Shown here: piece after piece, positions 1 through 64,000 of the stretch
Position numbering within the stretch: position 1 is the first letter of the stretch
Layout of the letters: each line of letters opens with the position of its first letter
DNA from: Mogibacterium sp.
Lineage (GTDB): Bacteria > Bacillota > Clostridia > Peptostreptococcales > Anaerovoracaceae
Direction: 5' to 3'
DNA: 64,000 bases
Assembly (NCBI GenBank): GCA_017510725.1
Contig: JAFWMD010000030.1
Location: forward strand, 1-64,000
Notes under the pieces: model-generated
The model's input: only the letters and a program-made list of their open reading frames with translations
The model's database searches: none
What the model was told of the DNA's origin: nothing
Made by a program: the position numbers and the translations under genes

Positions 1-86
1 CTATAGGTTCGTCCGGACAGATGCGCACACGTGTGCAGGCTTTCCTTGAGAGCATCGATATCAAGAAGATACAGAAGGAGGGGTAG
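1..86 (+). CDS. 2-hydroxyacyl-CoA dehydratase family subunit (3' end only)
   Basis: Only the last 28 or so codons are in the window, ending at TAG 84-86. The visible C-terminus contains GQMRTRVQAFLESI, which is typical of the end of HgdB/BcrC-type 2-hydroxyacyl-CoA dehydratase subunits; in that family the tail follows the Fe-S-binding domain. The stop overlaps the possible GTG start of the next gene, which belongs to the same superfamily, so the two are almost certainly co-translated partner subunits. These enzymes use an Fe-S cluster and an ATP-driven activator to remove water from (R)-2-hydroxyacyl-CoA in amino-acid fermentation. The substrate cannot be told from this fragment. Confidence 0.6.
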   Translation, partial: IGSSGQMRTRVQAFLESIDIKKIQKEG

Positions 87-88
87 TG

Positions 89-1687
89 ATGGCAGTCAGA
101 AAATTCAAGACCATGGTCAACCCTGAAAAGATAAAGGGCGATACAAGATACGGTGACCTTTACATACCGCACGGCAAAGTAAGAAAACGCCGTGAATGGC
201 GCGGAGTAGGAGATACTCTCTATGATTATTCGAGATGGCTGGGCATCATGCTCACACTCGGCAAATTCATGGCAAAACCGCGCAACATTAAATTCTTCTT
301 CAGATACCGCTGGATGGCCAACTATCTGGCAGTACCGATGATGGTAGACAGATTCACACAGGGACTCAGAGGCGAATACCTCAGAATGGCTCATGAGGAG
401 CAGGACCTGATCATCATAGACGTCGCGAAGCTGCTTAACACTCTGGCACGCGGAGACCGCAGGACGGGTAATGATGAGGAATTCTCAAAGATCAACGTGC
501 TTGTTGATGAGAACGAGATGACAGCTGTCATGATGGGATTCCCTAATCTGAAGTGCACGTCCCGTGAGACTCCATCGACATATGTATCCGTGCTGCTCAA
601 CCAGCACGCTATGGAGCACTACATCGACGTAGCTCAGGAGTATGGACTCCCTGGCGATGTTTGTCCGATGCCTGAGGCAGAAGCCGGCGTATCCATCGAT
701 GACGACGCTCCTATCCTCGGTGCCTGCGCAGTACAGTGCAACACCACATGCGACGGTTCGCTGCTCGGCAACGGAGTAATCTCCGAGAGACTCGAGAAGG
801 AAGACGGCATTCCAGTGTTCCAGCTGCCGGCTCCGCTCCGCCACAAGGAAGATGACGTTCAGGAGTATGCTGCTGAAGAAGTAAGAAGAGCTATCAAGTT
901 CATCGAAGAGCATACAGGTCACAAGTGGGACTGGGATTACTACTTCGAATGCGCAAAGAGAGTCAACTTCGCGACCAAGTGCCGCAACGAGTGGCTCGAC
1001 ATGAACAAGACTGACTATCCGCAGATCTTCGGCGGAAACCTTGCTCTCTACACAGAGACCACATACATGGCCATCTGCGGCAAGGTGCCTGAATTCGAGA
1101 CTGCAGACAAGCGTCTCATGAAGCTGGCCGAGAGAGCATATAAGAAGAAAAAAATGGCAGCTCCTGAGTATCGACACAGAGCGATCGTATGGGGCGTTCA
1201 GTCGCACTACTACATGGACTTCCTTGTATGGCTGCTTAACTGCTGGGGCATCGTGCCTCTGACAGACATGCTCTCGTGCATCAACACGGAGATGATCGCA
1301 GATACCGATACTCCTGAAAACAGAGAGCAGGCATATTACGACATGGCTATGCTGACTGAAGAAATGATCATGCGTAACCGTACACATGGCGGATACAAGG
1401 TTCTTCTCGACGACCTCTTCGAATTCGTGGAGGAGTTCAATGCAGACATGATCATCCTTTGGGAGCACATCACATGCAAGGCCCTGGATGGCATGCACGG
1501 ACTCTTTGAAGATAAGGCAAGAGAACGCGGAATTCCTCTGATCTGGGTAGACCACCAGCTCTTTGACCCACGCGTCATTTCGAGACAGGGCGTAAGAGAC
1601 CAGGTCAACCAGTACATGAGAACAGTCATGCAGGAAGAGCCGCTTGACCCGACACTCGAGATCCTCGATGACGAGAATGCATGGTAG
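89..1687 (+). CDS. 2-hydroxyacyl-CoA dehydratase family protein
   Basis: About 532 residues, related to the HgdA/HgdB/FldB-type subunits of 2-hydroxyacyl-CoA dehydratases. A cysteine cluster at about residues 213-221 (ACAVQCNTTCDGS) is a plausible site for the [4Fe-4S] ligands. A second conserved block is near 470-510 (IILWEHITCK, then IPLIWVDHQLFDPR). An AAGGAGG Shine-Dalgarno at 75-81 fits ATG 89 better than GTG 86. Known of the family: the heterodimer dehydrates a 2-hydroxyacyl-CoA by a ketyl-radical mechanism and needs an ATPase activator (HgdC type), which is not in the window. It sits directly behind another family member, so the two probably form one enzyme. The substrate is unknown; amino-acid-derived hydroxyacyl-CoAs are the usual ones. 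The protein is somewhat longer than HgdA/HgdB (about 380-480 residues). Confidence 0.75.
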   Translation: MAVRKFKTMVNPEKIKGDTRYGDLYIPHGKVRKRREWRGVGDTLYDYSRWLGIMLTLGKFMAKPRNIKFFFRYRWMANYLAVPMMVDRFTQGLRGEYLRMAHEEQDLIIIDVAKLLNTLARGDRRTGNDEEFSKINVLVDENEMTAVMMGFPNLKCTSRETPSTYVSVLLNQHAMEHYIDVAQEYGLPGDVCPMPEAEAGVSIDDDAPILGACAVQCNTTCDGSLLGNGVISERLEKEDGIPVFQLPAPLRHKEDDVQEYAAEEVRRAIKFIEEHTGHKWDWDYYFECAKRVNFATKCRNEWLDMNKTDYPQIFGGNLALYTETTYMAICGKVPEFETADKRLMKLAERAYKKKKMAAPEYRHRAIVWGVQSHYYMDFLVWLLNCWGIVPLTDMLSCINTEMIADTDTPENREQAYYDMAMLTEEMIMRNRTHGGYKVLLDDLFEFVEEFNADMIILWEHITCKALDGMHGLFEDKARERGIPLIWVDHQLFDPRVISRQGVRDQVNQYMRTVMQEEPLDPTLEILDDENAW

Positions 1688-1707
1688 AACATTAGGAGGC
1701 ATATACG

Positions 1708-1878
1708 ATGAAAAAGAAATTAGCAAAAGCATTACTTTATCTGCTGACCGGAGGACTCGCGTTTTTCGTTGTGACATTTACGGTCTACTTCTTCAACCTT
1801 GACATGAAGCTGACCTCGATGATCGAGCCTTTACTGCTCAAATGGTATGACAGGATCCCAAGGAATCAGCACCTGTAA
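1708..1878 (+). CDS. Small single-pass membrane protein, 56 aa
   Basis: This 56-codon ORF begins MKKKLAKALLYLLTGG, has one hydrophobic segment at about residues 8-31 (including FFVVTFTVYFF), and ends in a short charged tail. A strong AGGAGG at 1694-1699 lies 8 nt before the ATG. It starts 20 nt after the dehydratase gene and is followed by a strong terminator, so it is most likely the last gene of the dehydratase operon. The basic N-terminus predicts the start inside the cell. I do not recognise a family. It could be a small partner or anchor protein of the dehydratase system, but that is only suggested by position. Confidence 0.6.
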   Translation: MKKKLAKALLYLLTGGLAFFVVTFTVYFFNLDMKLTSMIEPLLLKWYDRIPRNQHL

Positions 1879-1916
1879 AGAAGGGTATAAGCACATAGTA
1901 AATACAGATAACAATG

Positions 1917-1955
1917 CAGCCTGCGGAGGGATTGTCCGCAGGCTGTATATTTGTA
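1917..1955 (+). terminator. Intrinsic terminator after the dehydratase operon
   Basis: A perfect 11-bp inverted repeat (CAGCCTGCGGA 1917-1927, TCCGCAGGCTG 1935-1945) with a 7-nt loop is followed by an AT-rich stretch. It closes the dehydratase operon. Confidence 0.8.
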
Positions 1956-1985
1956 TAAAAAATTTCAAAAAAATCAATTCCTACC

Positions 1986-2014
1986 TTGACAATAGGAAAT
2001 ACGGGTGCTATTAT
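1986..2014 (+). promoter_or_regulatory. Strong sigma-A promoter
   Basis: TTGACA (1986-1991), a 17-bp spacer, and TATTAT (2009-2014) make a near-consensus housekeeping promoter. Predicted transcription starts near 2020-2021. It is 220 bp upstream of hydE, but a terminator lies between them. Confidence 0.75.
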
Positions 2015-2019
2015 GTGCA

Positions 2020-2125
2020 TGAAAGGAAGAGTTAAACATAACTAACTACACCATAATACTTTCATCCCTCTTACATACAATATCTATATCTACAAACAAA
2101 ATTGCTGCTGAACTGCAGCTTTTTT
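2020..2125 (+). ncRNA. Candidate small RNA or terminated leader upstream of hydE
   Basis: The strong promoter at 1986-2014 and an intrinsic terminator (GCTGC 2104-2108, GCAGC 2115-2119, then six T) bracket about 105 nt with no convincing ORF. ATGAAAG at 2019-2025 can pair with CTTTCAT at 2059-2065, which would fold the 5' half. This could be an independent small RNA or a transcriptional attenuator for hydE. The remaining 110 nt before hydE hold a small hairpin (GCACAT/ATGTGC near 2144-2160) and no clear second promoter. Sequence alone does not separate the two readings. Confidence 0.45.
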
Positions 2126-2233
2126 GTTTTTTATGAATCCCCATGCACATAGATAATGTGCTGTGTTTGTGATATGCTTTTCGGCAGTAACGGACTTGAG
2201 ATAACGGATTGCAATACTTAGGAGACCCTGACA

Positions 2234-3310
2234 ATGGAAGGAACATTTGAAAGACCATTAGAATTTGAACTGGCGGATAAACTCGAGGCCAGCAGAGACC
2301 TGACTGATGATGAGTTTGCAGCTGTGCTGCTCTGTGATTATCCGGGATTCGATGAATATCTGGCCGGAAAGGCAAGAGCTGTCCGCGAAAAGTATTACGG
2401 CAAAAGTGTTTACCTGCGCGGTCTTGTCGAAATTTCAAATATATGCAGAAATAACTGCTATTACTGCGGTATCCGAAGGGACAATGCCAATGCGGAACGT
2501 TACCGCTTGAGTGAGGAGCAGATTCTCTCCTGCTGCGATGCGGGATATGATCTTGGATTCCGCACTTTTGTGCTCCAGGGAGGAGAGGATCCATATTACA
2601 CGGACGAGCTCATAGTCTCGATCGTCAGCGCCATAAAGGAAAGACATCCTGACTGCGCGGTCACGCTGTCACTGGGCGAGTTTGAAAAAGAGAGCTATCA
2701 GAAGTTTTTTGACGCCGGCGCCGACCGCTACCTGCTGAGGCATGAGACCGCTGATAAGGATCATTATGAGATGCTTCATCCGGCAGAGATGTCCTTTGAC
2801 CACAGGATGCAGTGCCTGAGAGACCTGAAGGACATCGGGTATCAGGTGGGCTGCGGAATGATGGTTGGCTCACCGTATCAGACGACAGAGCATCTGGTTA
2901 AGGATCTCCGCTTCCTGCAGGAATTCAAACCTGAAATGGTTGGCATAGGGCCGTTCATACCTCATCATGACACGTGCTTTGCTGACCGCGAGGCCGGTAC
3001 TGTAGATATGACTATAAGGCTGCTGTCCGTCATTCGCCTGCTTCTTCCGGATGTGCTGCTTCCGGCTACTACCGCACTCGGTACTATCGATCCGCGCGGA
3101 CGCGAGAAGGGCATACTGGCTGGCGCGAACGTGGTGATGCCTAATCTTTCACCTTCGGATGTAAGAGGCAAGTATCTGCTTTACGACAATAAGATCTGTA
3201 CGGGAGATGAAGCGGCTGAGTGCATACGCTGCATGGCTATGCGTATTTCGTCAGTTGGCTATGAGACGGTAGTTTCGCGCGGAGACCATGCCGCGTTTAG
3301 TATTAAATAA
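2234..3310 (+). CDS. hydE: [FeFe] hydrogenase H-cluster radical SAM maturase HydE
   Basis: 358 residues with the radical-SAM cysteine motif at C71, C75 and C78 (CRNNCYYC), preceded by RGLVEISN, the form typical of HydE rather than BioB or PylB. The rest follows the family (VLQGGEDPYY; RHETAD; GIGPFIPHHDT), and the length is usual for HydE. HydE acts with HydF and HydG to build the diiron subcluster of [FeFe] hydrogenase; neither partner nor the hydrogenase is in the window. An AGGAGA lies about 8 nt before ATG 2234. The gene stands alone, behind a possible terminated leader and ahead of the cysK control region. An [FeFe] hydrogenase elsewhere in the genome is therefore expected, as is usual in fermentative clostridia. 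Confidence 0.9.
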   Translation: MEGTFERPLEFELADKLEASRDLTDDEFAAVLLCDYPGFDEYLAGKARAVREKYYGKSVYLRGLVEISNICRNNCYYCGIRRDNANAERYRLSEEQILSCCDAGYDLGFRTFVLQGGEDPYYTDELIVSIVSAIKERHPDCAVTLSLGEFEKESYQKFFDAGADRYLLRHETADKDHYEMLHPAEMSFDHRMQCLRDLKDIGYQVGCGMMVGSPYQTTEHLVKDLRFLQEFKPEMVGIGPFIPHHDTCFADREAGTVDMTIRLLSVIRLLLPDVLLPATTALGTIDPRGREKGILAGANVVMPNLSPSDVRGKYLLYDNKICTGDEAAECIRCMAMRISSVGYETVVSRGDHAAFSIK

Positions 3311-3332
3311 GATACATGGTCAGAAGCTTAAA

Positions 3333-3366
3333 ACCTATTGACTTGGTAGGTATTTAGGGTTAGAAT
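3333..3366 (+). promoter_or_regulatory. cysK promoter with overlapping dyad operator
   Basis: TTGACT (3338-3343), a 17-bp spacer and TAGAAT (3361-3366) form a good sigma-A promoter. The -35 box lies inside an inverted repeat, ACCTA (3333-3337), 9 bp, TAGGT (3347-3351). Placement over the -35 element is that expected of a repressor site. The shape recalls Rrf2-family (IscR/CymR-like) sites that control sulfur genes in Firmicutes, but the regulator is not in the window and this assignment is inference. Confidence 0.6.
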
Positions 3367-3404
3367 TGCGGCAGTCAGAAAATACTTAAAAAAGGGGCAG
3401 GTCA

Positions 3405-3506
3405 ATGAGAAATAATACTTATTCCAAACTTAATAAAAATCATTGGATGTGTTGTTGTCTGATGCAAAGCTCCCGGGCTCGATGTATGGCCGGGGTCTTG
3501 TCTTAG
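3405..3506 (+). CDS. Cysteine-rich leader peptide of cysK (33 aa)
   Basis: A 33-codon ORF starts at ATG 3405 behind an AAAGGGGCAGG Shine-Dalgarno at 3391-3401 and ends at TAG 3504-3506. It reads WMCCCLM in the middle: three consecutive TGT Cys codons at 3450-3458, and a fourth Cys codon at 3483-3485. It lies in the cysK leader, about 30 nt after the predicted start of transcription, and overlaps the 5' arm of an antiterminator. This is the layout of amino-acid attenuators of the trp/his type, here with Cys as the sensed amino acid: scarce charged tRNA-Cys would stall the ribosome on the TGT run. The peptide itself probably has no function. Confidence 0.8.
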   Translation: MRNNTYSKLNKNHWMCCCLMQSSRARCMAGVLS

Positions 3507-3592
3507 GATGACATGCACCTCGTCAGACATCAGACTCTGATCCCTGAAATCGAGTGACACGCCCGGGAGCATTTAAAGCCCCGGGCTTTTTA
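3457..3592 (+). promoter_or_regulatory. Transcription attenuator: antiterminator and terminator of cysK
   Basis: GCTCCCGGGC (3469-3478) is perfectly complementary to GCCCGGGAGC (3561-3570), extended inward by TCGA (3479-3482) with TCGA (3550-3553). The second arm also forms the 5' half of an intrinsic terminator, GCCCGGG (3561-3567) with CCCGGGC (3580-3586), followed by TTTTTAT. The two helices exclude each other. A third perfect 8-bp helix, GTCTGATG (3457-3464) with CATCAGAC (3528-3535), starts in the Cys codons. A ribosome stalled on the Cys codons would leave 3469-3478 free to form the antiterminator and allow cysK transcription. No T-box or SAM-box consensus is present. Confidence 0.75.
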
Positions 3593-3700
3593 TATAAAAT
3601 AAAGGGGATCGCAAAGGGGATAAACCAAATGTAAAAACAGTAGTTTTTAAAAGTATAAGCTTAAATACGGAATAACACACAGGAAAGTGAGGACATAAAA

Positions 3701-4633
3701 ATGGCTAATATTTACAAAGGTACACTTGGACTTATCGGAAACACACCGCTCGTAGAGGTGATCAACATAGAGAAGGAGCTTGGACTTGAGGCTACAGTGC
3801 TCGTAAAGCTGGAGTACTTCAATCCTGCCGGAAGCGTTAAGGACAGGATCGCAAAAGCGATGATCGAGGATGCGGAGGAGAAGGGACTCCTCAAGGAAGG
3901 TTCCGTAATTATTGAGCCTACATCGGGCAACACCGGTATCGGACTTGCGTCGATAGCTGCTGCAAAGGGATACAGGGCTATCCTGACCATGCCTGAGACT
4001 ATGAGTGTTGAAAGAAGGAACATTCTCAAGGCTTATGGAGCTGAGATCGTACTGACTGAAGGCGCAAAAGGCATGAAGGGAGCTATCCAGAAGGCAGAAG
4101 AACTCGCCAAAGAGATAGAAGGCGGATTCATACCGGGACAGTTTGTGAACCCTGCAAACCCGGCGGTACACAAAGCTACAACGGGGCCGGAGATCTGGAA
4201 AGATACTGATGGTGCAGTAGATATATTCATTGCAGGAGTTGGAACAGGCGGCACTCTTACCGGTGCAGGTGAGTATCTCAAGGAGCAGAAACCTGAAGTA
4301 AAGATCGTAGCGCTCGAACCTGCTGACTCGCCGGTGCTTTCCGAGGGAAGATCGGGATCTCATAAGATCCAGGGTATCGGAGCGGGCTTCGTGCCTGATG
4401 TCCTCAACACTGCCGTATATGATGAAGTGTATAAGGCTGACGGACAGGACGCATTCAACGCAGCAAAGCTGCTTGCAAAAAAAGAAGGCATCTCCGTTGG
4501 AATCTCATCCGGAGCTGCTCTCCATGCAGCGATCGAATATGCGAAGAAGCCTGAGAATAAAGGCAAAACCATAGTAGCTCTTCTGCCTGACAGCGGAGAC
4601 AGATACTACTCAACAGCACTCTTTACAGAATAA
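3701..4633 (+). CDS. cysK: Cysteine synthase A (O-acetylserine sulfhydrylase)
   Basis: 310 residues, the usual CysK length. This PLP enzyme makes L-cysteine from O-acetylserine and sulfide in the cytosol. The PLP lysine is K47 in GSVKDR. The substrate loop TSGNTG is at 74-79. The glycine-rich phosphate loop is GVGTGGT near 177, and SSGAA near 267 is also conserved. GAGGA at 3689-3693 precedes ATG 3701. The gene stands alone; no cysE is in the window. The leader carries a promoter with a possible repressor dyad and a polycysteine attenuator, so both sulfur status and the charged tRNA-Cys pool may control it. After the terminator at 3561-3592 there is about 110 nt of AT-rich leader with no further signal I can support. 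Confidence 0.93.
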
Positions 4634-4654
4634 AGATTCGGCAATATGATCCGT

Positions 4655-4692
4655 CAGGTGCCGGCAGGGAACTGTCAGGCACCTGTTATTTT
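4655..4692. terminator. Terminator between convergent cysK and DUF1461 gene
   Basis: An 8-bp inverted repeat, CAGGTGCC (4655-4662) and GGCACCTG (4678-4685), is followed by TTATTTT. It lies between two converging genes and may serve both; its 3' part touches the end of the minus-strand gene. Confidence 0.65.
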
Positions 4693-5402
4693 GCGGCTTT
4701 TCTGACAGCAAACACGCCTGCAGCAGCAAACACAGCAGCTGCTGCGAGCCAGATCCCTGCGATCCACATTGCGGCATCCGAGAAGACATCCTCCTGCATT
4801 ATGTTGATGAGGTTGTCCCTGTCCGGATACAGAATCCAAAGGTCGTTGTCAAAGAATATGTGATGGAACACGGTGAAGACGTGTGTGAAGTCAATGACGC
4901 ACAGTATTGCAACTATCACGGCAAGAACAGCAATGAAGCCCAGAGATTTCAGATAACCTTTTGCAAGAAGTACTGTGGTCTTTTGCTTTCCGTTGTGTAC
5001 GTATATAAAAATAGCTAAAGCTGCCAGCAGAAGACAGGCGATGACACGTGCCCGTATTCCCTTGAGGAATAACTCTCTGCAGTCGGCGAGGTGAGCCTTC
5101 TCCCGGTCAGTGAAGAACGGAGCGGTCACACCGTCTATGGTCGCTTCGGTATCGTCAAGCGTATCAAGTCTGCCGATGCAGTATTCGAGCATGTCTTCGG
5201 TGACATGGACTGCATCGTCTAGAGACATCTCGCCTCTGACGTTTGACGGAGTATCGTATTTAGCATACTCATTGCGCCACCAGTCGGGTATCCAGTAGCA
5301 AACTGCCTGAAGCGAGGTGGTCAGCAGAATGAACAGCAGGCATAACCCGCAGATAAAAGCTGCTGCTTTATGTGTAGTTGTTGATCCGTAAATGTTCTTC
5401 AT
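4686..5402 (-). CDS. DUF1461 (TIGR01906) integral membrane protein
   Basis: 238 residues with a membrane helix near 12-35, an extracellular-side domain at about 36-118, and three more hydrophobic segments near 119-136, 150-175 and 213-232. The segment TDREKAHLADCRELF just before the second helix is characteristic of the DUF1461 family of Firmicutes membrane proteins, whose function is unknown. It is transcribed away from yerC, sharing a 150-bp intergenic region. A strongly hydrophobic N-terminal segment could act as an uncleaved signal anchor. No catalytic residues can be named. Confidence 0.75.
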   Translation of the reverse strand: MKNIYGSTTTHKAAAFICGLCLLFILLTTSLQAVCYWIPDWWRNEYAKYDTPSNVRGEMSLDDAVHVTEDMLEYCIGRLDTLDDTEATIDGVTAPFFTDREKAHLADCRELFLKGIRARVIACLLLAALAIFIYVHNGKQKTTVLLAKGYLKSLGFIAVLAVIVAILCVIDFTHVFTVFHHIFFDNDLWILYPDRDNLINIMQEDVFSDAAMWIAGIWLAAAAVFAAAGVFAVRKAAK

Positions 5403-5445
5403 GATGTATATAATACCACGCTGTCGCTCAAAAAGTACAAACTAA

Positions 5446-5487
5446 TACACTGCACTTTAACACTTTAAAGTGCGAAAGGTGTATACT
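5446..5487 (+). promoter_or_regulatory. yerC promoter region with nested dyad symmetry
   Basis: GCACTTTA (5452-5459) and TAAAGTGC (5466-5473) form a perfect inner dyad. TACAC (5446-5450) and GTGTA (5479-5483) form an outer one about the same centre. TATACT (5482-5487) is a likely -10 for yerC, with TTAACA (5457-5462) as a weak -35 at 19 bp. YerC is a TrpR-like DNA-binding protein, so this could be its autoregulatory operator. Confidence 0.5.
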
Positions 5488-5554
5488 ACATGCGTACAGA
5501 AAACACAGAAATGATCGATGCAGCTGTATGGCTGCACGGGGAAGGCAGTACATA

Positions 5555-5845
5555 ATGATCACGGATAAAGAGAAGAAAAACATGCAGCAGTTCTACAGAG
5601 CGGTCCTTGCACTTGAAAATGAAGAGGAATGCCGCAGGTTCTTCGACGACGTGGCCACAATAAAGGAACTGATCGATCTTTCCGCAAGACTTGAGGTGGC
5701 GTGCATGCTTGACAGCGGTGCGGTTTTCAGCGAGATCAGCAGGGAGACCGGAGCAAGTTCTGCAACAATAAGCCGCGTCAATAAATGCCTTACATACGGA
5801 GAGGGCGGATACAAGACCGTCATCGACCGCATAAAGGAGAACTAA
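5555..5845 (+). CDS. yerC: YerC/YecD family TrpR-related protein
   Basis: 96 residues from ATG 5555. An upstream in-frame ATG at 5528 exists, but the GGGGAAGG at about 5537-5544 fits 5555. The protein is almost entirely the helical, TrpR-like domain of the YerC/YecD family. A helix-turn-helix is visible as FSEISRETGASSATISRVNKCL, and the family signature GEGGYKTVI follows. Homologues are small predicted transcription factors; the ligand is not established. It is transcribed away from the DUF1461 gene across a symmetric operator-like region. The shared terminator that follows separates it from nadE, which converges on it. Confidence 0.85.
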   Translation: MITDKEKKNMQQFYRAVLALENEEECRRFFDDVATIKELIDLSARLEVACMLDSGAVFSEISRETGASSATISRVNKCLTYGEGGYKTVIDRIKEN

Positions 5846-5869
5846 AAAATGCCCCGCTTGCGGGGCATT
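5846..5869 (-). terminator. Terminator of nadE (and end of yerC)
   Basis: AATGCCCC (5848-5855) and GGGGCATT (5862-5869) form a perfect 8-bp stem. On the minus strand it is followed by a T run (the A run before 5848), so it is a good intrinsic terminator for nadE. It is weaker in the plus direction. Confidence 0.75.
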
Positions 5870-5881
5870 CCGGTTTGCCGC

Positions 5882-6640
5882 TTAAAACTCAGCCTTTACT
5901 TCAACACCATCATATTTAAAGCAGTCCATGAACCTCAGCTTGAAGAGGTTCTTTTTGTGCAGCGTATCGATGCGTTCCTTTGTCGCAGGGTCGTCGATCT
6001 CTCCTGTACGGATGTAGCGGTCGAGCACTGCATATGTGAAACCGAGCTTGTCTTCATCGCTCATGCCTGAAAGTCCGTCGCTTGGCACTTTCTCGATAAG
6101 TACTGAAGGAAGTCCCAGAACTCTTCCCATCGACCTGATCTCAGCGGTAGTGAAGCATGACATCGGGCTGAAATCACCTACGGAGTCTCCGTATCTTGTC
6201 GAGTAGCCGACCCAGTCTTCTGAAAGATTGCAGGTGTTTACTACTCTGCCGTTTTTGCTCTGTCCTACAGCATAAAGAGTCGACATGCGAAGGCGCGGAG
6301 GCAGATTGATGATTGAGTCCCTGCTGATTTCAATGCCGGCATGGGAAATCTGTTCTGTAAGCCCATCGAATGCACTTTTGATGTTGATAACATAATGTTC
6401 TATTCCAAGGTGATCGACCAGAAGCTTTGCCATGTCTATATCAGATTGTTCACCGTTAGGCATCAGAACTCCTATCACCCGGTCTTTGCCGAGGGCTTCG
6501 CAGCAGAGAGCTGCGGCTATGGAGCTGTCCTTTCCCCCGCTGATACCGACGATTGCGTTGCATCCCGGCCCGTTGATCTCAAACCAGTCTCTGATCCATT
6601 TAGCTGTAGCCATTACAGCTTTTTCAGCATCAAAACCCAT
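5882..6640 (-). CDS. nadE: NH3-dependent NAD(+) synthetase
   Basis: 252 residues, matching the short ammonia-dependent NadE type with no glutaminase domain. It catalyses the last step of NAD synthesis, from deamido-NAD, ATP and ammonia. The ATP pyrophosphatase loop SGGKDSS is at 34-40. Other typical segments are MPNGEQSD, NTCNLSEDWVGYSTRYGD and KVPSDGL.SDEDKLGF. It is divergent from the YhaM-like gene over about 160 bp, and ends at a clear terminator. It is a stand-alone gene here. Confidence 0.92.
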   Translation of the reverse strand: MGFDAEKAVMATAKWIRDWFEINGPGCNAIVGISGGKDSSIAAALCCEALGKDRVIGVLMPNGEQSDIDMAKLLVDHLGIEHYVINIKSAFDGLTEQISHAGIEISRDSIINLPPRLRMSTLYAVGQSKNGRVVNTCNLSEDWVGYSTRYGDSVGDFSPMSCFTTAEIRSMGRVLGLPSVLIEKVPSDGLSGMSDEDKLGFTYAVLDRYIRTGEIDDPATKERIDTLHKKNLFKLRFMDCFKYDGVEVKAEF

Positions 6641-6801
6641 ATCCTACTCCTTTGCTTTCACTCCTGCAGCAATGCAGTTTCAATGTTTTCCGCATTGCGG
6701 CAAGGCGGTTTACTGCGATTTATGATCATCTGAAAGCATTATACCATAGCATGGCCTTGTGTTATACTATAACAAATAATCGAACGGAGACTATTGAGCG
6801 C

Positions 6802-7767
6802 ATGAAACCATATTACATTAAAGATTTAAGACCTGATGAAGGGCACCGTATCGAGGACAGATACCTCGTCAAGACTGCTGATATACGCGACGGCAATAAC
6901 GGAAAAAGACATCTTTACATGTCCCTTGCCGATGCAACGGGAGACATGCAGTCTGTTAAGTGGAACCTTACGCCGGATGAGGTGAGATCATACTCAAAAA
7001 TACATTCCGGAATGGTTATAAGCGTTGTCGGCAGATGCCGCGACTACAAGGGCCAGAACCAGCTCATACTCGACGCAATAAAGGGCGAAGCCAGAGAAGG
7101 TACATATGAGAGAACAGATCTTTTCAAGGCAGCGCCTGAAAAGCCTGAAGACATGTATGACTACATAGTCGGCAGGATCCGGTCTTTCGGTGATGAAGAC
7201 CTAAAGCGTCTCTGTCTGAGCTTTTACGAGGGTGATAAAGACCGCATCATGTACTTCCCGGCGGCCATGAGCAATCATCACGCAGAGTATGCAGGCCTGC
7301 TGTACCACGTGAAGAGAATGATGATGATGGGCGAGCGTGCCTGCGAGGTCTACACTTATCTCAACAAGGACCTTCTTCTCGCGGGAGTCGCTCTTCATGA
7401 CATAGAAAAACTCAACGAACTTGCGTCAGATGAAAACGGCGTGGTTCCGGAATACACTCTCGAAGGAAAGATGCTCGGACATCTGGTGATGGGAGTTGAA
7501 GCGATAGGCGAGCGCTGCAAAGAGCTTGGCATCGACCACGAGAAGTGCCTGATGATGCAGCACATGTCGCTGACACATCACTATGAGCCTGAATTCGGAA
7601 GCCCTAAAAAGCCGCTCTTCCCTGAAGCTGAGATGCTTCATTACCTCGACATGACTGATGCGAAGATGTTCGACATGGAAGACGCTCTGGATAACGTTGA
7701 GCCGGGCGGATTCAGTGAGAGAGTTTTCACTCTTGACAACAGAAAACTGTATAAGCGCACATTTTAA
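6802..7767 (+). CDS. yhaM: YhaM-like 3'-5' exoribonuclease (OB-fold + HD domain)
   Basis: 321 residues from ATG 6802; the longer reading frame upstream runs through the divergent promoter region and is unlikely to be translated. An N-terminal OB-fold (about 1-105, including DRYLVKTADIRDG and MQSVKWN) is followed by an HD-type metal phosphohydrolase domain: HHAEYAGLLYHV near 159-170 and the HD pair H199-D200 in ALHDIEKL. This is the domain order of Bacillus YhaM, a Mn-dependent 3'-5' exonuclease. TATACT at 6763-6768 is a possible -10. recD2 begins 3 nt after its stop, so the two are translationally close; a nucleic-acid processing operon with recD2 and comFC is likely. Confidence 0.85.
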   Translation: MKPYYIKDLRPDEGHRIEDRYLVKTADIRDGNNGKRHLYMSLADATGDMQSVKWNLTPDEVRSYSKIHSGMVISVVGRCRDYKGQNQLILDAIKGEAREGTYERTDLFKAAPEKPEDMYDYIVGRIRSFGDEDLKRLCLSFYEGDKDRIMYFPAAMSNHHAEYAGLLYHVKRMMMMGERACEVYTYLNKDLLLAGVALHDIEKLNELASDENGVVPEYTLEGKMLGHLVMGVEAIGERCKELGIDHEKCLMMQHMSLTHHYEPEFGSPKKPLFPEAEMLHYLDMTDAKMFDMEDALDNVEPGGFSERVFTLDNRKLYKRTF

Positions 7768-7770
7768 CAG

Positions 7771-10008
7771 ATGCAGCAGGAAGGCAAGCTTGGAAAGATA
7801 ATATTCAATAATCCTGAGAACGGCTATACCGTAGCGGTCTTCGACACAGAAGCAGGCGCGATCCGGATAGCCGGTTCTTTTGCTGAGCCTAAAAGCGGGG
7901 CAAAGTACAGGCTCGAGGGAAGGTTCACCATTCATCCGAAATACGGAGAGCAGTTCAGTGTGTCGTCATATGAGGAGATGATGCCTGAGGGTGCTGATGC
8001 TATACTCGAATTCCTTTCGGCCGGAAACATTCGGGGGATAGGTCCGAAGACTGCTGCTCAGATCGTTGATGTTTTTGGCGATGAAACACTGTCCGTCATA
8101 GAGGAGACACCTGAGAAGCTTCTCATGATAAGCGGAATAGGTGCTAAAACTCTTGCGAAGATCACTGAATCGTTCGGAGAATCACAGGAGTTTGCCAACA
8201 CTTCGATAGAGCTCCGGGAGCTCGGTATCGAGATGAGTGAAGCTGTCAGGGTGTATAAGATGTACGGGAAGGATTCCCTGAGAATCGTGAACGAGAACCC
8301 TTACATCCTTGCGGAGGACATCCGCGGGATCAACTTCAGAAAGGCCGATGCAATCGCGGCAAAACTCGGTGTGGAACCTGAGAGCAGCGTAAGAATAGAG
8401 AGCGGCTTACGATACATGCTCAGATCGTGGGCAGCCAGCGGCAGCACTCTGATGCCGGAAAATTATCTTGTTGAGAAGACTGCGGAATTCCTCGACGTAA
8501 TGATGGACAATGTAAGGGATTCACTCAGGGACATGGTGTTCGCGGGCGAACTGGAGGAGGACCGCATAGATGATACAGCCGTGATTTATCTGTATGGTTA
8601 TTATCACGCTGAACAGAGAGTGGCACACGAGCTGATAAAGATAAGGAACGCAGCGCTCAGGCCGGTTCCGGTACAGTCGGACAACTTCCTGGATGCTGTA
8701 AGGATGACTGATGATGATCCGCTTGGTGAGGGCGTGGAGCTATCCGTTGAGCAAAAACGAGCCATCCTGGAATGTCTTACCAACAATATAACCATAATCA
8801 CCGGCGGACCGGGCACGGGCAAGACGACCATAATAAATACTCTTGTGAAACTCTTTGACTTCGCCGGCTTTTCCGTAGCACTTGCTGCTCCGACCGGCAG
8901 GGCAGCAAAGCGCATGGAGGAAGCATCGGGCAAGCCTGCAATGACCATACACCGCATGCTTGAATACGTGTGGTCAGAAGAGGAGGATACTCTCAATTTC
9001 GGCAGAAATGAGGAGAACCCGCTCGAAGAGGATGTGATAATAGTAGATGAAGCGTCAATGATCGACCTGATGCTGATGGACGGACTTCTGAATGCCGTGA
9101 AGGAAGGGACGCGTCTCATTTTTACGGGCGATGCTGATCAGCTGCCTCCTGTCGGAGCGGGAAATGTGCTTCGCGACATGATAGCCAGCGAATGTATTCC
9201 GGTGATCAGGCTTAAAGAGATATTCAGACAGTCCGAGGGGAGCGGGATAGTCACAAACTCTCACCTCATAAACAGCGGTGAATACCCAGAGCAGCAGAGC
9301 GGCAACGATTTTTACATAATCAGCAAAAACAGCGAAACTTCGGTAAGCGATACCATAAGAGAGCTGGTTGGCGGGCGTATCGAGGCCGGCTTTGATTTTG
9401 TGCACTCTGCTGATGACATACAGATACTGACGCCTACTAAACGCGGCATGCTCGGAGCTCCCAGCCTCAATGCGATACTTCAGGAAGTGATCAACCCGCC
9501 TTCGGACGAAAAGGCTGAACTGAAGATCGGCTCTGTCACATTCCGTGAAGGCGATAAGGTGATGCAGCTGCGCAACAACTATGGTGCGGAATGGCGCACG
9601 GATTATTTCCAGACCGAAGGTGAGGGTGTGTTCAATGGAGATATGGGCATAGTCGAGGGCATCGACACCGAAGATAAAACCATGACGGTCAGGATGGATG
9701 ACCGTGTGATCGAGTATGCAGGTGACATGCTCGAGGAGATAGACCTCGCTTACGCTGTTACCGTGCATAAGAGCCAGGGGTCGGAGTTCCCTGTAGTAGT
9801 GATACCTGTGCTGAATTTTCCGCCTATGCTGATGACCCGCAACCTGCTTTACACTGCGGTAACGAGGGGCAAGAAGCTTGTAATTATCGTCGGCGATCCG
9901 TCACGCGTGCGTTCGATGATCGACAACAACCGCGCAGACGGCAGACATACCGGACTTAAATGGCGGTTGCTTGCACTTGACGCGGATCCGTTCGGACGGA
10001 GGTTCTGA
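7771..10008 (+). CDS. recD2: RecD-like 5'-3' DNA helicase RecD2
   Basis: 745 residues, the standard RecD2/TraA-like superfamily 1B helicase length. The N-terminal region (1-200) has the OB-like segment and tandem helix-hairpin-helix motifs (GNIRGIGPKTAAQI and MISGIGAKTLAKI). The helicase core has Walker A GGPGTGKT at 345-352, Walker B IIVDEASM near 421, GDADQLPPVG near 452, and the C-terminal AVTVHKSQGSEFP and LLYTAVTRGK motifs. RecD2 acts in DNA repair and replication-fork processing in bacteria without RecBCD. It sits between yhaM and comFC, with gaps of 3 and 1 nt, in one transcription unit. Confidence 0.93.
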   Translation: MQQEGKLGKIIFNNPENGYTVAVFDTEAGAIRIAGSFAEPKSGAKYRLEGRFTIHPKYGEQFSVSSYEEMMPEGADAILEFLSAGNIRGIGPKTAAQIVDVFGDETLSVIEETPEKLLMISGIGAKTLAKITESFGESQEFANTSIELRELGIEMSEAVRVYKMYGKDSLRIVNENPYILAEDIRGINFRKADAIAAKLGVEPESSVRIESGLRYMLRSWAASGSTLMPENYLVEKTAEFLDVMMDNVRDSLRDMVFAGELEEDRIDDTAVIYLYGYYHAEQRVAHELIKIRNAALRPVPVQSDNFLDAVRMTDDDPLGEGVELSVEQKRAILECLTNNITIITGGPGTGKTTIINTLVKLFDFAGFSVALAAPTGRAAKRMEEASGKPAMTIHRMLEYVWSEEEDTLNFGRNEENPLEEDVIIVDEASMIDLMLMDGLLNAVKEGTRLIFTGDADQLPPVGAGNVLRDMIASECIPVIRLKEIFRQSEGSGIVTNSHLINSGEYPEQQSGNDFYIISKNSETSVSDTIRELVGGRIEAGFDFVHSADDIQILTPTKRGMLGAPSLNAILQEVINPPSDEKAELKIGSVTFREGDKVMQLRNNYGAEWRTDYFQTEGEGVFNGDMGIVEGIDTEDKTMTVRMDDRVIEYAGDMLEEIDLAYAVTVHKSQGSEFPVVVIPVLNFPPMLMTRNLLYTAVTRGKKLVIIVGDPSRVRSMIDNNRADGRHTGLKWRLLALDADPFGRRF

Positions 10009-10009
10009 C

Positions 10010-10798
10010 ATGTCAAAAGAATCGTGGCTCAAAAGGATAGGAAATGAAATGCTTGACCTGGTATATCCGCCGGGTCTTTATTGCATTTGCTGCGGGAAGA
10101 TCACGGATGACAGCCGGACGTACAGGCTCTGCAATGACTGCATGAGATCGATGAACTGGAATACAGGCAGACGGTGCAAAAAATGCGGAAGACCTCTTGT
10201 GGATACTGACCCGGGCGAGATGTGCTTCGGATGCTCGCAAAGAGATGCATCCGGGCATCAGCCTTCCTTTGATAAGGGTCATGCCTGTGCCGGTTACGGT
10301 GCCTGTGCACAGTCAGTCATTTTTGCGCTCAAGTACGGAGGCCGTTCGGACATAGGTGATACGCTCGGAGAAATTCTCTATGACTTCATGCTCTCCGGGT
10401 ATGAAGCGGATGAACTTGCCGGCATGTACGATGTCGTTACACCGGTACCGGTTCATGCGGATAAGCTGAAAAAGAGAGGTTTCAATCATGCAGAACTTAT
10501 AGGGCGCGGCTTTGCGAAGAGAGCATGCCTTTGCTTTGACCCGGGACTGTTAATCAGAACACGCGGTACTGTTCCGATGAAAGGCCTTGGTCCTGAAGAG
10601 CGAAGGGCAAACATAAGAGGTGCATTTGAGATAAGAAACAGCAGGCACCCAAAGATCAAAGGCTCGAGGATCCTGCTGATAGATGACATATTCACGACGG
10701 GTTCAACAGTAGATGAGATAGCATCGGTGCTGAAGTGCCATGGAGCTGCAAGGGTGGACTTCCTTGCCTTCGCAGCCGCCGGAAACATGGTGATATAG
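10010..10798 (+). CDS. comFC: ComFC-family phosphoribosyltransferase-like protein
   Basis: 262 residues from ATG 10010, preceded by ACGGAGG at 9996-10002; the longer frame upstream lies within recD2. A double zinc-ribbon N-terminus (CICC, CNDC, CKKC, CFGC) is followed by a phosphoribosyltransferase fold with the PRPP-binding motif ILLIDDIFTTGST near 223-235 and VTPVPVHADKLKKRGFNHAE. ComFC/ComF proteins are needed for uptake or processing of transforming DNA in competent bacteria. Here the gene follows the helicase RecD2 directly, a sensible partner for DNA processing. It converges on rsuA with only 4 bp between them. Confidence 0.88.
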   Translation: MSKESWLKRIGNEMLDLVYPPGLYCICCGKITDDSRTYRLCNDCMRSMNWNTGRRCKKCGRPLVDTDPGEMCFGCSQRDASGHQPSFDKGHACAGYGACAQSVIFALKYGGRSDIGDTLGEILYDFMLSGYEADELAGMYDVVTPVPVHADKLKKRGFNHAELIGRGFAKRACLCFDPGLLIRTRGTVPMKGLGPEERRANIRGAFEIRNSRHPKIKGSRILLIDDIFTTGSTVDEIASVLKCHGAARVDFLAFAAAGNMVI

Positions 10799-10802
10799 GC
10801 TG

Positions 10803-11513
10803 CTACAGCCCGAGAGAAACCATTTCATCTGCGGTAAGGCGGCGGTATTCGCCCGGTGCAAGCTCCGGATCGAGAGCCAGTGGTCCCATCGAGAGCCGCT
10901 TGAGATAAATGACCTCAGCTCCGATGGAGCTGAACATGCGCTTCACCTGATGGAATTTGCCTTCGCGTATGGTTATCTCGGCCTCAGACGTATATTCATC
11001 GTCAGAAACTGAAAGGATCTCAAGGTCTGCAGGAAGGCATTCCAGTCCGTCGGTAAGAACAAGGCCATCCCGGAATAGTTCAATGTCGCTGCCGGTAAGA
11101 ATGCCCGATACTTTGACATAATATACTTTGTCTATGTGATGCTTAGGTGAAAGGAGACGGTGCGCGAGCGTACCGTCGTTTGTTATGAGAAGAAGTCCTT
11201 CAGTGTCCCGGTCAAGGCGTCCGATAGGGAACAGGTCTTTACGCTTCTGTTCGGTTATGAGATCAACAACAGTAGGCTCACGGTCATCTTCGCTCGCGCT
11301 GATGACTCCGGCCGGCTTGTTGAGCATGTAGTATACGAAGTCCTCATAAGCGATGATGTTTCCCCTGAAAACGACATGAGAAGACGGATCGACGCTGAAT
11401 CCGGGATCCTTGATGATCTTGCCGTCGATGCTTGCACCGCTTTTGCGTATCTCTTTTTTCAGTTCGCTTCTGGTTCCGGCACCCATGTCCGAAAGGTACT
11501 TATCAAGTCTCAT
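10803..11513 (-). CDS. rsuA: 16S rRNA pseudouridine synthase, RsuA/RluB/E/F family
   Basis: 236 residues. An S4 RNA-binding domain (MRLDKYLSDMG, about 1-60) precedes the pseudouridine synthase domain with the catalytic aspartate in GRLDRDTEGLLL near 98-109. GKFHQVKRMF and LKRLSMGPL are family blocks. It isomerises uridine to pseudouridine in rRNA; U516 of 16S rRNA is the RsuA target, but RluB/E/F-like specificity cannot be excluded. It is transcribed against comFC and away from the thiT riboswitch region. Confidence 0.85.
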   Translation of the reverse strand: MRLDKYLSDMGAGTRSELKKEIRKSGASIDGKIIKDPGFSVDPSSHVVFRGNIIAYEDFVYYMLNKPAGVISASEDDREPTVVDLITEQKRKDLFPIGRLDRDTEGLLLITNDGTLAHRLLSPKHHIDKVYYVKVSGILTGSDIELFRDGLVLTDGLECLPADLEILSVSDDEYTSEAEITIREGKFHQVKRMFSSIGAEVIYLKRLSMGPLALDPELAPGEYRRLTADEMVSLGL

Positions 11514-11624
11514 GAAGGCCTCTTTTCACCTGATTACTGTTTTGCATAATAATTGTATCATATTCGCAACATGAGGTGATACGGCTTGAATTCCAAAGAT
11601 TCCGTGACTATAATTAGTGATATC

Positions 11625-11712
11625 GAACACCAGGGGAGCAAATGCTGAGAGATCCCGGAAGGGATGACCCTTATACCTGATCCGGATAATACCGGCGTAG
11701 GAAGGTTATATT
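11625..11712 (+). promoter_or_regulatory. TPP (THI element) riboswitch
   Basis: The conserved aptamer blocks are present in order: CAGGGGAGC (11631-11639), GCTGAGA (11643-11649), ACCCTTATACCTGATC (11667-11682), and GGATAATACCGGCGTAGGAAGG (11684-11705) closing the helix. It binds thiamin pyrophosphate and sits upstream of thiT, so it should lower thiamin-transporter expression when TPP is plentiful. Confidence 0.95.
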
Positions 11713-11748
11713 AGTTGCAATGCCAGTTTTGTGCATGCTGTCAGCGCT

Positions 11749-11777
11749 CTCCTTAATTGACCATTAAGGAGGATTTT
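11749..11777 (+). promoter_or_regulatory. Expression platform: hairpin covering the thiT ribosome-binding site
   Basis: CTCCTTAA (11749-11756) pairs perfectly with TTAAGGAG (11764-11771), which contains the thiT Shine-Dalgarno; ATG follows at 11780. The hairpin is also followed by TTTTTT (11774-11779), so it could stop translation, transcription, or both. It is the off-state of the TPP riboswitch. Confidence 0.8.
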
Positions 11778-11779
11778 TT

Positions 11780-12328
11780 ATGGAAAAGAACAAAGGAAGA
11801 AATTACACTGCAAAAATTACTACAACGGCACTTATGGTTGCTCTGGCGATGATTCTCGACCAGATCAAACTGTTCTCGATGCCTCAGGGCGGATCGGTAA
11901 CTCTCTTTGGAACACTTCCTATCATAGCTCTGGGATATCTGCTCGGCACAAGATGGGGCGTACTGGGAGGAGCTGTCACGGGACTGCTTAATCTCATCTT
12001 TGGAGGATATGTCATACATCCTGTACAGATGATACTCGACTACATCATCGCTTTTGCCGTAATGGGACTTTCCGGAGTTGTCAGGAACCACAAGAATGGT
12101 CTTACAAAAGGCTACCTGATCGGAGTTTTCTGCAGATATATCTGTGCCGTTTTAAGCGGAGTCATATTCTTTGCGGAATATGCGCCGGAGAACTTTAACG
12201 CGCTTACCTGGTCGCTGTGGTACAACATTACTTATCTTGCAGTCGAGGGAGTGATGACCATTATTGTCATCAACATCCCGGCAGTAAAGCATATGTTTGA
12301 GAACCTGAAAACGCAGCTTGCAAGGTAG
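11780..12328 (+). CDS. thiT: Thiamin ECF transporter S component ThiT
   Basis: 182 residues with about six hydrophobic segments, the architecture of energy-coupling-factor S components. The thiamin-binding signature MPQGGSVTLFG is at about 34-44, and FAEYAPE and SLWYNI near 134-150 are also typical. It captures thiamin at the membrane and is driven by the shared EcfA/A'/T module, which is not in the window. The TPP riboswitch directly upstream confirms the ligand class. A terminator follows. Confidence 0.93.
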   Translation: MEKNKGRNYTAKITTTALMVALAMILDQIKLFSMPQGGSVTLFGTLPIIALGYLLGTRWGVLGGAVTGLLNLIFGGYVIHPVQMILDYIIAFAVMGLSGVVRNHKNGLTKGYLIGVFCRYICAVLSGVIFFAEYAPENFNALTWSLWYNITYLAVEGVMTIIVINIPAVKHMFENLKTQLAR

Positions 12329-12363
12329 CCAATTGCAGTAAGCAAGTATAAATAATGACATTG

Positions 12364-12385
12364 AGAGCGGCTCTGCCGCTCTTTT
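12364..12385 (+). terminator. Intrinsic terminator of thiT
   Basis: AGAGCGGC (12364-12371) and GCCGCTCT (12375-12382) form an 8-bp stem with a 3-nt loop, followed by TTT. Confidence 0.8.
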
Positions 12386-12435
12386 AGTTTGCCCGGATTT
12401 GGTGTAAAATCGAAGCATACAGCGGAGGGACCACA

Positions 12436-13383
12436 ATGGCAAAAAAGAAGGATAATGGAATTGTCGTAATAGGTGCAGCATTCGTGGATGTCAAGGGATA
12501 TCCATATGCTCAGTATATCCCGGGAGGAAGGAATTCCGGGAAGGTAGTTGAGGTACACGGCGGAGTCGCTCGCAACATAGTTGAAGACATAGCAAATGTT
12601 GAGCTCAGACCTACCTTCGTTACTGTGCTCGAACCTAAGGGTGTCAGCAACGATGTAGCTGATAAGCTGGCCAAGCATAAAGTCAATACGGAATACATAA
12701 AACGCTCTGAAGGCGGACTCGGCACATGGCTCGCTGTATTCGACAACAGCGGCGATGTAGTAGCATCTATTTCAAAGCGCCCTGACCTTTCCCGCATAGC
12801 TGACATACTCGATGATAAGGGCAATGAAATTTTCAGATATGCCGACAGCATAGCCGTGGAATTCGATGTGGAAGTGCCTATACTTAAGAGAGTCATCGCG
12901 CTGGCAGAGAAGCACGGCAAAAGGATATACGCGCCGGTCTCGAATATGTCAATTGCGATGGAGCGCAGGGATCTTCTGCAGCACATAAACTGCCTGGTAT
13001 GTAATCTTGAGGAAGCCGGCCTTCTGTTCTCGGAAGAGTATGAGGGAATTACTCCGGAAGAGATGAGCAGCATCCTGCTAAATAAGATCACCCAGGCTCA
13101 GATCCCGGCAATGGTTGTCACCATGGGTGGAGCAGGAGCTGTCTATGCCTCCCTTGAGGGAGAGTCAGGGTATTGCCCTGCACCAAAAACAGAGGTCAGG
13201 GATACTACCGGAGCAGGTGATGCATTCTTCGCAGGAGTGGCTATTGGCCTTACATACGGTAAAAACATGGGAGAGTCATGCGCTATCGGAACAAGGCTTG
13301 CAAATTCGGTAATAGTCACCGATGAAAATGTCTGCCCTAGGTTCCTGCCTGCCGAATTCGGTCTGGATGTGAAGAAAGAATAG
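12436..13383 (+). CDS. PfkB-family sugar/nucleoside kinase
   Basis: 315 residues with the ribokinase/PfkB fold. GGVARNIVEDIANV near 42-55 is the first signature, and DTTGAGDAFFAGVAIG near 255-270 is the second, with the catalytic Asp in GAGD. The GGVARNI form is closest to pseudouridine kinase-like (PsuK/YeiC) members. Substrate is nevertheless not settled: pseudouridine, ribose or another nucleoside or sugar are possible, and no sugar-specific neighbour such as psuG is present. GGAGGGA precedes ATG 12436. It is a single gene between the thiT terminator and tetR. Confidence 0.8.
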   Translation: MAKKKDNGIVVIGAAFVDVKGYPYAQYIPGGRNSGKVVEVHGGVARNIVEDIANVELRPTFVTVLEPKGVSNDVADKLAKHKVNTEYIKRSEGGLGTWLAVFDNSGDVVASISKRPDLSRIADILDDKGNEIFRYADSIAVEFDVEVPILKRVIALAEKHGKRIYAPVSNMSIAMERRDLLQHINCLVCNLEEAGLLFSEEYEGITPEEMSSILLNKITQAQIPAMVVTMGGAGAVYASLEGESGYCPAPKTEVRDTTGAGDAFFAGVAIGLTYGKNMGESCAIGTRLANSVIVTDENVCPRFLPAEFGLDVKKE

Positions 13384-13418
13384 GAAGAAAGCATCCATTT
13401 GAGAACCCCGCCCGGGGG

Positions 13419-13448
13419 TTGACAAAAATACATAGAAAAGCATATAAA
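13419..13448 (+). promoter_or_regulatory. Promoter between the PfkB kinase and tetR
   Basis: TTGACA (13419-13424), an 18-bp spacer and TATAAA (13443-13448). It begins inside a GC-rich palindrome, AACCCC (13404-13409) and GGGGTT (13415-13420), with a 5-nt centre, that ends the kinase region. Transcripts from it would lead into tetR through the second promoter described next. Confidence 0.45.
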
Positions 13449-13463
13449 AAGGAGCCATTTTTA

Positions 13464-13533
13464 TTGCGGCTCTTATGTTTCGATGATAAAATCACTTTGA
13501 ATGGGAAACGGAAATTATTTTAAAAGTTTCCGT
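13464..13533 (+). promoter_or_regulatory. tetR promoter and candidate autoregulatory operator
   Basis: TTGCGG (13464-13469), 17 bp, TAAAAT (13487-13492) form a promoter. Just after the expected start lies an inverted repeat: ACGGAAA (13508-13514) and TTTCCGT (13527-13533), nested with GGAAAC (13504-13509) and GTTTCC (13526-13531). A dyad at this place, directly before a TetR gene, is a likely autorepression site. Confidence 0.5.
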
Positions 13534-13557
13534 ACCGTAGTATGAGGGGCTAAAGCG

Positions 13558-14136
13558 ATGAAATCAGATACATCACAGGAACTGCGTGTTCGCATCCTTG
13601 ACGAAGCAGCAAGGCAGTTTGATAAAAAGGGCATTAAATTCACAATGGACGATCTTGCTCACGCTTTAGGCATGAGCAAAAAGACCATCTATACCGTGTT
13701 TGAGGACAAACGGTCCATTATGACACAAACTATCGATCGCTTCTTTGATGAGGCTCTTATCGAAGAGGAAATGATACTCAACGATGAGACGCTGACCATA
13801 CCGGAGCAGCTTAAGTCGATAATAGGCCGCGTTCCCGAACGCTATACGCAGAATGATATTACCCAGCTGTATGTACTTAAAGAGAAGTATCCTTCTGTAT
13901 ACAGGCACTGGAAATTTTGCCGTGAGAATTATTGGGAAGGTGTTGCCAGGCTGCTGGAAAAAGGCATAAAGGCGGGTGAAATCCGACCGGTATCGCTGCC
14001 TATCCTTAAAACGATGTTCCAGGCAACAGTCGAGCAGTTCTTCCAGAAAGACGTGCTCGTAAAAAACCACATTTCTTACAGAGAAGCCCTGTCTGAGGTC
14101 GCAGATATTCTGGTAAACGGAATAATTGCGAAGTAG
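13558..14136 (+). CDS. TetR/AcrR family transcriptional regulator
   Basis: 192 residues. The N-terminal TetR DNA-binding domain includes the helix-turn-helix FTMDDLAHALGMSKKTIYTVFEDKR near 28-52. The C-terminal helical domain (about 60-192) is divergent, so the ligand cannot be guessed. An inverted repeat over the transcript start suggests self-control. It is followed by a weak hairpin (GCCT/AGGC near 14160-14175) and then the large oxidoreductase gene, its only plausible neighbouring target. No efflux pump is adjacent. Confidence 0.88.
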   Translation: MKSDTSQELRVRILDEAARQFDKKGIKFTMDDLAHALGMSKKTIYTVFEDKRSIMTQTIDRFFDEALIEEEMILNDETLTIPEQLKSIIGRVPERYTQNDITQLYVLKEKYPSVYRHWKFCRENYWEGVARLLEKGIKAGEIRPVSLPILKTMFQATVEQFFQKDVLVKNHISYREALSEVADILVNGIIAK

Positions 14137-14231
14137 CCATTATTTAACACAGGTAAGAAGCCTCTAAAAAGGCATTTTATAAATCAGTAGATAATTAAAT
14201 AAGATATTGTAAGAGAAAGAGAGGGAAAAGT

Positions 14232-17024
14232 ATGGCAAAAAAGGCTAAACAGCTGAGCCACGACGAGAAGATCTTCAAGCTTACGAAGATCATCACCGAC
14301 CGTAAAGAGATCCTCCTTGGACTTGAGAAGCCATCAAAGGATTCTCCTGAGTACTGGGGATTCGACTGCGGCTATCAGTACATCGTCAGGAGATACGGCA
14401 AGGACATCGCAGAAGAGTGTCTTGACACTGCTCTTGTGATGGGAAAGCGCAAGCCTAGGACATTTGCAAAAATGAAAGAACTGACAGGCTATGATGACGA
14501 TCATCTGAAGAAAGTTCTTGAGGCTCTTGGCCAGTTCGGTCTCGTTGAGTGGAACAATGAGAACGAAGACGGCAAGAATCCACAGCATGAAAGACGTTAT
14601 ATACTCGACCAGTTTGTCCCGGGATCAGCAGAGATCATGGTAATGAGAGACCAGATCATGTGTGAGACTCCTGAGATTGCAGACTTCTTTGAAAGAATGA
14701 CATATCTGCCGCTGGCAGGCATCACTCAGATGGTTGCTCCTGGCGGTTCCGGTATCGGAATGCATGTAATCCCTGTAGAGAAGGCTATCCCTGCAGAGTG
14801 CGAATCGCTCGACATCGAGCACATTTCATACTGGCTCAAGAAGTACGAAGGCCAGATCGGCCTCGGCATCTGCTCCTGCCGTAAACAGCAGACAGAGCGC
14901 GGTGAAGGTTCCGGAGACATCATGCAGTACTGGTGCATGGGCCTCGGCGACTTCGCTGACTACTGCAAAGAGACAGGCATGGGCTATGACATCACATATG
15001 AAGAAGCTCTCGAAGTACTTGAGAGGGCTGAAGATAAGGGCTATGTACACCAGGTTACAAACATCGACGGCGCAAACAAGATTTTCGCTATCTGCAACTG
15101 CGCAGTAGGTGTCTGCAACGCCCTGAGAACATCACAGCTCTTCAACACACCAAACCTTTCAGCTTCCCCATACCGCTCAGAGGTTGACGCTGAGAAGTGC
15201 GTAGCATGCGGTAAGTGCGTAGAGGTCTGCCCTGCAGGCGCTGTAAGACTCGGCCAGAAGCTCTGCACGAAGCACGGCGAAATCGAATACCCTAAGCAGG
15301 AGCTCCCGACCAACAACGTATGGCCTGAGGACAAGTGGAACTGGAACTACAAGAATGAGAACGGCGTCATCCAGACATGGCCTACAGGTACTGCACCTTG
15401 CAAGGCTGCATGCCCGCTGCACATCGCTATTCAGGGTTATATTGATATGGCAAGCAGAGGCGAGTACCAGGAAGCTCTCAAGCTGATCAAGAGAGACAAC
15501 CCGTTCCCTGCAGTCTGCGGAGCTATCTGCCATAAGTACTGCGAGCTCGAGTGCACAAGAGGCACTGTTGATGAAGCGCTTGCTATTGACGATATCAAAG
15601 CATTCATCGCTGCAAAGGACCTCGAGGACGAGCATAAATATATACCTCCAATGGTATCCTCAACGAGAGAGCCGTTCGAGCAGAAGATCGGTATTGTAGG
15701 ATCCGGCCCGGCAGGACTCAGCTGTGCATACTTCCTCGCAATCGAAGGCTACAAGCCTGTAGTATTCGAGAAGCAGGAGATGCCTGGCGGAATGATGACA
15801 CTCGGAATCCCTAACTTCAGACTCGACAAGAAGGTCGTAAACGCTGAGATCGAGATCCTTAAGGCTATGGGCGTTGAGATCAGATGCGGCGTTGAAGTAG
15901 GTAAGGACGTTACATTCCAGTCACTCCGTGAGGAAGGATTCAAGGGCTTCTTCGTAGGAACAGGTCTCCAGGCATGCGGCAAGCTGGGTATCCCTGGTGA
16001 TGACGCAGAAGGCGTTATCGGCGGTGTTGACTATGTAAAGAGCGTAACACTCGGCAAGGCTAAGAAACTTAGCGGCGACGTAGTAGTCATCGGCGGCGGA
16101 AACATCGGAGCTGACGTAGCACGTACAGCTATCCGTCAGGGCGCAAAGAGCGTACACCTGTACTGCCTCGAGTCCTATGACGAGATGCCTATGGGCGCTG
16201 AGGATCAGGAATTCCTCAAGAACGAAGGCATCGTTATCCACGACGGATGGGGCCAGACAGAAGTTGTCACAAAGGGCGGCAAGGTCGCAGGCATCAAGTT
16301 CAGAAAGTGCCTGTCGGTCAAGAACGCAGAGGGCAGATTCGCTCCTACATTCGATGACGCTCAGACAACAGAGCAGGCTTGCTCAACAGTCCTGTTCTCC
16401 ATCGGCCAGAAGCCTGATTATGGCAAACTGTTCGAAGGAACAAAGGTCGAGCTCAGCCCGCGCGGCATGATCGTTGCAGATCCTGTCACACTGCAGACTG
16501 CAGAGCCTGACATCTTCGCAGGCGGCGACTCCGTAAGCGGACAGAAGTTCGTAGTAGACGCACTCGCAATGGGCCGTGAAGGCGCTGTATCACTCCACAG
16601 ATTCGTCAACAAGGGACAGCACCTCATGATCCACAGAAATACACGTCAGTTTACCCCTCTCAACAAGGACGATGTCGTTATTCCGGCAGCTGACTTCAGA
16701 AAACCTCCTCGCCAGATCAGAGCAATCGACGAGAGCAAGAAGCTCACAATGGATTACGAGATCAAGCAGTTCAGCGAAGAGCAGATCAAGAAGGAAGCTG
16801 AGAGATGTCTCAAGTGCGGACGCAGCGTAGTTGATACAAACAAGTGTATCGGCTGCGGAATGTGCACCGTACAGTGCAAGTTCGATGCTATCCATCTCTT
16901 CCGTCTGCCGGATGGAGACAAGTACTCCAACATGATACCTGCAGAGCAGAAGTTCGTGGGCATCGGCAAGTACATGCCATCCCGTGTAGCAGGCATCATA
17001 AAGAAGAAAATCGCTGGCAGATAA
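14232..17024 (+). CDS. Multidomain Fe-S / GltD-like flavin oxidoreductase
   Basis: 930 residues. An N-terminal helical region (1-210; a winged-helix-like stretch at about 75-125) leads into cysteine motifs ICSCRK (213-218) and ICNCAVGVC (287-295). A [4Fe-4S] ferredoxin motif follows at C323, C326, C329, C333. From about 385 it resembles the NADPH-linked small subunit of glutamate synthase (GltD): APCKAACPLHIAIQGY, FAD-binding IGIVGSGPAGLSCAYF near 487, and NAD(P)-binding VVVIGGGNIGADVA near 617. The C-terminus has further cysteines: CLKCGRS then CIGCGMCTVQC. It probably passes electrons between NAD(P)H, FAD and Fe-S clusters; the physiological acceptor is unknown. No GltB partner is present. 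It is followed after 18 nt by hypA. GAGAGGGAAAAG precedes the ATG. Confidence 0.8.
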   Translation: MAKKAKQLSHDEKIFKLTKIITDRKEILLGLEKPSKDSPEYWGFDCGYQYIVRRYGKDIAEECLDTALVMGKRKPRTFAKMKELTGYDDDHLKKVLEALGQFGLVEWNNENEDGKNPQHERRYILDQFVPGSAEIMVMRDQIMCETPEIADFFERMTYLPLAGITQMVAPGGSGIGMHVIPVEKAIPAECESLDIEHISYWLKKYEGQIGLGICSCRKQQTERGEGSGDIMQYWCMGLGDFADYCKETGMGYDITYEEALEVLERAEDKGYVHQVTNIDGANKIFAICNCAVGVCNALRTSQLFNTPNLSASPYRSEVDAEKCVACGKCVEVCPAGAVRLGQKLCTKHGEIEYPKQELPTNNVWPEDKWNWNYKNENGVIQTWPTGTAPCKAACPLHIAIQGYIDMASRGEYQEALKLIKRDNPFPAVCGAICHKYCELECTRGTVDEALAIDDIKAFIAAKDLEDEHKYIPPMVSSTREPFEQKIGIVGSGPAGLSCAYFLAIEGYKPVVFEKQEMPGGMMTLGIPNFRLDKKVVNAEIEILKAMGVEIRCGVEVGKDVTFQSLREEGFKGFFVGTGLQACGKLGIPGDDAEGVIGGVDYVKSVTLGKAKKLSGDVVVIGGGNIGADVARTAIRQGAKSVHLYCLESYDEMPMGAEDQEFLKNEGIVIHDGWGQTEVVTKGGKVAGIKFRKCLSVKNAEGRFAPTFDDAQTTEQACSTVLFSIGQKPDYGKLFEGTKVELSPRGMIVADPVTLQTAEPDIFAGGDSVSGQKFVVDALAMGREGAVSLHRFVNKGQHLMIHRNTRQFTPLNKDDVVIPAADFRKPPRQIRAIDESKKLTMDYEIKQFSEEQIKKEAERCLKCGRSVVDTNKCIGCGMCTVQCKFDAIHLFRLPDGDKYSNMIPAEQKFVGIGKYMPSRVAGIIKKKIAGR

Positions 17025-17042
17025 AAGGACGGCAAAGGTTTA

Positions 17043-17453
17043 ATGCACGAACTAGGACTTGTAAATTATGCAGTTAAAGAGGTGAGTAAAATCGCCGAGG
17101 AGCACAATGTCACAAAAATCAAATCAGTGACACTGGAATTCGGTGAAGTATCAGGAATCGTTACGGAGTATCTTTACGATTACTGGAAGTGGTATTCAAA
17201 GAAGTTCCCAATGTTTGAGGACTCCACGCTTTATTGCGAAGAGATACCGGCCGTGACCTGGTGTGACAACTGCAAGATCCAATACTCTACTGTGGCATAT
17301 GGAAAAACGTGTCCACATTGCGGAAGCGGCCGTACATGGTTGCTGCGCGGCAATGAGATGAGGATAAAGTCGATCGAAGTATACGATTCTGACGAAACGG
17401 CAGCAGAAAACACCGGAGAAACCGAAGTACAGGGTGAGTATAAACCTCAGTGA
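17043..17453 (+). CDS. hypA: HypA/HybF-like nickel metallochaperone
   Basis: 136 residues. The start MHEL carries the N-terminal His (H2) used for nickel binding. The zinc-binding loop is CDNC near 76-79 and CPHC near 93-96, as in HypA. HypA delivers Ni to [NiFe] hydrogenase (and in some bacteria urease) with HypB. No hypB, other hyp gene or [NiFe] hydrogenase is seen here. It follows the large Fe-S flavoprotein by 18 nt and is probably in its operon, so it may serve another metal-centre role. The C-terminal tail after about residue 115 (acidic, DSDETAAENTGETE) is an addition to the usual length of about 115 residues. Confidence 0.8.
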   Translation: MHELGLVNYAVKEVSKIAEEHNVTKIKSVTLEFGEVSGIVTEYLYDYWKWYSKKFPMFEDSTLYCEEIPAVTWCDNCKIQYSTVAYGKTCPHCGSGRTWLLRGNEMRIKSIEVYDSDETAAENTGETEVQGEYKPQ

Positions 17454-17481
17454 TCTACACCTGTTTATTAAGGAGGCTATA

Positions 17482-17682
17482 ATGACCAATAAGGAAATGC
17501 GCGATGTCGTAAAAGCGCTCAACGTCGAGCTGTTCAAGATGAATTATAAGGCCGGCGTCCGTCTTCCTAATCTTGAAGCTTTTCTTGCCGGAGATGACGA
17601 TGCGCTTGCATATGATCCGAAGGCAAAAGACAGACTTGAAAAGATGCTTGAGCAGGAAGTCAAGGCGAGCAAAAAGAAATAG
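17482..17682 (+). CDS. Small hypothetical protein, 66 aa
   Basis: 66 codons from ATG 17482, preceded by a strong AAGGAGG at 17470-17476; the longer frame overlaps hypA and lacks such a site. The product is soluble and charged, ending in a lysine-rich tail (VKASKKK). No known domain is recognised. It lies 28 nt after hypA and directly upstream of the structured RNA at 17706-17878. A second small-protein gene lies on the other side of that RNA. The pairing of small ORFs with the RNA may matter. Confidence 0.6.
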   Translation: MTNKEMRDVVKALNVELFKMNYKAGVRLPNLEAFLAGDDDALAYDPKAKDRLEKMLEQEVKASKKK

Positions 17683-17705
17683 AGAGTTGCTCAGTTAAGT
17701 GAATA

Positions 17706-17878
17706 GTCCGCGGCCATGTTCGTGGTTGCAAGTCCATGCCAGATACGGGCAAAGGGACCCACGTAAGCAGCATGCAAGAGGCGGCTGTGATCATGGCGTA
17801 TCTTAGAAGTAAGTCCTCCGCAAAGCGGGTAAAGGCGAGTGTGGGGTCAAAGACCAGGTCGAGTGGCCGCGGTGCTAA
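17706..17878 (+). ncRNA. Structured non-coding RNA, candidate raiA-motif RNA
   Basis: A closing helix pairs CCGCGGCCA (17708-17716) perfectly with TGGCCGCGG (17864-17872). Inside it are several hairpins: CGTGG (17721-17725) with CCACG (17759-17763); within that, GTCC (17732-17735) with GGAC (17755-17758) and TGCC (17737-17740) with GGCA (17748-17751); CTTA-GAAG-TAAG (17802-17813); CCGC-AAA-GCGG (17818-17828); GGTC-AAA-GACC (17845-17855). There is no ORF. Its size and its place near hpf/raiA suggest the raiA-motif RNA known from Firmicutes and Actinobacteria. That name is inference; the fold is seen directly. It lacks the signatures of RNase P RNA, tmRNA, 6S or SRP RNA. Confidence 0.75.
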
Positions 17879-17908
17879 TCATTAACAGATATCAAGGGGG
17901 AAAACATA

Positions 17909-18151
17909 ATGAGTATAATGAAAGATCCTACGATGAATATTCCAATGGAAGAACTGGAACTTATTCTGGCTGGAATTTCTGATGACGGAAAGATCAGTAA
18001 GGAAGCCGAGAAGGCTCTCCTCGCTCGCATAGAGGAGGGAAAGGCAAGAGACTATATTAACCCTATGGGCGAAACCAAAAGACAGCTGAGATGCAAGCTC
18101 GGTCCTGTAGAAGGTAAAAAGATTGCTGATGCTGTAGATAAGCTCTGGTAA
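17909..18151 (+). CDS. Small hypothetical protein, 80 aa
   Basis: 80 codons from ATG 17909, behind AAGGGGG at about 17894-17900; an in-frame ATG at 17918 is an alternative. The product is soluble, mostly predicted helical and acidic in the first half (MEELELILAGISDDGKISKEAEKALL). No family is recognised. It sits 30 nt after the structured RNA and is closed by a strong terminator, so it could be read from the same transcript as the RNA. Confidence 0.6.
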   Translation: MSIMKDPTMNIPMEELELILAGISDDGKISKEAEKALLARIEEGKARDYINPMGETKRQLRCKLGPVEGKKIADAVDKLW

Positions 18152-18190
18152 TAACTACCGGTCAAACAATTATATTAAAATCTATATATT

Positions 18191-18224
18191 GTGTGCTTCT
18201 TCACAGAAGGAGCACACATTTTTT
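18191..18224 (+). terminator. Intrinsic terminator after the 80-aa gene
   Basis: GTGTGCT (18191-18197) and AGCACAC (18211-18217), extended inside by CTTCT/AGAAG pairing, are followed by ATTTTTTG. It separates the structured RNA unit from hpf. A -10 with extension (TGG-TACAAT, 18235-18243) for hpf lies just after. Confidence 0.8.
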
Positions 18225-18279
18225 GTCTATCTTGTGGTACAATAAGTTAGCAAACTATGACATCAGGAGGATAAGTGTT

Positions 18280-18813
18280 ATGAAGATAAACATTTCATCA
18301 AAAAATTATCCAATGAGCGAGAAGCTCAGCAACTACATCGAAAAGAAGCTCGACAAGATCGGCAAATACTTCGATGAAGACACAACTGCAAACATTGTAG
18401 TTTCAAAACTCAGAGAAACGCCGAAGTTTGAAGCGACCATCAATGCAAAACAGGCCGTACTCAGAGCAGAGATGGCAAACGACAGCATCTATGATGCAGT
18501 CGATCTGGTTACGGACAAACTTGAATACCAGATGAGCAAGCTCAAGGGCAAACTTGAGTCCAGATATAAAGAAAACAAGGCTCTTAAGCTGGAATTCATT
18601 CCTGAGCCTGAAGATGAGGACTTCGAAGAAGAAATGACCATTGTTAGAAGGAAGCAGGTTGAGCTTACTCCTATGGTGGCAGAGGAAGCTATTCTCCAGA
18701 TGGAGATGCTCGGACACGACTTCTTTGTATTCCTTGATATGGATACTGACGATGTAAGTGTTGTATACAAACGTAAAGGCAACGCTTACGGTTTGATCGA
18801 AACAAAGAGATAG
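18280..18813 (+). CDS. hpf: Ribosome hibernation promoting factor, long form (HPF/RaiA)
   Basis: 177 residues from ATG 18280, preceded by AGGAGG at 18265-18270; the longer frame crosses the promoter and terminator. The N-terminal S30AE/RaiA domain (about 1-95; MKINISSKNYPMSEKLSNYIEKKLDKI) is followed by a linker and the C-terminal dimerisation domain (about 120-177; PMVAEEAILQMEMLGHDFFVFLD and AYGLIETKR). Long HPF dimerises 70S ribosomes into inactive 100S particles in stationary phase or stress. It has its own extended -10 promoter. The nearby structured RNA supports a raiA-type locus. Confidence 0.92.
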   Translation: MKINISSKNYPMSEKLSNYIEKKLDKIGKYFDEDTTANIVVSKLRETPKFEATINAKQAVLRAEMANDSIYDAVDLVTDKLEYQMSKLKGKLESRYKENKALKLEFIPEPEDEDFEEEMTIVRRKQVELTPMVAEEAILQMEMLGHDFFVFLDMDTDDVSVVYKRKGNAYGLIETKR

Positions 18814-18822
18814 GACTGGTAT

Positions 18823-20361
18823 ATGGCAAATAACGACTGGGACCTCGACGATCTTCTTGAATTTAAATTTGACCGCGAGGTCCCGGAGAAAAGTAAAAAG
18901 ATCGATACAGACAATGATAAAAAGCTCTATGAGGAGCTCAGGAGAGAAAGCAAGGGCAAAAGTGCTCCTGGTTTTGATGTGCCTGAGCCAATAAGCAATC
19001 ATAAATGGATCGACACTGACGCTGATATTTTTGCGCAGTATGACAAAGAGCATGCTTTTTCAAGAAGGCCTGATAACGCTCCGGTAGAGGAGATCGATGA
19101 GCACCCTCATCGTAACATCAAAGAAATCGAAGCCATCAAACAGGCATCTCAGGAAGCATACGACAGATACAGAAGCAATTATACAAAGAACCAGAAAAAG
19201 CGTTCCGGCCGTAAAAGGGTCACGGGATTCCATAAGGTGCTGACTCTTATTTACATCATCGCTTTCGGCATATTTGCAGGTTCAATGATAATCATGAACG
19301 TGCTTCCGTTTGGCATGAGCATCGCGATGTTTGCGGTGCTGCTTCTTCTCAGCCTTGTCATACTTATCCAGACGCGCAGCAGAAAAAGTAAAAACTGGGG
19401 TAAAGTGCTTGCGACACTTGCAGCCATGCTGCTTATTGTGTTCTATGGAGTGGGTACTGCCTATTCACTGGGTACTCTTTCGTTCCTCAGCGGCAGTTCC
19501 GTGAAGAATGCAAATGCAGTTTCGGATGTAACAAAACAACCGCTCAACTTTATCATAACGGGCATTGACGTCGACGGCACCATTGATGCAGAGGGCAGAA
19601 GTGACGTCAACATGGTAGTCACTGTGAACCCGAAGACTCAGCAGATACTGATGACATCCATCCCGCGTGACTATGAGATTTACATGGCTGATCATGACGG
19701 CGCCATGGACAAGCTCACTCATACAGGATTTTACGGGGTGCAGACAACCATAGGGGCCGAAGAGCAACTGCTTGATACAAAAGTTAACTACTATGTAAAA
19801 GTTAATTTTACTACTGTAGAGAGGTTCATTGATGCCATAGGTGGAGTGGATGTGGAATCCGAATATGAATTCACTCCTGTCAAGCTCAAGAGCTGGACGG
19901 TCAAGGAAGGCGTCAACCATATGAACGGAAAGCAGGCGCTCGCCTTTGCCAGAGAGCGTAAGGCGTTCCCGACCGGTGACCACCAGAGGATCAAAAATCA
20001 GCAGCTGGTATTCGAAGCTCTTATAAAGAAGGCGACGAGCAGCCGCACAATGATACTCAGCTATAACAAGGTGCTCTCGAGTCTGCGCAACTACTTTGAA
20101 ATGAGTTTCAGCTCACGCGAGATCAGAAAGCTTGTAAAGTTCCAGCTTGCGAAGGATCCTAGCTGGAAAATCTTCAAGAATACTATCGTCGGCGGAGACG
20201 GCATGCTGCCGACTTATTCTACAGGCGGTGAGTACGCTTACGTGATGACTCAGGATCCTGAAAGCATAGATAATGCTAAAACACTGATAAATGCCGTGCT
20301 TGAGGGGAAGTCCCTTCAGACGGATGAGGAAGGTGTCGTAACCGTTGTTCCTGGCGAATAA
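18823..20361 (+). CDS. LytR-CpsA-Psr (LCP) family cell-wall glycopolymer ligase
   Basis: 512 residues. A charged cytoplasmic N-terminal region (about 1-135) is unusually long. Three hydrophobic helices follow at roughly 140-215, then an extracellular LCP domain at about 235-440 with ITGIDVDG, GRSDVNMVVTVNPK, SIPRDYEIY and the conserved arginine segment FARERKAFPTGDHQRIKNQQ. LCP enzymes transfer undecaprenyl-linked polymers (teichoic acids, capsule) to peptidoglycan. It starts 9 nt after hpf and is followed by cdaA after about 34 nt, so a shared transcript is likely. The three-helix arrangement is seen in many clostridial LCP proteins. Confidence 0.9.
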   Translation: MANNDWDLDDLLEFKFDREVPEKSKKIDTDNDKKLYEELRRESKGKSAPGFDVPEPISNHKWIDTDADIFAQYDKEHAFSRRPDNAPVEEIDEHPHRNIKEIEAIKQASQEAYDRYRSNYTKNQKKRSGRKRVTGFHKVLTLIYIIAFGIFAGSMIIMNVLPFGMSIAMFAVLLLLSLVILIQTRSRKSKNWGKVLATLAAMLLIVFYGVGTAYSLGTLSFLSGSSVKNANAVSDVTKQPLNFIITGIDVDGTIDAEGRSDVNMVVTVNPKTQQILMTSIPRDYEIYMADHDGAMDKLTHTGFYGVQTTIGAEEQLLDTKVNYYVKVNFTTVERFIDAIGGVDVESEYEFTPVKLKSWTVKEGVNHMNGKQALAFARERKAFPTGDHQRIKNQQLVFEALIKKATSSRTMILSYNKVLSSLRNYFEMSFSSREIRKLVKFQLAKDPSWKIFKNTIVGGDGMLPTYSTGGEYAYVMTQDPESIDNAKTLINAVLEGKSLQTDEEGVVTVVPGE

Positions 20362-20395
20362 TAATCATAATTTATAGAAAACAGAAAGGAAAGAA

Positions 20396-21241
20396 ATGCT
20401 TGATAATCTGATGGGGATTCTCATGAGCATAAAGGTAACGGATGTCATAGACATCGTTATCGTTTCATACCTTCTGTACAGGCTGCTTGGGTTCATCAAA
20501 GAGACCCGTGCGCAGCAGCTGTTCAGAGGTATCCTTTTGATTATCGCTTTTTTCCTCATATCTGAGGTGTTCAATCTGAGTTTGCTTAACTGGCTTTTCA
20601 CAAGACTTGTCACTGTAGGTCTCATCGCGGTCGTGATACTGTTCCAGCCTGAGATCAGAAGAGGTCTTGAGCAGATTGGCAGAAGGGGCGTGCTCAGCTG
20701 GCAGTTCAGGGATATAGGTAAGGAGGAGATGTATGCAACGGTCCACAAGATCGTCGATGCGGTTGATGATTTCTCCTCTACACAGACCGGAGCCCTGATG
20801 GCGATAGAGCGTGAGACCATGCTTACCGATATATGCGAGACTGGAGTAATCGTCGACGCGGAGATCTCAGTCAGACTTCTCGGCAACCTGTTTTACGAGG
20901 GGTCACCGCTTCATGACGGAGCCGTAATAATCAGGGGAGACAGAGTGTATGCTGCAAGCTGCGTTCTGCCGCTTACTGAAAGACAGAACATAGGCAAGAA
21001 TCTGGGCACCAGACACAGGGCGGCACTTGGACTCAGCGAGGTATCGGATGCCTTTGTTATAGTAGTCTCCGAGGAGACAGGAGCCATTTCGGTGGCGCAG
21101 AACGGCGAGTTCAAGCGTTTCCTCGATTTAAAGACGCTTGAGAAGATGCTTCTTGACATCTATCTGCCTTCATCTGAAGACCGCGATCTGCTTTCAAGAC
21201 TGAAGACAAAGACTTTGAAAGGAGGCAGACGCGATGACTGA
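20396..21241 (+). CDS. cdaA: Diadenylate cyclase CdaA (c-di-AMP synthase)
   Basis: 281 residues. Three N-terminal membrane helices (about 15-95) precede the DAC domain with the catalytic motifs DGA (in SPLHDGAVII, near 178) and RHRAAL (in LGTRHRAALG, near 205). It makes cyclic di-AMP from two ATP at the membrane; c-di-AMP controls potassium and osmolyte transport and cell-wall homeostasis. AAAGGAAAG precedes ATG 20396. It overlaps cdaR by 8 nt, which points to translational coupling. Confidence 0.95.
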   Translation: MLDNLMGILMSIKVTDVIDIVIVSYLLYRLLGFIKETRAQQLFRGILLIIAFFLISEVFNLSLLNWLFTRLVTVGLIAVVILFQPEIRRGLEQIGRRGVLSWQFRDIGKEEMYATVHKIVDAVDDFSSTQTGALMAIERETMLTDICETGVIVDAEISVRLLGNLFYEGSPLHDGAVIIRGDRVYAASCVLPLTERQNIGKNLGTRHRAALGLSEVSDAFVIVVSEETGAISVAQNGEFKRFLDLKTLEKMLLDIYLPSSEDRDLLSRLKTKTLKGGRRDD

Positions 21242-22184
21242 TCAGGGACGTAGGATGTTCAATATAATACTGGCCTTGATTGTCTCCATTGCTGCGTGGT
21301 TTTTTGTGGTATACAATTACGACCCTATGACTACAGAACGGTACTCGGGCGTGCCTATCACATACACCGGCCTTGATACACTGGCAAACAGAGGCTATGC
21401 GGTAGCAGAGGCCAACTACAAGAACGTAGAGGTGACTCTCCAGCAGAGGAGGATCGACACGGCAAACATTTCCTCGGAAGATATATCTGTAACTGCGGAT
21501 GTGAGCGGGCTGTCCACGGGTGAAAATACAGTTTCGCTTCGTGTAAGCGGACCGGAAGGGACCCAGGTACAGGACGTCTCCGTAAAAAACGTTGTTGTGA
21601 ATATCGACAGCGCTGCGAGCCAGGAGATCCCTATAACCGTTGAATATGAAGGAGAAACTGATGAAGATGCCGTGCCTCTTGTCGAGAACATGTCTGTGAC
21701 AACTGCAACAGTGATCGCTACAGAGGAAAAACTTGCCGAGATAGACAGGGTGGCAGCGGTCGTGGATCCGAAAGATCTTGACGAGCAGTACAAGGCCATG
21801 ACTCTTGAGATCGCGGCACTTGACAAGGAAGGCAACAAGGTCATTAACGTAGTCATTTATCCGGAGACAGTATCGTTCAGGGCGGCTGCAGGTTATGTCA
21901 AGGAAGTAAGACTGGTAGTGCCTGTAAAGGATGAGTCAGAAGACTCATACGAAAGGACATATACGGCTCCTGAGTCTGTAGTGATAAAGGGTAAAAAGAG
22001 TACGATCGATTCATTCACAGGCATAACGGCTGATGAGATCAATGTGGCAAACTACTACGAGGACAGCGAGATCCCTATCGAATATGATCTTCCTGAAGGA
22101 GTTTTCTTAGCCGACGGCCAGGAACAGCAGGTGCTGACCCTTAAGGTCGTGGAGAAACCTGAAGAAGAAGAGGAATCAGAATAG
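21234..22184 (+). CDS. cdaR: CdaA regulatory protein CdaR (YbbR domains)
   Basis: 316 residues with one N-terminal membrane helix (about 8-25; FNIILALIVSIAAWFFVVYN) and an extracytoplasmic part made of YbbR-type repeats (about 45-305). It ends in an acidic tail (EKPEEEEESE). CdaR binds the membrane part of CdaA and modulates c-di-AMP synthesis. It overlaps cdaA. In many Firmicutes glmM follows next; here glmM is 7 kb away, behind an accessory block, and the cdaAR unit ends in its own terminator. Confidence 0.92.
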   Translation: MTDQGRRMFNIILALIVSIAAWFFVVYNYDPMTTERYSGVPITYTGLDTLANRGYAVAEANYKNVEVTLQQRRIDTANISSEDISVTADVSGLSTGENTVSLRVSGPEGTQVQDVSVKNVVVNIDSAASQEIPITVEYEGETDEDAVPLVENMSVTTATVIATEEKLAEIDRVAAVVDPKDLDEQYKAMTLEIAALDKEGNKVINVVIYPETVSFRAAAGYVKEVRLVVPVKDESEDSYERTYTAPESVVIKGKKSTIDSFTGITADEINVANYYEDSEIPIEYDLPEGVFLADGQEQQVLTLKVVEKPEEEEESE

Positions 22185-22209
22185 CTGATAAGTTATGATA
22201 AAAGCAATT

Positions 22210-22236
22210 GGAGACAGCCTGTGCTGTCTCCTGTTT
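22210..22236 (+). terminator. Intrinsic terminator of cdaA-cdaR
   Basis: GGAGACAGC (22210-22218) and GCTGTCTCC (22223-22231) form a perfect 9-bp stem with a 4-nt loop followed by TGTTTTT. Confidence 0.88.
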
Positions 22237-22254
22237 TTATGGGGACTGTTCTCC

Positions 22255-22283
22255 TTTACAAGAAAGAGAGGGCTTTCTATAAT
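22255..22283 (+). promoter_or_regulatory. Promoter of the secreted-protein pair
   Basis: TTTACA (22255-22260), 17 bp, TATAAT (22278-22283): a near-consensus sigma-A promoter about 40 bp before the first secreted-protein gene. Confidence 0.7.
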
Positions 22284-22325
22284 TAGAACATATACGTAAT
22301 GCTGTCAGAAAATACAGGTGATGTT

Positions 22326-23651
22326 ATGAGGAAAACTACTACAGGAAACGTCTTAAGCGTTTTCATAGCATTCTGCATGATTTTTGCGATGGTGCCTTTT
22401 ATTCAGAATGCTTCAGTTAACGGTAACGGAAGCGGAATAGTTGCAGCCGCTTCGACCAGTTATGCAGTAAGCTATAATACCAATGGCGGAACAGGGTCTT
22501 ATCCTGCGGAGCATATATATTTTAACGACTCCTTTATTGTGAACACGCAGAAACCGGTAAACCCTGGATATACATTCAAAGGCTGGGGGCTGAACAGGCT
22601 CTCTGATAATAAGTGGTATGCAGCAGGCGGAGTCGGATGGAAAACATCCAGTGAGATAGCCCAGAACAATTATGTATTGAGAATATATGATCCGGGCACT
22701 GAACTCAGGCTGGGTGATTCCTGGATACAGGGTGAGACAACTTCGAAAGGCTTTTCTTTTGTTGCACAGTGGACACCGAAGAGTTACAACATAGCATATG
22801 ATCTCAATGGGGGAAGCGGCACTTTCTCTACGATCAGGACTGCGATGCGCGAAACATTCACTATTTCTGCTTCTGTGCCTGCACGCGGCGGATATGCGTT
22901 TAAAGGCTGGAATCTCTTGCGCAATTCAGATGGGAAATACTATGTTGCCGGTGTTGGCTGGCTGTCTTCGGGCGAAATCAGCAGCGGGAACTATACCGCA
23001 AGACTCTACGATCCCGGAACATCTCTTACATTTGGAGGTTCAATGGTCGTTGACGGCATAGACGACTCGGATTTCACCTTTAAAGCACTGTGGGAGAGTA
23101 CTGCACATGTTCACAGCTGGGGAGATTGGGAAACAACGAAAGCTGCGACGTGCGCAGCTGAAGGAGTAAGGTCATCCACATGTTCCGGATGCGGTGAAGT
23201 CAGGACTGAAAGCATCGCCAGAACGGAGCATGACTGGGACGCAGGAATTATTGTAAAACCTGCAAAGTATTATTCGTCAGGTGTCAGGACATATACATGC
23301 AAAATATGTGGATTAACAAAGTCCAGCCCTATTCCTGCATTGAATGTGGCTTTAGTAACGCCTGCAAAGGTAAGGGTTACTTCTGCCAAAACCTCCGGTA
23401 AAAAACTGATAGTAAAGTGGAAACGCATAGTGAAAAACACAAAAGGTTACCAGCTGGCAGTAAAGGATAAGAAAACCGGAAAGCAGAAATATATAAACGT
23501 TGCTCAGGGAAGAAAAACAACTCTGAGCAAGACCGTAAAAAAACTTAAAAAGAAAAAGACGTATTCTGTAAGGGTACGTGCTTATAACGTAATAGGCGAT
23601 GAGACGATCTATGGCCCATGGTCAAATGTTAAGACAGGAAAAATCAGATAA
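22326..23651 (+). CDS. Secreted InlB_B-repeat protein with C-terminal Fn3-like module
   Basis: 441 residues from ATG 22326 (MRKTTTGN...). A signal peptide (about 1-40) leads to two copies of an InlB_B/Listeria-Bacteroides-type repeat: YAVSYNTNGGTGSYP...FKGW and YNIAYDLNGGSGTFS...FKGW. Next is a Cys/His/Trp-rich motif (HSWGDWETTKAATC then CSGCG, and HDWDAG then TCKICG), common in clostridial surface proteins. The last 90 residues are a lysine-rich fibronectin-III-like module with KKLIVKWKRI and YSVRVRAYN, ending VKTGKIR. No sortase motif is present. It is probably a secreted or wall-associated adhesin-like protein. The next gene encodes the same terminal module, so the two probably share a surface or a partner. 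Confidence 0.75.
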   Translation: MRKTTTGNVLSVFIAFCMIFAMVPFIQNASVNGNGSGIVAAASTSYAVSYNTNGGTGSYPAEHIYFNDSFIVNTQKPVNPGYTFKGWGLNRLSDNKWYAAGGVGWKTSSEIAQNNYVLRIYDPGTELRLGDSWIQGETTSKGFSFVAQWTPKSYNIAYDLNGGSGTFSTIRTAMRETFTISASVPARGGYAFKGWNLLRNSDGKYYVAGVGWLSSGEISSGNYTARLYDPGTSLTFGGSMVVDGIDDSDFTFKALWESTAHVHSWGDWETTKAATCAAEGVRSSTCSGCGEVRTESIARTEHDWDAGIIVKPAKYYSSGVRTYTCKICGLTKSSPIPALNVALVTPAKVRVTSAKTSGKKLIVKWKRIVKNTKGYQLAVKDKKTGKQKYINVAQGRKTTLSKTVKKLKKKKTYSVRVRAYNVIGDETIYGPWSNVKTGKIR

Positions 23652-23670
23652 AGTAACAGAGACTGCATCA

Positions 23671-25212
23671 ATGAAGAGAAAAGCACTTACAATACTGCTC
23701 ACATTGATAATGATATTCGCCGGACTGATACCAATGCCTGATTCGGCCTTTGAGGCGTATGCATATACATCAAAAACAAGGGACGAGGCCATTGAGTGGG
23801 TACAGTCCCAGTTGGGCGTCGGAATCGATTATGATGGTGTTTATGGTGAGCAGTGTGTAGACCTGATCAAAGCATATTACAATGCCCTTGGCGTAGCACC
23901 GGTCCGCGGAAACGGAAAGGATTATGCAACCAATAGTCTGCCTGACGGATGGAGCCGCGTTCAGGGTGGTACCCCGGAGAAGGGAGACATACTGGTATAT
24001 GACGGAAATGCTTCAAATGAATACGGGCATGTTGCCATCTATGAGTCGGACTATGAAACATATCATCAGAATTTTAACGGGCATGGTTATGTTGAAAAAG
24101 TGACTGCATACAGTTATAAAGGCTTTTCGAATTCCTACTGGGGATATATCAGACCAGACTGGGCGGCTGCGACTGAACCGACTGAAGTGCCTGAAGCGCC
24201 GGGAAACCTCGGAACATTAGACGGAGGCACCGTGTACAAAACTGATGATTTTATTAAGTTTGTATGGGACGCATCCGCGGGGGCTGACCGGTACTGCATT
24301 TATATGATGAAGGACGGGGCGGAACTTTATTCTGCAGATGTGGGTAAGCTTAGATCCTTTACGGCTTCACCTCTGGATGAAGGCGGCTATACCTTTGTTG
24401 TCAAAGCAGAGAACAGCATAGGCTTCAGCGACGCGGCAGAGTTTTACTTTGAAATAAATGACGCACCTGGTGAGCCATGGTGGAAAGTCGACAGAGATGC
24501 TACCGTAACTGATGTATATCAGGCTGAGGGGCAGGGAATGGCTGACCTTGGGGTAGTTCTGAAACTGCGTTTTTCAGACGGCACAAAAAAACTCAGAGCA
24601 GACTGGTACGCCGGCAGGGACGGAGAGATCACCGCAGATACGCCTGTTTTCCGTGAGGAGAAAGCGGGTTATGAGGTCGCTTTCGGATTTGCATATTCTG
24701 TTCCGTTCAGTTCGGATGTAAATGGATATAATACTTATCAGTGCGTTATCAGGGAGCTGGACATATTTGATGAAAATGAAACAACGATCAGCTCTGATGT
24801 GGTGAATTTCAGGCTGATAGGTAAGGAAAATCCTGATGATCCTGGCAGGATTGAGCCTGTCATTGAGGAGGGACCTGTTCAAAAGCCCGCAGTCACAGCG
24901 CCGCGAATCATAAAAGATCTCAGAACGGTCAGAATTACCAGACCTAAGGCTGCAAAAAAGAAGGTGACCGTAAAGTGGAAGAAACTTTCCGGGAAGGAAA
25001 AGAAAAAAATCCAGGGTATTGAGGTGCAGTGGAGCAGAGACGGCTTCAAAACCATAGCGGGAACAAAATATGTGAAAAAGAGCAAGTCTTCTGTGACAAT
25101 AAAGGGGCTTCGCTCAAAAAAGAAATACTGGATAAGGATCCGTGCTTACAGGAAAGCCGGCAAAGTAACGCATGTATCCGCATGGAAGGCCAGGACTGTA
25201 AAGATCCGCTAA
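23671..25212 (+). CDS. Secreted CHAP-domain protein with C-terminal Fn3-like module
   Basis: 513 residues from ATG 23671 (MKRKALTILL...); the upstream part of the frame overlaps the previous gene. A signal peptide (about 1-32) precedes a CHAP amidase/peptidase domain with its catalytic Cys in GEQCVDLIKAYYN near 61-73 and His in YGHVAIYESD near 112. CHAP enzymes cut peptidoglycan amide bonds. A fibronectin-like segment (about 185-290) and an Ig-like region follow. The last 95 residues repeat the lysine-rich module of the upstream gene (KKVTVKWKKLSGK, then YWIRIRAYR, ending VKIR). It is a likely cell-wall hydrolase. No strong ribosome-binding site is visible, so it may depend on read-through from the gene before it. 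Confidence 0.8.
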   Translation: MKRKALTILLTLIMIFAGLIPMPDSAFEAYAYTSKTRDEAIEWVQSQLGVGIDYDGVYGEQCVDLIKAYYNALGVAPVRGNGKDYATNSLPDGWSRVQGGTPEKGDILVYDGNASNEYGHVAIYESDYETYHQNFNGHGYVEKVTAYSYKGFSNSYWGYIRPDWAAATEPTEVPEAPGNLGTLDGGTVYKTDDFIKFVWDASAGADRYCIYMMKDGAELYSADVGKLRSFTASPLDEGGYTFVVKAENSIGFSDAAEFYFEINDAPGEPWWKVDRDATVTDVYQAEGQGMADLGVVLKLRFSDGTKKLRADWYAGRDGEITADTPVFREEKAGYEVAFGFAYSVPFSSDVNGYNTYQCVIRELDIFDENETTISSDVVNFRLIGKENPDDPGRIEPVIEEGPVQKPAVTAPRIIKDLRTVRITRPKAAKKKVTVKWKKLSGKEKKKIQGIEVQWSRDGFKTIAGTKYVKKSKSSVTIKGLRSKKKYWIRIRAYRKAGKVTHVSAWKARTVKIR

Positions 25213-25314
25213 TAAATTTCAAGCTAATTTTGACGAATAATAATTTCCACACAAAACTGGGCTGTCTCACTTGGTGTGGCAGCTTGGTGATTGCGGGTAT
25301 ACGTAGTGGCTGAA

Positions 25315-26514
25315 CTACGCTTGTTTGTCTAGATATTCCTTGACGCGGCCATAATATACGCGCAGGAACTTGTTGCAGCCCGCTATCATATAGACGTAAT
25401 AAGGCTTTCCTTCAGACTGCTTCTTACGAACAAATTGGTAAACGGGATCTTCTTCAGCCTTTCTCTGTAGGATGCCGCAAACAATTTGGAATGTAACACG
25501 CCTGAGGTTTGCAGAACCACGCTTGGTTATCTTACGGCGCTTGCTATTGAAAGTTCCCGACTGGAATGGAGGAGCATCTACTCTGGCAAAAGCGACAAGA
25601 GCATGCTTGTCATGGTAGCGATAAATATTGCCAATCTCGGCAATTATCTGAGGGCACATGGCCGGGCCTATTCCTGGCATGGACATAACCACAGGATATT
25701 CCGGCAACTGTGATGCCAGATTATTCATTTCAACTAGCAGATTGCCCATAGTATTGCATGTAGCCTGCAAAGGCTCAGACGCGGTTTTGATCAGAGCTTT
25801 GGTCGAACTATTGCATGGTAGCGATGGGACACAAGCAGCTGCAAATGCATATATACTTGCAGCTTTAGAATCGCTGGGGCGATAGTTGTGCCTCTTACAC
25901 CATGCATTGTAGATTCTGGTAAAATTGGCAAGAGAATGTTTAGTGACACAATCACGATGCCAGAATCTTAAAGCAAAGTCCATCCACTTGGTGCTTCCAT
26001 CTGCCTTTTGTGAAGTAAACAGGTAGTTGCAATCAGGGAAGGTCTGGTCCAAGATAGAGATAAGGTTATTCTTTAGTGAAGTACGATAGTTGAGGTAAAA
26101 GTAATATTGTCTGCAACAAGCTTTTAACTGCATGCGTATATCTTCCTCAAAATCGTACGGTATTAAAGAATCCCAGTTTGCTAATGTATAGTTAGCAATC
26201 TTAAGAGAATCTGCTTTGTCGGTTTTGACGTTACGAATCGAGTTGTTTCCGAAATCGTGGATAAGCTTTGGATTAACAACCGAAACGAAGTAACCAAGAT
26301 CGAAGAGATACCTGGCTATGGGTTGGTAATACTTGCCGGTATGCTCAAGTACGATTCTGCACTCTTCATTCAATGACTTGATGGACTCAGCCAATTCCTT
26401 CAGGTCATTGGATGTGTGTGCGACATCCAAGGGTCCAAAGATTATCTCGCCAAAAGGTTTACAGGCGGATACAGTGCTCTTGCCCTTAGATACATCAACG
26501 CCGATGGCAATCAT
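25315..26514 (-). CDS. IS110-family transposase (DEDD recombinase)
   Basis: 399 residues from ATG 26514, with a strong AAGGAGGTG just upstream on the minus strand; the longer frame enters the non-coding end of the element. The RuvC-like DEDD catalytic residues are D7 (GVDVSK), E57 (LEHTGK), D99 and D102 (KTDKADSLK). The C-terminal Transposase_20 domain has MPGIGPAMCPQI near 279-290 and the conserved serine S319 in FQSGTFNSKRRKITKRGS, the catalytic serine of this family. The gene looks intact with no frameshift, so the element may still be active. Confidence 0.93.
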   Translation of the reverse strand: MIAIGVDVSKGKSTVSACKPFGEIIFGPLDVAHTSNDLKELAESIKSLNEECRIVLEHTGKYYQPIARYLFDLGYFVSVVNPKLIHDFGNNSIRNVKTDKADSLKIANYTLANWDSLIPYDFEEDIRMQLKACCRQYYFYLNYRTSLKNNLISILDQTFPDCNYLFTSQKADGSTKWMDFALRFWHRDCVTKHSLANFTRIYNAWCKRHNYRPSDSKAASIYAFAAACVPSLPCNSSTKALIKTASEPLQATCNTMGNLLVEMNNLASQLPEYPVVMSMPGIGPAMCPQIIAEIGNIYRYHDKHALVAFARVDAPPFQSGTFNSKRRKITKRGSANLRRVTFQIVCGILQRKAEEDPVYQFVRKKQSEGKPYYVYMIAGCNKFLRVYYGRVKEYLDKQA

Positions 26515-26760
26515 AAAAAACACCTCCTTAAAGTAATAGTAACGAGCGACCATTGATTTTCTCATTGCAAATTCAGCTTGCTTAGTTACACGTACGTACT
26601 GGAGGCCAGTAGAACAACCCGCTTTAATCGAACGCCACAATGAGTGCAATGGCTAACAACTTTCACCCCGAACGCGAAGTTCTGTTAAATAAGCGTTAGG
26701 CTCATGCTCTCATTGTAGCTTAAGAATGAGATGGAAGATAAAGACCATTGGCTATGACCC
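26515..26760 (-). ncRNA. IS110 left-end non-coding region, candidate bridge RNA
   Basis: About 250 nt before the transposase start, with no ORF, contain several hairpins: TACTGG-AGG-CCAGTA (26597-26611), TCTCATT (26708-26714) with AATGAGA (26725-26731), and short stems such as AAC-GCG-A-AGTT between 26660 and 26700. Known of the family: IS110-group elements express a structured bridge RNA from this place, with one loop that pairs to target DNA and one to donor DNA. The guide loops cannot be assigned without the element's ends and a homologue alignment. Confidence 0.5.
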
Positions 26761-26806
26761 TTATCTCCCACGAGAATAGTAGCAAGTTAAATGATAATAC
26801 TAAATA

Positions 26807-26840
26807 AGAACGGGGCGCCGGAGCGTCCCGTTCTATTTTT
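26807..26840 (-). terminator. Terminator of the DUF3990/HTH operon
   Basis: AGAACGGG (26807-26814) and CCCGTTCT (26827-26834) form a perfect 8-bp stem with a GC-rich 12-nt loop. The stop codon of the minus-strand HTH gene (26833-26835) overlaps the stem. A T run on the plus strand (TATTTTTT) would also stop rightward transcripts from the IS. Confidence 0.7.
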
Positions 26841-27570
26841 TAGTGTAATTGTGCAGAAGCTGCTGCGGCTCGCAATGAAGGACTCTTGAAAGTGCGATCA
26901 GATATTCAGCACGTGCTTTCCGCAGATCCTTTTGCCCCTGCTCGTACTGCTGTAAGGTTCTTACGGGAATACCCGATGCTTTCGCCAGCCCGCTCTGGCT
27001 GAGCCCGCTTTTTTCACGCATTTTTTTGAGAGATAAGCAGGCACTGTCTCTGTCTCTGCTTTTATTATCGGTTTCTGCAATGAATTGTGACACTGCATCT
27101 GCTGCATATCCCATACCGAAAGATCTGATTTTTTCTGCGCGAACTGTTTCAGTTGTATTCAGGGGAAGGCTGTCGAGGAAAGAGGTCCTTTTAGCAGTAT
27201 ATCCGGATATGAAGCCGGATGATGAGAAGGTTTTCATTATATGATCGAATGTTGAGCAGGTCTCCCACTGTATCTGAGCTAGAGCATATCCGCACCAGTA
27301 TTCCGGGCTCAGGCTTTTTGTATAACGCGGCTGAGTCCTGTCATAAGCGAATCCGCTTTTTTCCATCACATAATACGCCAGTTCAACACCCGACATTCCT
27401 GCAATCATCTTTATATCGCCATGCTCGAACAGAGAGGCTGCGCCCGAAGCGATAAAAAGGTCCATCATTGACTGGATGTCAAGATGAAGACTGTAGACGG
27501 AATAGTCAAACATGCGGCCGAGCGTATCGGAGGCTCTGCCCAGACATACTTTATCGTAGGCGTGTGTCAT
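26833..27570 (-). CDS. XRE-type HTH protein, putative antitoxin paired with DUF3990
   Basis: 245 residues from ATG 27570, preceded on the minus strand by GGAGGAGGTG; it overlaps the DUF3990 gene by 20 bp. The first 165 residues are a domain often found beside DUF3990 genes in clostridia (FEHGDIKMIAGMSGVELAYYV; SPEYWCGYALAQIQWE; FSSSGFISGY). The C-terminus (about 180-240) is a Cro/CI-like helix-turn-helix: MREKSGLSQSGLAKASGIPVRTLQQYEQGQ. The overlap, order and HTH suggest an antitoxin that also represses the operon at the dyad 28257-28276. The toxin-antitoxin role is inference from the family and layout. Confidence 0.7.
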   Translation of the reverse strand: MTHAYDKVCLGRASDTLGRMFDYSVYSLHLDIQSMMDLFIASGAASLFEHGDIKMIAGMSGVELAYYVMEKSGFAYDRTQPRYTKSLSPEYWCGYALAQIQWETCSTFDHIMKTFSSSGFISGYTAKRTSFLDSLPLNTTETVRAEKIRSFGMGYAADAVSQFIAETDNKSRDRDSACLSLKKMREKSGLSQSGLAKASGIPVRTLQQYEQGQKDLRKARAEYLIALSRVLHCEPQQLLHNYTKK

Positions 27571-28216
27571 ATGGACGCACCTCCTCCTCAATCAGAGTCG
27601 TGATGAATAAACCTTTTTTTTCAGCAGCAGGAGTCATGCTTTTAATGGCTCTGATTTCGCGGCTTTGCCTGACGGGGAGAGAAGTTTCGCTGAGTGCCGG
27701 TTCATATCCTGTGAAGATGATCCTGTCAAAAGCCCGGTTGCTCTTCAGAACGAACTGTCTGTTTGAGTTGTCCCCGGTCAGCGCATTTCTGAAACGCTGA
27801 TACGAAAGCCTTGCATCCAGAAAATCCTGGGCAAACATGAAACATCTGTTGTCAGCACGGTAACCTATGATGCAGTCACTTGCCTGATGATCAACTGAAA
27901 AATACTTGTTTATATATTCTCTGGCTCTGTAAGCGGTATCTGAAGACAGGTCAAACTCGCGATAGTTAAAAAGAAGCCCGAGCCAGTGAAGCGGGGTGTA
28001 TTGCGTGCTGCAAAGATTGATGATCCGAAGGCCGTCACAGTCGATTGAATAAGAGGAGACAAAGCCGTTTCTTCCCGGCCCCACAGCCCACTCCGCGGCA
28101 TACTGGGGGTATTCCGAGCAATAAAACCCCAGGCCGAAATCATTGTACGGCCAGCCGGTTCCGAAAGAGGGATTCCTTATTATTCTGTCTCCTCCGTGAT
28201 AGATTTTTTTGTTCAT
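27551..28216 (-). CDS. DUF3990 protein, putative ADP-ribosyltransferase-like toxin
   Basis: 221 residues. The N-terminus KIYHGGDRIIRNPSFGTGWPYNDFGLGFYCS is the characteristic DUF3990 start: a His-Gly pair and a Y/F-rich second block like those of ADP-ribosyltransferase-fold enzymes. Further conserved parts are EYINKYFSVDHQASDCIIGYRADN and FAQDFLDARLSYQRF. DUF3990 proteins are widely predicted toxins encoded with small or HTH partners. It is the first gene of a two-gene minus-strand unit with a good promoter. NAD-dependent chemistry has not been shown for this protein; it is a fold-based suggestion. Confidence 0.7.
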   Translation of the reverse strand: MNKKIYHGGDRIIRNPSFGTGWPYNDFGLGFYCSEYPQYAAEWAVGPGRNGFVSSYSIDCDGLRIINLCSTQYTPLHWLGLLFNYREFDLSSDTAYRAREYINKYFSVDHQASDCIIGYRADNRCFMFAQDFLDARLSYQRFRNALTGDNSNRQFVLKSNRAFDRIIFTGYEPALSETSLPVRQSREIRAIKSMTPAAEKKGLFITTLIEEEVRPYDTRLR

Positions 28217-28254
28217 ATAGTTAAGATGAGGTCATTATCTTATGCTTTGTTAAT

Positions 28255-28283
28255 AGTATACTCCCACAGGAGTATAATTTCAA
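28255..28283 (-). promoter_or_regulatory. Promoter of the DUF3990/HTH operon with embedded operator
   Basis: On the minus strand, TTGAAA (28283-28278), a 17-bp spacer and TATACT (28260-28255) form a promoter. The spacer and -10 contain a perfect dyad, TATACTCC (28257-28264) and GGAGTATA (28269-28276), around CACA. A repressor bound there would block RNA polymerase; the HTH protein of the operon is the obvious candidate. Confidence 0.7.
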
Positions 28284-28302
28284 AGTATTTGAGCCGGTCT
28301 CA

Positions 28303-28331
28303 TTTACTGATCAAGGTGCGGCTGTTATAAT
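28303..28331 (+). promoter_or_regulatory. Promoter of nagB-glmM
   Basis: TTTACT (28303-28308), 17 bp, TATAAT (28326-28331) with an extended-10 TG at 28323-28324. It is divergent from the DUF3990 promoter, 20 bp away. Confidence 0.7.
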
Positions 28332-28390
28332 CGTGTCTGTGATTATAACGACTATAACTGCGTTGCCGCAAAACGAAAGGAGAATAAACA

Positions 28391-29182
28391 ATGAGAGTAG
28401 TCATTCAGGACGATTATGACAAGATGTGTAAGTGGGCTGCAGATTACATTGCAGACAAGATCAGAAATCATAAAGAAGACAGACCGTTCGTACTCGGACT
28501 CCCAACAGGATCATCCCCGATCGGTGTATATAAGAATCTTATCGCAATGAATAAGGCCGGTGAGATCTCATTCAAAAACGTTGTGACATTCAACATGGAC
28601 GAGTATCTTGGCCTTCCTCATGAGCATGACCAGAGCTACTGGTACTTCATGCATGACAATTTCTTCGATCATCTCGTAGACATGGATCCTGCAAATATCA
28701 ACATCCTGGACGGAATGACAGACGATCCTGAAGGTGAGTGTGCAAGATACGAAGAGAAGATCGCATCATATGGCGGCATCGATCTCTTCATGGGCGGCAT
28801 CGGAGTAGACGGACACCTTGCATTCAACGAGCCTTTCACATCGCTCACATCTCGCACAGGCCTCAGAGATCTTACAACAGATACAAGAATAGTTAACTCG
28901 AGATTCTTCGGAAACGATCCTGAAGCTGTTCCGGCGCAGGCTCTGTCCGTTGGTATCGGCACAGTTACAGATTCGAAAGAGGTTCTCGTTCTCATCAGCG
29001 GTCACAACAAGGCGAGAGCCATGGCGGCTGTAGTGGAAGGCGGAGTAAGCCAGAAGTGGACATGCTCGGCGCTGCAGATGCACAATGGCGCTATCATCGC
29101 ATGTGATGAAGAGGCATGCGGTGAGCTGACGGTAGATACATACAAGTACTTCCTCGATATCGAGAAAAAGGAGAGACTGTAA
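28391..29182 (+). CDS. nagB: Glucosamine-6-phosphate deaminase
   Basis: 263 residues, the usual NagB size. Conserved blocks are GLPTGSSPIGVYKNL near 37-51, FNMDEYLGL near 73-81 (catalytic Asp), GGIGVDGHLAFNEP near 135-148 (catalytic Asp-His-Glu region) and SGHNKA near 204. It converts glucosamine-6-P to fructose-6-P and ammonia, reversibly. AAAGGAG precedes the ATG. The stop TAATG overlaps glmM by one base. No nagA or PTS gene lies alongside; instead the following genes are biosynthetic, so the enzyme may run in the aminating direction here. That direction is inference. Confidence 0.92.
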   Translation: MRVVIQDDYDKMCKWAADYIADKIRNHKEDRPFVLGLPTGSSPIGVYKNLIAMNKAGEISFKNVVTFNMDEYLGLPHEHDQSYWYFMHDNFFDHLVDMDPANINILDGMTDDPEGECARYEEKIASYGGIDLFMGGIGVDGHLAFNEPFTSLTSRTGLRDLTTDTRIVNSRFFGNDPEAVPAQALSVGIGTVTDSKEVLVLISGHNKARAMAAVVEGGVSQKWTCSALQMHNGAIIACDEEACGELTVDTYKYFLDIEKKERL

Positions 29183-30531
29183 TGGGTAAATATTTCGGAA
29201 CAGACGGCTTCCGCGGCGAAGCAAATAAGACACTGACATTCGATCATGCTATCAAGATCGGCCGCTACCTCGGATGGTATTACGGAAAGAGACTTGACCG
29301 CAAGGCTAAGGTCGTTATCGGAAAGGACACAAGAAGATCCAGCTACATGTTTGAGTATGCGCTCTGTACAGGTCTTATGGCATCAGGTGCTGACGCCTAT
29401 ATCATGCATGTAACGACTACACCTTCGGTTTCGTATATAGCAAGAGTCGATGATTTCGACTGCGGCATCATGATCTCGGCTTCTCACAATCCGTACTATG
29501 ACAACGGCATCAAGATCGTAAACAATAACGGCGAGAAGATGGACGAGGAGACACTGCTCAAAATTGAGGATTACCTTGACGGTGAGATGGAAGTCCCTAT
29601 GGCAGAGCGTGATGAGATTGGACGTACGGTCGATTACGTATCCGGACGTAACCGTTACATCGGATATCTCATCTCGATGTCCAAGTTCAGCTTCAAGGAT
29701 GTAAAGGTAGGCCTTGACGTAGCTAATGGTGCTGCATGGTCGATTGCTAAAGGCGTATTCGATGCACTCGGAGCAAAGACTTATGTAATCAATGATGAGC
29801 CGGATGGCTACAATATCAACACAAACTGCGGATCCACACATATCGAACATCTGCAGAAGTTCGTAGTGGACAAAGGCCTCGATGTCGGGTTCGCATATGA
29901 CGGCGATGCTGACAGATGCCTCTGCGTAGATGAGAAGGGCAATGTTGTTACCGGAGATCACATCCTTTACATATACGGAACATACATGAAGGACAGAGGC
30001 AAACTGCTTAACAACAAGGTGGTAACGACTGTAATGTCAAACTTCGGTCTTTATAAAGCTCTTGACGCTGCCGGGATCGATTACGAGCAGACAAAGGTAG
30101 GCGACAAGTATGTATATGAGAACATGGTGCAGAATGGTCACCGCATCGGCGGAGAGCAGAGCGGACACATCATCTTCACCAAGTATGCTACAACAGGTGA
30201 CGGCATCCTCACATCCCTCAAGCTGATGGAGGCCATGCTGGCAAGAAAGAAGAAGATGAGCGAGCTCGCAGCTCCTGTAGTGTTCTATCCACAGGTTCTG
30301 AAGAACGTAAGAGTAAAGAGCAAGGAAGAGTGCATGAATGACCCTGATGTACTGGCTGCTGACCAGGCTGCCAAGAAGGCTCTCGGCGATAAAGGCCGCA
30401 CACTGCTGCGTGAGTCGGGCACTGAGCCTGTAGTGCGCGTAATGGCAGAGGCGCCATCCGAGGAAGAGTGTGAGAAGTACGTTGATCAGATCATCGACGT
30501 GATCCGCGCAAAAGGGCATCTGGTAGATTAG
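29182..30531 (+). CDS. glmM: Phosphoglucosamine mutase
   Basis: 449 residues, the usual GlmM length. The start MGKYFGTDGFRGEAN is typical of GlmM. The phosphoserine loop is ISASHNP with S101, the metal loop is DGDADR near 240, and the sugar-binding and phosphate-binding loops are EQSGH near 317 and RESGTEPVVRVM near 411. It interconverts glucosamine-6-P and glucosamine-1-P for UDP-GlcNAc and peptidoglycan synthesis. It overlaps nagB by one nucleotide. In many Firmicutes glmM follows cdaAR; here an accessory block lies between. Confidence 0.92.
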   Translation: MGKYFGTDGFRGEANKTLTFDHAIKIGRYLGWYYGKRLDRKAKVVIGKDTRRSSYMFEYALCTGLMASGADAYIMHVTTTPSVSYIARVDDFDCGIMISASHNPYYDNGIKIVNNNGEKMDEETLLKIEDYLDGEMEVPMAERDEIGRTVDYVSGRNRYIGYLISMSKFSFKDVKVGLDVANGAAWSIAKGVFDALGAKTYVINDEPDGYNINTNCGSTHIEHLQKFVVDKGLDVGFAYDGDADRCLCVDEKGNVVTGDHILYIYGTYMKDRGKLLNNKVVTTVMSNFGLYKALDAAGIDYEQTKVGDKYVYENMVQNGHRIGGEQSGHIIFTKYATTGDGILTSLKLMEAMLARKKKMSELAAPVVFYPQVLKNVRVKSKEECMNDPDVLAADQAAKKALGDKGRTLLRESGTEPVVRVMAEAPSEEECEKYVDQIIDVIRAKGHLVD

Positions 30532-30540
30532 GAGGCATAT

Positions 30541-31200
30541 ATGTATACAATTAACGATCTTTACGATCTCGACCATACACTTGCGAAGGACTACCTCAGC
30601 CAGTTTACATATCCGTGGGAAGCGCTGAAAGGCATAAAGGACTTTATCCTTGAGCTCGGACCGACACTCGATCCTGAAGAATATGAAGAAGTAAGCGAAA
30701 ACGTATGGGTCCACAAGACAGCCAAGGTGTTCCCGAGCGCTTATCTCGGCGCTCCGTGCATCATCGGGCCTGAGACGGAAGTCAGACACTGTGCGTTCGT
30801 AAGAGGTTCGGCTCTCGTCGGCCGTAAGTGCGTGGTAGGAAACTCAGTTGAGCTGAAGAATGTTATTCTTTTCGACAACGTTCAGACTCCGCACTACAAC
30901 TATGTAGGAGATTCGATCCTCGGTCATTACAGCCACATGGGCGCAGGCTCGATCACATCCAATGTAAAGGCTGACAAGAAGCTTGTAGTCGTGCATAACG
31001 GAACAGAGCAGATCGAGACAGGCATCAAGAAATTCGGAGCGATGCTCGGCGACCACGTGGAAGTGGGATGCAACGCCGTGCTCAATCCGGGCACTGTCAT
31101 AGGCCGCAACTCAAATGTCTATCCGACTACATGCGTAAGAGGAGTCATTCCTGAAAACAGCATCTGCAAAAACGGCGGAGACGTAATCGAAAAAAGATAA
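30541..31200 (+). CDS. Left-handed beta-helix acetyltransferase, GlmU C-domain-like
   Basis: 219 residues. A short helical N-terminal part (1-55) is followed by hexapeptide repeats (about 60-205; YLGAPCIIGPETEVRHCAFVRGSALVGRKCVVGNSVEL). A segment like the active site of the GlmU acetyltransferase is visible: YVGDSILGHYSHMGAGSITSN. No nucleotidyltransferase domain is present. AGGAGG at 30531-30536 precedes ATG 30541. Following glmM, it most probably acetylates glucosamine-1-P to GlcNAc-1-P, leaving the uridylyl step to another enzyme. Such proteins are often labelled UDP-GlcNAc pyrophosphorylase-like; the acceptor is inferred from context. Confidence 0.75.
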   Translation: MYTINDLYDLDHTLAKDYLSQFTYPWEALKGIKDFILELGPTLDPEEYEEVSENVWVHKTAKVFPSAYLGAPCIIGPETEVRHCAFVRGSALVGRKCVVGNSVELKNVILFDNVQTPHYNYVGDSILGHYSHMGAGSITSNVKADKKLVVVHNGTEQIETGIKKFGAMLGDHVEVGCNAVLNPGTVIGRNSNVYPTTCVRGVIPENSICKNGGDVIEKR

Positions 31201-31218
31201 TAAACAATAAAAAACAGG

Positions 31219-31267
31219 GACCGGTGCATAAAATGGTGAATCAACCATTGATGCATCGGTCTTTCTA
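31219..31267 (+). terminator. Intrinsic terminator after the amino-sugar operon
   Basis: GACCGGTGCAT (31219-31229) and ATGCATCGGTC (31251-31261) form an 11-bp stem with one G-T pair, extended by AATGGT/ACCATT, followed by TTTCT. An extended -10 (TGG-TATAAT, 31270-31278) for pyk follows at once. Confidence 0.82.
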
Positions 31268-31320
31268 TATGGTATAATAACTGTGTATTAGCCTATTGTG
31301 ACAAAGGAGAGGAATCTGTT

Positions 31321-32745
31321 ATGAGAAAGACTAAGATCGTATGTACCATGGGCCCTAGGGAGTCCGATGATAAGATCCTCGCTGAGCTTGCGAAAGAGAT
31401 GGATGTTGCCAGATTCAATTTTTCGCACGGTACTCATGAGAGCCATCTTGAAATGCTGACACGAGTCAGAAAAGCTGCGAAAGAAGCCGGCAGACCGATC
31501 GCCATGCTTCTCGATACCAAGGGACCGGAGATCCGTACGGGGCTGCTCGAAGGTCACAAAAGCGTAAAACTCGAAAAGGGCGGTGTGGTGATCCTTTCAT
31601 ACGCTGAGGATCCGGCTGCGGAAGGCAATGCTGAACATGTCTACGTTACATATAAAGACATCGCCGCAGATCTTGCCGCAGGTGATACCGTGCTGATAGA
31701 TGACGGAGCGATCGAACTCAAAGTTGAGTCGATCGAAGGCGGCGAAGTCAAATGCCGCATTATAAACGGCGGCGGACTTTCAGAGAGAAAGGGTGTCAAC
31801 CTGCCGGGCATAAAGGTAGGTCTTCCTGATCTTACGGAAAAAGACTACGAAGACATCAAGTTCGGACTTGAGAATGAATATGACTTTATCGCAGCCTCTT
31901 TCGTCAGAAACGCGAGCACAATAAATAAGATCCGTAAACTTGCGGAAGAATACGGCTCACGCATAAAGATCATAGCCAAGATCGAATCCGGAGAAGGAAT
32001 CGACAATCTGGAAGAGATCATAGATGCGGCAGACGGCGTCATGGTTGCCAGAGGAGACCTCGGAGTAGAGGTAGAGGCCAGGATGATCCCTCAGCTGCAG
32101 CGCGAGATGATCGCCAGATGTAATGAAAAGGGAAAGATAGTCATAACGGCCACACAGATGCTCGATTCAATGATGCGCAATCCGCGTCCTACAAGAGCGG
32201 AGGTAACAGACGTTGCCAATGCTGTATATGACGGTTCCGATGCCGTAATGCTCTCAGGTGAGACGGCAAGCGGAGAGTATCCGGTCGAGGCTTTAAAGAT
32301 GATGGCTTCAATAACTGAGTATACTGAGCAGTTTGCGGTTAATCACCATGTGCTTCAGGAATCAGAGCATATCTCTATTTCGAGCACTACGTGCATGGCT
32401 GCCGTGACCGCTGCAAAGGAGCTGAAGGCAAGAGCTATTCTGGCACCTACTTCATCAGGGTCGACTGTAGTACAGGTGTCAAAGTGCAGACCGGATTCCG
32501 ATATCTACGCGTTCTCTCCGGAACCAATGGTCGTAAGGCAGATGAACCTGCTCTGGGGAGTAAAGCCTATGCTGTCTGACAGAGCTCATTCCACAGACGA
32601 GCTGATGGAGGACTGCCTGGAGCTCATGAGGGAGAAAGGCCTGTCTGCCAGAGGAGACATTATGGTGTTCATTGCCGGTGTAGTAAGAGGAAGACACAGC
32701 TACCAGCGCTCTGAAACCAACACAATGAAAATAATAGAGATATGA
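31321..32745 (+). CDS. pyk: Pyruvate kinase
   Basis: 474 residues, the length of pyruvate kinases without the extra C-terminal PEP-utiliser-like domain found in Bacillus. Conserved blocks: KIVCTMGP (5-12), RFNFSHGTHE (33-42), LDTKGPEIRTG (62-72), the active-site segment IIAKIESGEGI near 218, MVARGDLGVE near 240 and TATQMLDSM near 277. It makes pyruvate and ATP from PEP and ADP, the last step of glycolysis. AAAGGAGAGG lies 8 nt before the ATG. It is monocistronic, between two clear terminators. Confidence 0.95.
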   Translation: MRKTKIVCTMGPRESDDKILAELAKEMDVARFNFSHGTHESHLEMLTRVRKAAKEAGRPIAMLLDTKGPEIRTGLLEGHKSVKLEKGGVVILSYAEDPAAEGNAEHVYVTYKDIAADLAAGDTVLIDDGAIELKVESIEGGEVKCRIINGGGLSERKGVNLPGIKVGLPDLTEKDYEDIKFGLENEYDFIAASFVRNASTINKIRKLAEEYGSRIKIIAKIESGEGIDNLEEIIDAADGVMVARGDLGVEVEARMIPQLQREMIARCNEKGKIVITATQMLDSMMRNPRPTRAEVTDVANAVYDGSDAVMLSGETASGEYPVEALKMMASITEYTEQFAVNHHVLQESEHISISSTTCMAAVTAAKELKARAILAPTSSGSTVVQVSKCRPDSDIYAFSPEPMVVRQMNLLWGVKPMLSDRAHSTDELMEDCLELMREKGLSARGDIMVFIAGVVRGRHSYQRSETNTMKIIEI

Positions 32746-32755
32746 TTTAAGTATG

Positions 32756-32787
32756 ATACAGCCGTCCAAAAAGGGCGGCTGTATTAT
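32756..32787 (+). terminator. Intrinsic terminator of pyk
   Basis: ATACAGCCGTCC (32756-32767) pairs with GGGCGGCTGTAT (32773-32784), with one G-T pair, around an AAAAA loop, followed by TATT. Confidence 0.82.
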
Positions 32788-32815
32788 TGAAGTAGATTCC
32801 TGCTGGTGATAAAAT
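32787..32815 (+). promoter_or_regulatory. Promoter of the CofE-like gene
   Basis: TTGAAG (32787-32792), 17 bp, TAAAAT (32810-32815). It follows the pyk terminator directly. Confidence 0.65.
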
Positions 32816-32865
32816 TATAAGGTCAGCTATTAATTAATACCGTAAGGGTGAGAAGGGAAAAAACA

Positions 32866-34071
32866 ATGAGTACAGAAAGAAGAGTAGGTACAGTATCACG
32901 CGGCATAAGATGCCCGATATTCCGTGAAGGAGATGACCTGGCGCAGATGGTCGTAGACAGCGTGCTCAAGGCAGCCGCTTCAGATGACGGGTTCGACGTA
33001 AGGGACAGAGACGTAGTCTGCATCACAGAATCAGTCGTGGCAAGATGCCAGGGCAATTACGCAGGAGTTGAAGACATCGCAGCAGATGTTAAAGCAAAGC
33101 TCGGCGGTAAGACTGTCGGAGTTATCTGGCCTATCCTTTCGAGAAACAGATTTGCCATCTGCCTGAGAGGAATCGCAATGGGAGCAGAGAAAGTCGTTCT
33201 CATGCTCAGCTATCCTTCAGATGAAGTAGGCAATGCGCTTCTCACAATGGACCAGATCGACGAGGCGGGTGTCAATCCTTACAGCGACGTACTTACTCTT
33301 GAGAAATACAGAGAGCTCTTCGGGGAAAACAAGCATCAGTTCACTGGCGTTGATTACGTAGCATATTACGGCGACCTCATAAGAGAAGCAGGCGCAGAAG
33401 CTGAAATCATTTTCGCTAACCATGCAGAAGAGATACTCAACTATACAAACAACGTGATTACATGTGATATCCACACACGCGCACGCACCAAGAGGATACT
33501 CAAGGCTAAGGGAGCAACTGTATACGGACTGGACGACCTGCTTGATGCTCCTGTTAACGGCAGCGGATTTAACGCTGATTACGGTCTGCTCGGTTCAAAC
33601 AAGGCTACCGAGAATACAGTCAAGCTCTTCCCGAGAGATGCGCAGCACATCGTTGATGATATTCAGGCAAAGATGCTTGAGAAAACAGGAAAGTGCGTTG
33701 AAGTAATGATCTACGGAGACGGAGCTTTCAAGGACCCTATCGGAAAGATCTGGGAACTCGCCGATCCTGTAGTATCGCCATTCTATACACCGGGTCTCGA
33801 AGGAACACCGAACGAGCTGAAACTCAAGTATCTCGCAGACAATGACTTTGCGAACCTCACTGGTGAAGAGCTCAGAGAAGCAATCTCTAAGGCAATTGCC
33901 GACAAGCCAAAGGAGAGTCTGGTAGGCAACATGGTATCAGAGGGAACAACGCCTAGACGCCTGACCGACCTGATCGGATCGCTCTGCGACCTCACATCCG
34001 GCTCGGGAGACAAGGGTACACCGGTCGTCTATATTCAGGGTTACTTCGACAACTACACAACAGGCAAATAA
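32866..34071 (+). CDS. CofE-like protein (F420-0:gamma-glutamyl ligase family)
   Basis: 401 residues from ATG 32866, with AGAAGGGA at 32851-32858; a GTG at 32848 is less likely. The sequence belongs to the F420-0:glutamate ligase (CofE/FbiB N-terminal) superfamily, e.g. IRCPIFREGDDLAQMVVDSV, DVVCITESVVARCQG and IYGDGAFKDPIGKIWELADPVV. Archaeal CofE adds glutamate to coenzyme F420-0 with GTP. This Clostridium-type organism is not expected to make F420, and the protein is longer than archaeal CofE (about 250). It may therefore ligate an amino acid to another substrate. It stands alone with its own promoter and terminator. Confidence 0.7.
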   Translation: MSTERRVGTVSRGIRCPIFREGDDLAQMVVDSVLKAAASDDGFDVRDRDVVCITESVVARCQGNYAGVEDIAADVKAKLGGKTVGVIWPILSRNRFAICLRGIAMGAEKVVLMLSYPSDEVGNALLTMDQIDEAGVNPYSDVLTLEKYRELFGENKHQFTGVDYVAYYGDLIREAGAEAEIIFANHAEEILNYTNNVITCDIHTRARTKRILKAKGATVYGLDDLLDAPVNGSGFNADYGLLGSNKATENTVKLFPRDAQHIVDDIQAKMLEKTGKCVEVMIYGDGAFKDPIGKIWELADPVVSPFYTPGLEGTPNELKLKYLADNDFANLTGEELREAISKAIADKPKESLVGNMVSEGTTPRRLTDLIGSLCDLTSGSGDKGTPVVYIQGYFDNYTTGK

Positions 34072-34091
34072 AAATTAAAGACAAATAAAAT

Positions 34092-34135
34092 GATCCCGTG
34101 GCACAGTGATGTGACGCGGGATCTTCTGTTCTTTT
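34092..34135. terminator. Terminator between the convergent CofE-like and nucleotidyltransferase genes
   Basis: GATCCCG (34092-34098) and CGGGATC (34117-34123), with further imperfect pairing inside, are followed on the plus strand by a T-rich stretch. Confidence 0.65.
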
Positions 34136-34139
34136 GTTT

Positions 34140-35048
34140 TTAGTCCCAGAGATTGAGAGGATAGGTACCGTCGGCTTTGAGTGCTGCGAACTTAGCTACC
34201 ACTTCCGGCTTGTCCTCCTTATAGGTGACGCCGAACCACTTGTCAGAAGACGTGAGTACTTCATAAGTAGCCGATCCATCAGCGATCTGCTGGTTGATAG
34301 GAGTCTGAATATAGTATTCTCCTTTCATAGGGTTCTCGGCCATGATCCTGTCGAGAGCCTTGACAAAGCCTTCTTTAAGTATGGCCATGTATTCAAGGCC
34401 GAATCCCCAGAGGTTCATGGAAACAGGTGAGTCCGCAGGTATGATTACCTTGCTGCCGTCAGGCAGTGTGTCTGTAACAGTCCCGTCAGCTTCTCTGCCG
34501 ACCTGAAGATGCTCAACGATATCTGTGAGCATGCCGTCTTTTGCCTTGCAGATGCCGCGCGATACAGTGCCGTTTTCGGAGAGAGTTTTTTCAACTTCGA
34601 ATCCTACCATGCAGTTGTGAGTGGCATCGGCTTTTTTGGTCAGGAATTCATAGATCTTTACAAATCCTTCCTTGCCATAGTAATCGTCAGCGTTTATAAC
34701 TGCGAACGGAGCATCTATGATGTTACGTGCAGAAAGAACGGCCTGTCCGGTTCCCCATGGCTTGGTGCGGCCTTCAGGGAAGGTGAATCCCTCAGGCAGG
34801 TCGCTGCCTTCCTGGAATGCATAATACACGTGGTACTTTTTGCCTGCACCGTTTTCGATATGCTCTTTGAAAACACCCTCAAAGTCGTGCTTGATGATGA
34901 AGCATACTCTGCGGAATCCTGCCTGATAAGCGTCATAAAGGCTGAAGTCCATTATTATGTCGCCCTGGTCGGTAATCTTGTCGAGCTGCTTGTTGCCGCC
35001 GTATCTGCTGCCCATGCCGGCAGCCATGATGACTAAAATCGGTTCCAT
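34140..35048 (-). CDS. Sugar-phosphate nucleotidyltransferase-like protein
   Basis: 302 residues from ATG 35048, with AAGGAGAAAAT before it on the minus strand; the longer frame overlaps the gltX 3' end. The N-terminus ILVIMAAGMGSRYGGNKQLDKI is the nucleotide-binding loop of glucose-1-phosphate uridylyl/thymidylyl-type transferases, and INADDYYGK near 117 supplies the metal-binding Asp. The second half is unusual for GalU or RmlA. It probably transfers a nucleotide to a sugar phosphate, but the sugar and base are unknown. It lies 17 nt after gltX and is likely in its operon. Confidence 0.75.
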   Translation of the reverse strand: MEPILVIMAAGMGSRYGGNKQLDKITDQGDIIMDFSLYDAYQAGFRRVCFIIKHDFEGVFKEHIENGAGKKYHVYYAFQEGSDLPEGFTFPEGRTKPWGTGQAVLSARNIIDAPFAVINADDYYGKEGFVKIYEFLTKKADATHNCMVGFEVEKTLSENGTVSRGICKAKDGMLTDIVEHLQVGREADGTVTDTLPDGSKVIIPADSPVSMNLWGFGLEYMAILKEGFVKALDRIMAENPMKGEYYIQTPINQQIADGSATYEVLTSSDKWFGVTYKEDKPEVVAKFAALKADGTYPLNLWD

Positions 35049-35065
35049 TCTATTTTCTCCTTGTT

Positions 35066-36736
35066 TTACTGAAGTGCTGCCTGCAGACGTGCACGGACCT
35101 TTTCTTCGCCCATTATCTGCTGTATCGCCCAAACGTCAGGCGACTGAGCGCGCCCCATAAGCGCGATTCTGATGACTGTGCTGACATGTCCCACATGCCC
35201 CTTGTAATCTTCAGGATGCTTTTTGAAGTCTTTAGGTTTAGCTGCATATCCCATGGATACTGCAATCTCTCTTATCTTTTCGAACCACTGTCCGTTGTCG
35301 TCGGAATGATCGTATGAATCGAGATAACTGCTGAGTATCGCCTTTGCGTCTGCTGCCGCTTCTGCAGGATACTCATCCCTGATTTCAAAGGATTCATCGA
35401 AGAAGTAACCGATGAATTCCATTATCTGTTTAGCGTATACGAGGTCAGCTCTAGGACGGGCATCGTGCCTGCCGAGATCGAGGATATCTGCCAGATGATC
35501 CATGTCCGCAAACATGTATCCGTACTCCGGTGCGAATTCGTCTGACCATGACTTCAGCCAGGAGGCCAGCGCATGCGCGTCTATGTGCAGCAGGGTGTTC
35601 TTGCTTACATCGTTGAGTTTGTCGAGATCGAAAAGTGCTCCGCTGCTCGACATCTTCTCTGTCGTAAACCTGAAATCGTCTGCAGGAGCGTCAGGGTTTT
35701 CAATACGCCACTCCTCATAATTCGAGTTGAGTATTGTGAGCAGATATTCTCTGACTGCCGCCGGGTGATAGCCTTCGTTGCGATAGAAATCGAGTGAAAG
35801 TTCAGGGTCCTTACGCTTTGAGAGCTTGCGCTTGTTTCCGTCTTCACCGATCTTCATGAGCTGTGCCGTATGGCAATATACCGGAAGATCCCAGCCGAGG
35901 TCCTCAAAAAGTTCCACATGGATAGGGAGTGAAGGCAGCCATTCCTCGCCTCTGACGACATGAGTGGTGCGCATCAGGTGGTCGTCAACTACATGAGCGA
36001 AGTGGTATGTAGGGATACCTGTCTGCTTTATGATGACCACGTCGAGGAAGTTGTCAGGTACTGAGAGCACGCCGCGAATGGCGTCATTCACATCATGCCT
36101 TGCAGTCTCTTCTGCGGAAGCATTAGGCACACCTTTCGATTTGAGCCTTATTACGAACGGCTCGCCGGCCTTGATCTTCGATACCACCTCGGCCTCAACA
36201 GCTTCGTCCTTATCCCAGTCTCTGTATTTTGACCATCCGGAATAGATTCCCGGCGCGATTTTTTCACTTTCCTGCTTCTCCCGTATATCGATGATTTCAT
36301 CCTCTGTGAGGAAGCACGGATAGGCCAGGCCTTCCGCAAGAAGACGTTTTGCGAATGTGCGATAAATCTCACCGCGGTGGCTCTGTGTGTAGTCGCCGTA
36401 GTCTCCGATATCGCCTGTTTCAGTCACGCCTTCATCAAAACGGATGCCGAAAAAGTCGAGGGAGCCGATGATCGTTTCTACGGCGTTCTCAACATAGCGC
36501 TTGTCGTCAGTGTCTTCTATTCTCAGGAAGAATACTCCGCCGCTCTGGTGAGCCAGTCTCTCATCTACGAAAGCGCCGTAAAGATTGCCCAGGTGGATAA
36601 AGCCCGTAGGGCTCGGACCGAGCCTTGTGACCATGGCACCTTCAGGAAGATTTCTTTGCGGATACATCGCTTCGTAATCATCGGGAGTATGCGCGAGTGA
36701 CGGATAAATCAGTTCACTTAATTCCTTGTAATTCAT
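35066..36736 (-). CDS. gltX: Glutamyl-tRNA synthetase
   Basis: 556 residues, slightly longer than E. coli GltX (471). The class I signature is PSPTGFIHLGN (41-51) and the KMSKS-like loop is KRKLSKRKDPE in the middle of the protein. FLRIEDTDDKRYVENA near 70 is also conserved. It charges tRNA-Glu, or tRNA-Gln for later amidation, as most Firmicutes lack GlnRS. The C-terminal anticodon-binding domain is present (GKVRARLQAALQ end region). It is the first gene of a minus-strand pair with the nucleotidyltransferase gene. TATACT on the minus strand near 36765 may be its -10. Confidence 0.93.
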   Translation of the reverse strand: MNYKELSELIYPSLAHTPDDYEAMYPQRNLPEGAMVTRLGPSPTGFIHLGNLYGAFVDERLAHQSGGVFFLRIEDTDDKRYVENAVETIIGSLDFFGIRFDEGVTETGDIGDYGDYTQSHRGEIYRTFAKRLLAEGLAYPCFLTEDEIIDIREKQESEKIAPGIYSGWSKYRDWDKDEAVEAEVVSKIKAGEPFVIRLKSKGVPNASAEETARHDVNDAIRGVLSVPDNFLDVVIIKQTGIPTYHFAHVVDDHLMRTTHVVRGEEWLPSLPIHVELFEDLGWDLPVYCHTAQLMKIGEDGNKRKLSKRKDPELSLDFYRNEGYHPAAVREYLLTILNSNYEEWRIENPDAPADDFRFTTEKMSSSGALFDLDKLNDVSKNTLLHIDAHALASWLKSWSDEFAPEYGYMFADMDHLADILDLGRHDARPRADLVYAKQIMEFIGYFFDESFEIRDEYPAEAAADAKAILSSYLDSYDHSDDNGQWFEKIREIAVSMGYAAKPKDFKKHPEDYKGHVGHVSTVIRIALMGRAQSPDVWAIQQIMGEEKVRARLQAALQ

Positions 36737-36808
36737 GATGTTTTTGTTTCCTTTTAAAAAGTATAATCTGCCTGATGTATTCTAACACACATATAGCAAA
36801 AAAAGTAA

Positions 36809-36860
36809 GGGGACGTAAGGTGACAGTCCCCGTAAGAGAAGGCTAACGGGGACTGTCACC
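36809..36860. repeat. Perfect 13-bp inverted repeat, REP/MITE-like
   Basis: GGTGACAGTCCCC (36819-36831) and GGGGACTGTCACC (36848-36860) are perfect reverse complements around 16 nt. An extra GGGGAC at 36809-36814 allows an alternative hairpin with GTCCCC (36826-36831). It lies in the 355-bp region between gltX and pfp and is not followed by a T run, so it does not look like a terminator. Repeats with a GTGACAGTCCCC core occur in other bacteria near IS200/RAYT-type transposases, but that link is from memory and not shown here. Confidence 0.7.
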
Positions 36861-36956
36861 GGTTATATATGGGCAGCTGAACAAAAGGCATATGCGTTAT
36901 TTGTATTATTGTACAAAAGAAAACGCTAAAAAACGCAAAAAACCCGACTTGCAGCA

Positions 36957-36985
36957 TTGACTGACAAAGGTGATGAGACTATAAT
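36957..36985 (+). promoter_or_regulatory. Promoter of the phosphofructokinase gene
   Basis: TTGACT (36957-36962), 17 bp, TATAAT (36980-36985): near-consensus. Predicted start near 36992, giving a 100-nt leader. Confidence 0.78.
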
Positions 36986-37033
36986 CGTAAATGATTTTTG
37001 TTTAACAAACATATTGAAATATCAAGCAAGATA

Positions 37034-37075
37034 GGGTCGGAAGCCGCCTTAAGCACAGCGGAACGGAGACCCGAC
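37034..37075 (+). promoter_or_regulatory. Hairpin in the phosphofructokinase leader
   Basis: CCGC (37044-37047) pairs with GCGG (37058-37061). Outside this, either GGGTC (37034-37038) with GACCC (37068-37072) or GTCGG (37036-37040) with CCGAC (37071-37075) can form, two registers that exclude each other. It ends 17 nt before the ATG, close to AGAAGGGA. It may affect mRNA stability or translation; no known riboswitch class fits. Confidence 0.4.
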
Positions 37076-37091
37076 AGAAGGGACAACTTAT

Positions 37092-38339
37092 ATGAAAGGA
37101 AACTTAATAATCGGACAGTCCGGCGGACCTACCGCAGTAATCAATTCCAGCCTTGCAGGCGTTATTAAAGCCAGCTGGAAAGCAGGAATCAGAAGAATCT
37201 ATGGAATGCACTATGGCATCGAAGGATTCCTGAACGAAGATATCGTAGACATTGAAGACTATATCACGAGCGGACAGGATCTCTCACTGCTGAAGAGAAC
37301 TCCGTCTTCATTCCTCGGCACATGCCGTTATAAACTGCCTCCTATTGAAGGCAATGAAAAGCTCTATGAGAAAATCTTCGACATACTCGACAAGAGAAAC
37401 ATCGAGTTCTTCCTCTACAACGGAGGAAACGATTCGATGGATACCATAAAGCAGCTTGCTGATTATGCTGTCACTCATCAGAAGAAGCAGAAGTTCATGG
37501 GTATTCCGAAGACTATCGACAACGACCTGCCTATGACTGACCACTGCCCTGGCTATGGCTCGGCTGCAAAGTATATCGCAACATCGATGAAAGAGATCAT
37601 CAGAGACAACGAGAGCTACGGCGTATCAAAGCCGACTATCTGCATCGTTGAGATCATGGGCCGCCATGCCGGATGGCTCACAGCTGCAGCTGCTCTGTCA
37701 AAAGACATCGACTGCTCAGGACCTGACCTGATCTATCTGCCGGAAGTCACATTTGATATCCATGACTTCATCGAAAGGGTAAAGAAACTCGCTAAGACCA
37801 AGAAGTCGGTCGTAATTGCTGTATCAGAAGGACTCAAGACTGCAGACGGCAAGTTCGTATGCGAGCTCGGAACTGTAAATGATCACGTAGATGCGTTTGG
37901 TCACAAGCAGCTTGCCGGTACAGCAGCTTATCTTGCAAGCCTTGTAACCCAACAGACAGGACTCAAGTCACGTTACATCGAGTTCTCATCACTTCAGAGA
38001 TGCGCTGCTCACCTTGCTTCGAGAAGCGATTCTGATGAGGCATACAATGTCGGATACTTCGCTGCAAAAGCTGCTTTCGAAGGCAACACAGGCAAGATGG
38101 TAACCATTCAGGTCGACAGCAGGGAGCCTTATGTAGAGACTTATGACATGTTCGACATTCATGAAGTAGCAAATGTTGAGCGTAAGGTGCCTCTGGACTG
38201 GATAATCAACGATGGTACTTATGTCAGCGACGAGTACCTTAAATATGCAAGGCCGTTCATTATTGGTCGTGTGGCACCGTATACTGCAGGTGGACTTCCG
38301 ATTCATCTGACGATGACAAAGAAGAGAAATCATAAATAA
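37092..38339 (+). CDS. pfp: PPi-dependent 6-phosphofructokinase
   Basis: 415 residues. GQSGGPTAVIN at 8-18 starts the fold. The phosphoryl-donor loop reads GGNDSMDT (111-118), with Asp in place of the Gly of ATP-type GGDGS. The catalytic segment is PKTIDND (139-145), whose Lys replaces the Gly of ATP enzymes; both are marks of PPi use. MGRHAGW near 190 is also typical. It phosphorylates fructose-6-P reversibly with pyrophosphate, saving ATP in fermentative anaerobes. The donor call rests on these motifs. It has a strong promoter and a structured leader, and a GNAT gene follows at 19 nt. Confidence 0.88.
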   Translation: MKGNLIIGQSGGPTAVINSSLAGVIKASWKAGIRRIYGMHYGIEGFLNEDIVDIEDYITSGQDLSLLKRTPSSFLGTCRYKLPPIEGNEKLYEKIFDILDKRNIEFFLYNGGNDSMDTIKQLADYAVTHQKKQKFMGIPKTIDNDLPMTDHCPGYGSAAKYIATSMKEIIRDNESYGVSKPTICIVEIMGRHAGWLTAAAALSKDIDCSGPDLIYLPEVTFDIHDFIERVKKLAKTKKSVVIAVSEGLKTADGKFVCELGTVNDHVDAFGHKQLAGTAAYLASLVTQQTGLKSRYIEFSSLQRCAAHLASRSDSDEAYNVGYFAAKAAFEGNTGKMVTIQVDSREPYVETYDMFDIHEVANVERKVPLDWIINDGTYVSDEYLKYARPFIIGRVAPYTAGGLPIHLTMTKKRNHK

Positions 38340-38358
38340 AAAAAGAACGGAGTATCTC

Positions 38359-39498
38359 TTGAAAGAAAATTTAACGATCAAAGAGGTAAAGACTAAGGCG
38401 GAGAGGAGAGTCTTCGTAGACTTTCCGAACCGCCTTTATCGTGACCATGAAAATTTTGTACCGGCATTCTATGGAGATGATATAGATGACTGGGATGAAA
38501 AGAAGAATCCTGCGTTTGAGTATTGCGAGGCAAAGTCCTGGCTTGCTTACAGGGATGGAGAGGTAGTCGGCCGTATAGGCGCTATCCTGAGCCACGCTTC
38601 CAACGAGAAGTGGGGCACTAAACGCATGCGCTTTTCACAGGTGGATTTCATAGATGACAGAGATGTATCCAGGGCTCTGTTCGATGAAGTGGAAAACTGG
38701 GCGAGAGAAAAGGGCATGAATGAAGTGCACGGACCGCTCGGCTTCTGCGACCTGGACAGGGAAGGCATGCTGGTAGAAGGCTTTGATAAGCGCAGCATGT
38801 TCTACACTTATTACAATGATCCGTACTACATCGATCATCTCGAAGCTCTCGGGTATGTCAAGGATACCGACTGGATCGAGCATCTGATACCGCTCAACGG
38901 CTGGGACGATCCGAATTATAAAAGGCTCAAGAGGATCTCGGATGCCATGCTCAAGAGGACGGGCTTTCACAAGGTAGAGGTAAAGCACAAAGCACAGTAC
39001 AAGCCTTATATCAAACAGGTCTTTGAACTTGTCAATGTAGCTTACGCACATCTTTATGGTGTTGTGGAACTGAACGAGAAGCAGATAAAGAAGTACACTA
39101 ACAAATTCCTCCCGCTTGTAGATCCTGACTTTGTATGCCTGATAGTAGATGATAACGATAAGCTCATGGGATTCGGAGTAGGAGCTCCGTCAACGGCTGA
39201 TGCAATGCGCAAATGCGGCGGACATCTCATGCCGCTCGGATGGATCGGACTCCTTAAGGCCCTCATGCAGAAGAAAGACACGCTCGACCTTCTGCTGATA
39301 GCGGTAAGGCCTGAGTATCAGAAGACAGGGCTCAACGGAGTTATCATGGAGCACCTGTTTGCGGGATGCAACAAAAACGGCATTCGCAAAGCCGAGACAG
39401 GGCCTCAGCTTGAGTGGAATACAAACGTGCATCACCAGTGGAAGATGTTCAACATAGAGCCACACAAGCGCAGACGCTGTTTCGTAAAGCATTTATAG
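38359..39498 (+). CDS. GNAT-fold N-acetyltransferase-like protein
   Basis: 379 residues from TTG 38359, with ACGGAG at 38346-38351; no better ATG fits. Two GNAT-like halves are suggested: KSWLAYRDGEVVGRIGAILS near 54-73 and LIVDDNDKLMGFGVGAPS near 254-271, the second with LLLIAVRPEYQKTGLNGVIMEHLF near 313-336, an acetyl-CoA-binding type loop. It resembles YghO-type acyltransferases found in many bacteria, whose substrate is not established. It lies 19 nt after pfp and ends at a strong terminator. Confidence 0.65.
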   Translation: MKENLTIKEVKTKAERRVFVDFPNRLYRDHENFVPAFYGDDIDDWDEKKNPAFEYCEAKSWLAYRDGEVVGRIGAILSHASNEKWGTKRMRFSQVDFIDDRDVSRALFDEVENWAREKGMNEVHGPLGFCDLDREGMLVEGFDKRSMFYTYYNDPYYIDHLEALGYVKDTDWIEHLIPLNGWDDPNYKRLKRISDAMLKRTGFHKVEVKHKAQYKPYIKQVFELVNVAYAHLYGVVELNEKQIKKYTNKFLPLVDPDFVCLIVDDNDKLMGFGVGAPSTADAMRKCGGHLMPLGWIGLLKALMQKKDTLDLLLIAVRPEYQKTGLNGVIMEHLFAGCNKNGIRKAETGPQLEWNTNVHHQWKMFNIEPHKRRRCFVKHL

Positions 39499-39501
39499 GC
39501 A

Positions 39502-39534
39502 AACTAAGAGCCCGGTTTCCGGGCTCTTTTAGTT
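39502..39534. terminator. Bidirectional terminator
   Basis: AACTAAGAGCCCGG and CCGGGCTCTTTTAGTT pair around TTT between 39502 and 39534. Both strands read a stem followed by T-rich sequence, serving the GNAT gene and the converging ABC transporter gene. Confidence 0.85.
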
Positions 39535-41317
39535 ATATCGTGAGATTGTACATGTCTGCGTATATGCCGCCTTTTTTTAGAAGATCATCGTGAGAACCTT
39601 CTTCGACGATGCCGTCTTCCGTAAGCACCACGATGCGGTCAGCATTTTTTACAGTTGACAGTCTGTGTGCGATAGTGATGGTAGTGCGGCCTTTTGCCAG
39701 TTCTGACAGCGACTCCTGAACGTAGCGTTCGCTCTCATTGTCCAGGGATGAGGTCGCTTCATCGAGTATCAGGATAGGCGGGTTCTTTAAGAATACCCTG
39801 GCTATGCTTATGCGCTGTTTCTGACCTCCTGAGAGTCTTGCGCCCCGCTCGCCTACATAAGTGTCGTAACCTTCAGCCAGCTCATTGATGAATTCATCCG
39901 CTCCGGCGAGCTTTGCCGCTTCTATGATTTCTTCACGGCTTGCACCCGGTTTTCCATATTCGATGTTGCCTGCTACGGTGTCAGAGAAGAGATACACATC
40001 CTGCTGCATCATGCCGATTTTAGTACGCAGTGAGCGCACTTTGTAGTCGCGGATATCCCTGCCATCAACGAGTACTGCGCCGCTGCTGACATCGTAGAAA
40101 CGAGGGATCAGATTGCAGAAGGTAGTTTTGCCTGCGCCGCTTGGGCCGACTACTGCCACGTTTTCTCCGCTTGCGATACGGATGTTTATATGGCTGAGCA
40201 CCTGTGCTCCGGCAGGCGTGCTGTGTTCGGAGTCGCCTTTCCCTGCCTCATAAGAGAATGAGACATCACGGAATTCGATGTCTCCACGCACTTGTTCCGG
40301 CATGTCAATGGCTCCCGGAGAATCTTCTATCTCAATCTCGGTATCCATTATCTCGACGAATCGTTCGATGCCTGTTATGCCGCGCTGGAACTGCTCGGTG
40401 AATTCGACTACGCGCCGTACAGACTCAAGCAGGACCGCTACGTACATAAGATACGCAATGAAGTCGCCGGCGGTGATTAGCCCTCGTATGAGGGCAAGCG
40501 AACCGAAGAACACGATAGAGATGTACATCAGACCGTCGAAAAGGCGGGTGACACCCCTGAATCCTGCCATGTTCCTATAGCCTACCTTTTTTGTCGTCAG
40601 GAACCGTTCATTTCCTTCTTCAAAGCGCTTTTCTTCTACATCCTCGTTGGCAAATGACTTGGATACACGGATGCCAAGAAGACTGTCCTCAACATGAGAG
40701 TTGATCTCTCCGAGTTCTGAACGCTGCCATTTGAATGCATTACGCATTCTCACCCTGAACTTCATTGCACATACGAGCATGATAGGTATGAGCGCAAAGA
40801 GCAGCAGTGTCAGAGGCACGTTCACCTGTATCAGAACTGTGAAAGCCACAACGATCTTGACAGCTGCGATGAAGTATTCCTCAGGGCAATGGTGGGCGAA
40901 TTCGGTTATGTCAAACAGGTCGGTAGTGATACGCGATATCAGCTGACCTGTCTTGTTGCTGTTGTAGTATCCGTATGAGAGCTCCTGGAATTTCGCAAAG
41001 AGATCACGTCGCATATCCTTTTCGATCTGCGCGCCCATGATGTGGCCGCGGTTCTGCATGTAGTAATTGGCAGCCACGTCTATGATTCTGAGTACGATGT
41101 ACAGCAGGGTGATGCGGACAACCAGAGATGCTGTAAGGTCTGAAGGGGAGGCGGTCACCGTGTTTGTAATGAATCTTACTATCACAGGCAGCACAAGGTC
41201 GCATACGCTCGTGAGCGATGCGCAGAAAAGATCAAAAACAAGTATGTACCAGTATGGCTTAAAATACGGGTAGAATCTTTTTAGCAGGTATTTTGTCGGC
41301 ATCTGTTTCTGTTCCAT
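39533..41317 (-). CDS. ABC transporter, fused permease and ATPase (MsbA/MDR type)
   Basis: About 594 residues from ATG 41317. An N-terminal ABC membrane domain has six helices (about 25-310) and a C-terminal ATPase carries Walker A VGPSGAGKTT near 392, signature LSGGQKQRIS near 493, Walker B ILILDEATSS near 513 and IAHRLSTV. It is an exporter-type half-transporter that would work as a homodimer or heterodimer; the substrate (lipid, drug or peptide) is unknown. The minus-strand -10 TATAAT (41332-41327) lies only about 10 nt before ATG 41317, with no clear ribosome-binding site, so a very short leader is possible. It is divergent from yitT. Confidence 0.9.
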   Translation of the reverse strand: MEQKQMPTKYLLKRFYPYFKPYWYILVFDLFCASLTSVCDLVLPVIVRFITNTVTASPSDLTASLVVRITLLYIVLRIIDVAANYYMQNRGHIMGAQIEKDMRRDLFAKFQELSYGYYNSNKTGQLISRITTDLFDITEFAHHCPEEYFIAAVKIVVAFTVLIQVNVPLTLLLFALIPIMLVCAMKFRVRMRNAFKWQRSELGEINSHVEDSLLGIRVSKSFANEDVEEKRFEEGNERFLTTKKVGYRNMAGFRGVTRLFDGLMYISIVFFGSLALIRGLITAGDFIAYLMYVAVLLESVRRVVEFTEQFQRGITGIERFVEIMDTEIEIEDSPGAIDMPEQVRGDIEFRDVSFSYEAGKGDSEHSTPAGAQVLSHINIRIASGENVAVVGPSGAGKTTFCNLIPRFYDVSSGAVLVDGRDIRDYKVRSLRTKIGMMQQDVYLFSDTVAGNIEYGKPGASREEIIEAAKLAGADEFINELAEGYDTYVGERGARLSGGQKQRISIARVFLKNPPILILDEATSSLDNESERYVQESLSELAKGRTTITIAHRLSTVKNADRIVVLTEDGIVEEGSHDDLLKKGGIYADMYNLTI

Positions 41318-41341
41318 AATGAGGCAATTATACATTATTTG

Positions 41342-41386
41342 TTGAAGATTGATTCAGTTTCTAATAAAATTAATCAGTTAGAAACT
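41342..41386 (+). promoter_or_regulatory. yitT promoter with dyad operator
   Basis: TTGAAG (41342-41347), 17 bp, TAAAAT (41365-41370) form a promoter. A perfect 9-bp inverted repeat, AGTTTCTAA (41356-41364) and TTAGAAACT (41378-41386), spans the spacer, -10 and start. This arrangement suits repression. The same site lies about 25 bp from the -10 of the divergent ABC gene, so it could control both. Confidence 0.65.
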
Positions 41387-41408
41387 TTATTACCCGGAAG
41401 GCACAGAA

Positions 41409-42287
41409 ATGGAACTTAGCAGAAAGAAGATCGACCGCATTCTTATGACGGTGATCGGAAATGTACTATACGCCGGAGGCGTGAATCTTATGATAAACCC
41501 TATACATCTTTACAGTGGAGGGTTTACAGGAATCGCCCAGCTGATAAGACTGTTCCTTACCGGTTTTCTGCACATCCCTGAGATACCCGGCCTGGATTAC
41601 ATGGGAATCATCTATTTTGCCATAAACATCCCGTTGTTTTTCATGGCTTACAGGGTGATGGGCCGCAAGTTCTGCATCACCACGCTCATTTCAATCGCCA
41701 TGGCTTCAGCCTTTCTTGCCATAATTCCCGTACCGGCGGTTCCTATAGTTGAGGATCGCATTCTGGCGTCGGTCGTCGGAGGCCTCGGAAGCGGAGTCGG
41801 AGCAGGACTGGTGCTGAGAGCAGGGAGCTCACAGGGCGGTCAGGATGTCATAGGAGTATGTCTTGCGAAGACACACCCGAATTTCAAGGTGGGCACGATT
41901 GGCATAATCATAAGCATCTGCATCTATGCTATATGTCTCTTCATATATGACATACCTACAGTGCTGTACTCCATCATATTTGCAGTCATAACGGGCCTTG
42001 GCATCGACAGAGTGCACGTGCAGAACATAAAGCAGGAATGCATGATCTTCACCAAAAAACCGGGGCTTTCAGATGCAATACTGCACGATCTCAACAGAGG
42101 CGTAACGGTATGGGAAGGCGAAGGAGCATACACAGGAGAGGACACACACGTACTGGTGACTGTCATCAGCAAATACGAGGAGCCTCACCTGAGAGAGCTC
42201 ATCGCAAAGCATGATGAAAATGCCTTCATGATAATCAGCGATAACATCAGAGTCGTAGGACTCTTTCAGAAGAGATTCACGGAGTGA
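41409..42287 (+). CDS. YitT family membrane protein (DUF161/DUF2179)
   Basis: 292 residues. About five to six hydrophobic helices (15-205) include the family motif NLMINPIHLYSGGFTGIAQLI, and GGLGSGVGAGLVLRAGSSQGGQDVIG near 121-146. The soluble C-terminal DUF2179 domain (about 215-290; VTVWEGEGAYTGEDTHVLVTVISKYE) is complete. YitT proteins are widespread in Firmicutes with no firm function. GGAAGG precedes ATG 41409. A regulated promoter and the divergent ABC exporter suggest co-control, by an unseen regulator. Confidence 0.85.
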   Translation: MELSRKKIDRILMTVIGNVLYAGGVNLMINPIHLYSGGFTGIAQLIRLFLTGFLHIPEIPGLDYMGIIYFAINIPLFFMAYRVMGRKFCITTLISIAMASAFLAIIPVPAVPIVEDRILASVVGGLGSGVGAGLVLRAGSSQGGQDVIGVCLAKTHPNFKVGTIGIIISICIYAICLFIYDIPTVLYSIIFAVITGLGIDRVHVQNIKQECMIFTKKPGLSDAILHDLNRGVTVWEGEGAYTGEDTHVLVTVISKYEEPHLRELIAKHDENAFMIISDNIRVVGLFQKRFTE

Positions 42288-42299
42288 TAAAATACACAA

Positions 42300-42497
42300 A
42301 TGTTCATCTTTAAGATTTTACTGATAATACTGATAGCACTGCCGGTCATCGCGCTTGCGTCATACTTCTATTCACAGATGCTCAGCTTTATCAAGACTAA
42401 AAACGCGATCGAGGACGAAGCAATCAGACAGAGCGCTGAAGAATCGAAAACCGCGCAGAAAGGCAAAAAGAGCAAAGAGAAGGAGAAGAAGAAATGA
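42300..42497 (+). CDS. Small membrane protein, 65 aa, with lysine-rich tail
   Basis: 65 codons. One hydrophobic helix (about 2-24; FIFKILLIILIALPVIALASYF) is followed by a charged tail ending KKSKEKEKKK. The stop overlaps the tmk start (ATGA at 42494-42497), a mark of translational coupling, so it is likely a real gene. It starts 12 nt after yitT. No family is recognised. The lysine tail would face the cytoplasm if the N-terminus is outside. Confidence 0.6.
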   Translation: MFIFKILLIILIALPVIALASYFYSQMLSFIKTKNAIEDEAIRQSAEESKTAQKGKKSKEKEKKK

Positions 42498-43123
42498 GGG
42501 GCTTGTTTATTACGCTTGAGGGCGGCGATGGCTCCGGCAAATCGACACAGATAAGAAACATTGAAAGGTTCTTTGCTGATAAGGGCCTGCTTGTGCTGCA
42601 CACGAGGGAACCTGGTGGACCGCGTATAAGCGAGAAGCTCAGGGAGATCCTGCTGGATACTGAAAACACAGATATGGACGCAGTGACTGAGATGTTCATT
42701 TACGCTGCTTCCAGGGCGCAGCATGTGAGAGAAACGGTGATCCCGGCTCTGGAGCGGGGAGAGGTAGTTATCTGCGACCGCTTCGTCGACTCTTCGATTG
42801 CTTATCAGGCATACGGAAGACGCCTTGGCGACATGGTGGCAGAAGTAAATAAATATGCCACGGGTGGTCTCAGTCCGGATCTCACTATCTGGCTCGACAT
42901 AGACCCTGAGACGGGCAAGGCCAGAGCTTCGGGTGACAAGGGGCCGGACAGGCTCGATCTCGAATCATCGGATTTCCATGAAAGAGTCCGTGAAGGCTAC
43001 AAGGCTATCTCGGAGAACGAGCCGGAGAGATTCAAAAGGATAGATGCTACCGGTTCCATTGATGAGATAAAGGAAAAAATCTACAGCTGCCTGGAGGAGC
43101 TCTGCGGGGAAAGATGCATCTGA
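42494..43123 (+). CDS. tmk: Thymidylate kinase
   Basis: 209 residues, the usual size. P-loop EGGDGSGKST at 9-18; HTREPGGPRISEKLREILLD with the DRX-like lid region; CDRFVDSSIAYQAYGR near 93-108. It phosphorylates dTMP to dTDP. It opens the conserved Firmicutes series tmk-holB-ricT-trmN and overlaps holB by 10 nt. Confidence 0.95.
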   Translation: MRGLFITLEGGDGSGKSTQIRNIERFFADKGLLVLHTREPGGPRISEKLREILLDTENTDMDAVTEMFIYAASRAQHVRETVIPALERGEVVICDRFVDSSIAYQAYGRRLGDMVAEVNKYATGGLSPDLTIWLDIDPETGKARASGDKGPDRLDLESSDFHERVREGYKAISENEPERFKRIDATGSIDEIKEKIYSCLEELCGERCI

Positions 43124-43905
43124 ATGCCATTATCAAAAGCATCGCAGGCGGAGCAAGCTCTGCTCACGCGTACATAGTGGAAGGCAAGGCCGGCAGCGGA
43201 AGAGAAGACTTCATAAGAAGGCTGGCCATGGGCCTTGAATGCAGCTGCGGAGATGTTTCGGCGAGGCCGTGCGGCAGCTGTGATGCGTGCAGGCAGGTCG
43301 CGGCAGGTTCATCCATGGATATAGTCCGCATGCAGATGAGCGGAAAGAACGGTTACAAAACGGAAGATGCCAATGCTTTCAGTAGCAGGCTCGACATGGG
43401 CGCCTATGGAAGATACCTGATCGGTATTATTGATGATGCCGACAGCATGAGCGAGACAGTGCAGAACAAGTTGCTCAAGACTCTCGAGGAACCGCGTCCC
43501 GATGTCATTTTGCTGCTCGGGACATCCAATCCGGACCACCTTCTTAGCACGGTAAGGTCGAGATGCAGCAGCATAAGGATGCAGACAGTTCAGGACGATT
43601 CTTCCGACGGAGATGAAAGCGAAAAGGCAGTAGCTTTAAAGGCAGCAGCGGAGATGCTTGGCGGTGAAGGAGCCTTCTGCGAATTCAGGGAAGCCATCGA
43701 AAAGTGTGTAAAAACACGCGGTGATGCGCTTCTGCTTATAGATCATGCGGAAGATATGTTCCGCGAACGCATGCTGTCAGGAGACGTGCCGTCAGCAATG
43801 GCAGACAGGCTTGAACTGTGTGAAAAGGCACGTACTGACATCGAAAGGGACATGGACAGAAACAAAGCTCTTAAGAGACTTCGCCTGGAGCTCACGGGGC
43901 ATTGA
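43114..43905 (+). CDS. holB: DNA polymerase III delta' subunit-like protein
   Basis: 263 residues with an AAA+ clamp-loader fold. The P-loop position reads VEGKAGSGREDF and is degenerate (GKAGSGR), as in non-ATP-binding delta' proteins. A zinc-binding set is visible (CSCGD, CGSCDAC). IIDDADSMSETVQNKLLKTLEEP near 107-128 and TVRSRCSSIRM near 147 are typical. It forms part of the clamp loader with delta and tau. Position between tmk and ricT supports the call. Confidence 0.88.
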   Translation: MHLNAIIKSIAGGASSAHAYIVEGKAGSGREDFIRRLAMGLECSCGDVSARPCGSCDACRQVAAGSSMDIVRMQMSGKNGYKTEDANAFSSRLDMGAYGRYLIGIIDDADSMSETVQNKLLKTLEEPRPDVILLLGTSNPDHLLSTVRSRCSSIRMQTVQDDSSDGDESEKAVALKAAAEMLGGEGAFCEFREAIEKCVKTRGDALLLIDHAEDMFRERMLSGDVPSAMADRLELCEKARTDIERDMDRNKALKRLRLELTGH

Positions 43906-43922
43906 CAGGGAGGATATTCAGA

Positions 43923-44864
43923 ATGGTTGAAATAGTCGGAGTCGGATTTGTGAAGACCGGCAAAACATATTACTTTGACCCGGTAGGGAAAAGCTATGAA
44001 CTCGGAGACATGGTCATTGTTGAAACGGCAAGAGGCATGGAACTCGGTCATATTCTCATTGCAAACAGAGAGATCGATGAATCCGAGCTTGTTGCTGAAC
44101 TGAAGCCTGTAGAGCGCAAGGCAACGGATGCTGATCTCAAAAAATACCATGAGAATCTCGCGAAGAGAGAGGATGCTCTTAAGGTCTGCGCAGAAAAGAT
44201 AGAGAAGCACGGACTCGAGATGAAGCTCATCGATGTAGAGTTCATGATCGACGGTTCAAAAATAGTGTTCTACTTCTCAGCAGACGGCAGAGTCGATTTC
44301 AGGGAGCTGGCTAAGGACCTCGCCGGACACTTCAAAAACAGAATAGAACTCAGACAGATCGGTGTAAGGGACGAAGCGAGGATACTCGGCGGCATTGGCA
44401 TCTGCGGAAGACCTCTTTGCTGCAGCAAGTGGCTTTCGGATTTCCACCCGGTATCGATCAAGATGGCAAAGCAACAGAATCTCTCGCTCAACCCGTCGAA
44501 GATCTCCGGTACCTGCGGAAGACTCATGTGCTGCCTCAATTTTGAGGATAAGACTTACAAGGAACTCCGCAAGGGCATGCCGAAAGACAACGAGAGAGTC
44601 GAGACGCCTGACGGACTGGCAAAAGTAGTCAACGTAGATTACTTCAATGGAAAGGTAAATACGCGTGCCATCGAAAAGGATCCTGAGACCGGTGAAGAAG
44701 TCTTCTCACAGGAGATCCATTCCTTCAGGAAAGAAGAGATAAAGAGGATCGGAAAGAATGCAGGAAAAGACCGCACGGAAGATCTGCCGCTCGAGGTCAT
44801 GTTCGATTCTGAGGTCGATGATGAAGAGATACGCGAGCTCGAGGAGCTCATGAGAGAGTTCTGA
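43923..44864 (+). CDS. ricT: PSP1-domain protein RicT (YaaT)
   Basis: 313 residues from ATG 43923, with AGGGAGG at 43911-43917; the longer frame starts in the holB stop. The PSP1 domain has Cys-rich motifs ICGRPLCCSKWL and TCGRLMCCLNF, typical of RicT/YaaT. In Bacillus RicT works with RicA and RicF in the Y-complex, which carries Fe-S clusters and guides RNase Y cleavage and development. An acidic tail (DSEVDDEEIRELEELMREF) ends the protein. It overlaps trmN by one base. Confidence 0.9.
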   Translation: MVEIVGVGFVKTGKTYYFDPVGKSYELGDMVIVETARGMELGHILIANREIDESELVAELKPVERKATDADLKKYHENLAKREDALKVCAEKIEKHGLEMKLIDVEFMIDGSKIVFYFSADGRVDFRELAKDLAGHFKNRIELRQIGVRDEARILGGIGICGRPLCCSKWLSDFHPVSIKMAKQQNLSLNPSKISGTCGRLMCCLNFEDKTYKELRKGMPKDNERVETPDGLAKVVNVDYFNGKVNTRAIEKDPETGEEVFSQEIHSFRKEEIKRIGKNAGKDRTEDLPLEVMFDSEVDDEEIRELEELMREF

Positions 44865-45610
44865 TGGAGAGGACAGACGACACCGGATTCGGAGGCATCC
44901 AAGTGATCCAGAACAAAGGCTCAGGATACGGCGTAGATGCTGTGCTTCTTGCTGCATTTGCAGCAGGCGAGACAGGTGCAAAAGGACTCCCTGCCAGACC
45001 GGCAAAGCCTCTCAGGATAGCCGACCTCGGCACCGGATGCGGAGTGGCAGCATTCATCCTTCATCACAAACTCGGCGGAGCTGTCATGACCGGTTATGAC
45101 ATAAACCCGAACGCCATTGACAGAGCGGAGAGGGCATGCCTTATGAATGGCCTTTCCGGTGATATTGATTTCGTCTGTACCGACATAAAGGCTATAGAAG
45201 CATCAGCTGCTTTCGATGCGGTTATCACCAATCCACCGTACTTCAGGAGAACGCCTGATGAGCCGGGCGCAGCCGATCCCGATGAAAGATATGTAGCCAG
45301 GCATGAGACTACTGCAGACATCTCTGACTTCGCAGCTGTATCATCCGGATTGCTCAGAGCGGGAGGCCACCTGTATATGGTCCACAGGCCTGACAGACTG
45401 GCAGACATAATCACTGAAATGAGAGCTGCCGGCATTGAACCTAAAGAATTGCAATTCGTGGTGCCGAAAGAAGGCAGGGCAGCTAATATAGTGCTCATAC
45501 ACAGTGTAAAGGGAGCGGGAGCAGAACTGCGAATGCTGCCGCAGATAGCTGTACATACAGCTGAAGGCGGTTATACTGAGGATATACTCAGAATATATGA
45601 GAGAATATAA
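44864..45610 (+). CDS. trmN6: tRNA1(Val) (adenine-N6)-methyltransferase family
   Basis: 248 residues. AdoMet-binding motif IADLGTGCGVAAFIL near 48-62 and catalytic NPPYFRR near 123-129 mark an N6-adenine methyltransferase of the TrmN6/YabB type. It probably modifies A37 of tRNA. It follows ricT with an ATGA-type overlap; in many Firmicutes rsmI comes next but is absent here, where a terminator follows. Confidence 0.85.
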   Translation: MERTDDTGFGGIQVIQNKGSGYGVDAVLLAAFAAGETGAKGLPARPAKPLRIADLGTGCGVAAFILHHKLGGAVMTGYDINPNAIDRAERACLMNGLSGDIDFVCTDIKAIEASAAFDAVITNPPYFRRTPDEPGAADPDERYVARHETTADISDFAAVSSGLLRAGGHLYMVHRPDRLADIITEMRAAGIEPKELQFVVPKEGRAANIVLIHSVKGAGAELRMLPQIAVHTAEGGYTEDILRIYERI

Positions 45611-45660
45611 GCCCGCAGCGGAGTTCGCACGCAAAGCCGGAAACCAAAGCGGGCTTTTTT
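45609..45660 (+). terminator. Intrinsic terminator of the tmk-trmN operon
   Basis: AAGCCCGC (45609-45616) pairs with GCGGGCTT (45649-45656), followed by TTTT. The 32-nt loop is long and can form its own small hairpins. Confidence 0.7.
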
Positions 45661-45693
45661 GTGTCCTTTTTTGCGTTGCAGGAGGCGCTTTGC

Positions 45694-45722
45694 TTGAATA
45701 GAGAGACGCTTCAATATATAAT
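45694..45722 (+). promoter_or_regulatory. Promoter upstream of the H1-like membrane protein operon
   Basis: TTGAAT (45694-45699), 17 bp, TATAAT (45717-45722). It should drive the next two membrane-protein genes and perhaps murA. Confidence 0.7.
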
Positions 45723-45783
45723 ATTCTCAATAAGTGCGGGCATTTTCGGATGGCTTGTAATGTAAGAGAGAAGGAGAATGCAT

Positions 45784-46071
45784 ATGATTTCAGTAAGTGT
45801 GAAAGGCGTTCTGATCGGAGTGCTGCTGATCGCTTTGATCGTTCTGGTCGTCTTCCTGATCGTGATGGTCTCAAACCTCACTGACACGATCAAAAAGGCT
45901 AATGCCATAATCGATGGAAGCACCAGCGCTGCAGCAAGTGCAAAGGAAAAGATCGACAACGCTTCAAACGCTGTAAAGGGCAGTGTTTCAAAGGTCACGG
46001 GTGTTGCATCCGGCGTGGTATCTACAGGGACCCAGATTGCCGGTAAGGTGATCGATAAGGTCGTCAAGTAG
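45784..46071 (+). CDS. Small membrane-anchored hypothetical protein, 95 aa
   Basis: 95 codons from ATG 45784, with GAAGGAG at about 45769-45775; an ATG at 45778 is too near this site. One N-terminal membrane helix (about 9-31; VLIGVLLIALIVLVVFLIVMV) leads to a predicted helical tail rich in Ala, Ser, Lys and Asn. The shape recalls DUF948-like proteins but no clear family is identified. The next gene has a similar N-terminus (helix, then helical coil), so the two may be a pair. Confidence 0.65.
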   Translation: MISVSVKGVLIGVLLIALIVLVVFLIVMVSNLTDTIKKANAIIDGSTSAAASAKEKIDNASNAVKGSVSKVTGVASGVVSTGTQIAGKVIDKVVK

Positions 46072-46089
46072 GGAATAAGGAGAATCGAA

Positions 46090-47256
46090 ATGACTATCAA
46101 TCAGATAATTGCATTCTGCCTTGTAGCCGTACTTATAGGATTCCTTGTTGTTCTTGCAATTATGGCTAAACATGCAGTAGAACTGCTCAAGAAGACAAAG
46201 ACTCTTGCCGACAAGAGCAACGAAGCCGTAGATGATGTCAAGGGCAGGTTTGACAGGCTCAGCGATGACGCTCTCGGAGCAGTCAGTGCGGTAGCTGCGG
46301 ATACATCCGGCGCAGTCAGGGCGCTTACTATCGCGGGAGCCGGGTTTGCAGCTCTTGGGTTCATAAAGACCCTGCTCAGGATGTTTACAGGAACGGGCAT
46401 CTTCTCTGCCATGTCGACAGCAAGAGAACGCAAAAAAGCTAAAAAAGAGATCAAGCTTTCCAAGCAGACCATAAAGGAGCTTAATAAACAGTCTGAGCTC
46501 GAGAAAAAGGCACGCAAAAAGGCAGCAAAAAAAACTAAGAAGTATCAGAAGCAGGATGCCAAAGCGGCGGCAAAGGCTTTAAAGAAAGATTCAAAAAAAG
46601 CTAAGAAAACCGCAAAGGCAGAAGCTGCAGCATCAAAGAAAAAGGCAAAATTCGATAAGAAGGAAGCCGCCGCAGCAGCTAAGGCGGCTGCCGCTACAGC
46701 TGCTTTGATGATGAAAAAAGAAAAGGCTGAAAAAAAGAAAGCTCTTAAGGCAGCCGCAGCTGCAGCCGCTGTAAGCGCAAAGATCGCTAAGACAGAGAAG
46801 AAGGCTGCAGACAAGGCAGCAAAAATCGAGAAAGCAGTGGCAGCAAAGGCTCTCAAAACTGAAAAAGCAATTGCTCTCAAAGCAGCAAAGGCTGAGAAGC
46901 AGGCAGTGAAAACTGCAGCTAAGGCCGAGAAGAGCGCAGCTCTGCTTGCAGCAAAACTCGATAAGAAGGCCATGAAGGCAAACGCCAAAAAGGCTGAGAA
47001 GGCAGTAAAGAAAGCCGGCCTGAAGGCAGAGAAAAAGTTCCGCAAGGCTGTAAAGCCTATTAAGAAGGAACAGAAGAAGCTGAAGCTGGCAAAGACAGGT
47101 GCAAAAATCGCTGCTGTTGCTGTTAAGACTGAGGCCAAGGTTATTTCAAAGGCTGCAAAAGGGGCCGGAAGACTGATAAAAAAGGCTCATGCAAAGCATG
47201 CCGACAAAAGAGCCGCTAAGAAAGCGGACAAAAAAGCTGCAGATGCAGCATCATAA
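46090..47256 (+). CDS. Membrane-anchored protein with a long Lys/Ala-rich, histone-H1-like tail
   Basis: 388 residues. An N-terminal membrane helix (about 5-26; IIAFCLVAVLIGFLVVLAIM) is followed by a coil (28-70), a second mildly hydrophobic stretch (about 85-105), and from about 115 to the end an extremely Lys- and Ala-rich region with some Glu, resembling bacterial H1-like or TolA-type tails (AKKTKKYQKQDAKAAAKAL and many KA repeats). Low complexity makes homology calls unreliable. Known H1-like bacterial tails bind DNA or RNA; a helical TolA-like spacer is the alternative. It sits between a small membrane protein and murA, with no terminator to murA. GGAG at 46079-46082 precedes the ATG. 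Confidence 0.7.
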   Translation: MTINQIIAFCLVAVLIGFLVVLAIMAKHAVELLKKTKTLADKSNEAVDDVKGRFDRLSDDALGAVSAVAADTSGAVRALTIAGAGFAALGFIKTLLRMFTGTGIFSAMSTARERKKAKKEIKLSKQTIKELNKQSELEKKARKKAAKKTKKYQKQDAKAAAKALKKDSKKAKKTAKAEAAASKKKAKFDKKEAAAAAKAAAATAALMMKKEKAEKKKALKAAAAAAAVSAKIAKTEKKAADKAAKIEKAVAAKALKTEKAIALKAAKAEKQAVKTAAKAEKSAALLAAKLDKKAMKANAKKAEKAVKKAGLKAEKKFRKAVKPIKKEQKKLKLAKTGAKIAAVAVKTEAKVISKAAKGAGRLIKKAHAKHADKRAAKKADKKAADAAS

Positions 47257-47283
47257 AAATACTATCATCACAGGAGGCCGTTA

Positions 47284-48558
47284 ATGGCAAAAATCCTAGT
47301 TAACAACAGCGGACCGCTTCATGGTGAAGTGTGGATAAGCGGAGCAAAGAATTCAGTTCTCCCGCTTCTTGCCGCAACAATAATGACAGAAGACACCTGC
47401 GTGATCGAGGATGTTCCCGATCTCGCAGATGTCAGCGTTATGAAGAAGATGCTCTCCAAGTACGGAGCTAAGATCGATGATGCTGAAGAAGGCACCATCA
47501 GGATAAGTACGCCTGAAATCATATCCTGCGAAGGTGACAGGGATCTTGTGCAGGAGATGAGGGCGTCCCTTTTTACTATGGGACCGATGCTTGCCAGACA
47601 TGGCAAGATAATAATGCCTATGCCTGGTGGGTGCACCATAGGCAGAAGGCCTATAGATCTGCATCTTAAGGGCTTCAGAGCCCTCGGAGCTGAGGTAGTG
47701 GAAGATGATGTGAACGAACTGGTCATGGTTACGGCCGGTCCGGAAGGCCTTCAGGGCGATGTCATCTACCTCGACTTCCCAAGTGTAGGTGCAACAGAAA
47801 ACATACTGATGGCAGCGACCCTGGCGAAGGGTACAACGATAATTGAAAACGCTGCAAAAGAACCTGAGATAATCGACCTCGCTAACCAGCTTAACAAGAT
47901 GGGTGCGAGAATCAAGTACGCAGGCACGGACATGATCCGTATCGAAGGCGTTCAGAAACTCTCAGGCTGCATTCACGAGGCCATACCTGACAGAATAGAG
48001 ACCGGAACGTTCATGCTTGCCGCAGCGATCACCCGCGGCGACATCCTGATAAGAAATGCTCTTCCGGGCCACGTCAGACCTATAATGGCTAAACTCAAGG
48101 AGTGCGGCGTAGATGTTGAAGTAACTCCTGAAGGCATCTACGTTGACGCAAGAGACAGGGAACTCAACTCCACTGATATCAAGACGCTCCCGTATCCGGG
48201 ATTTCCGACGGACATACAGTCACCGTTTATGGCATTTCTGACCACTGTAAGCGGCAGCAGTGTTGTAAGGGAAACTGTATTTGAGAACAGGTTCATGCAC
48301 GTTGTTGAGCTTAACCGCATGGGAGCTGACATAATTATTGAAAACAGAGAAGCATTAGTGCCGGGAGGAAAGCATCTCAAGGGCGCCAAGGTAAGGGCTA
48401 CCGACCTGAGAGCCGGAGCTGCCATGGTGCTTGCGGGGCTTTGCGCAAAGGGGACTACGGAGATAAGCGAGATATATCACATTGAAAGAGGCTACGAGAA
48501 TTTCGTAGGCAAATTCAAGGCTCTCGGAGCCGACATCATGAAGATTTCTAACGACTGA
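47284..48558 (+). CDS. murA: UDP-N-acetylglucosamine 1-carboxyvinyltransferase
   Basis: 424 residues, full length. The active-site Cys is C117 in [17 protein letters not shown], the residue attacked by fosfomycin, so the enzyme is of the sensitive kind. [14 protein letters not shown] at 19-32 and DRIETGTFM near 234 are typical. It joins PEP to UDP-GlcNAc, the first committed step of peptidoglycan. AGGAGG lies 7 nt before ATG 47284. It follows the Lys/Ala protein by 27 nt. Confidence 0.95.
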
Positions 48559-48580
48559 AAAGAGAAAAACGGAGGACGTC

Positions 48581-50530
48581 ATGCCTGATATCAATTATCT
48601 CAAGCTTCTGGCGGAGAAGTATCCAAACCGCAGAAGTGTAAGGACCGAAATCATTAACCTCAGAGCGATTCTTGCTCTTCCAAAGGCTACTGAGTTCTTT
48701 CTCAGTGATATACACGGTGAATACGATGCATTCCATCACTTCGTAAGAAGCGGGTCGGGAATGATCCGAATGAGGATCGACGAAGTATTTGGCAACATCC
48801 TGACTGAAAGCGAGTGTGATGCTCTTGCCTCCCTCATCTACAATCCTGAGGCGGAGATGGCCAGAAGAGAGAAGAGCGAAGCAAATTTTGATGCCTGGTG
48901 CAAGGTGTCAATCAGAAGACTTATCGCGATCTGCCGTGTTGTATCCAACAAGTACACCAGATCAAAGGTGAAGAAACGCCTGCCTGTATTCTCATCATAT
49001 ATAATGGACGAGCTTCTCTTTGCCGACAATGTTCTGGACAGGCACAAATACTATGACGAGATCATCGATACTATAATAGAGTACGATGCAGCCAGAGAGT
49101 TCATTATTGACATTACGGAGACCATAGCAAACATGGTTGTCGACAGACTCCACATAATCGGCGACATTTTTGACAGAGGACCTAAATCCCATGTCGTTCT
49201 TGATTATCTCATGGCGAACCGCGGTGTAGACATACAGTGGGGCAACCATGATATCCTGTGGATGGGTGCAGCCTGCGGAAACAGAGCGTGCATTGCAACG
49301 ATGATCCGCATCAATGTCCGTTACAATAATTTCGACATGCTTGAAGTAGGCTACGGGTTCAACCTCCGTCCGCTGGCATCGCTTGCCCAGCATATCTACA
49401 AGGATGATCCATGTGAATTCTTCAAGCCTAACGTGCTTGAGACCAATAAATATGATCCTATACCGCCATCACTTGCTGCAAAAATGCACAAGATGATCTC
49501 TATCATTCAGTTCAAGATAGAGGGGCAGGAGATAAAGGCTCATCCTGAATATCACCTTGAGCACAGGAATCTTCTCGAGACTATCGATTTCGAAAAGGGA
49601 ACAGTAATGGTAGACGGTGTTGAGTGGCCGATGAGAGACATTAACTTCCCGACTGTAGATCCAAAGGATCCGTATAAACTGACTGAACAGGAAGAAGAAG
49701 TTATGGTCGCCCTCGAATCTTCGATACTTAATTCGGAGAAACTGCAGAGACATATTAACTACATGTTCACTCACGGATCGCTCTTCAAGGTCAAGAACGG
49801 TAATCTTCTGTATCATGGCTGCATGATATTAAATGAGAGAGGCAATTTCAAACCTGTAGAGATTGACGGAAAGAAATACAAAGGTGCCGCATACATGCGT
49901 AAGCTTGATCAGATGATCAGAGACGCCCGCGGCAAGCAGTCTGACGGCAGAACTTCTGCAGAAGCTGCATCCATCATGTGGTATCTGTGGCTTTCTGAAG
50001 ATTCACCGCTTTTCGGCAAGGACAAGATGACGACATTCGAGAGATATTTCATCGCCGACAAGTCAACACACAAAGAGAATAAGATACCTTACTATAAACT
50101 GATCGATAAAGAGGAAATCGCAGTAAAGATCCTCAAGGATTTCGGCCTCGATCCTGAACATGGAGTCATACTGAACGGACATGTTCCGGTCAAGCTTGTT
50201 AAAGGAGAGACACCTATCAAGGCGAACGGCAAACTCTTCATTATCGACGGAGGCATATCGAAGGCATATCACAAGACTACGGGTATTGCCGGATATACTG
50301 CAATCATGACCTCTAAGCACATGTACCTTGCCGAGCACCAGCCATATGAGCCATTGCAGGAAGACGGTACTCAGGTCTTCCACAGACCAATAATGCATCT
50401 GGTACATACCGAACCTGTCAGACTGAGGATCAGAGATACTGACAATGGAGCAGAGATACGCGAACAGATTGCTACTCTGGAGGCTCTGTATGATCAGTTC
50501 GTAGGTGGCGGTATCAGAGAAATATATTAA
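48581..50530 (+). CDS. fbp: Fructose-1,6-bisphosphatase, class 3
   Basis: 649 residues, the size of the Firmicutes FBPase III (Bacillus YydE type) rather than the 330-residue class 1. A metallophosphatase core shows FFLSDIHGEYDAFHHF near 40-55, GDIFDRGPKSHVVLDYL near 196, GNHDILWMG near 221 and HGVILNGHVPVK. It hydrolyses fructose-1,6-bisphosphate for gluconeogenesis. GGAGG precedes ATG 48581. It follows murA by 22 nt and is upstream of the glycogen operon, which would use the glucose-6-P it helps to make. Confidence 0.93.
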   Translation: MPDINYLKLLAEKYPNRRSVRTEIINLRAILALPKATEFFLSDIHGEYDAFHHFVRSGSGMIRMRIDEVFGNILTESECDALASLIYNPEAEMARREKSEANFDAWCKVSIRRLIAICRVVSNKYTRSKVKKRLPVFSSYIMDELLFADNVLDRHKYYDEIIDTIIEYDAAREFIIDITETIANMVVDRLHIIGDIFDRGPKSHVVLDYLMANRGVDIQWGNHDILWMGAACGNRACIATMIRINVRYNNFDMLEVGYGFNLRPLASLAQHIYKDDPCEFFKPNVLETNKYDPIPPSLAAKMHKMISIIQFKIEGQEIKAHPEYHLEHRNLLETIDFEKGTVMVDGVEWPMRDINFPTVDPKDPYKLTEQEEEVMVALESSILNSEKLQRHINYMFTHGSLFKVKNGNLLYHGCMILNERGNFKPVEIDGKKYKGAAYMRKLDQMIRDARGKQSDGRTSAEAASIMWYLWLSEDSPLFGKDKMTTFERYFIADKSTHKENKIPYYKLIDKEEIAVKILKDFGLDPEHGVILNGHVPVKLVKGETPIKANGKLFIIDGGISKAYHKTTGIAGYTAIMTSKHMYLAEHQPYEPLQEDGTQVFHRPIMHLVHTEPVRLRIRDTDNGAEIREQIATLEALYDQFVGGGIREIY

Positions 50531-50548
50531 TTATGAAAGGAGGCAGAC

Positions 50549-50644
50549 ATGGCAATTATTTTAAAAATACTCGGAGGAGTGCTTCTTGCCTGCTGCGTCT
50601 GGTATCTGCTTCTGCTTTATAAGAACAACAGAGATAAACTCTGA
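50549..50644 (+). CDS. Membrane microprotein, 31 aa
   Basis: 31 codons, too short for standard ORF limits. AAAGGAGG at 50536-50543 lies 5 nt before ATG 50549. The product is one membrane helix (about 3-23; IILKILGGVLLACCVWYLLLL) and a positive tail (YKNNRDKL). It is 18 nt after fbp. The excellent ribosome-binding site and the coherent helix argue that it is translated. No function can be given; small hydrophobic proteins often regulate membrane enzymes. Confidence 0.6.
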   Translation: MAIILKILGGVLLACCVWYLLLLYKNNRDKL

Positions 50645-50695
50645 AGCACGTCGGAATAAAGCATTTGCCAAAAAAGAAAAAAGGGGACTAAAAAA

Positions 50696-51427
50696 ATGGA
50701 CAGGAATCTGATGGCACTGGCGATAATACCGGGCCTGCTGATAGTCATCTATGTATATAGAAAGGACAAGGTAGAAAAAGAACCGCCCGGACTGATTATG
50801 AGAATCATCTTACTGGGTGTGCTCTCCTGCATGGCCGCAGGATACATCGAAAGGTTTGAGAGCCAGTTCCTTCCGCAGTACCCAAATGGCTCTATGGAAT
50901 ACGCACTTACCACGGCATTCTGCATGGCGGCTTTCGTAGAAGAAATCGTGAAGTTCCTTGCCATGAGGATCGGATCCTGGCAGTATCCGGGCTTCAACTA
51001 CAGATTTGACGGCATTGTTTACGGGGTGTCGTCTGCTGTCGGCTTTGCCATTTATGAGAACGTCATGTATGTTGCAAGATACGGTCTTGGGACAGCCATA
51101 ATAAGAGCGTTCACGGCAATACCACTTCACGCGTTCTGCGGAGTGTTCATGGGAGTGTTTTACGCATACTCCAAAAAATCGAGCATACTCGGAAAGCGTG
51201 GCGCATCTGCCGGGTTCACATTCCTGGCACTTATTGTGCCAATGCTGATCCACGGAACGTATGATACATTTGCGTTCCTGGGAAACAGCGGCACGACGTC
51301 TCTGCTCATCTTTGTTGTCATATTGTATATTGCAGCAATCACGACAATCAAAAGGATGTCTGCAGCTGATTACAGGGCGGGATTCTATCCGCGAGCACGA
51401 AGAATCGATTACGATGTAGATATTTAA
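50696..51427 (+). CDS. prsW: PrsW-family intramembrane metalloprotease
   Basis: 243 residues with about seven hydrophobic helices. The family motifs are present: the glutamate pair AFVEEIVKF near 80-88, FDGIVYG near 105, ENVMYVARYG near 123, HAFCGVFMG near 142 and MLIHGTYDTFAF near 183-194. In Bacillus PrsW cuts an anti-sigma factor. The substrate here is not known, and no sigma/anti-sigma gene is in the window. It starts 51 nt after the microprotein and ends 13 nt before glgB, so it probably shares the glg transcript. Confidence 0.85.
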   Translation: MDRNLMALAIIPGLLIVIYVYRKDKVEKEPPGLIMRIILLGVLSCMAAGYIERFESQFLPQYPNGSMEYALTTAFCMAAFVEEIVKFLAMRIGSWQYPGFNYRFDGIVYGVSSAVGFAIYENVMYVARYGLGTAIIRAFTAIPLHAFCGVFMGVFYAYSKKSSILGKRGASAGFTFLALIVPMLIHGTYDTFAFLGNSGTTSLLIFVVILYIAAITTIKRMSAADYRAGFYPRARRIDYDVDI

Positions 51428-51440
51428 AAAGGTGGAATTT

Positions 51441-53349
51441 ATGAGCAATATAAGAGAAAAACTCACCAATGAGCTCCTTTATCTGTACAATACCGGTAAG
51501 CTGCATCACGCTTACAGGACTTTTGGAGCTCATATATCCGATGGCGGTGTTCAGTTCACTCTTTGGGCACCTGATGTAAAGTCGGTCAGAGTGACAGGCG
51601 ACTTCAACAGCTGGGATGCTTCGGCAGTCATGGAGTCTATCGGGGATACAGGCGTCTGGACGTGCTTCGTTCCCGGAGCAAAAGCCGGTGATCATTACAA
51701 ATACGAGATTGAAACTGCAAAAGGCGTTCGACTGTCAAAGGCAGATCCATTCGCATTCATGTCTGTTAAAAGACCGGGAACGGATTCAATCGTGACCGAG
51801 CTCTGGTATGAATGGCACGACGAGGAGTGGATGAAGGCCAGAGAGTCGAAGAACAACTTCACTTCTCCTATGAATATTTATGAGTGCCATCTGGGTTCAT
51901 GGAAGCGCCCTGAAGGTGCTGAAGGCAAAGAGTCTTTCTTTACTTACAGGCAACTTGCTGATATGCTTGTACCTTACGTGAAGGAGATGGGCTATACGCA
52001 TGTCGAATTCCTGCCTGTAATGGAGCATCCTCTCGATGCTTCGTGGGGATATCAGGTAACAGGTTTTTATGCGCCGACCTCAAGGTACGGTTCAGCACAT
52101 GGTCTCAAATACCTTATCGAAACATTCCACAAGGAAGGCATCGGAGTCATACTCGACTGGGTACCTGGGCATTTCTGTCCTGATGACCACGGCTTAAGAG
52201 ACTTCAACGGAGATAAGCTCTATGAGAGTATCGTGCATCCGGACTGGGGTACATACAAATTCGATTTCAGCAGGCCTCAGGTGAGGAGTTTCCTGCTGTC
52301 GAATGCTATGTATTGGCTCGATGAGTACCATGCTGACAGCCTGCGCGTAGATGGTGTCACGAGTATGCTGTATCTGAACTTCGGAATCAGCGACAAATCC
52401 AAAATGAGATTCAATAAATATGGCAGCGAGACCGACCTGGAAGCAGTCGAGTTCCTTAAGGAATTCAACTATATGATCGGTAATGAGATCAATGGCTGTA
52501 ACGGTCGCGGAGGAGAGTACAGCCTGGCCGATGGTGACTCAGCCACCTTCAAACGGCGGTCTGGGATTCCATTTTAAGTGGAATATGGGCTGGATGAATG
52601 ATACACTAGAGTACATGTCTACGGACTTCCCTTGGAGGGAAGGGGCTCACAACAAGCTGACATTCTCCATGACATATGCCTACAGCGAAAACTACGTGCT
52701 TCCGCTTTCCCATGATGAGGTCGTTCACGGAAAAAAGAGCCTTATAGGACGTATGCCTGGCGACATCTGGAGACAGTTCGCGGGTACAAGACTTCTGGCA
52801 ATGTACCAGATGACATTCCCGGGTAAAAAGCTCAACTTCATGGGGCACGAGATAGCGCAGTTCATCGAATGGCGTGAGTATGAGGGCCTCGAGTGGTTCC
52901 TGCTTGGGTACGAGAATCATGAGAAGCATCAGAAGTTCATAAAGGATCTTAACCATATCTATACTGAGCATCCTGCATTGTGGTCGGATGACAACAGCTG
53001 GGAGGGTTTTAAGTGGATAGATCCTGACGACAGAAGGCAGAAGGTGCTTACATATTACAGACGCGCCAGATCGACCTCCAAAGATGATCCGGGTGAGCTC
53101 CTCATATGCGCTCTCAACATGGGAGTCGAGGCGTTCGACGAATTTGAGATAGGTGTTCCGGAGCCTGGTTACTATAAAGAGATAATAAACTCCGACAATC
53201 AGAAGTATGCCGGAAGCGGCAGGGTAAATACACGCCAGGTGCGTGCAAAAAAGAAACCAAGACATGGCATGCCTTATTCGATCACGATAAAAATGCCTGT
53301 TGTCGGAGCCGCAATATTCCAAAAAAATTATAATAGAAAGGGCCACTAA
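51441..53349 (+). pseudogene. glgB: 1,4-alpha-glucan branching enzyme, interrupted by a frameshift
   Basis: Two overlapping frames together make one GlgB of about 635 residues. The first (from ATG 51441, behind AAGGTGG) has the CBM48 domain and the start of the GH13 barrel up to the nucleophile segment DSLRVDGVTSMLYL. It then shifts after NEINGCN near 52500 and stops at 52577. The second frame has the acid [23 protein letters not shown] and the C-terminal domain. The break lies just before the catalytic Glu, so the first product alone could not branch glycogen. Homologues suggest two bases were lost near 52500: the reading GC-x-TVAEEST restores spacing. The reading could be a true mutation, programmed shifting or a sequencing error. 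It is the first gene of the glycogen operon. Confidence 0.85.
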
Positions 53350-53358
53350 AGGATTCAG

Positions 53359-55788
53359 ATGATTAGAAACAAAGACGATTTTAAAACAGAGTACAAACGT
53401 TTATCAAACTCGATGTTCAGAAGAGACCCTGAACATCTGGATGACAAGGACAAATTTGCCGTTCTCGCAAGGCTCGTAGAGCGCGAAGCCCAGGAAAGAA
53501 CGGGAGCAGTAGAGATACTGTCAACAAACAAAAAGAAAGAAGACAAGAGAGTATATTACTTTTCGATGGAATTCCTCATCGGAAAGCTGATGGAGAACTA
53601 TCTGCTCAACCTTGGCATCCGTGAATATGCAGCTGAAGGTCTTGCGGAAATGGGTACATACCTTGACAAACTGCTCGAGGTAGAGCCGGATCCGGGTCTC
53701 GGAAACGGAGGCCTCGGAAGACTGGCAGCGTGCTTCCTCGATTCCATGGCAGCACTTGGGATCAAGGGCGATGGCATGGGCCTCAGGTATAAATTCGGCC
53801 TCTTTAAGCAGAGAATAGTCAGCGGCCATCAGATCGAAGTGCCTGATGCATGGCTCGACGAAGGATATATCTGGGAGAGGGCAAAGCCATATGATTCCGT
53901 AATCGTAAAGTTCGGCGGCAAGGTTGAGAGGTCCTTAAAGGACGGCCAGATGGAATACAAGCATGTCGATTATACGACCGTAAGGGCCGTCCCTTATGAT
54001 GTGCCTATTCTTGGCTTTGGCGGCCGCACTGTAAATACCCTTCATCTTTGGGATGCTCAGCCGGTACATGATACGATCGACATGGACGCTTTCAATGCGG
54101 GCAACTACAGTGAAGCGATGAAAGAGCGCAGCGAGATAGAGGCTCTTACCAGCATCCTTTATCCGGATGATACCAATGGTATCGGCAAGCAGCTTCGTCT
54201 CAGGCAGGAGTACTTCCTTGTTGCCGCAGGAATCGGCATGATAATCAGAGAGTACAAATCCCGCTATGGTACTAAGGAGTGGGACAAATTCCCTGAAAGA
54301 ATACAGATCCACATAAACGATACGCATCCTACGATGTGCATACCTGAACTCATGAGAGTGTTCATCGATGAGGAGGGACTCGAGTGGAAAGATGCATGGA
54401 GGATAGTAAGGGCAACGACTTCGTTCACTAACCACACTGTTCTGCCTGAGGCACTTGAGAAGTGGCCTATCCCTCACTTCCAGCAGCTCCTCCCTAGGAT
54501 CTACATGATAATCGACGAGATAAACAAGCGTTGGCAGGAAGGTCTTCCTCTGGAAGCTGATGACTGGCATACACTGAGCCGCGAGACATCACCTCTCTGG
54601 GATAACGAGGTGAAGATGGCCAATCTGTCTGTGGTCGGAAGCCACTCGGTCAACGGCGTATCAGCTCTGCACAGCGATATCCTTACCAAGACGATATTCA
54701 GCAAGTTCTATGAGCTGCAGCCTCAGAAGTTCAACAACAAGACCAACGGCATAAGCCACCGCAGGTTCATGATGCAGGCAAATCCGGGTCTTGCAAATCT
54801 GATCGATACCACTATCGGCACTGACTGGCAGACGGATTTCGAGCAGATCAAGAAACTCGAGGAGTACGCACAGGACAGCGCTTTTCTTGAAGACCTCATG
54901 GCAGTCAAGAGACAGAACAAGGTGAGACTTGCCAACTATATTGCTGACCGCATGGAAATAGAAGTCGATCCTGATTCGGTATTCGACGTACAGGTAAAGA
55001 GAATACATGCGTATAAGAGGCAGCTCCTCAACGGATTCAAGATCCTCGACCTCTACAACAGGCTTAAGGAGAATCCTGACCTGCCGATCAACAACTACAC
55101 CTTTATTTTCGCCGGCAAGGCTGCACAGGGCTACGCATTCGCCAAGGAAGTTATCAAGTTCATTAACAGCCTTGCAGACATGGTCAATTCCGACCCTGTA
55201 GTCAGCAAGAGGATCAAGGTGGTGTTCATCGAGAACTTCTGCGTATCAAACGCGCAGCTTATCTACCCTGCAGCTGACATAAGCGAGCAGATCTCTACAG
55301 CCGGCAAGGAAGCCAGCGGCACAGGAAACATGAAGTTCATGATGAACGGAGCAGTCACACTCGGCACTATGGATGGTGCTAATGTTGAGATCAGCCAGCT
55401 TGCAGGCCTGGACAACATCTGCATCTTTGGATATTCGTCCGAAGAGACAGAGAGCTATTACAAGCACGGCGGATATTTTGCACAGTATGTAGTCAGTGAA
55501 GATCAGAGACTTCAGCGCATGACGAAGCAGCTCATAGACGGCACTTTCCAGCGCAGTGACTATAACTTCTGGGCTATCCACGATGCGCTGCTCAGGAGCA
55601 ACGACGAATACTTCGTGCTCGGAGATTTCGACTCGTATGTAAAGGCGTGGGAAGACATGGATAAGATCTATACGGACAAGGAGAGATGGGCACGCATGTC
55701 GCTGGCCAATATCGCCAACTCCGCATTCTTCTCCAGTGACCGCACCATCGCAGAATACGCAAAAGATATCTGGAATATTTTAATTTAA
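53359..55788 (+). CDS. glgP: Glycogen/maltodextrin phosphorylase
   Basis: 809 residues. N-terminal YYFSMEFLIGKLMENYLLNLG near 66, LGNGGLGRLAACFLDS near 116, and the PLP-lysine region EASGTGNMKFMMNGAVTLGTMDGAN near 655. It removes glucose-1-P from glycogen chains. Typical length (about 800). GGATTCAG precedes ATG 53359; the gene starts 9 nt after glgB, in the same operon. Its presence with the synthesis genes suggests a turnover cycle controlled at the protein level. Confidence 0.95.
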   Translation: MIRNKDDFKTEYKRLSNSMFRRDPEHLDDKDKFAVLARLVEREAQERTGAVEILSTNKKKEDKRVYYFSMEFLIGKLMENYLLNLGIREYAAEGLAEMGTYLDKLLEVEPDPGLGNGGLGRLAACFLDSMAALGIKGDGMGLRYKFGLFKQRIVSGHQIEVPDAWLDEGYIWERAKPYDSVIVKFGGKVERSLKDGQMEYKHVDYTTVRAVPYDVPILGFGGRTVNTLHLWDAQPVHDTIDMDAFNAGNYSEAMKERSEIEALTSILYPDDTNGIGKQLRLRQEYFLVAAGIGMIIREYKSRYGTKEWDKFPERIQIHINDTHPTMCIPELMRVFIDEEGLEWKDAWRIVRATTSFTNHTVLPEALEKWPIPHFQQLLPRIYMIIDEINKRWQEGLPLEADDWHTLSRETSPLWDNEVKMANLSVVGSHSVNGVSALHSDILTKTIFSKFYELQPQKFNNKTNGISHRRFMMQANPGLANLIDTTIGTDWQTDFEQIKKLEEYAQDSAFLEDLMAVKRQNKVRLANYIADRMEIEVDPDSVFDVQVKRIHAYKRQLLNGFKILDLYNRLKENPDLPINNYTFIFAGKAAQGYAFAKEVIKFINSLADMVNSDPVVSKRIKVVFIENFCVSNAQLIYPAADISEQISTAGKEASGTGNMKFMMNGAVTLGTMDGANVEISQLAGLDNICIFGYSSEETESYYKHGGYFAQYVVSEDQRLQRMTKQLIDGTFQRSDYNFWAIHDALLRSNDEYFVLGDFDSYVKAWEDMDKIYTDKERWARMSLANIANSAFFSSDRTIAEYAKDIWNILI

Positions 55789-55809
55789 TAACACAGGAGG
55801 CTGATGAGT

Positions 55810-56940
55810 ATGAAAAAGAAAAAAATGTTAGCTATGCTCCTGGCCGGAGGGCAGGGCAGCAGGCTCTATGACCTGACTACCGCCATTGCCAAGCCGGCTG
55901 TATCGTTCGGAGGCAAGTATCGAATAATCGACTTCGGACTCTCGAACTGTGTCAATTCCGGAATTGACACAGTAGGCATACTGGTACAGTACAAGCCGCT
56001 TGTCCTCAACAGATACGTTGGAACAGGCGAGTCCTGGGACATGGCAGTAGAAGATGGCGGCGTACACATTCTGCCTCCATATGCCGGTGCGACTGGCGGC
56101 GAGTGGTATGAGGGCACGGCAGACGCCATTTACCACAACATAGACTTCATTGATATGTATAACCCTGAGAATGTACTGATCCTTTCGGGTGACCATATCT
56201 ACAAGATGGACTATAACCTCATGCTCGAGGAGCATGTGAAGAATAATTCCGACCTTACCGTATCTGTCATCGAGGTACCATGGGAGGATGCGAGCAGATT
56301 CGGCATCATGACTGCAGACGATCAGGGCAACATCGTGAAGTTCTCTGAGAAACCGAAAGAACCGGACAGCAATCTTGCTTCGATGGGTATCTACATCTTC
56401 AAGTGGGATGTCCTGCGCAGGGCACTTCTCGAAGACCACGAGACAGAAGGCTCGTCACATGATTTCGGAAATGACCTTATTCCTAAGCTGCTGGGCGAAG
56501 GAAAGAAACTCACGGTATACAGGTTTGCCGGATACTGGAGAGACGTCGGTACCGTCCAGAGCTATTATGACAGCCAGATGGATCTGATGGACAACGTAGA
56601 CAGCATCAACGTTTTCACCGGAGAAGACAGGGTATTCTCCAATGCCAACATGTATCCGCCGCAGTATATCGGCCGTGAAGCAAATATCCACAATTCACTC
56701 ATCTGCAATGGATGCACGGTTTATGGAAGTGTCAACCACTCCATACTGGGCTCCGGCGCTGTCGTAAGTGCCGGCGCGGTAATCGAAGATTCAATCGTCC
56801 TTCCTAACGCATGGATAGGCCGCAACTGCCGAATTACAAAGGCGATCATCAATGAAGGTGCTGTCGTCGAAGATAACGCAGTAATAGGTGATCCTAACGG
56901 AGACGTACAGGTTTACGGCAAGACCAATCTGTCGATATAG
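55810..56940 (+). CDS. glgC: Glucose-1-phosphate adenylyltransferase, catalytic subunit
   Basis: 376 residues from ATG 55810; AGGAGG at 55795-55800 fits this start better than ATG 55804. Nucleotide-binding loop [14 protein letters not shown] near 8-21, [10 protein letters not shown] near 126, and a left-handed beta-helix C-terminus (about 285-370). It makes ADP-glucose, the first step of glycogen synthesis. In Firmicutes it acts with GlgD, encoded 20 nt later. GlgC usually carries the activity. Confidence 0.93.
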
Positions 56941-56959
56941 GAAAGGAGGATACAGGAAC

Positions 56960-58063
56960 ATGAAAACTATCGGACTTATTTCCGCAAACTATGGAAGCAG
57001 CGAATTCGGCGAACTGCTTGAAAACAGGACCCTGGCATCGCTCCCTTATGGTGGCAGATACAGGCTCATCGATTTTGCACTTTCAAACATGGCGAACGCA
57101 GGCATTACTACTGTCGGCGTTATAGCACCTGCTGATTCAGGCTCGCTTATTGACCATATAGGAGTTGGTAATCCATGGTCACTTGCCCGTAAAAGAGGCG
57201 GACTGTTTGTAATGCCGGGCTCGGTATACGGCATGCAGAAGTCAGGCAGCAGATTCCTCATGAGAGATCTGCTCAAGTGCGACAGATTCTTTTATAAAGA
57301 CGATGCTGACTACGTGATTATGTCTGGCAGCACGGATGTATGCAATATGGATTTTGAGCCGTTCATCAAGGCTCATGCAGAATCCGGAAAACCTATCACC
57401 ATGATGTACAAGAAAGTGCCTAGGGGCGAAGAGTTCCATGGATATTTCCTCGACATCAACGAGAACGGTGATGTGGCTGCTATCCACAACGAAAGCAATG
57501 GATGGTCCAACTACTTCGCAGACTGCTTCATCATCAACAGAACGTACATGATTGACTTCCTGGGCTGGTATAAAGCACTCGAGTACATGGATATGATCGA
57601 ACTGATCCGCGATAACAAGGATAGTATAGACATCGGCACTTTCGAGTTCAGGGGATATCTTGGTAAGATCAAAAATCCATGGGAGTTCCTCAAGGTGAAC
57701 CAGGGAATGACAGATTATGACATCCGCAATGAGGTGTTCTGCAATCCTGAAAGACCTATCTTTACAAGAGCACAGGATGAGGCGCCAGTATTCCACTATC
57801 CTGAGGCAGATGTAAGGAATTCCGTGATTTCGACCGGATGCATCGTAGAAGGCAGGGTAGAAAACAGCGTTATCTTCAGAAGCTGCCACATTGCCAAGGG
57901 AGCTGTGGTACGCAACTCCGTGATCATGATGCACGGCACCATAGGTGAAGGCGCTGTACTTGACAATGTGATCGTAGACAAGTATGTAACGATCAACCCT
58001 GGAGTAAAGATCTACGGCGGAGAGAGAGAACCTGTTATCATAGGAAAGAACTCCAAGATTTAA
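56960..58063 (+). CDS. glgD: Glucose-1-phosphate adenylyltransferase, GlgD subunit
   Basis: 367 residues from ATG 56960, behind AAAGGAGG at 56942-56949. Related to GlgC but its nucleotide loop is lost: the start is GLISANYGSSEFGELLENRTLASLPYGGRYRLIDF in place of the GGxGxRL motif. This is normal for GlgD, which is thought to be mainly a regulatory partner of GlgC. The beta-helix C-terminus (VRNSVIMMHGTIGEGAVLDNVIV) is intact. It follows glgC in the typical clostridial order. Confidence 0.9.
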   Translation: MKTIGLISANYGSSEFGELLENRTLASLPYGGRYRLIDFALSNMANAGITTVGVIAPADSGSLIDHIGVGNPWSLARKRGGLFVMPGSVYGMQKSGSRFLMRDLLKCDRFFYKDDADYVIMSGSTDVCNMDFEPFIKAHAESGKPITMMYKKVPRGEEFHGYFLDINENGDVAAIHNESNGWSNYFADCFIINRTYMIDFLGWYKALEYMDMIELIRDNKDSIDIGTFEFRGYLGKIKNPWEFLKVNQGMTDYDIRNEVFCNPERPIFTRAQDEAPVFHYPEADVRNSVISTGCIVEGRVENSVIFRSCHIAKGAVVRNSVIMMHGTIGEGAVLDNVIVDKYVTINPGVKIYGGEREPVIIGKNSKI

Positions 58064-58085
58064 AAAACAACAAACGGGGTATGAC

Positions 58086-59540
58086 ATGGCTAAGAAAAAT
58101 ATACTTTTCGCAGCATTCGAAGCATCACCTTTCATAAAGACCGGCGGCCTCGGAGATGTATCCGGGGCCTTGCCTGCTCATCTTAAGAATGATGAGTTTA
58201 ACGTGAGAGTCATTCTGCCGCTCATCAGCTCAATACCTGAAGAATATAAGAGCAGGATGGAATTCATTACCAGCTATGAGGTGCCGCTCGGATGGAGAAA
58301 TCAGTACTGCGGGCTATTCACACTGATGAAAGGCGGAGTGAAGTATTACTTCCTTGACAATGAGTACTATTTCAAGCGCAGTCAGGTCTATGGCGAATTT
58401 GATGATGCCGAAAGAGTTGCTTTCTTCTCGAAAGCCGTGCTCGAGACCATTAAATACATAGCGAAAAATTACAAGCCTGATATCATCCACTGTAACGACT
58501 GGCACACTGCTCTGGTTCCAGTATATCTGAAAGAGCTGTATACAGACGATCCGCTGTTCGATTCCATCAAGACTGTGTTCACTATCCATAACCTGCAATT
58601 CCAGGGGATGTACAGCAAGTATGTGACAGGCGACGTATGCGGTCTGGGAGGAACTCCTGCTGAGGAGAAAATGCTTCATTTCGATTCAGTCAACTTCCTT
58701 AAAGGCGCAGTTATCTATTCAGATGCCGTTACTACAGTAAGCCAGACATATGCTGAAGAGATATGCACGGCCAGATATGGCGAAGGCCTGGAGGGTCTGT
58801 TCCAGGAGGTCCACAATAAGCTGAGCGGCCTGATCAACGGCATAGACCGTAAGAACTATGATCCTAAGACCGACAAGGCAATAGCGGTCAACTATGATGA
58901 GACATGCCTTGAAAAGAAGGTTCTGAATAAGCTTGCTCTTCAGAAAGAACTCGGACTCGAAGAGGATCCTGATGTTCCTCTCTTTGCGATGGTGAGCCGT
59001 CTCACGACTCAAAAGGGAGCAAATCTTATTGCGGAACTCATGCCTGAGTTCCGGGAAAGAAACATGCAGCTCGCTGTCCTCGGAACAGGCGACTACCTCT
59101 ATGAGCATGCAATCGCTGATTTTGCTTATCATAATCAGATCAGATTCGCTGCACGCATAGCTTTTGACGAAAAGCTTTCAAGAAGGTTTTATGCCGGAGC
59201 GGACGTATTCCTGATGCCTTCGGATTTTGAGCCATGCGGACTTGCACAGATGATATCCATGCGCTACGGTACTCTGCCACTGGTAAGGGAGACGGGCGGC
59301 CTCAAAGATACTGTAAAAGGATATTGGGATTACGGCAATATGGCTAACGGCTTTTCTTTCAAGGATTTCGATACAAACGGCCTTCTCAGTGCAGTAGACC
59401 TTGCGATCGGCCTGTGGAACGGCCAGAAGGATACATGGAAAGAGCTGCAGAAGAACGCTGTTGCCATGGATTTCGGCTGGGAAGAATCAGCTGAGAAATA
59501 CCGCAAGCTATACGCCGGCCTGATGAAAGAAAAGAAATGA
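58086..59540 (+). CDS. glgA: Glycogen synthase (ADP-glucose type)
   Basis: 484 residues, a GT5 glycosyltransferase. KTGGLGDVSGALP at 18-30 binds ADP-glucose; DIIHCNDWHTAL near 136 and the C-terminal FEPCGLAQMISMRYG near 380-394 are diagnostic. It extends alpha-1,4-glucan chains from ADP-glucose. The stop overlaps the next start (ATGA at 59537-59540). It follows glgD by 22 nt. Confidence 0.95.
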   Translation: MAKKNILFAAFEASPFIKTGGLGDVSGALPAHLKNDEFNVRVILPLISSIPEEYKSRMEFITSYEVPLGWRNQYCGLFTLMKGGVKYYFLDNEYYFKRSQVYGEFDDAERVAFFSKAVLETIKYIAKNYKPDIIHCNDWHTALVPVYLKELYTDDPLFDSIKTVFTIHNLQFQGMYSKYVTGDVCGLGGTPAEEKMLHFDSVNFLKGAVIYSDAVTTVSQTYAEEICTARYGEGLEGLFQEVHNKLSGLINGIDRKNYDPKTDKAIAVNYDETCLEKKVLNKLALQKELGLEEDPDVPLFAMVSRLTTQKGANLIAELMPEFRERNMQLAVLGTGDYLYEHAIADFAYHNQIRFAARIAFDEKLSRRFYAGADVFLMPSDFEPCGLAQMISMRYGTLPLVRETGGLKDTVKGYWDYGNMANGFSFKDFDTNGLLSAVDLAIGLWNGQKDTWKELQKNAVAMDFGWEESAEKYRKLYAGLMKEKK

Positions 59541-62500
59541 AGATTAAACACGATTCAAGAAAAGCAGAATACAGAGAGCCCTTCGGAGCGGCGAAAACCG
59601 GGACGAAGGTCTCTCTTACTATTGAAATAAATGATCCGGTTCCCGAAAGTGTGAGACTCATGCTCTGGCACGGAGACGATCCGGAAGTCAGCTATCTGGA
59701 AATGTCGGAAGCCGGAGAAGGAAGATATACTGCGGCATTCCCGCTGCCTGATGAAGGCTGCCTGGTCTGGTACGCCTTTGAGATAGAAACCGAGGACGAT
59801 GACGAAAGAGCGGTCATCTATTATGGAAACAATACCGAGGATCTCGGCGGAGAAGGAAGGACATATCTGGACGATCCTCACCGCTACCAGATCACGGTAT
59901 ATAAGGAGTCTGAAGTGCCTGAATGGTACAGGGACGGTATAGTATATCAGATATTCCCTGACAGATTTGTCCGTGATGACGGATGGCGCGAAAGGACTGA
60001 AGCTGCAAATAAGAAGATTAATGACAGACGCAGTGACATGAAGCGTGTCATTCAGGAAGACTGGACTAAACCTGCTTATTATGTGCGCGACGAGACCGGT
60101 AAGGTGGTCGAGTGGCCGATGATGGGCGGAAGCCTTAAGGGAATAGAAGAAAAACTCGACTATCTGAAATCACTTGGAGTCACATGCATTTATCTTAACC
60201 CTGTTTTTGAGGCAGCTTCCAACCACCGCTATGACACCGGCGACTACATGCATATAGACGAGGCTCTCGGAACGGATTCTGACTTTGAGGAGCTTGCAGA
60301 TGCAGCGAGGGAGAAGGGGATACGCATCATACTTGACGGCGTATTCAGCCATACCGGGGCTGACAGCATCTATTTTGACAAAATGGGCAATTACTCAAAG
60401 ATGCATCCTGATGAAGAAAACGCCTCAGGAGCCTGGAGCCATGTGGACTCACCTTACAGGAGCTGGTTCAAGTTTGACAAAAACGAACGCCATGGATACA
60501 GCTGCTGGTGGGGTGTTGAAGATCTTCCGGAAGTAGATGAAACAAACCCGGGTTACAGGGAATTCATTCTGGGCGAGGACGGAGTCATCTCTCACTGGAT
60601 GAAGAAAGGTGCTTCCGGATGGAGACTCGATGTTGCAGATGAGCTTCCGGACTCTTTCATAGTCGAGACACGTGAAAGGATCAAGGCAATTGATCCGGAC
60701 GGACTCCTCCTTGGGGAAGTCTGGGAGGATGCCAGCAACAAGATAAGCTATGGCGAGCGCCGCAAGTACTTCATGGGTGATGAGCTTGATTCCACGATGC
60801 ATTATCCGCTGAGAGACATCCTGCTCGACTATATAAACTACACCATAGGATCATCCGGAGCTGTTGACAGGCTCATGAACATTGCGGAGAACTACCCTCC
60901 ACAGAATTTCTACGCAACTATGAATCTTCTGGGGAGCCACGACAGGGCCCGCATCATGACAATGATGGCTGCGGAAGAGGACTACAGTGCGGCCACGAAA
61001 AAAGTGAAGGTGCTTTCGACGCTGCAGTACTGTCTGCCGGGCGTCCCGTGCATTTATTACGGCGATGAAGCAGGCCTTCTGGGTGGTACTGATCCTGCAA
61101 ACCGCAGCGGTTTCCCGTGGGGCTTTGAGAACCTAGATCTCGGATATCACTACAGGATGCTCGGACTCCTGTATGATGAGCATCCTGTGCTTAAGGACGG
61201 CGGATTCGAGTTCCTTTCGGGAAGATTCGGGATCGATGAAGACATACTTGCTTTCACAAGGACCGGCCGGGATTCTGCAGGAACTGAGGAGACCATACTT
61301 GTTCTTGCAAACAGAAGATACTCACCGGCTGAGGTAGACCTGAAAAGCGTTGACGGACTCAGATGCGGATACGCACTGGAACTTCTGGCTTCGGAAGAGC
61401 TTCCTGTCGATGATGAAGGAAGTCTCGGTGTCATAAGGATGGACAGCCTTTCCTCAATGGTTATAAGTCTCAGGGCTGAAAAGCCTGAAGCTGAGGATCT
61501 GGGGAGAAGTGCGGGCGTGATCTGCCACATCAGCTCATTGCCGGAAGGAAAGCTCGGAAAAGGTGCAAGAGACTTTGTCGATAAAATCGCTTCAGCAGGA
61601 TTCACCATCTGGCAGGTTTTGCCTCTCAATCCTGCAGGAATGGGAAATTCTCCGTACAGCAGCTATGCTGCTTTTGCAGGAGAGCCTGCATTCATCGATT
61701 ATGATGAACTTCCTGACACAGAAGGGTATTACGATTTCATAAAAGAAAACGATTACTGGCTGCATGACTACATTGCGTACAATATTCTGAAAGAAGAGAA
61801 TGAGAAAAAGCCATGGTACGAATGGCCGGATAAATACAGAAATGCTGATTCGCTCGCAATAATAAACTCGTTTACAGAAGAGCAGAAAATGAGAGCTAGC
61901 AAGCTCGTGGGTGAGCAGTACTGCTTCTACTCGCAGTGGAACGATCTCAAGGCATACGCCAATTCAAAAGGCGTGCGCCTGATGGGCGATCTGCCGATGT
62001 ACATGGCAGCGGATTCTGCCGACGTCTGGGCAAACAAGCATATATTCAGGATGAACGATACCGGTACCCAGAGTGTACATGCAGGAGTTCCGCCTGATGC
62101 ATTCAGCAAGGTAGGACAGGACTGGGGAAATCCGCTGTATGACTGGGAAGTTCTGAAGGACGGCGGCTACGGATGGTGGCTTAGACGTATACGCCAGTGT
62201 GCAGAACGGTTTGACATACTCAGGATCGACCACTTCAGAGGCCTTTCAGAGTATTATGCGATCCCTGAGGGCGGAGACCCTAAGGAAGGCTGCTGGCAGC
62301 ACAGCGCAGGCCTGAGGTTCCTGGCCGACATGCGCGGAATGCTCAGGGCAGAAGGTTTCGGAATGAAGCTCCTTGTTGAGGATCTCGGCCATCTCGATGC
62401 CGGAGTAAAGAATCTGCTGACGCTCAGCGGTCTGCCTGGAATGGATATCTGGCAGTTCACCGCAGATCACATGAAGGAGATGTGTGAAAAGGAGCCGGAG

Positions 62501-62887
62501 AAGGCAAAGAACAGAGCTTTCTATACCGGCACTCATGACAACAACACTCTGGTAGGATTCCTGAAAGAGAGATCCGGAAACAGTTACATGGACTATGACC
62601 ATGCTGAAAGCGACTCATCAGAGATGGGAAGTACTGTCGAAGCTCTTGCAGTGATCCGGAAGATATACGAGAGTCCGGCCGTACTAGCCATGCTGCAGGT
62701 CCAGGATATACTTATGCTCGGAGAAGAAGCGCGCATGAACGTACCTGGAGTACCTGAAGGCAACTGGAAGTGGAAGATGCCCGGAAGCAATGTCGAAGAA
62801 GCATTCATGGATGCTGATCAGAGGCTGAAATGGTTCAGGGCTCTTGCCGAGAGAACCGGTCGTAAGGAAAGTGAGAACGGAGAGTAA
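59537..62887 (+). CDS. Fused alpha-amylase/pullulanase-type GH13 and 4-alpha-glucanotransferase (GH77)
   Basis: 1116 residues. N-terminal beta domain (about 1-115), GH13 barrel from YQIFPDRF near 137 with nucleophile GWRLDVADELP near 364, acid GEVWED near 393 and LLGSHDRA near 473; then a C-domain (to about 650). From GVICHISSLPEGKLGKGARDFVDK near 659 it is a MalQ-type GH77: RIDHFRGLSEYYAIPEGG near 895, VEDLGHL near 946 and TGTHDNNTL near 996. The first half probably hydrolyses or debranches glucans; the second moves glucan chains between molecules. No signal peptide is seen, so it acts in the cell on glycogen breakdown products. It is the penultimate known gene of the operon. Confidence 0.9.
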   Translation: MKIKHDSRKAEYREPFGAAKTGTKVSLTIEINDPVPESVRLMLWHGDDPEVSYLEMSEAGEGRYTAAFPLPDEGCLVWYAFEIETEDDDERAVIYYGNNTEDLGGEGRTYLDDPHRYQITVYKESEVPEWYRDGIVYQIFPDRFVRDDGWRERTEAANKKINDRRSDMKRVIQEDWTKPAYYVRDETGKVVEWPMMGGSLKGIEEKLDYLKSLGVTCIYLNPVFEAASNHRYDTGDYMHIDEALGTDSDFEELADAAREKGIRIILDGVFSHTGADSIYFDKMGNYSKMHPDEENASGAWSHVDSPYRSWFKFDKNERHGYSCWWGVEDLPEVDETNPGYREFILGEDGVISHWMKKGASGWRLDVADELPDSFIVETRERIKAIDPDGLLLGEVWEDASNKISYGERRKYFMGDELDSTMHYPLRDILLDYINYTIGSSGAVDRLMNIAENYPPQNFYATMNLLGSHDRARIMTMMAAEEDYSAATKKVKVLSTLQYCLPGVPCIYYGDEAGLLGGTDPANRSGFPWGFENLDLGYHYRMLGLLYDEHPVLKDGGFEFLSGRFGIDEDILAFTRTGRDSAGTEETILVLANRRYSPAEVDLKSVDGLRCGYALELLASEELPVDDEGSLGVIRMDSLSSMVISLRAEKPEAEDLGRSAGVICHISSLPEGKLGKGARDFVDKIASAGFTIWQVLPLNPAGMGNSPYSSYAAFAGEPAFIDYDELPDTEGYYDFIKENDYWLHDYIAYNILKEENEKKPWYEWPDKYRNADSLAIINSFTEEQKMRASKLVGEQYCFYSQWNDLKAYANSKGVRLMGDLPMYMAADSADVWANKHIFRMNDTGTQSVHAGVPPDAFSKVGQDWGNPLYDWEVLKDGGYGWWLRRIRQCAERFDILRIDHFRGLSEYYAIPEGGDPKEGCWQHSAGLRFLADMRGMLRAEGFGMKLLVEDLGHLDAGVKNLLTLSGLPGMDIWQFTADHMKEMCEKEPEKAKNRAFYTGTHDNNTLVGFLKERSGNSYMDYDHAESDSSEMGSTVEALAVIRKIYESPAVLAMLQVQDILMLGEEARMNVPGVPEGNWKWKMPGSNVEEAFMDADQRLKWFRALAERTGRKESENGE

Positions 62888-62890
62888 AAA

Positions 62891-64000
62891 ATGATCCGCA
62901 ACATTGTTTTTGACATAGGAAATGTGCTCATAGGATTTGATGCAATGGACTATCTCGTTTCGCTTTTCGGTAAAGAGAAGGCTGTCCGCATAGCACAGGC
63001 TGTATTCGGCTCAGGATACTGGCAGGAACTCGATATAGCAAGGCTCAGCGTAGAAGAGATACTGGAGCTGTTTTACAGCGGCGCACCTGATCTTCGTGAT
63101 GAGATAAAGGAATCATTCGACCGTATAGGCGAATGTGTCACAAAGCTCGAATGGCCGGTCCCTCTGGTAGACTCTCTGAAGGATAAGGGCTATGGAGTAT
63201 ATTTTCTTTCAAACATGTCGGAGCATGTGAAAGATTCAAACCGCAGTGCTTTTGAGTTCGTATCCCACATGGACGGCGGAATATGGTCGTGTGATGTGCA
63301 TACCATAAAACCGGATACTGAGATATATAAGATACTCTTTGAAAAGTACGGACTCATCCCTGAGGAGTGCCTCTTTATCGATGATCACAAGGAGAATATT
63401 GACATCGGAAAGAAGCTCGGCATGAAGGGCATAGTCTTCAGAGACCACGATCAGCTTACTGCCGATCTGAGCAAGGCGCTTACGAAGGATGTTGCTCACG
63501 ACAGGATCTCAGTACTCTGCTATGGTGATTCCAACACATACGGCTACGACCCTCAGACAGGAGGAAGGTATCCGTTTGAGAAGCGCTGGACAACTCTGCT
63601 GGCTGAGATGCTGGGGAGCAGATACGAGGTGATACCTGAGGGGCTGAACGGAAGGACCACTGCATATGACAGACCTGGAGCTGCATGGAAAAACGGTGCA
63701 GGCAGCCTGATCGCGTGCCTCGGAACTCATAAGCCGGTGGACTATGTGATCGTCATGCTGGGCACCAACGACTGCGATGCGGAGCTTGATCTTTCTGCAG
63801 AGAAAATTGCAGACGGAATGGAGACTCTTATCAGAATGATCGAAGAGGAGACTCCGGCTCTGCAGGGTTATGTGCCGGAGATAATAGTTACAGCACCGGC
63901 AGCGATACAGGGAGACTATGAAAAATCTCCGTTTGCGGATAAGCTTACGGCTGAATCCGTGCAAAAATCCGTCGATATCGGTCCTCTCTTCAGGGACATT
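62891..64000 (+). CDS. HAD hydrolase fused to SGNH/GDSL hydrolase (3' end outside the window)
   Basis: ATG 62891 opens 370 codons that run off the window edge with no stop. The first part (about 1-200) is a HAD-superfamily phosphatase: IVFDIGNVLIGFD (motif I), SNMSEHV (II), IKPDTEIY and FIDDHKENI (III/IV). The second starts with the SGNH block LCYGDSNTYGYDPQTGG near 212, has GLNGRTTAYDR near 246 and VMLGTNDC near 286, a serine esterase/lipase fold. The reading frame is continuous through the junction, so it looks like a genuine fusion. It begins 3 nt after the amylase-MalQ gene. A role in sugar phosphate or glycan ester metabolism is possible but not shown. Confidence 0.8.
   Translation, partial: MIRNIVFDIGNVLIGFDAMDYLVSLFGKEKAVRIAQAVFGSGYWQELDIARLSVEEILELFYSGAPDLRDEIKESFDRIGECVTKLEWPVPLVDSLKDKGYGVYFLSNMSEHVKDSNRSAFEFVSHMDGGIWSCDVHTIKPDTEIYKILFEKYGLIPEECLFIDDHKENIDIGKKLGMKGIVFRDHDQLTADLSKALTKDVAHDRISVLCYGDSNTYGYDPQTGGRYPFEKRWTTLLAEMLGSRYEVIPEGLNGRTTAYDRPGAAWKNGAGSLIACLGTHKPVDYVIVMLGTNDCDAELDLSAEKIADGMETLIRMIEEETPALQGYVPEIIVTAPAAIQGDYEKSPFADKLTAESVQKSVDIGPLFRDI

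Follow-up and report, generated by a model that had tools for sequence, protein, structure and literature searches.

A candidate ribosome-mediated transcription attenuator with a cysteine-codon leader before cysK in Mogibacterium sp., and related leaders before other sulfur genes in Clostridia

Within the 64,000-nucleotide stretch of Mogibacterium sp. DNA analysed here (the window), the leader of the cysteine synthase gene cysK is best read as a ribosome-mediated transcription attenuator that responds to the charging of tRNA-Cys, a reading to which we give a probability of roughly 0.86. The leader combines a short open reading frame (ORF) containing a run of cysteine codons with an antiterminator and an intrinsic terminator that share one arm and are mutually exclusive. 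An earlier note on this DNA had proposed a polycysteine leader and an antiterminator/terminator switch in front of cysK, and the conserved anatomy described below supports that core claim. Judged from sequence, leaders of the same type would form a widespread attenuator of sulfur genes in which the sensing codon usually specifies Cys and sometimes Met.

Layout of the cysK leader and its conservation in the genus

The elements of the locus all lie on the plus strand. The gene hydE (2234-3310; TIGR03956) is followed by a promoter-like site at 3338-3366, with a -35 element TTGACT (3338-3343) and a -10 element TAGAAT (3361-3366). An imperfect palindrome overlapping the -35 element, ACCTATTGACTTGGTAGGT (3333-3351), is a candidate operator for an Rrf2-family (CymR/IscR-like) regulator. 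Further downstream, a Shine-Dalgarno-like AAGGGG (3392-3397), read from the sequence, lies 7 nt 5' of the leader ORF MRNNTYSKLNKNHWMCCCLMQSSRARCMAGVLS (3405-3506), which has 33 codons and the stop codon at 3504-3506. Three adjacent TGT codons for Cys occupy 3450-3458, the last of them (3456-3458) being the putative sensor slot; at the sequence level the locus therefore has a leader ORF with a Shine-Dalgarno-like motif and codons for the amino acid of the pathway. The two arms of the antiterminator, GCTCCCGGGC (P1, 3469-3478) and GCCCGGGAGC (3561-3570), are perfectly complementary over 10 bp. The 3' arm also provides the 5' arm of the intrinsic terminator (3561-3591), in which GCCCGGG (3561-3567) pairs with CCCGGGC (3580-3586) across a loop of 12 nt and is followed by T5 (3587-3591). 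The T run ends 110 nt before the start of cysK (cysteine synthase A, 3701-4633; TIGR01139 at 442 bits against a cut-off of 351, and PF00291). The ORF with its codon run, the 10-bp antiterminator that excludes the terminator, and the terminator itself had all been placed by the earlier note exactly where they are found. An automatic scan missed the terminator because it lists loops of 3-8 nt only.

The earlier note had also described a third helix, GTCTGATG (3457-3464) with CATCAGAC (3528-3535), beginning in the Cys codons. This helix is present, but as a partner of the Cys codons 3528-3535 is less conserved than 3506-3518 (88.8% versus 97.7% of cells paired in 19 genomes), so that it is better regarded as an alternative. 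The partner helix of the OFF state is probably a protector hairpin, 3449-3476/3490-3518, whose outer 5' arm (3449-3460) includes the Cys codons and pairs with 3506-3518, and whose inner 5' arm (3464-3476) overlaps the antiterminator arm and pairs with 3490-3501. The 3' side of the hairpin (3490-3518) includes the stop codon. No Rfam family reached its gathering score at the leader locus. The only such families in the window are a TPP riboswitch aptamer (RF00059, 66 bits) at 11622-11720 and a raiA RNA motif (RF03072, 135 bits) at 17709-17871.

The window's genome (2.41 Mb, 91 contigs, completeness 84.5%, contamination 5.7%) is one of 47 examined from the genus. A protein search found cysK matches in 46 of these 47 genomes; 74 matches were listed and 46 upstream regions examined, with a clade of ~45% identity sampled only once. 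A leader of the form MCCCL-x-x-SSRARC-x-x-GVLS, or close to it, lies directly 5' of cysK in 19/47 genomes, and 28/47 have no such leader. The earlier note had suggested looking for a conserved run of Cys codons in relatives, and these 19 genomes provide it. Six are named records, comprising sheep and goat gut metagenome-assembled genomes (MAGs) called Mogibacterium sp. and Clostridiales MAGs. NCBI assigns Mogibacterium to Anaerovoracaceae in the order Peptostreptococcales, probably the family whose genomes are surveyed below. A covariance model, R1, built from the 19 leaders recovers 19/47 genus genomes. ORFs with at least three Cys in four codons were found within 350 nt before cysK in 25 of the 46 genus regions; the antisense strand gave 1 and shuffles 0.35. 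Outside the genus, such ORFs were found in 4 of the 85 upstream regions examined for the order's cysK matches, with 2 on the antisense strand and 0.25 in shuffles; among 72 named regions there was 1 (antisense 4, shuffles 0.25).

The pairing itself is strongly conserved. In the 19 cysK leaders 98.9% of antiterminator cells are paired, compared with 20-51% for slid partners; the protector plus terminator reaches 96.4% (slid partners 43-51%), and the terminator helix alone 99.2%. Many nucleotides are invariant across these leaders. Neither the antiterminator nor the protector contains a pair changed on both sides within the 19, and the third helix has one two-sided cell. Since there is no two-sided change and shuffles do as well, the counts in the cysK group demonstrate conservation, not covariation.

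Copies before other sulfur genes and a putative sensor slot

Matches to R1 extend to other genera, with ten clear sibling copies whose leaders include MCCRMLNSRACNMAG. Nine of them precede a gene resembling O-acetylhomoserine sulfhydrylase (metY), which is followed by cysK in seven cases, and one (in genome G439) precedes metF (TIGR00676). Weak R1 matches at six further loci (L256, L257, L259, L260, L262 and L263) were rejected, having no leader of this type. A model built from the ten siblings, R2, matched 36/296 genomes at E up to 0.01, and a combined model, R3, matched 56 places in 54 of 349 family genomes and 11 of 92 genera at E up to 0.001. Of these places 55 were kept in the counts. The one left out, in G280 (L332, near 506-658), is a weak relative (E 7.7e-7) with an altered antiterminator arm before a short-chain dehydrogenase-like gene. 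Among the 53 family copies with an assigned gene, 19 have cysK downstream and 32 a metY-like gene (51 in all), and the other two precede metF and an ABC transporter operon; two copies are unassigned. The labels of downstream genes mostly reflect N-terminal similarity judged by eye, a few copies having been scanned with protein-family models. The transporter operon, in G318, matches ABC_tran and BPD_transp_1, with no NCBIfam model above its cut-off. A Shine-Dalgarno-like motif of at least 4 nt precedes the best in-frame start, chosen to maximise the motif, in 53/55 copies.

The window's genome itself carries a second copy, on contig C40 at 15839-16004 (L261, L268), before metY (TIGR01326) and with a leader that includes MSCRMLNSRAYSMAGALCCDGAP. 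This contig may be foreign or a contaminant, since the cysK paralogue on it shares 324 of 330 upstream bases with genome G063. Both of those paralogues (L050 on C40 and L035 in G063) are preceded by a leader MTIDLHIEKEIMSDEYIAKGMRTRCRCMTGNYQE and then a GGGGAAC/GTTCCCC hairpin that has no U tract, possibly a further variant.

Beyond the family, R3 was applied to 80 named cysK loci, a scan limited by their 3-kb flanks. At E up to 4e-13, 30 loci matched: six are the genus cysK copies, five had already been counted and 19 are new. The new copies precede a metY-like gene ~1.4 kb 5' of cysK (for two of them the printed start precedes the motif), and 16 of the 19 are labelled Lachnospiraceae. Three of them come from the isolates Lachnospiraceae AC2029, AB2028 and LC2019 and are open to direct study. 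One more locus, L097, matched at E 2e-5 (633-798); this divergent copy, with Met in the slot (MMCMRM..) and arms that by eye have changed to TGGGCAAG/CTTGCCC, was left out of the counts.

A class-wide sample gave R3 matches in 12/351 genomes and 6/206 genera, namely the window's own genome and 11 genomes from five other families. In one of these families the sole match is a divergent copy (G818, E 3.4e-8), which leaves four further families with strong matches. Seven of the 11 genomes belong to one genus and have up to three copies each. The copy in G818 (L362), near a metN-like gene, has arms CTCCCAGGC/GCCTGGGAG and a Phe slot, with Met-Cys-Met just 5' of the slot. Seventeen class copies were fetched. 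The gene 3' of them is a metQ/NlpA-like lipoprotein gene in six (PF03180 for L352), a cystathionine-lyase/synthase-like gene in five (PF01053 for L350 and L351, with no equivalog above cut-off) and metY in three (TIGR01326 for L361); the others precede a metN-like/permease/metQ-like operon, an amino-acid-type ABC operon and a cysK-like fragment. Four copies before cystathionine-lyase-like genes (L350, L353, L355 and L357) keep a CC-R-M leader with different antiterminator arms, whose complementarity seems by eye to be retained, as between CGGGCT and AGCCCG in L350. A view of the device as confined to the family and absent from Lachnospiraceae, drawn from the 450 nt immediately 5' of cysK and from an order-level sample (8/247 genomes, all in the family), was overturned by the scans of whole named loci and of the class. 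The large searches scored 8-11 candidates per genome, and absence is weak evidence throughout.

These wider copies also bear on the suggestion of the earlier note that the helices would co-vary: two-sided changes turn up among them, weakly in one set, but not in the antiterminator and protector within the cysK group. Three pairs of the antiterminator plus its extension change on both sides among the ten siblings; of 500 shuffles, 2 match the data in covariation score, 31 in cells paired and 40 in pairs. Across 26 non-cysK siblings 98.8% of antiterminator cells are paired, and two-sided changes affect 3 of the 10 pairs (5 cells; 0/500 shuffles). Two-sided variants include CTCCCGGACA with TGTCCGGGAG in G069 and G015, and CTCCCGGGTA with AACCCGGGAG in G439. 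The 19 named copies have 97.4% of antiterminator cells paired and two pairs with weak covariation (51-99/500 shuffles), and covariation in the terminator helix of the ten siblings is not beyond chance (154/500). A second short helix in the siblings, ATGGC/GCCAT, reads ATGAC/GTCAT in G358 and G409. All of these covariation scores may be inflated by the relatedness of the sequences.

Alignment of the copies points to a single informative codon, which lies five codons 5' of the one for Ser in the antiterminator arm and immediately precedes a conserved R-M or L-M pair. This slot codon begins 14 nt 5' of CTCCCGG. Toeprinting practice places the leading edge of a ribosome ~12-13 nt downstream of a codon held in the A site, so that a ribosome waiting at the slot would leave the arm just exposed; the slot is likely to be the sensor. 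It reads Cys in 49, Met in 5 and Gly in 1 of the 55 family copies, Cys in 15, Met in 3 and Trp in 1 of the 19 new named copies, and Cys in 14, Met in 2 and Phe in 1 of the 17 class copies, or overall Cys 78, Met 10, Gly 1, Trp 1 and Phe 1 (n = 91), frequencies that are biased by the relatedness of the sequences and by training of the models on Cys-containing copies. The ten Met-slot copies precede metY (9) or metF (1), and Met occurs in 0/19 cysK copies. Slot and gene do not correspond one to one, as Cys fills the slot in most metY copies and in six metQ-like copies. Most of 45 copies also have Met codons at -3 and at either -7 or -8, which makes sensing of both sulfur amino acids possible. 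In the metF copy of G439 (L258, 672-827), with a leader containing CMGMRMSGSRVKEMAGRAAM, the Cys codons are largely replaced by Met on the same RNA chassis.

These observations suggest a broader reading, to which we give even odds: that several orders of Clostridia share one RNA chassis, a programmable attenuator for sulfur amino acids whose specificity is set by a single slot one ribosome footprint 5' of the antiterminator arm (Cys in 78/91, with the 10 Met copies retuned to methionine). Such a chassis would have spread to cysK, metY, metF, cystathionine-lyase-like, metQ/metN-like and other transporter genes, with as many as three copies in a genome, and would coexist with T-boxes and with several poly-Cys attenuators of unrelated design. 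The natural swaps from Cys to Met at one position offer a ready test of how codon position sets the specificity of an attenuator.

Other cysK genes of the family have poly-Cys leaders with terminators that look unrelated to this one. In a second cysK clade (G001, G015, G066, G023, G029 and G010) the leaders are of RCCCMGMCPGVCSYAA or MCCCICMKG types, and the terminator GAGGCACC is matched within the ORF by GGTGCCTC or GGTGCTTC, or in G010 AGAAGCACCC by GGGTGCTTTT; the pairings in G029 and G010 were computed, and the others were found by eye where the terminator script found none. Leaders of CCNCCCLNAACKNAD type occur in G028, G062 and, in another genus, G283. The leader MLQTVNMGCCCMMNMESCTCCKEI of G168 has a 10-bp antiterminator. 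Before cysK in G253 (L151), a leader of 32 residues, 13 of them Cys (MRRNCCKNVCCCQMMCHRICCAAKCCNRSCCR), is followed by a terminator, with a weak antiterminator of 6 bp. Taken together, these leaders lend support to cysteine attenuation as a recurring solution.

A proposed switch, its folding and competing readings

When tRNA-Cys is uncharged, the ribosome translating the leader would stall once a Cys codon (3450-3458) occupied its A site, masking the 5' arm of the protector and leaving the antiterminator arm 3469-3478 free just past its leading edge. Pairing of this arm with 3561-3570 would block the terminator and allow transcription of cysK. When cysteine is plentiful, the ribosome would cross the antiterminator arm, reach the stop codon at 3504-3506 and leave. 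After its release, the Cys-codon region and the antiterminator arm could fold into the protector hairpin (3449-3518), and the terminator would win the short race between synthesis of 3570 and of 3586.

Folding computations agree with parts of this scheme. The RNA from 3469 to 3592 folds into the antiterminator (z = -4.6; 0/200 shuffles as stable), and the terminator region is also unusually stable (z = -2.7; 2/200), but the protector region 3440-3545 is not (z = -1.3; 20/200). With a stalled ribosome modelled, the minimum free energy (MFE) structure has all ten antiterminator pairs in 16 of the 19 cysK leaders and 10-11 pairs in 8 of the 10 siblings, and the slot codon lies 13-14 nt from the antiterminator arm, a placement suited to an attenuator. 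The exceptions are G009, G068 and G069 among the cysK leaders, with no pairs, and G358 and G206 among the siblings; the antiterminator of G009 and G068 has an A-C mismatch. In the window's genome the full MFE and the protector state are at -58.5 and -58.3, and the stalled-ribosome fold, with 10/10 antiterminator pairs, is at -54.2; across the 19 cysK leaders, the state combining protector and terminator lies 0 to 7 kcal/mol from the full-length MFE. Masking the 5' part made the antiterminator arm less sequestered in 51/55 copies, the medians falling from 0.74 to 0.46 for cysK and from 0.56 to 0.37 for the others, although the shorter RNA by itself favours a decrease.

The OFF state is the harder one to explain. 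The MFE of the whole leader has no antiterminator in 12 of the 19 cysK leaders and has one in 7, and in the window its presence depends on the 5' end chosen. At equilibrium, an RNA ending just past the 3' arm forms the antiterminator with a probability of 0.87-1.00 whether naked or carrying a stalled ribosome. The antiterminator is thus favoured even when no ribosome is present, thermodynamics alone does not account for the OFF state, and this state must rest on kinetics, on passage of the ribosome or on both. Furthermore, the 3' side of the protector would be hidden under any ribosome that lingered at the stop codon, so that fast release would be needed. The stop codon lies beyond the antiterminator arm in the 55 family copies, 18-102 nt after the start of the Ser codon; in G641 (L365) it lies just before the arm. 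The concern of the earlier note over this position was justified, and it marks the least certain step of the model.

Initiation is probably controlled as well, by an Rrf2-family regulator at 3333-3351. A CTATTGA-type site lies within 260 nt before 53/55 family copies, and upstream of 26 of 46 genus cysK genes, where 1.4 would be expected from mononucleotide shuffles. In G026 and G022, both of which have the site and lack this leader, a gene of the Rrf2 family adjoins cysK. The protein of G026 matches PF02082, with the CymR and IscR models below their cut-offs; a CymR-like regulator may control these genes.

The alternatives to attenuation by codon starvation are all improbable. In one of the two that survive best, which has a low probability, the nascent peptide MCCCL..SSRARC..GVLS would be an arrest peptide whose signal is cysteine, sulfide or redox state. 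The peptide is indeed well conserved towards its C-terminus in the 19 cysK leaders, but its conserved residues S-R-A are encoded by the antiterminator arm itself. The leader of G009 ends right after RCL, G003 replaces Ser by Phe and keeps a G-U pair, and the four class copies with other antiterminator arms lack SRA and keep CC-R-M. A swap of Met for Cys at a single slot is also better suited to codon reading. Equally improbable is control of the terminator by an uncharacterised riboswitch or protein-bound RNA, with an incidental ORF. Here the strong conservation of the RNA, including its many invariant nucleotides, and a CGAATG after the slot that siblings conserve for no evident reason have to be set against the lack of any Rfam match at the locus, the Shine-Dalgarno-like motif, an in-frame Cys or Met slot in 54/55 family copies, the excess of dense-Cys ORFs over shuffles before cysK, and the architecturally different poly-Cys leaders with terminators before other cysK genes.

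Somewhat less probable still is attenuation through translation coupling or Rho instead of an intrinsic terminator, as suggested for mycobacterial cys leaders. The accessible part of PMC1262725 describes Cys-run leaders from Mycobacterium, P. acnes and B. longum that have no clear terminator, but the terminator helix in front of cysK is almost fully paired in the 19 leaders, competes with the antiterminator and ends about 110 nt before the cysK start. Finally, an ordinary terminator of hydE beside a chance Cys-rich ORF is very improbable even though hydE ends at 3310 on the same strand: a promoter-like site separates it from the leader, and the combination of leader and terminator is found again ahead of cysK in 18 sister genomes, as well as ahead of metY-like, metF and transporter genes.

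Relation to known attenuators and T-boxes

Leader-peptide attenuation is a classical mechanism. Examples in Firmicutes include the his (PMC2965389) and ilv-leu (PMC5864092) leaders, although, as far as the accessible parts of PMC1262725 and PMC2965389 go, control by tRNA charging in this group is mostly credited to T-boxes and few leader-peptide attenuators are described. A literature search, with most subscription papers outside its reach, found no Cys-codon transcription attenuator in Clostridia and none on metY.

Two groups of Cys-codon leaders are among the closest systems. As presented in the accessible part of PMC8632094, uORFC-8-2, a motif with a published two-stem consensus upstream of cysS in Rhodobacterales, likewise has tandem Cys codons (two) in an upstream ORF, with the codons in a stem and an intrinsic terminator, and ribosome-mediated attenuation is proposed for it. 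The present leader falls outside that family, being found before cysK in Clostridia; uORFC-8-2 is confined to Alphaproteobacteria and cysS, whereas the device described here has another structure, precedes several sulfur genes and has a slot that varies between Cys and Met. The polycysteine leaders of mycobacteria and other Actinobacteria are likewise short ORFs with a Cys run before cysteine genes, but in what is accessible of PMC1262725 they are reported without conserved terminator hairpins, and the title of Canestrari 2020 reportedly calls them leaderless; the Mogibacterium leader differs from them in having a Shine-Dalgarno-like motif and an intrinsic terminator.

T-box riboswitches similarly control a terminator through tRNA charging, with a codon as specificity determinant, but the T-box model RF00230 has no match at the leader locus. 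Two T-box-like matches below the family cut-off were found elsewhere in the window's genome, before genes named by eye as ThrRS-like and TrpB-like (L335 on C90 and L336 on C21). The idea that these leaders replace missing T-boxes was rejected: 36/47 genus genomes have T-box matches (E up to 0.001), 3/47 of them above the family cut-off.

In overall design the device also resembles the trp/his-type attenuators, including Listeria Rli60 (ilv-leu) and Bacillus his, which also combine an amino-acid-rich leader ORF with an exclusive antiterminator and terminator (accessible parts of PMC5864092 and PMC2965389). Rli60 is, according to the same part of PMC5864092, likewise under a second, protein regulator. 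Unlike these systems, the present leaders precede sulfur genes, use Cys or Met codons and, with few exceptions, have one helix arm inside the leader ORF, 5' of its stop codon. The picture of how Firmicutes respond to tRNA charging would widen with a leader-peptide attenuator of sulfur genes that spans several clostridial orders and shares a genome with T-boxes.
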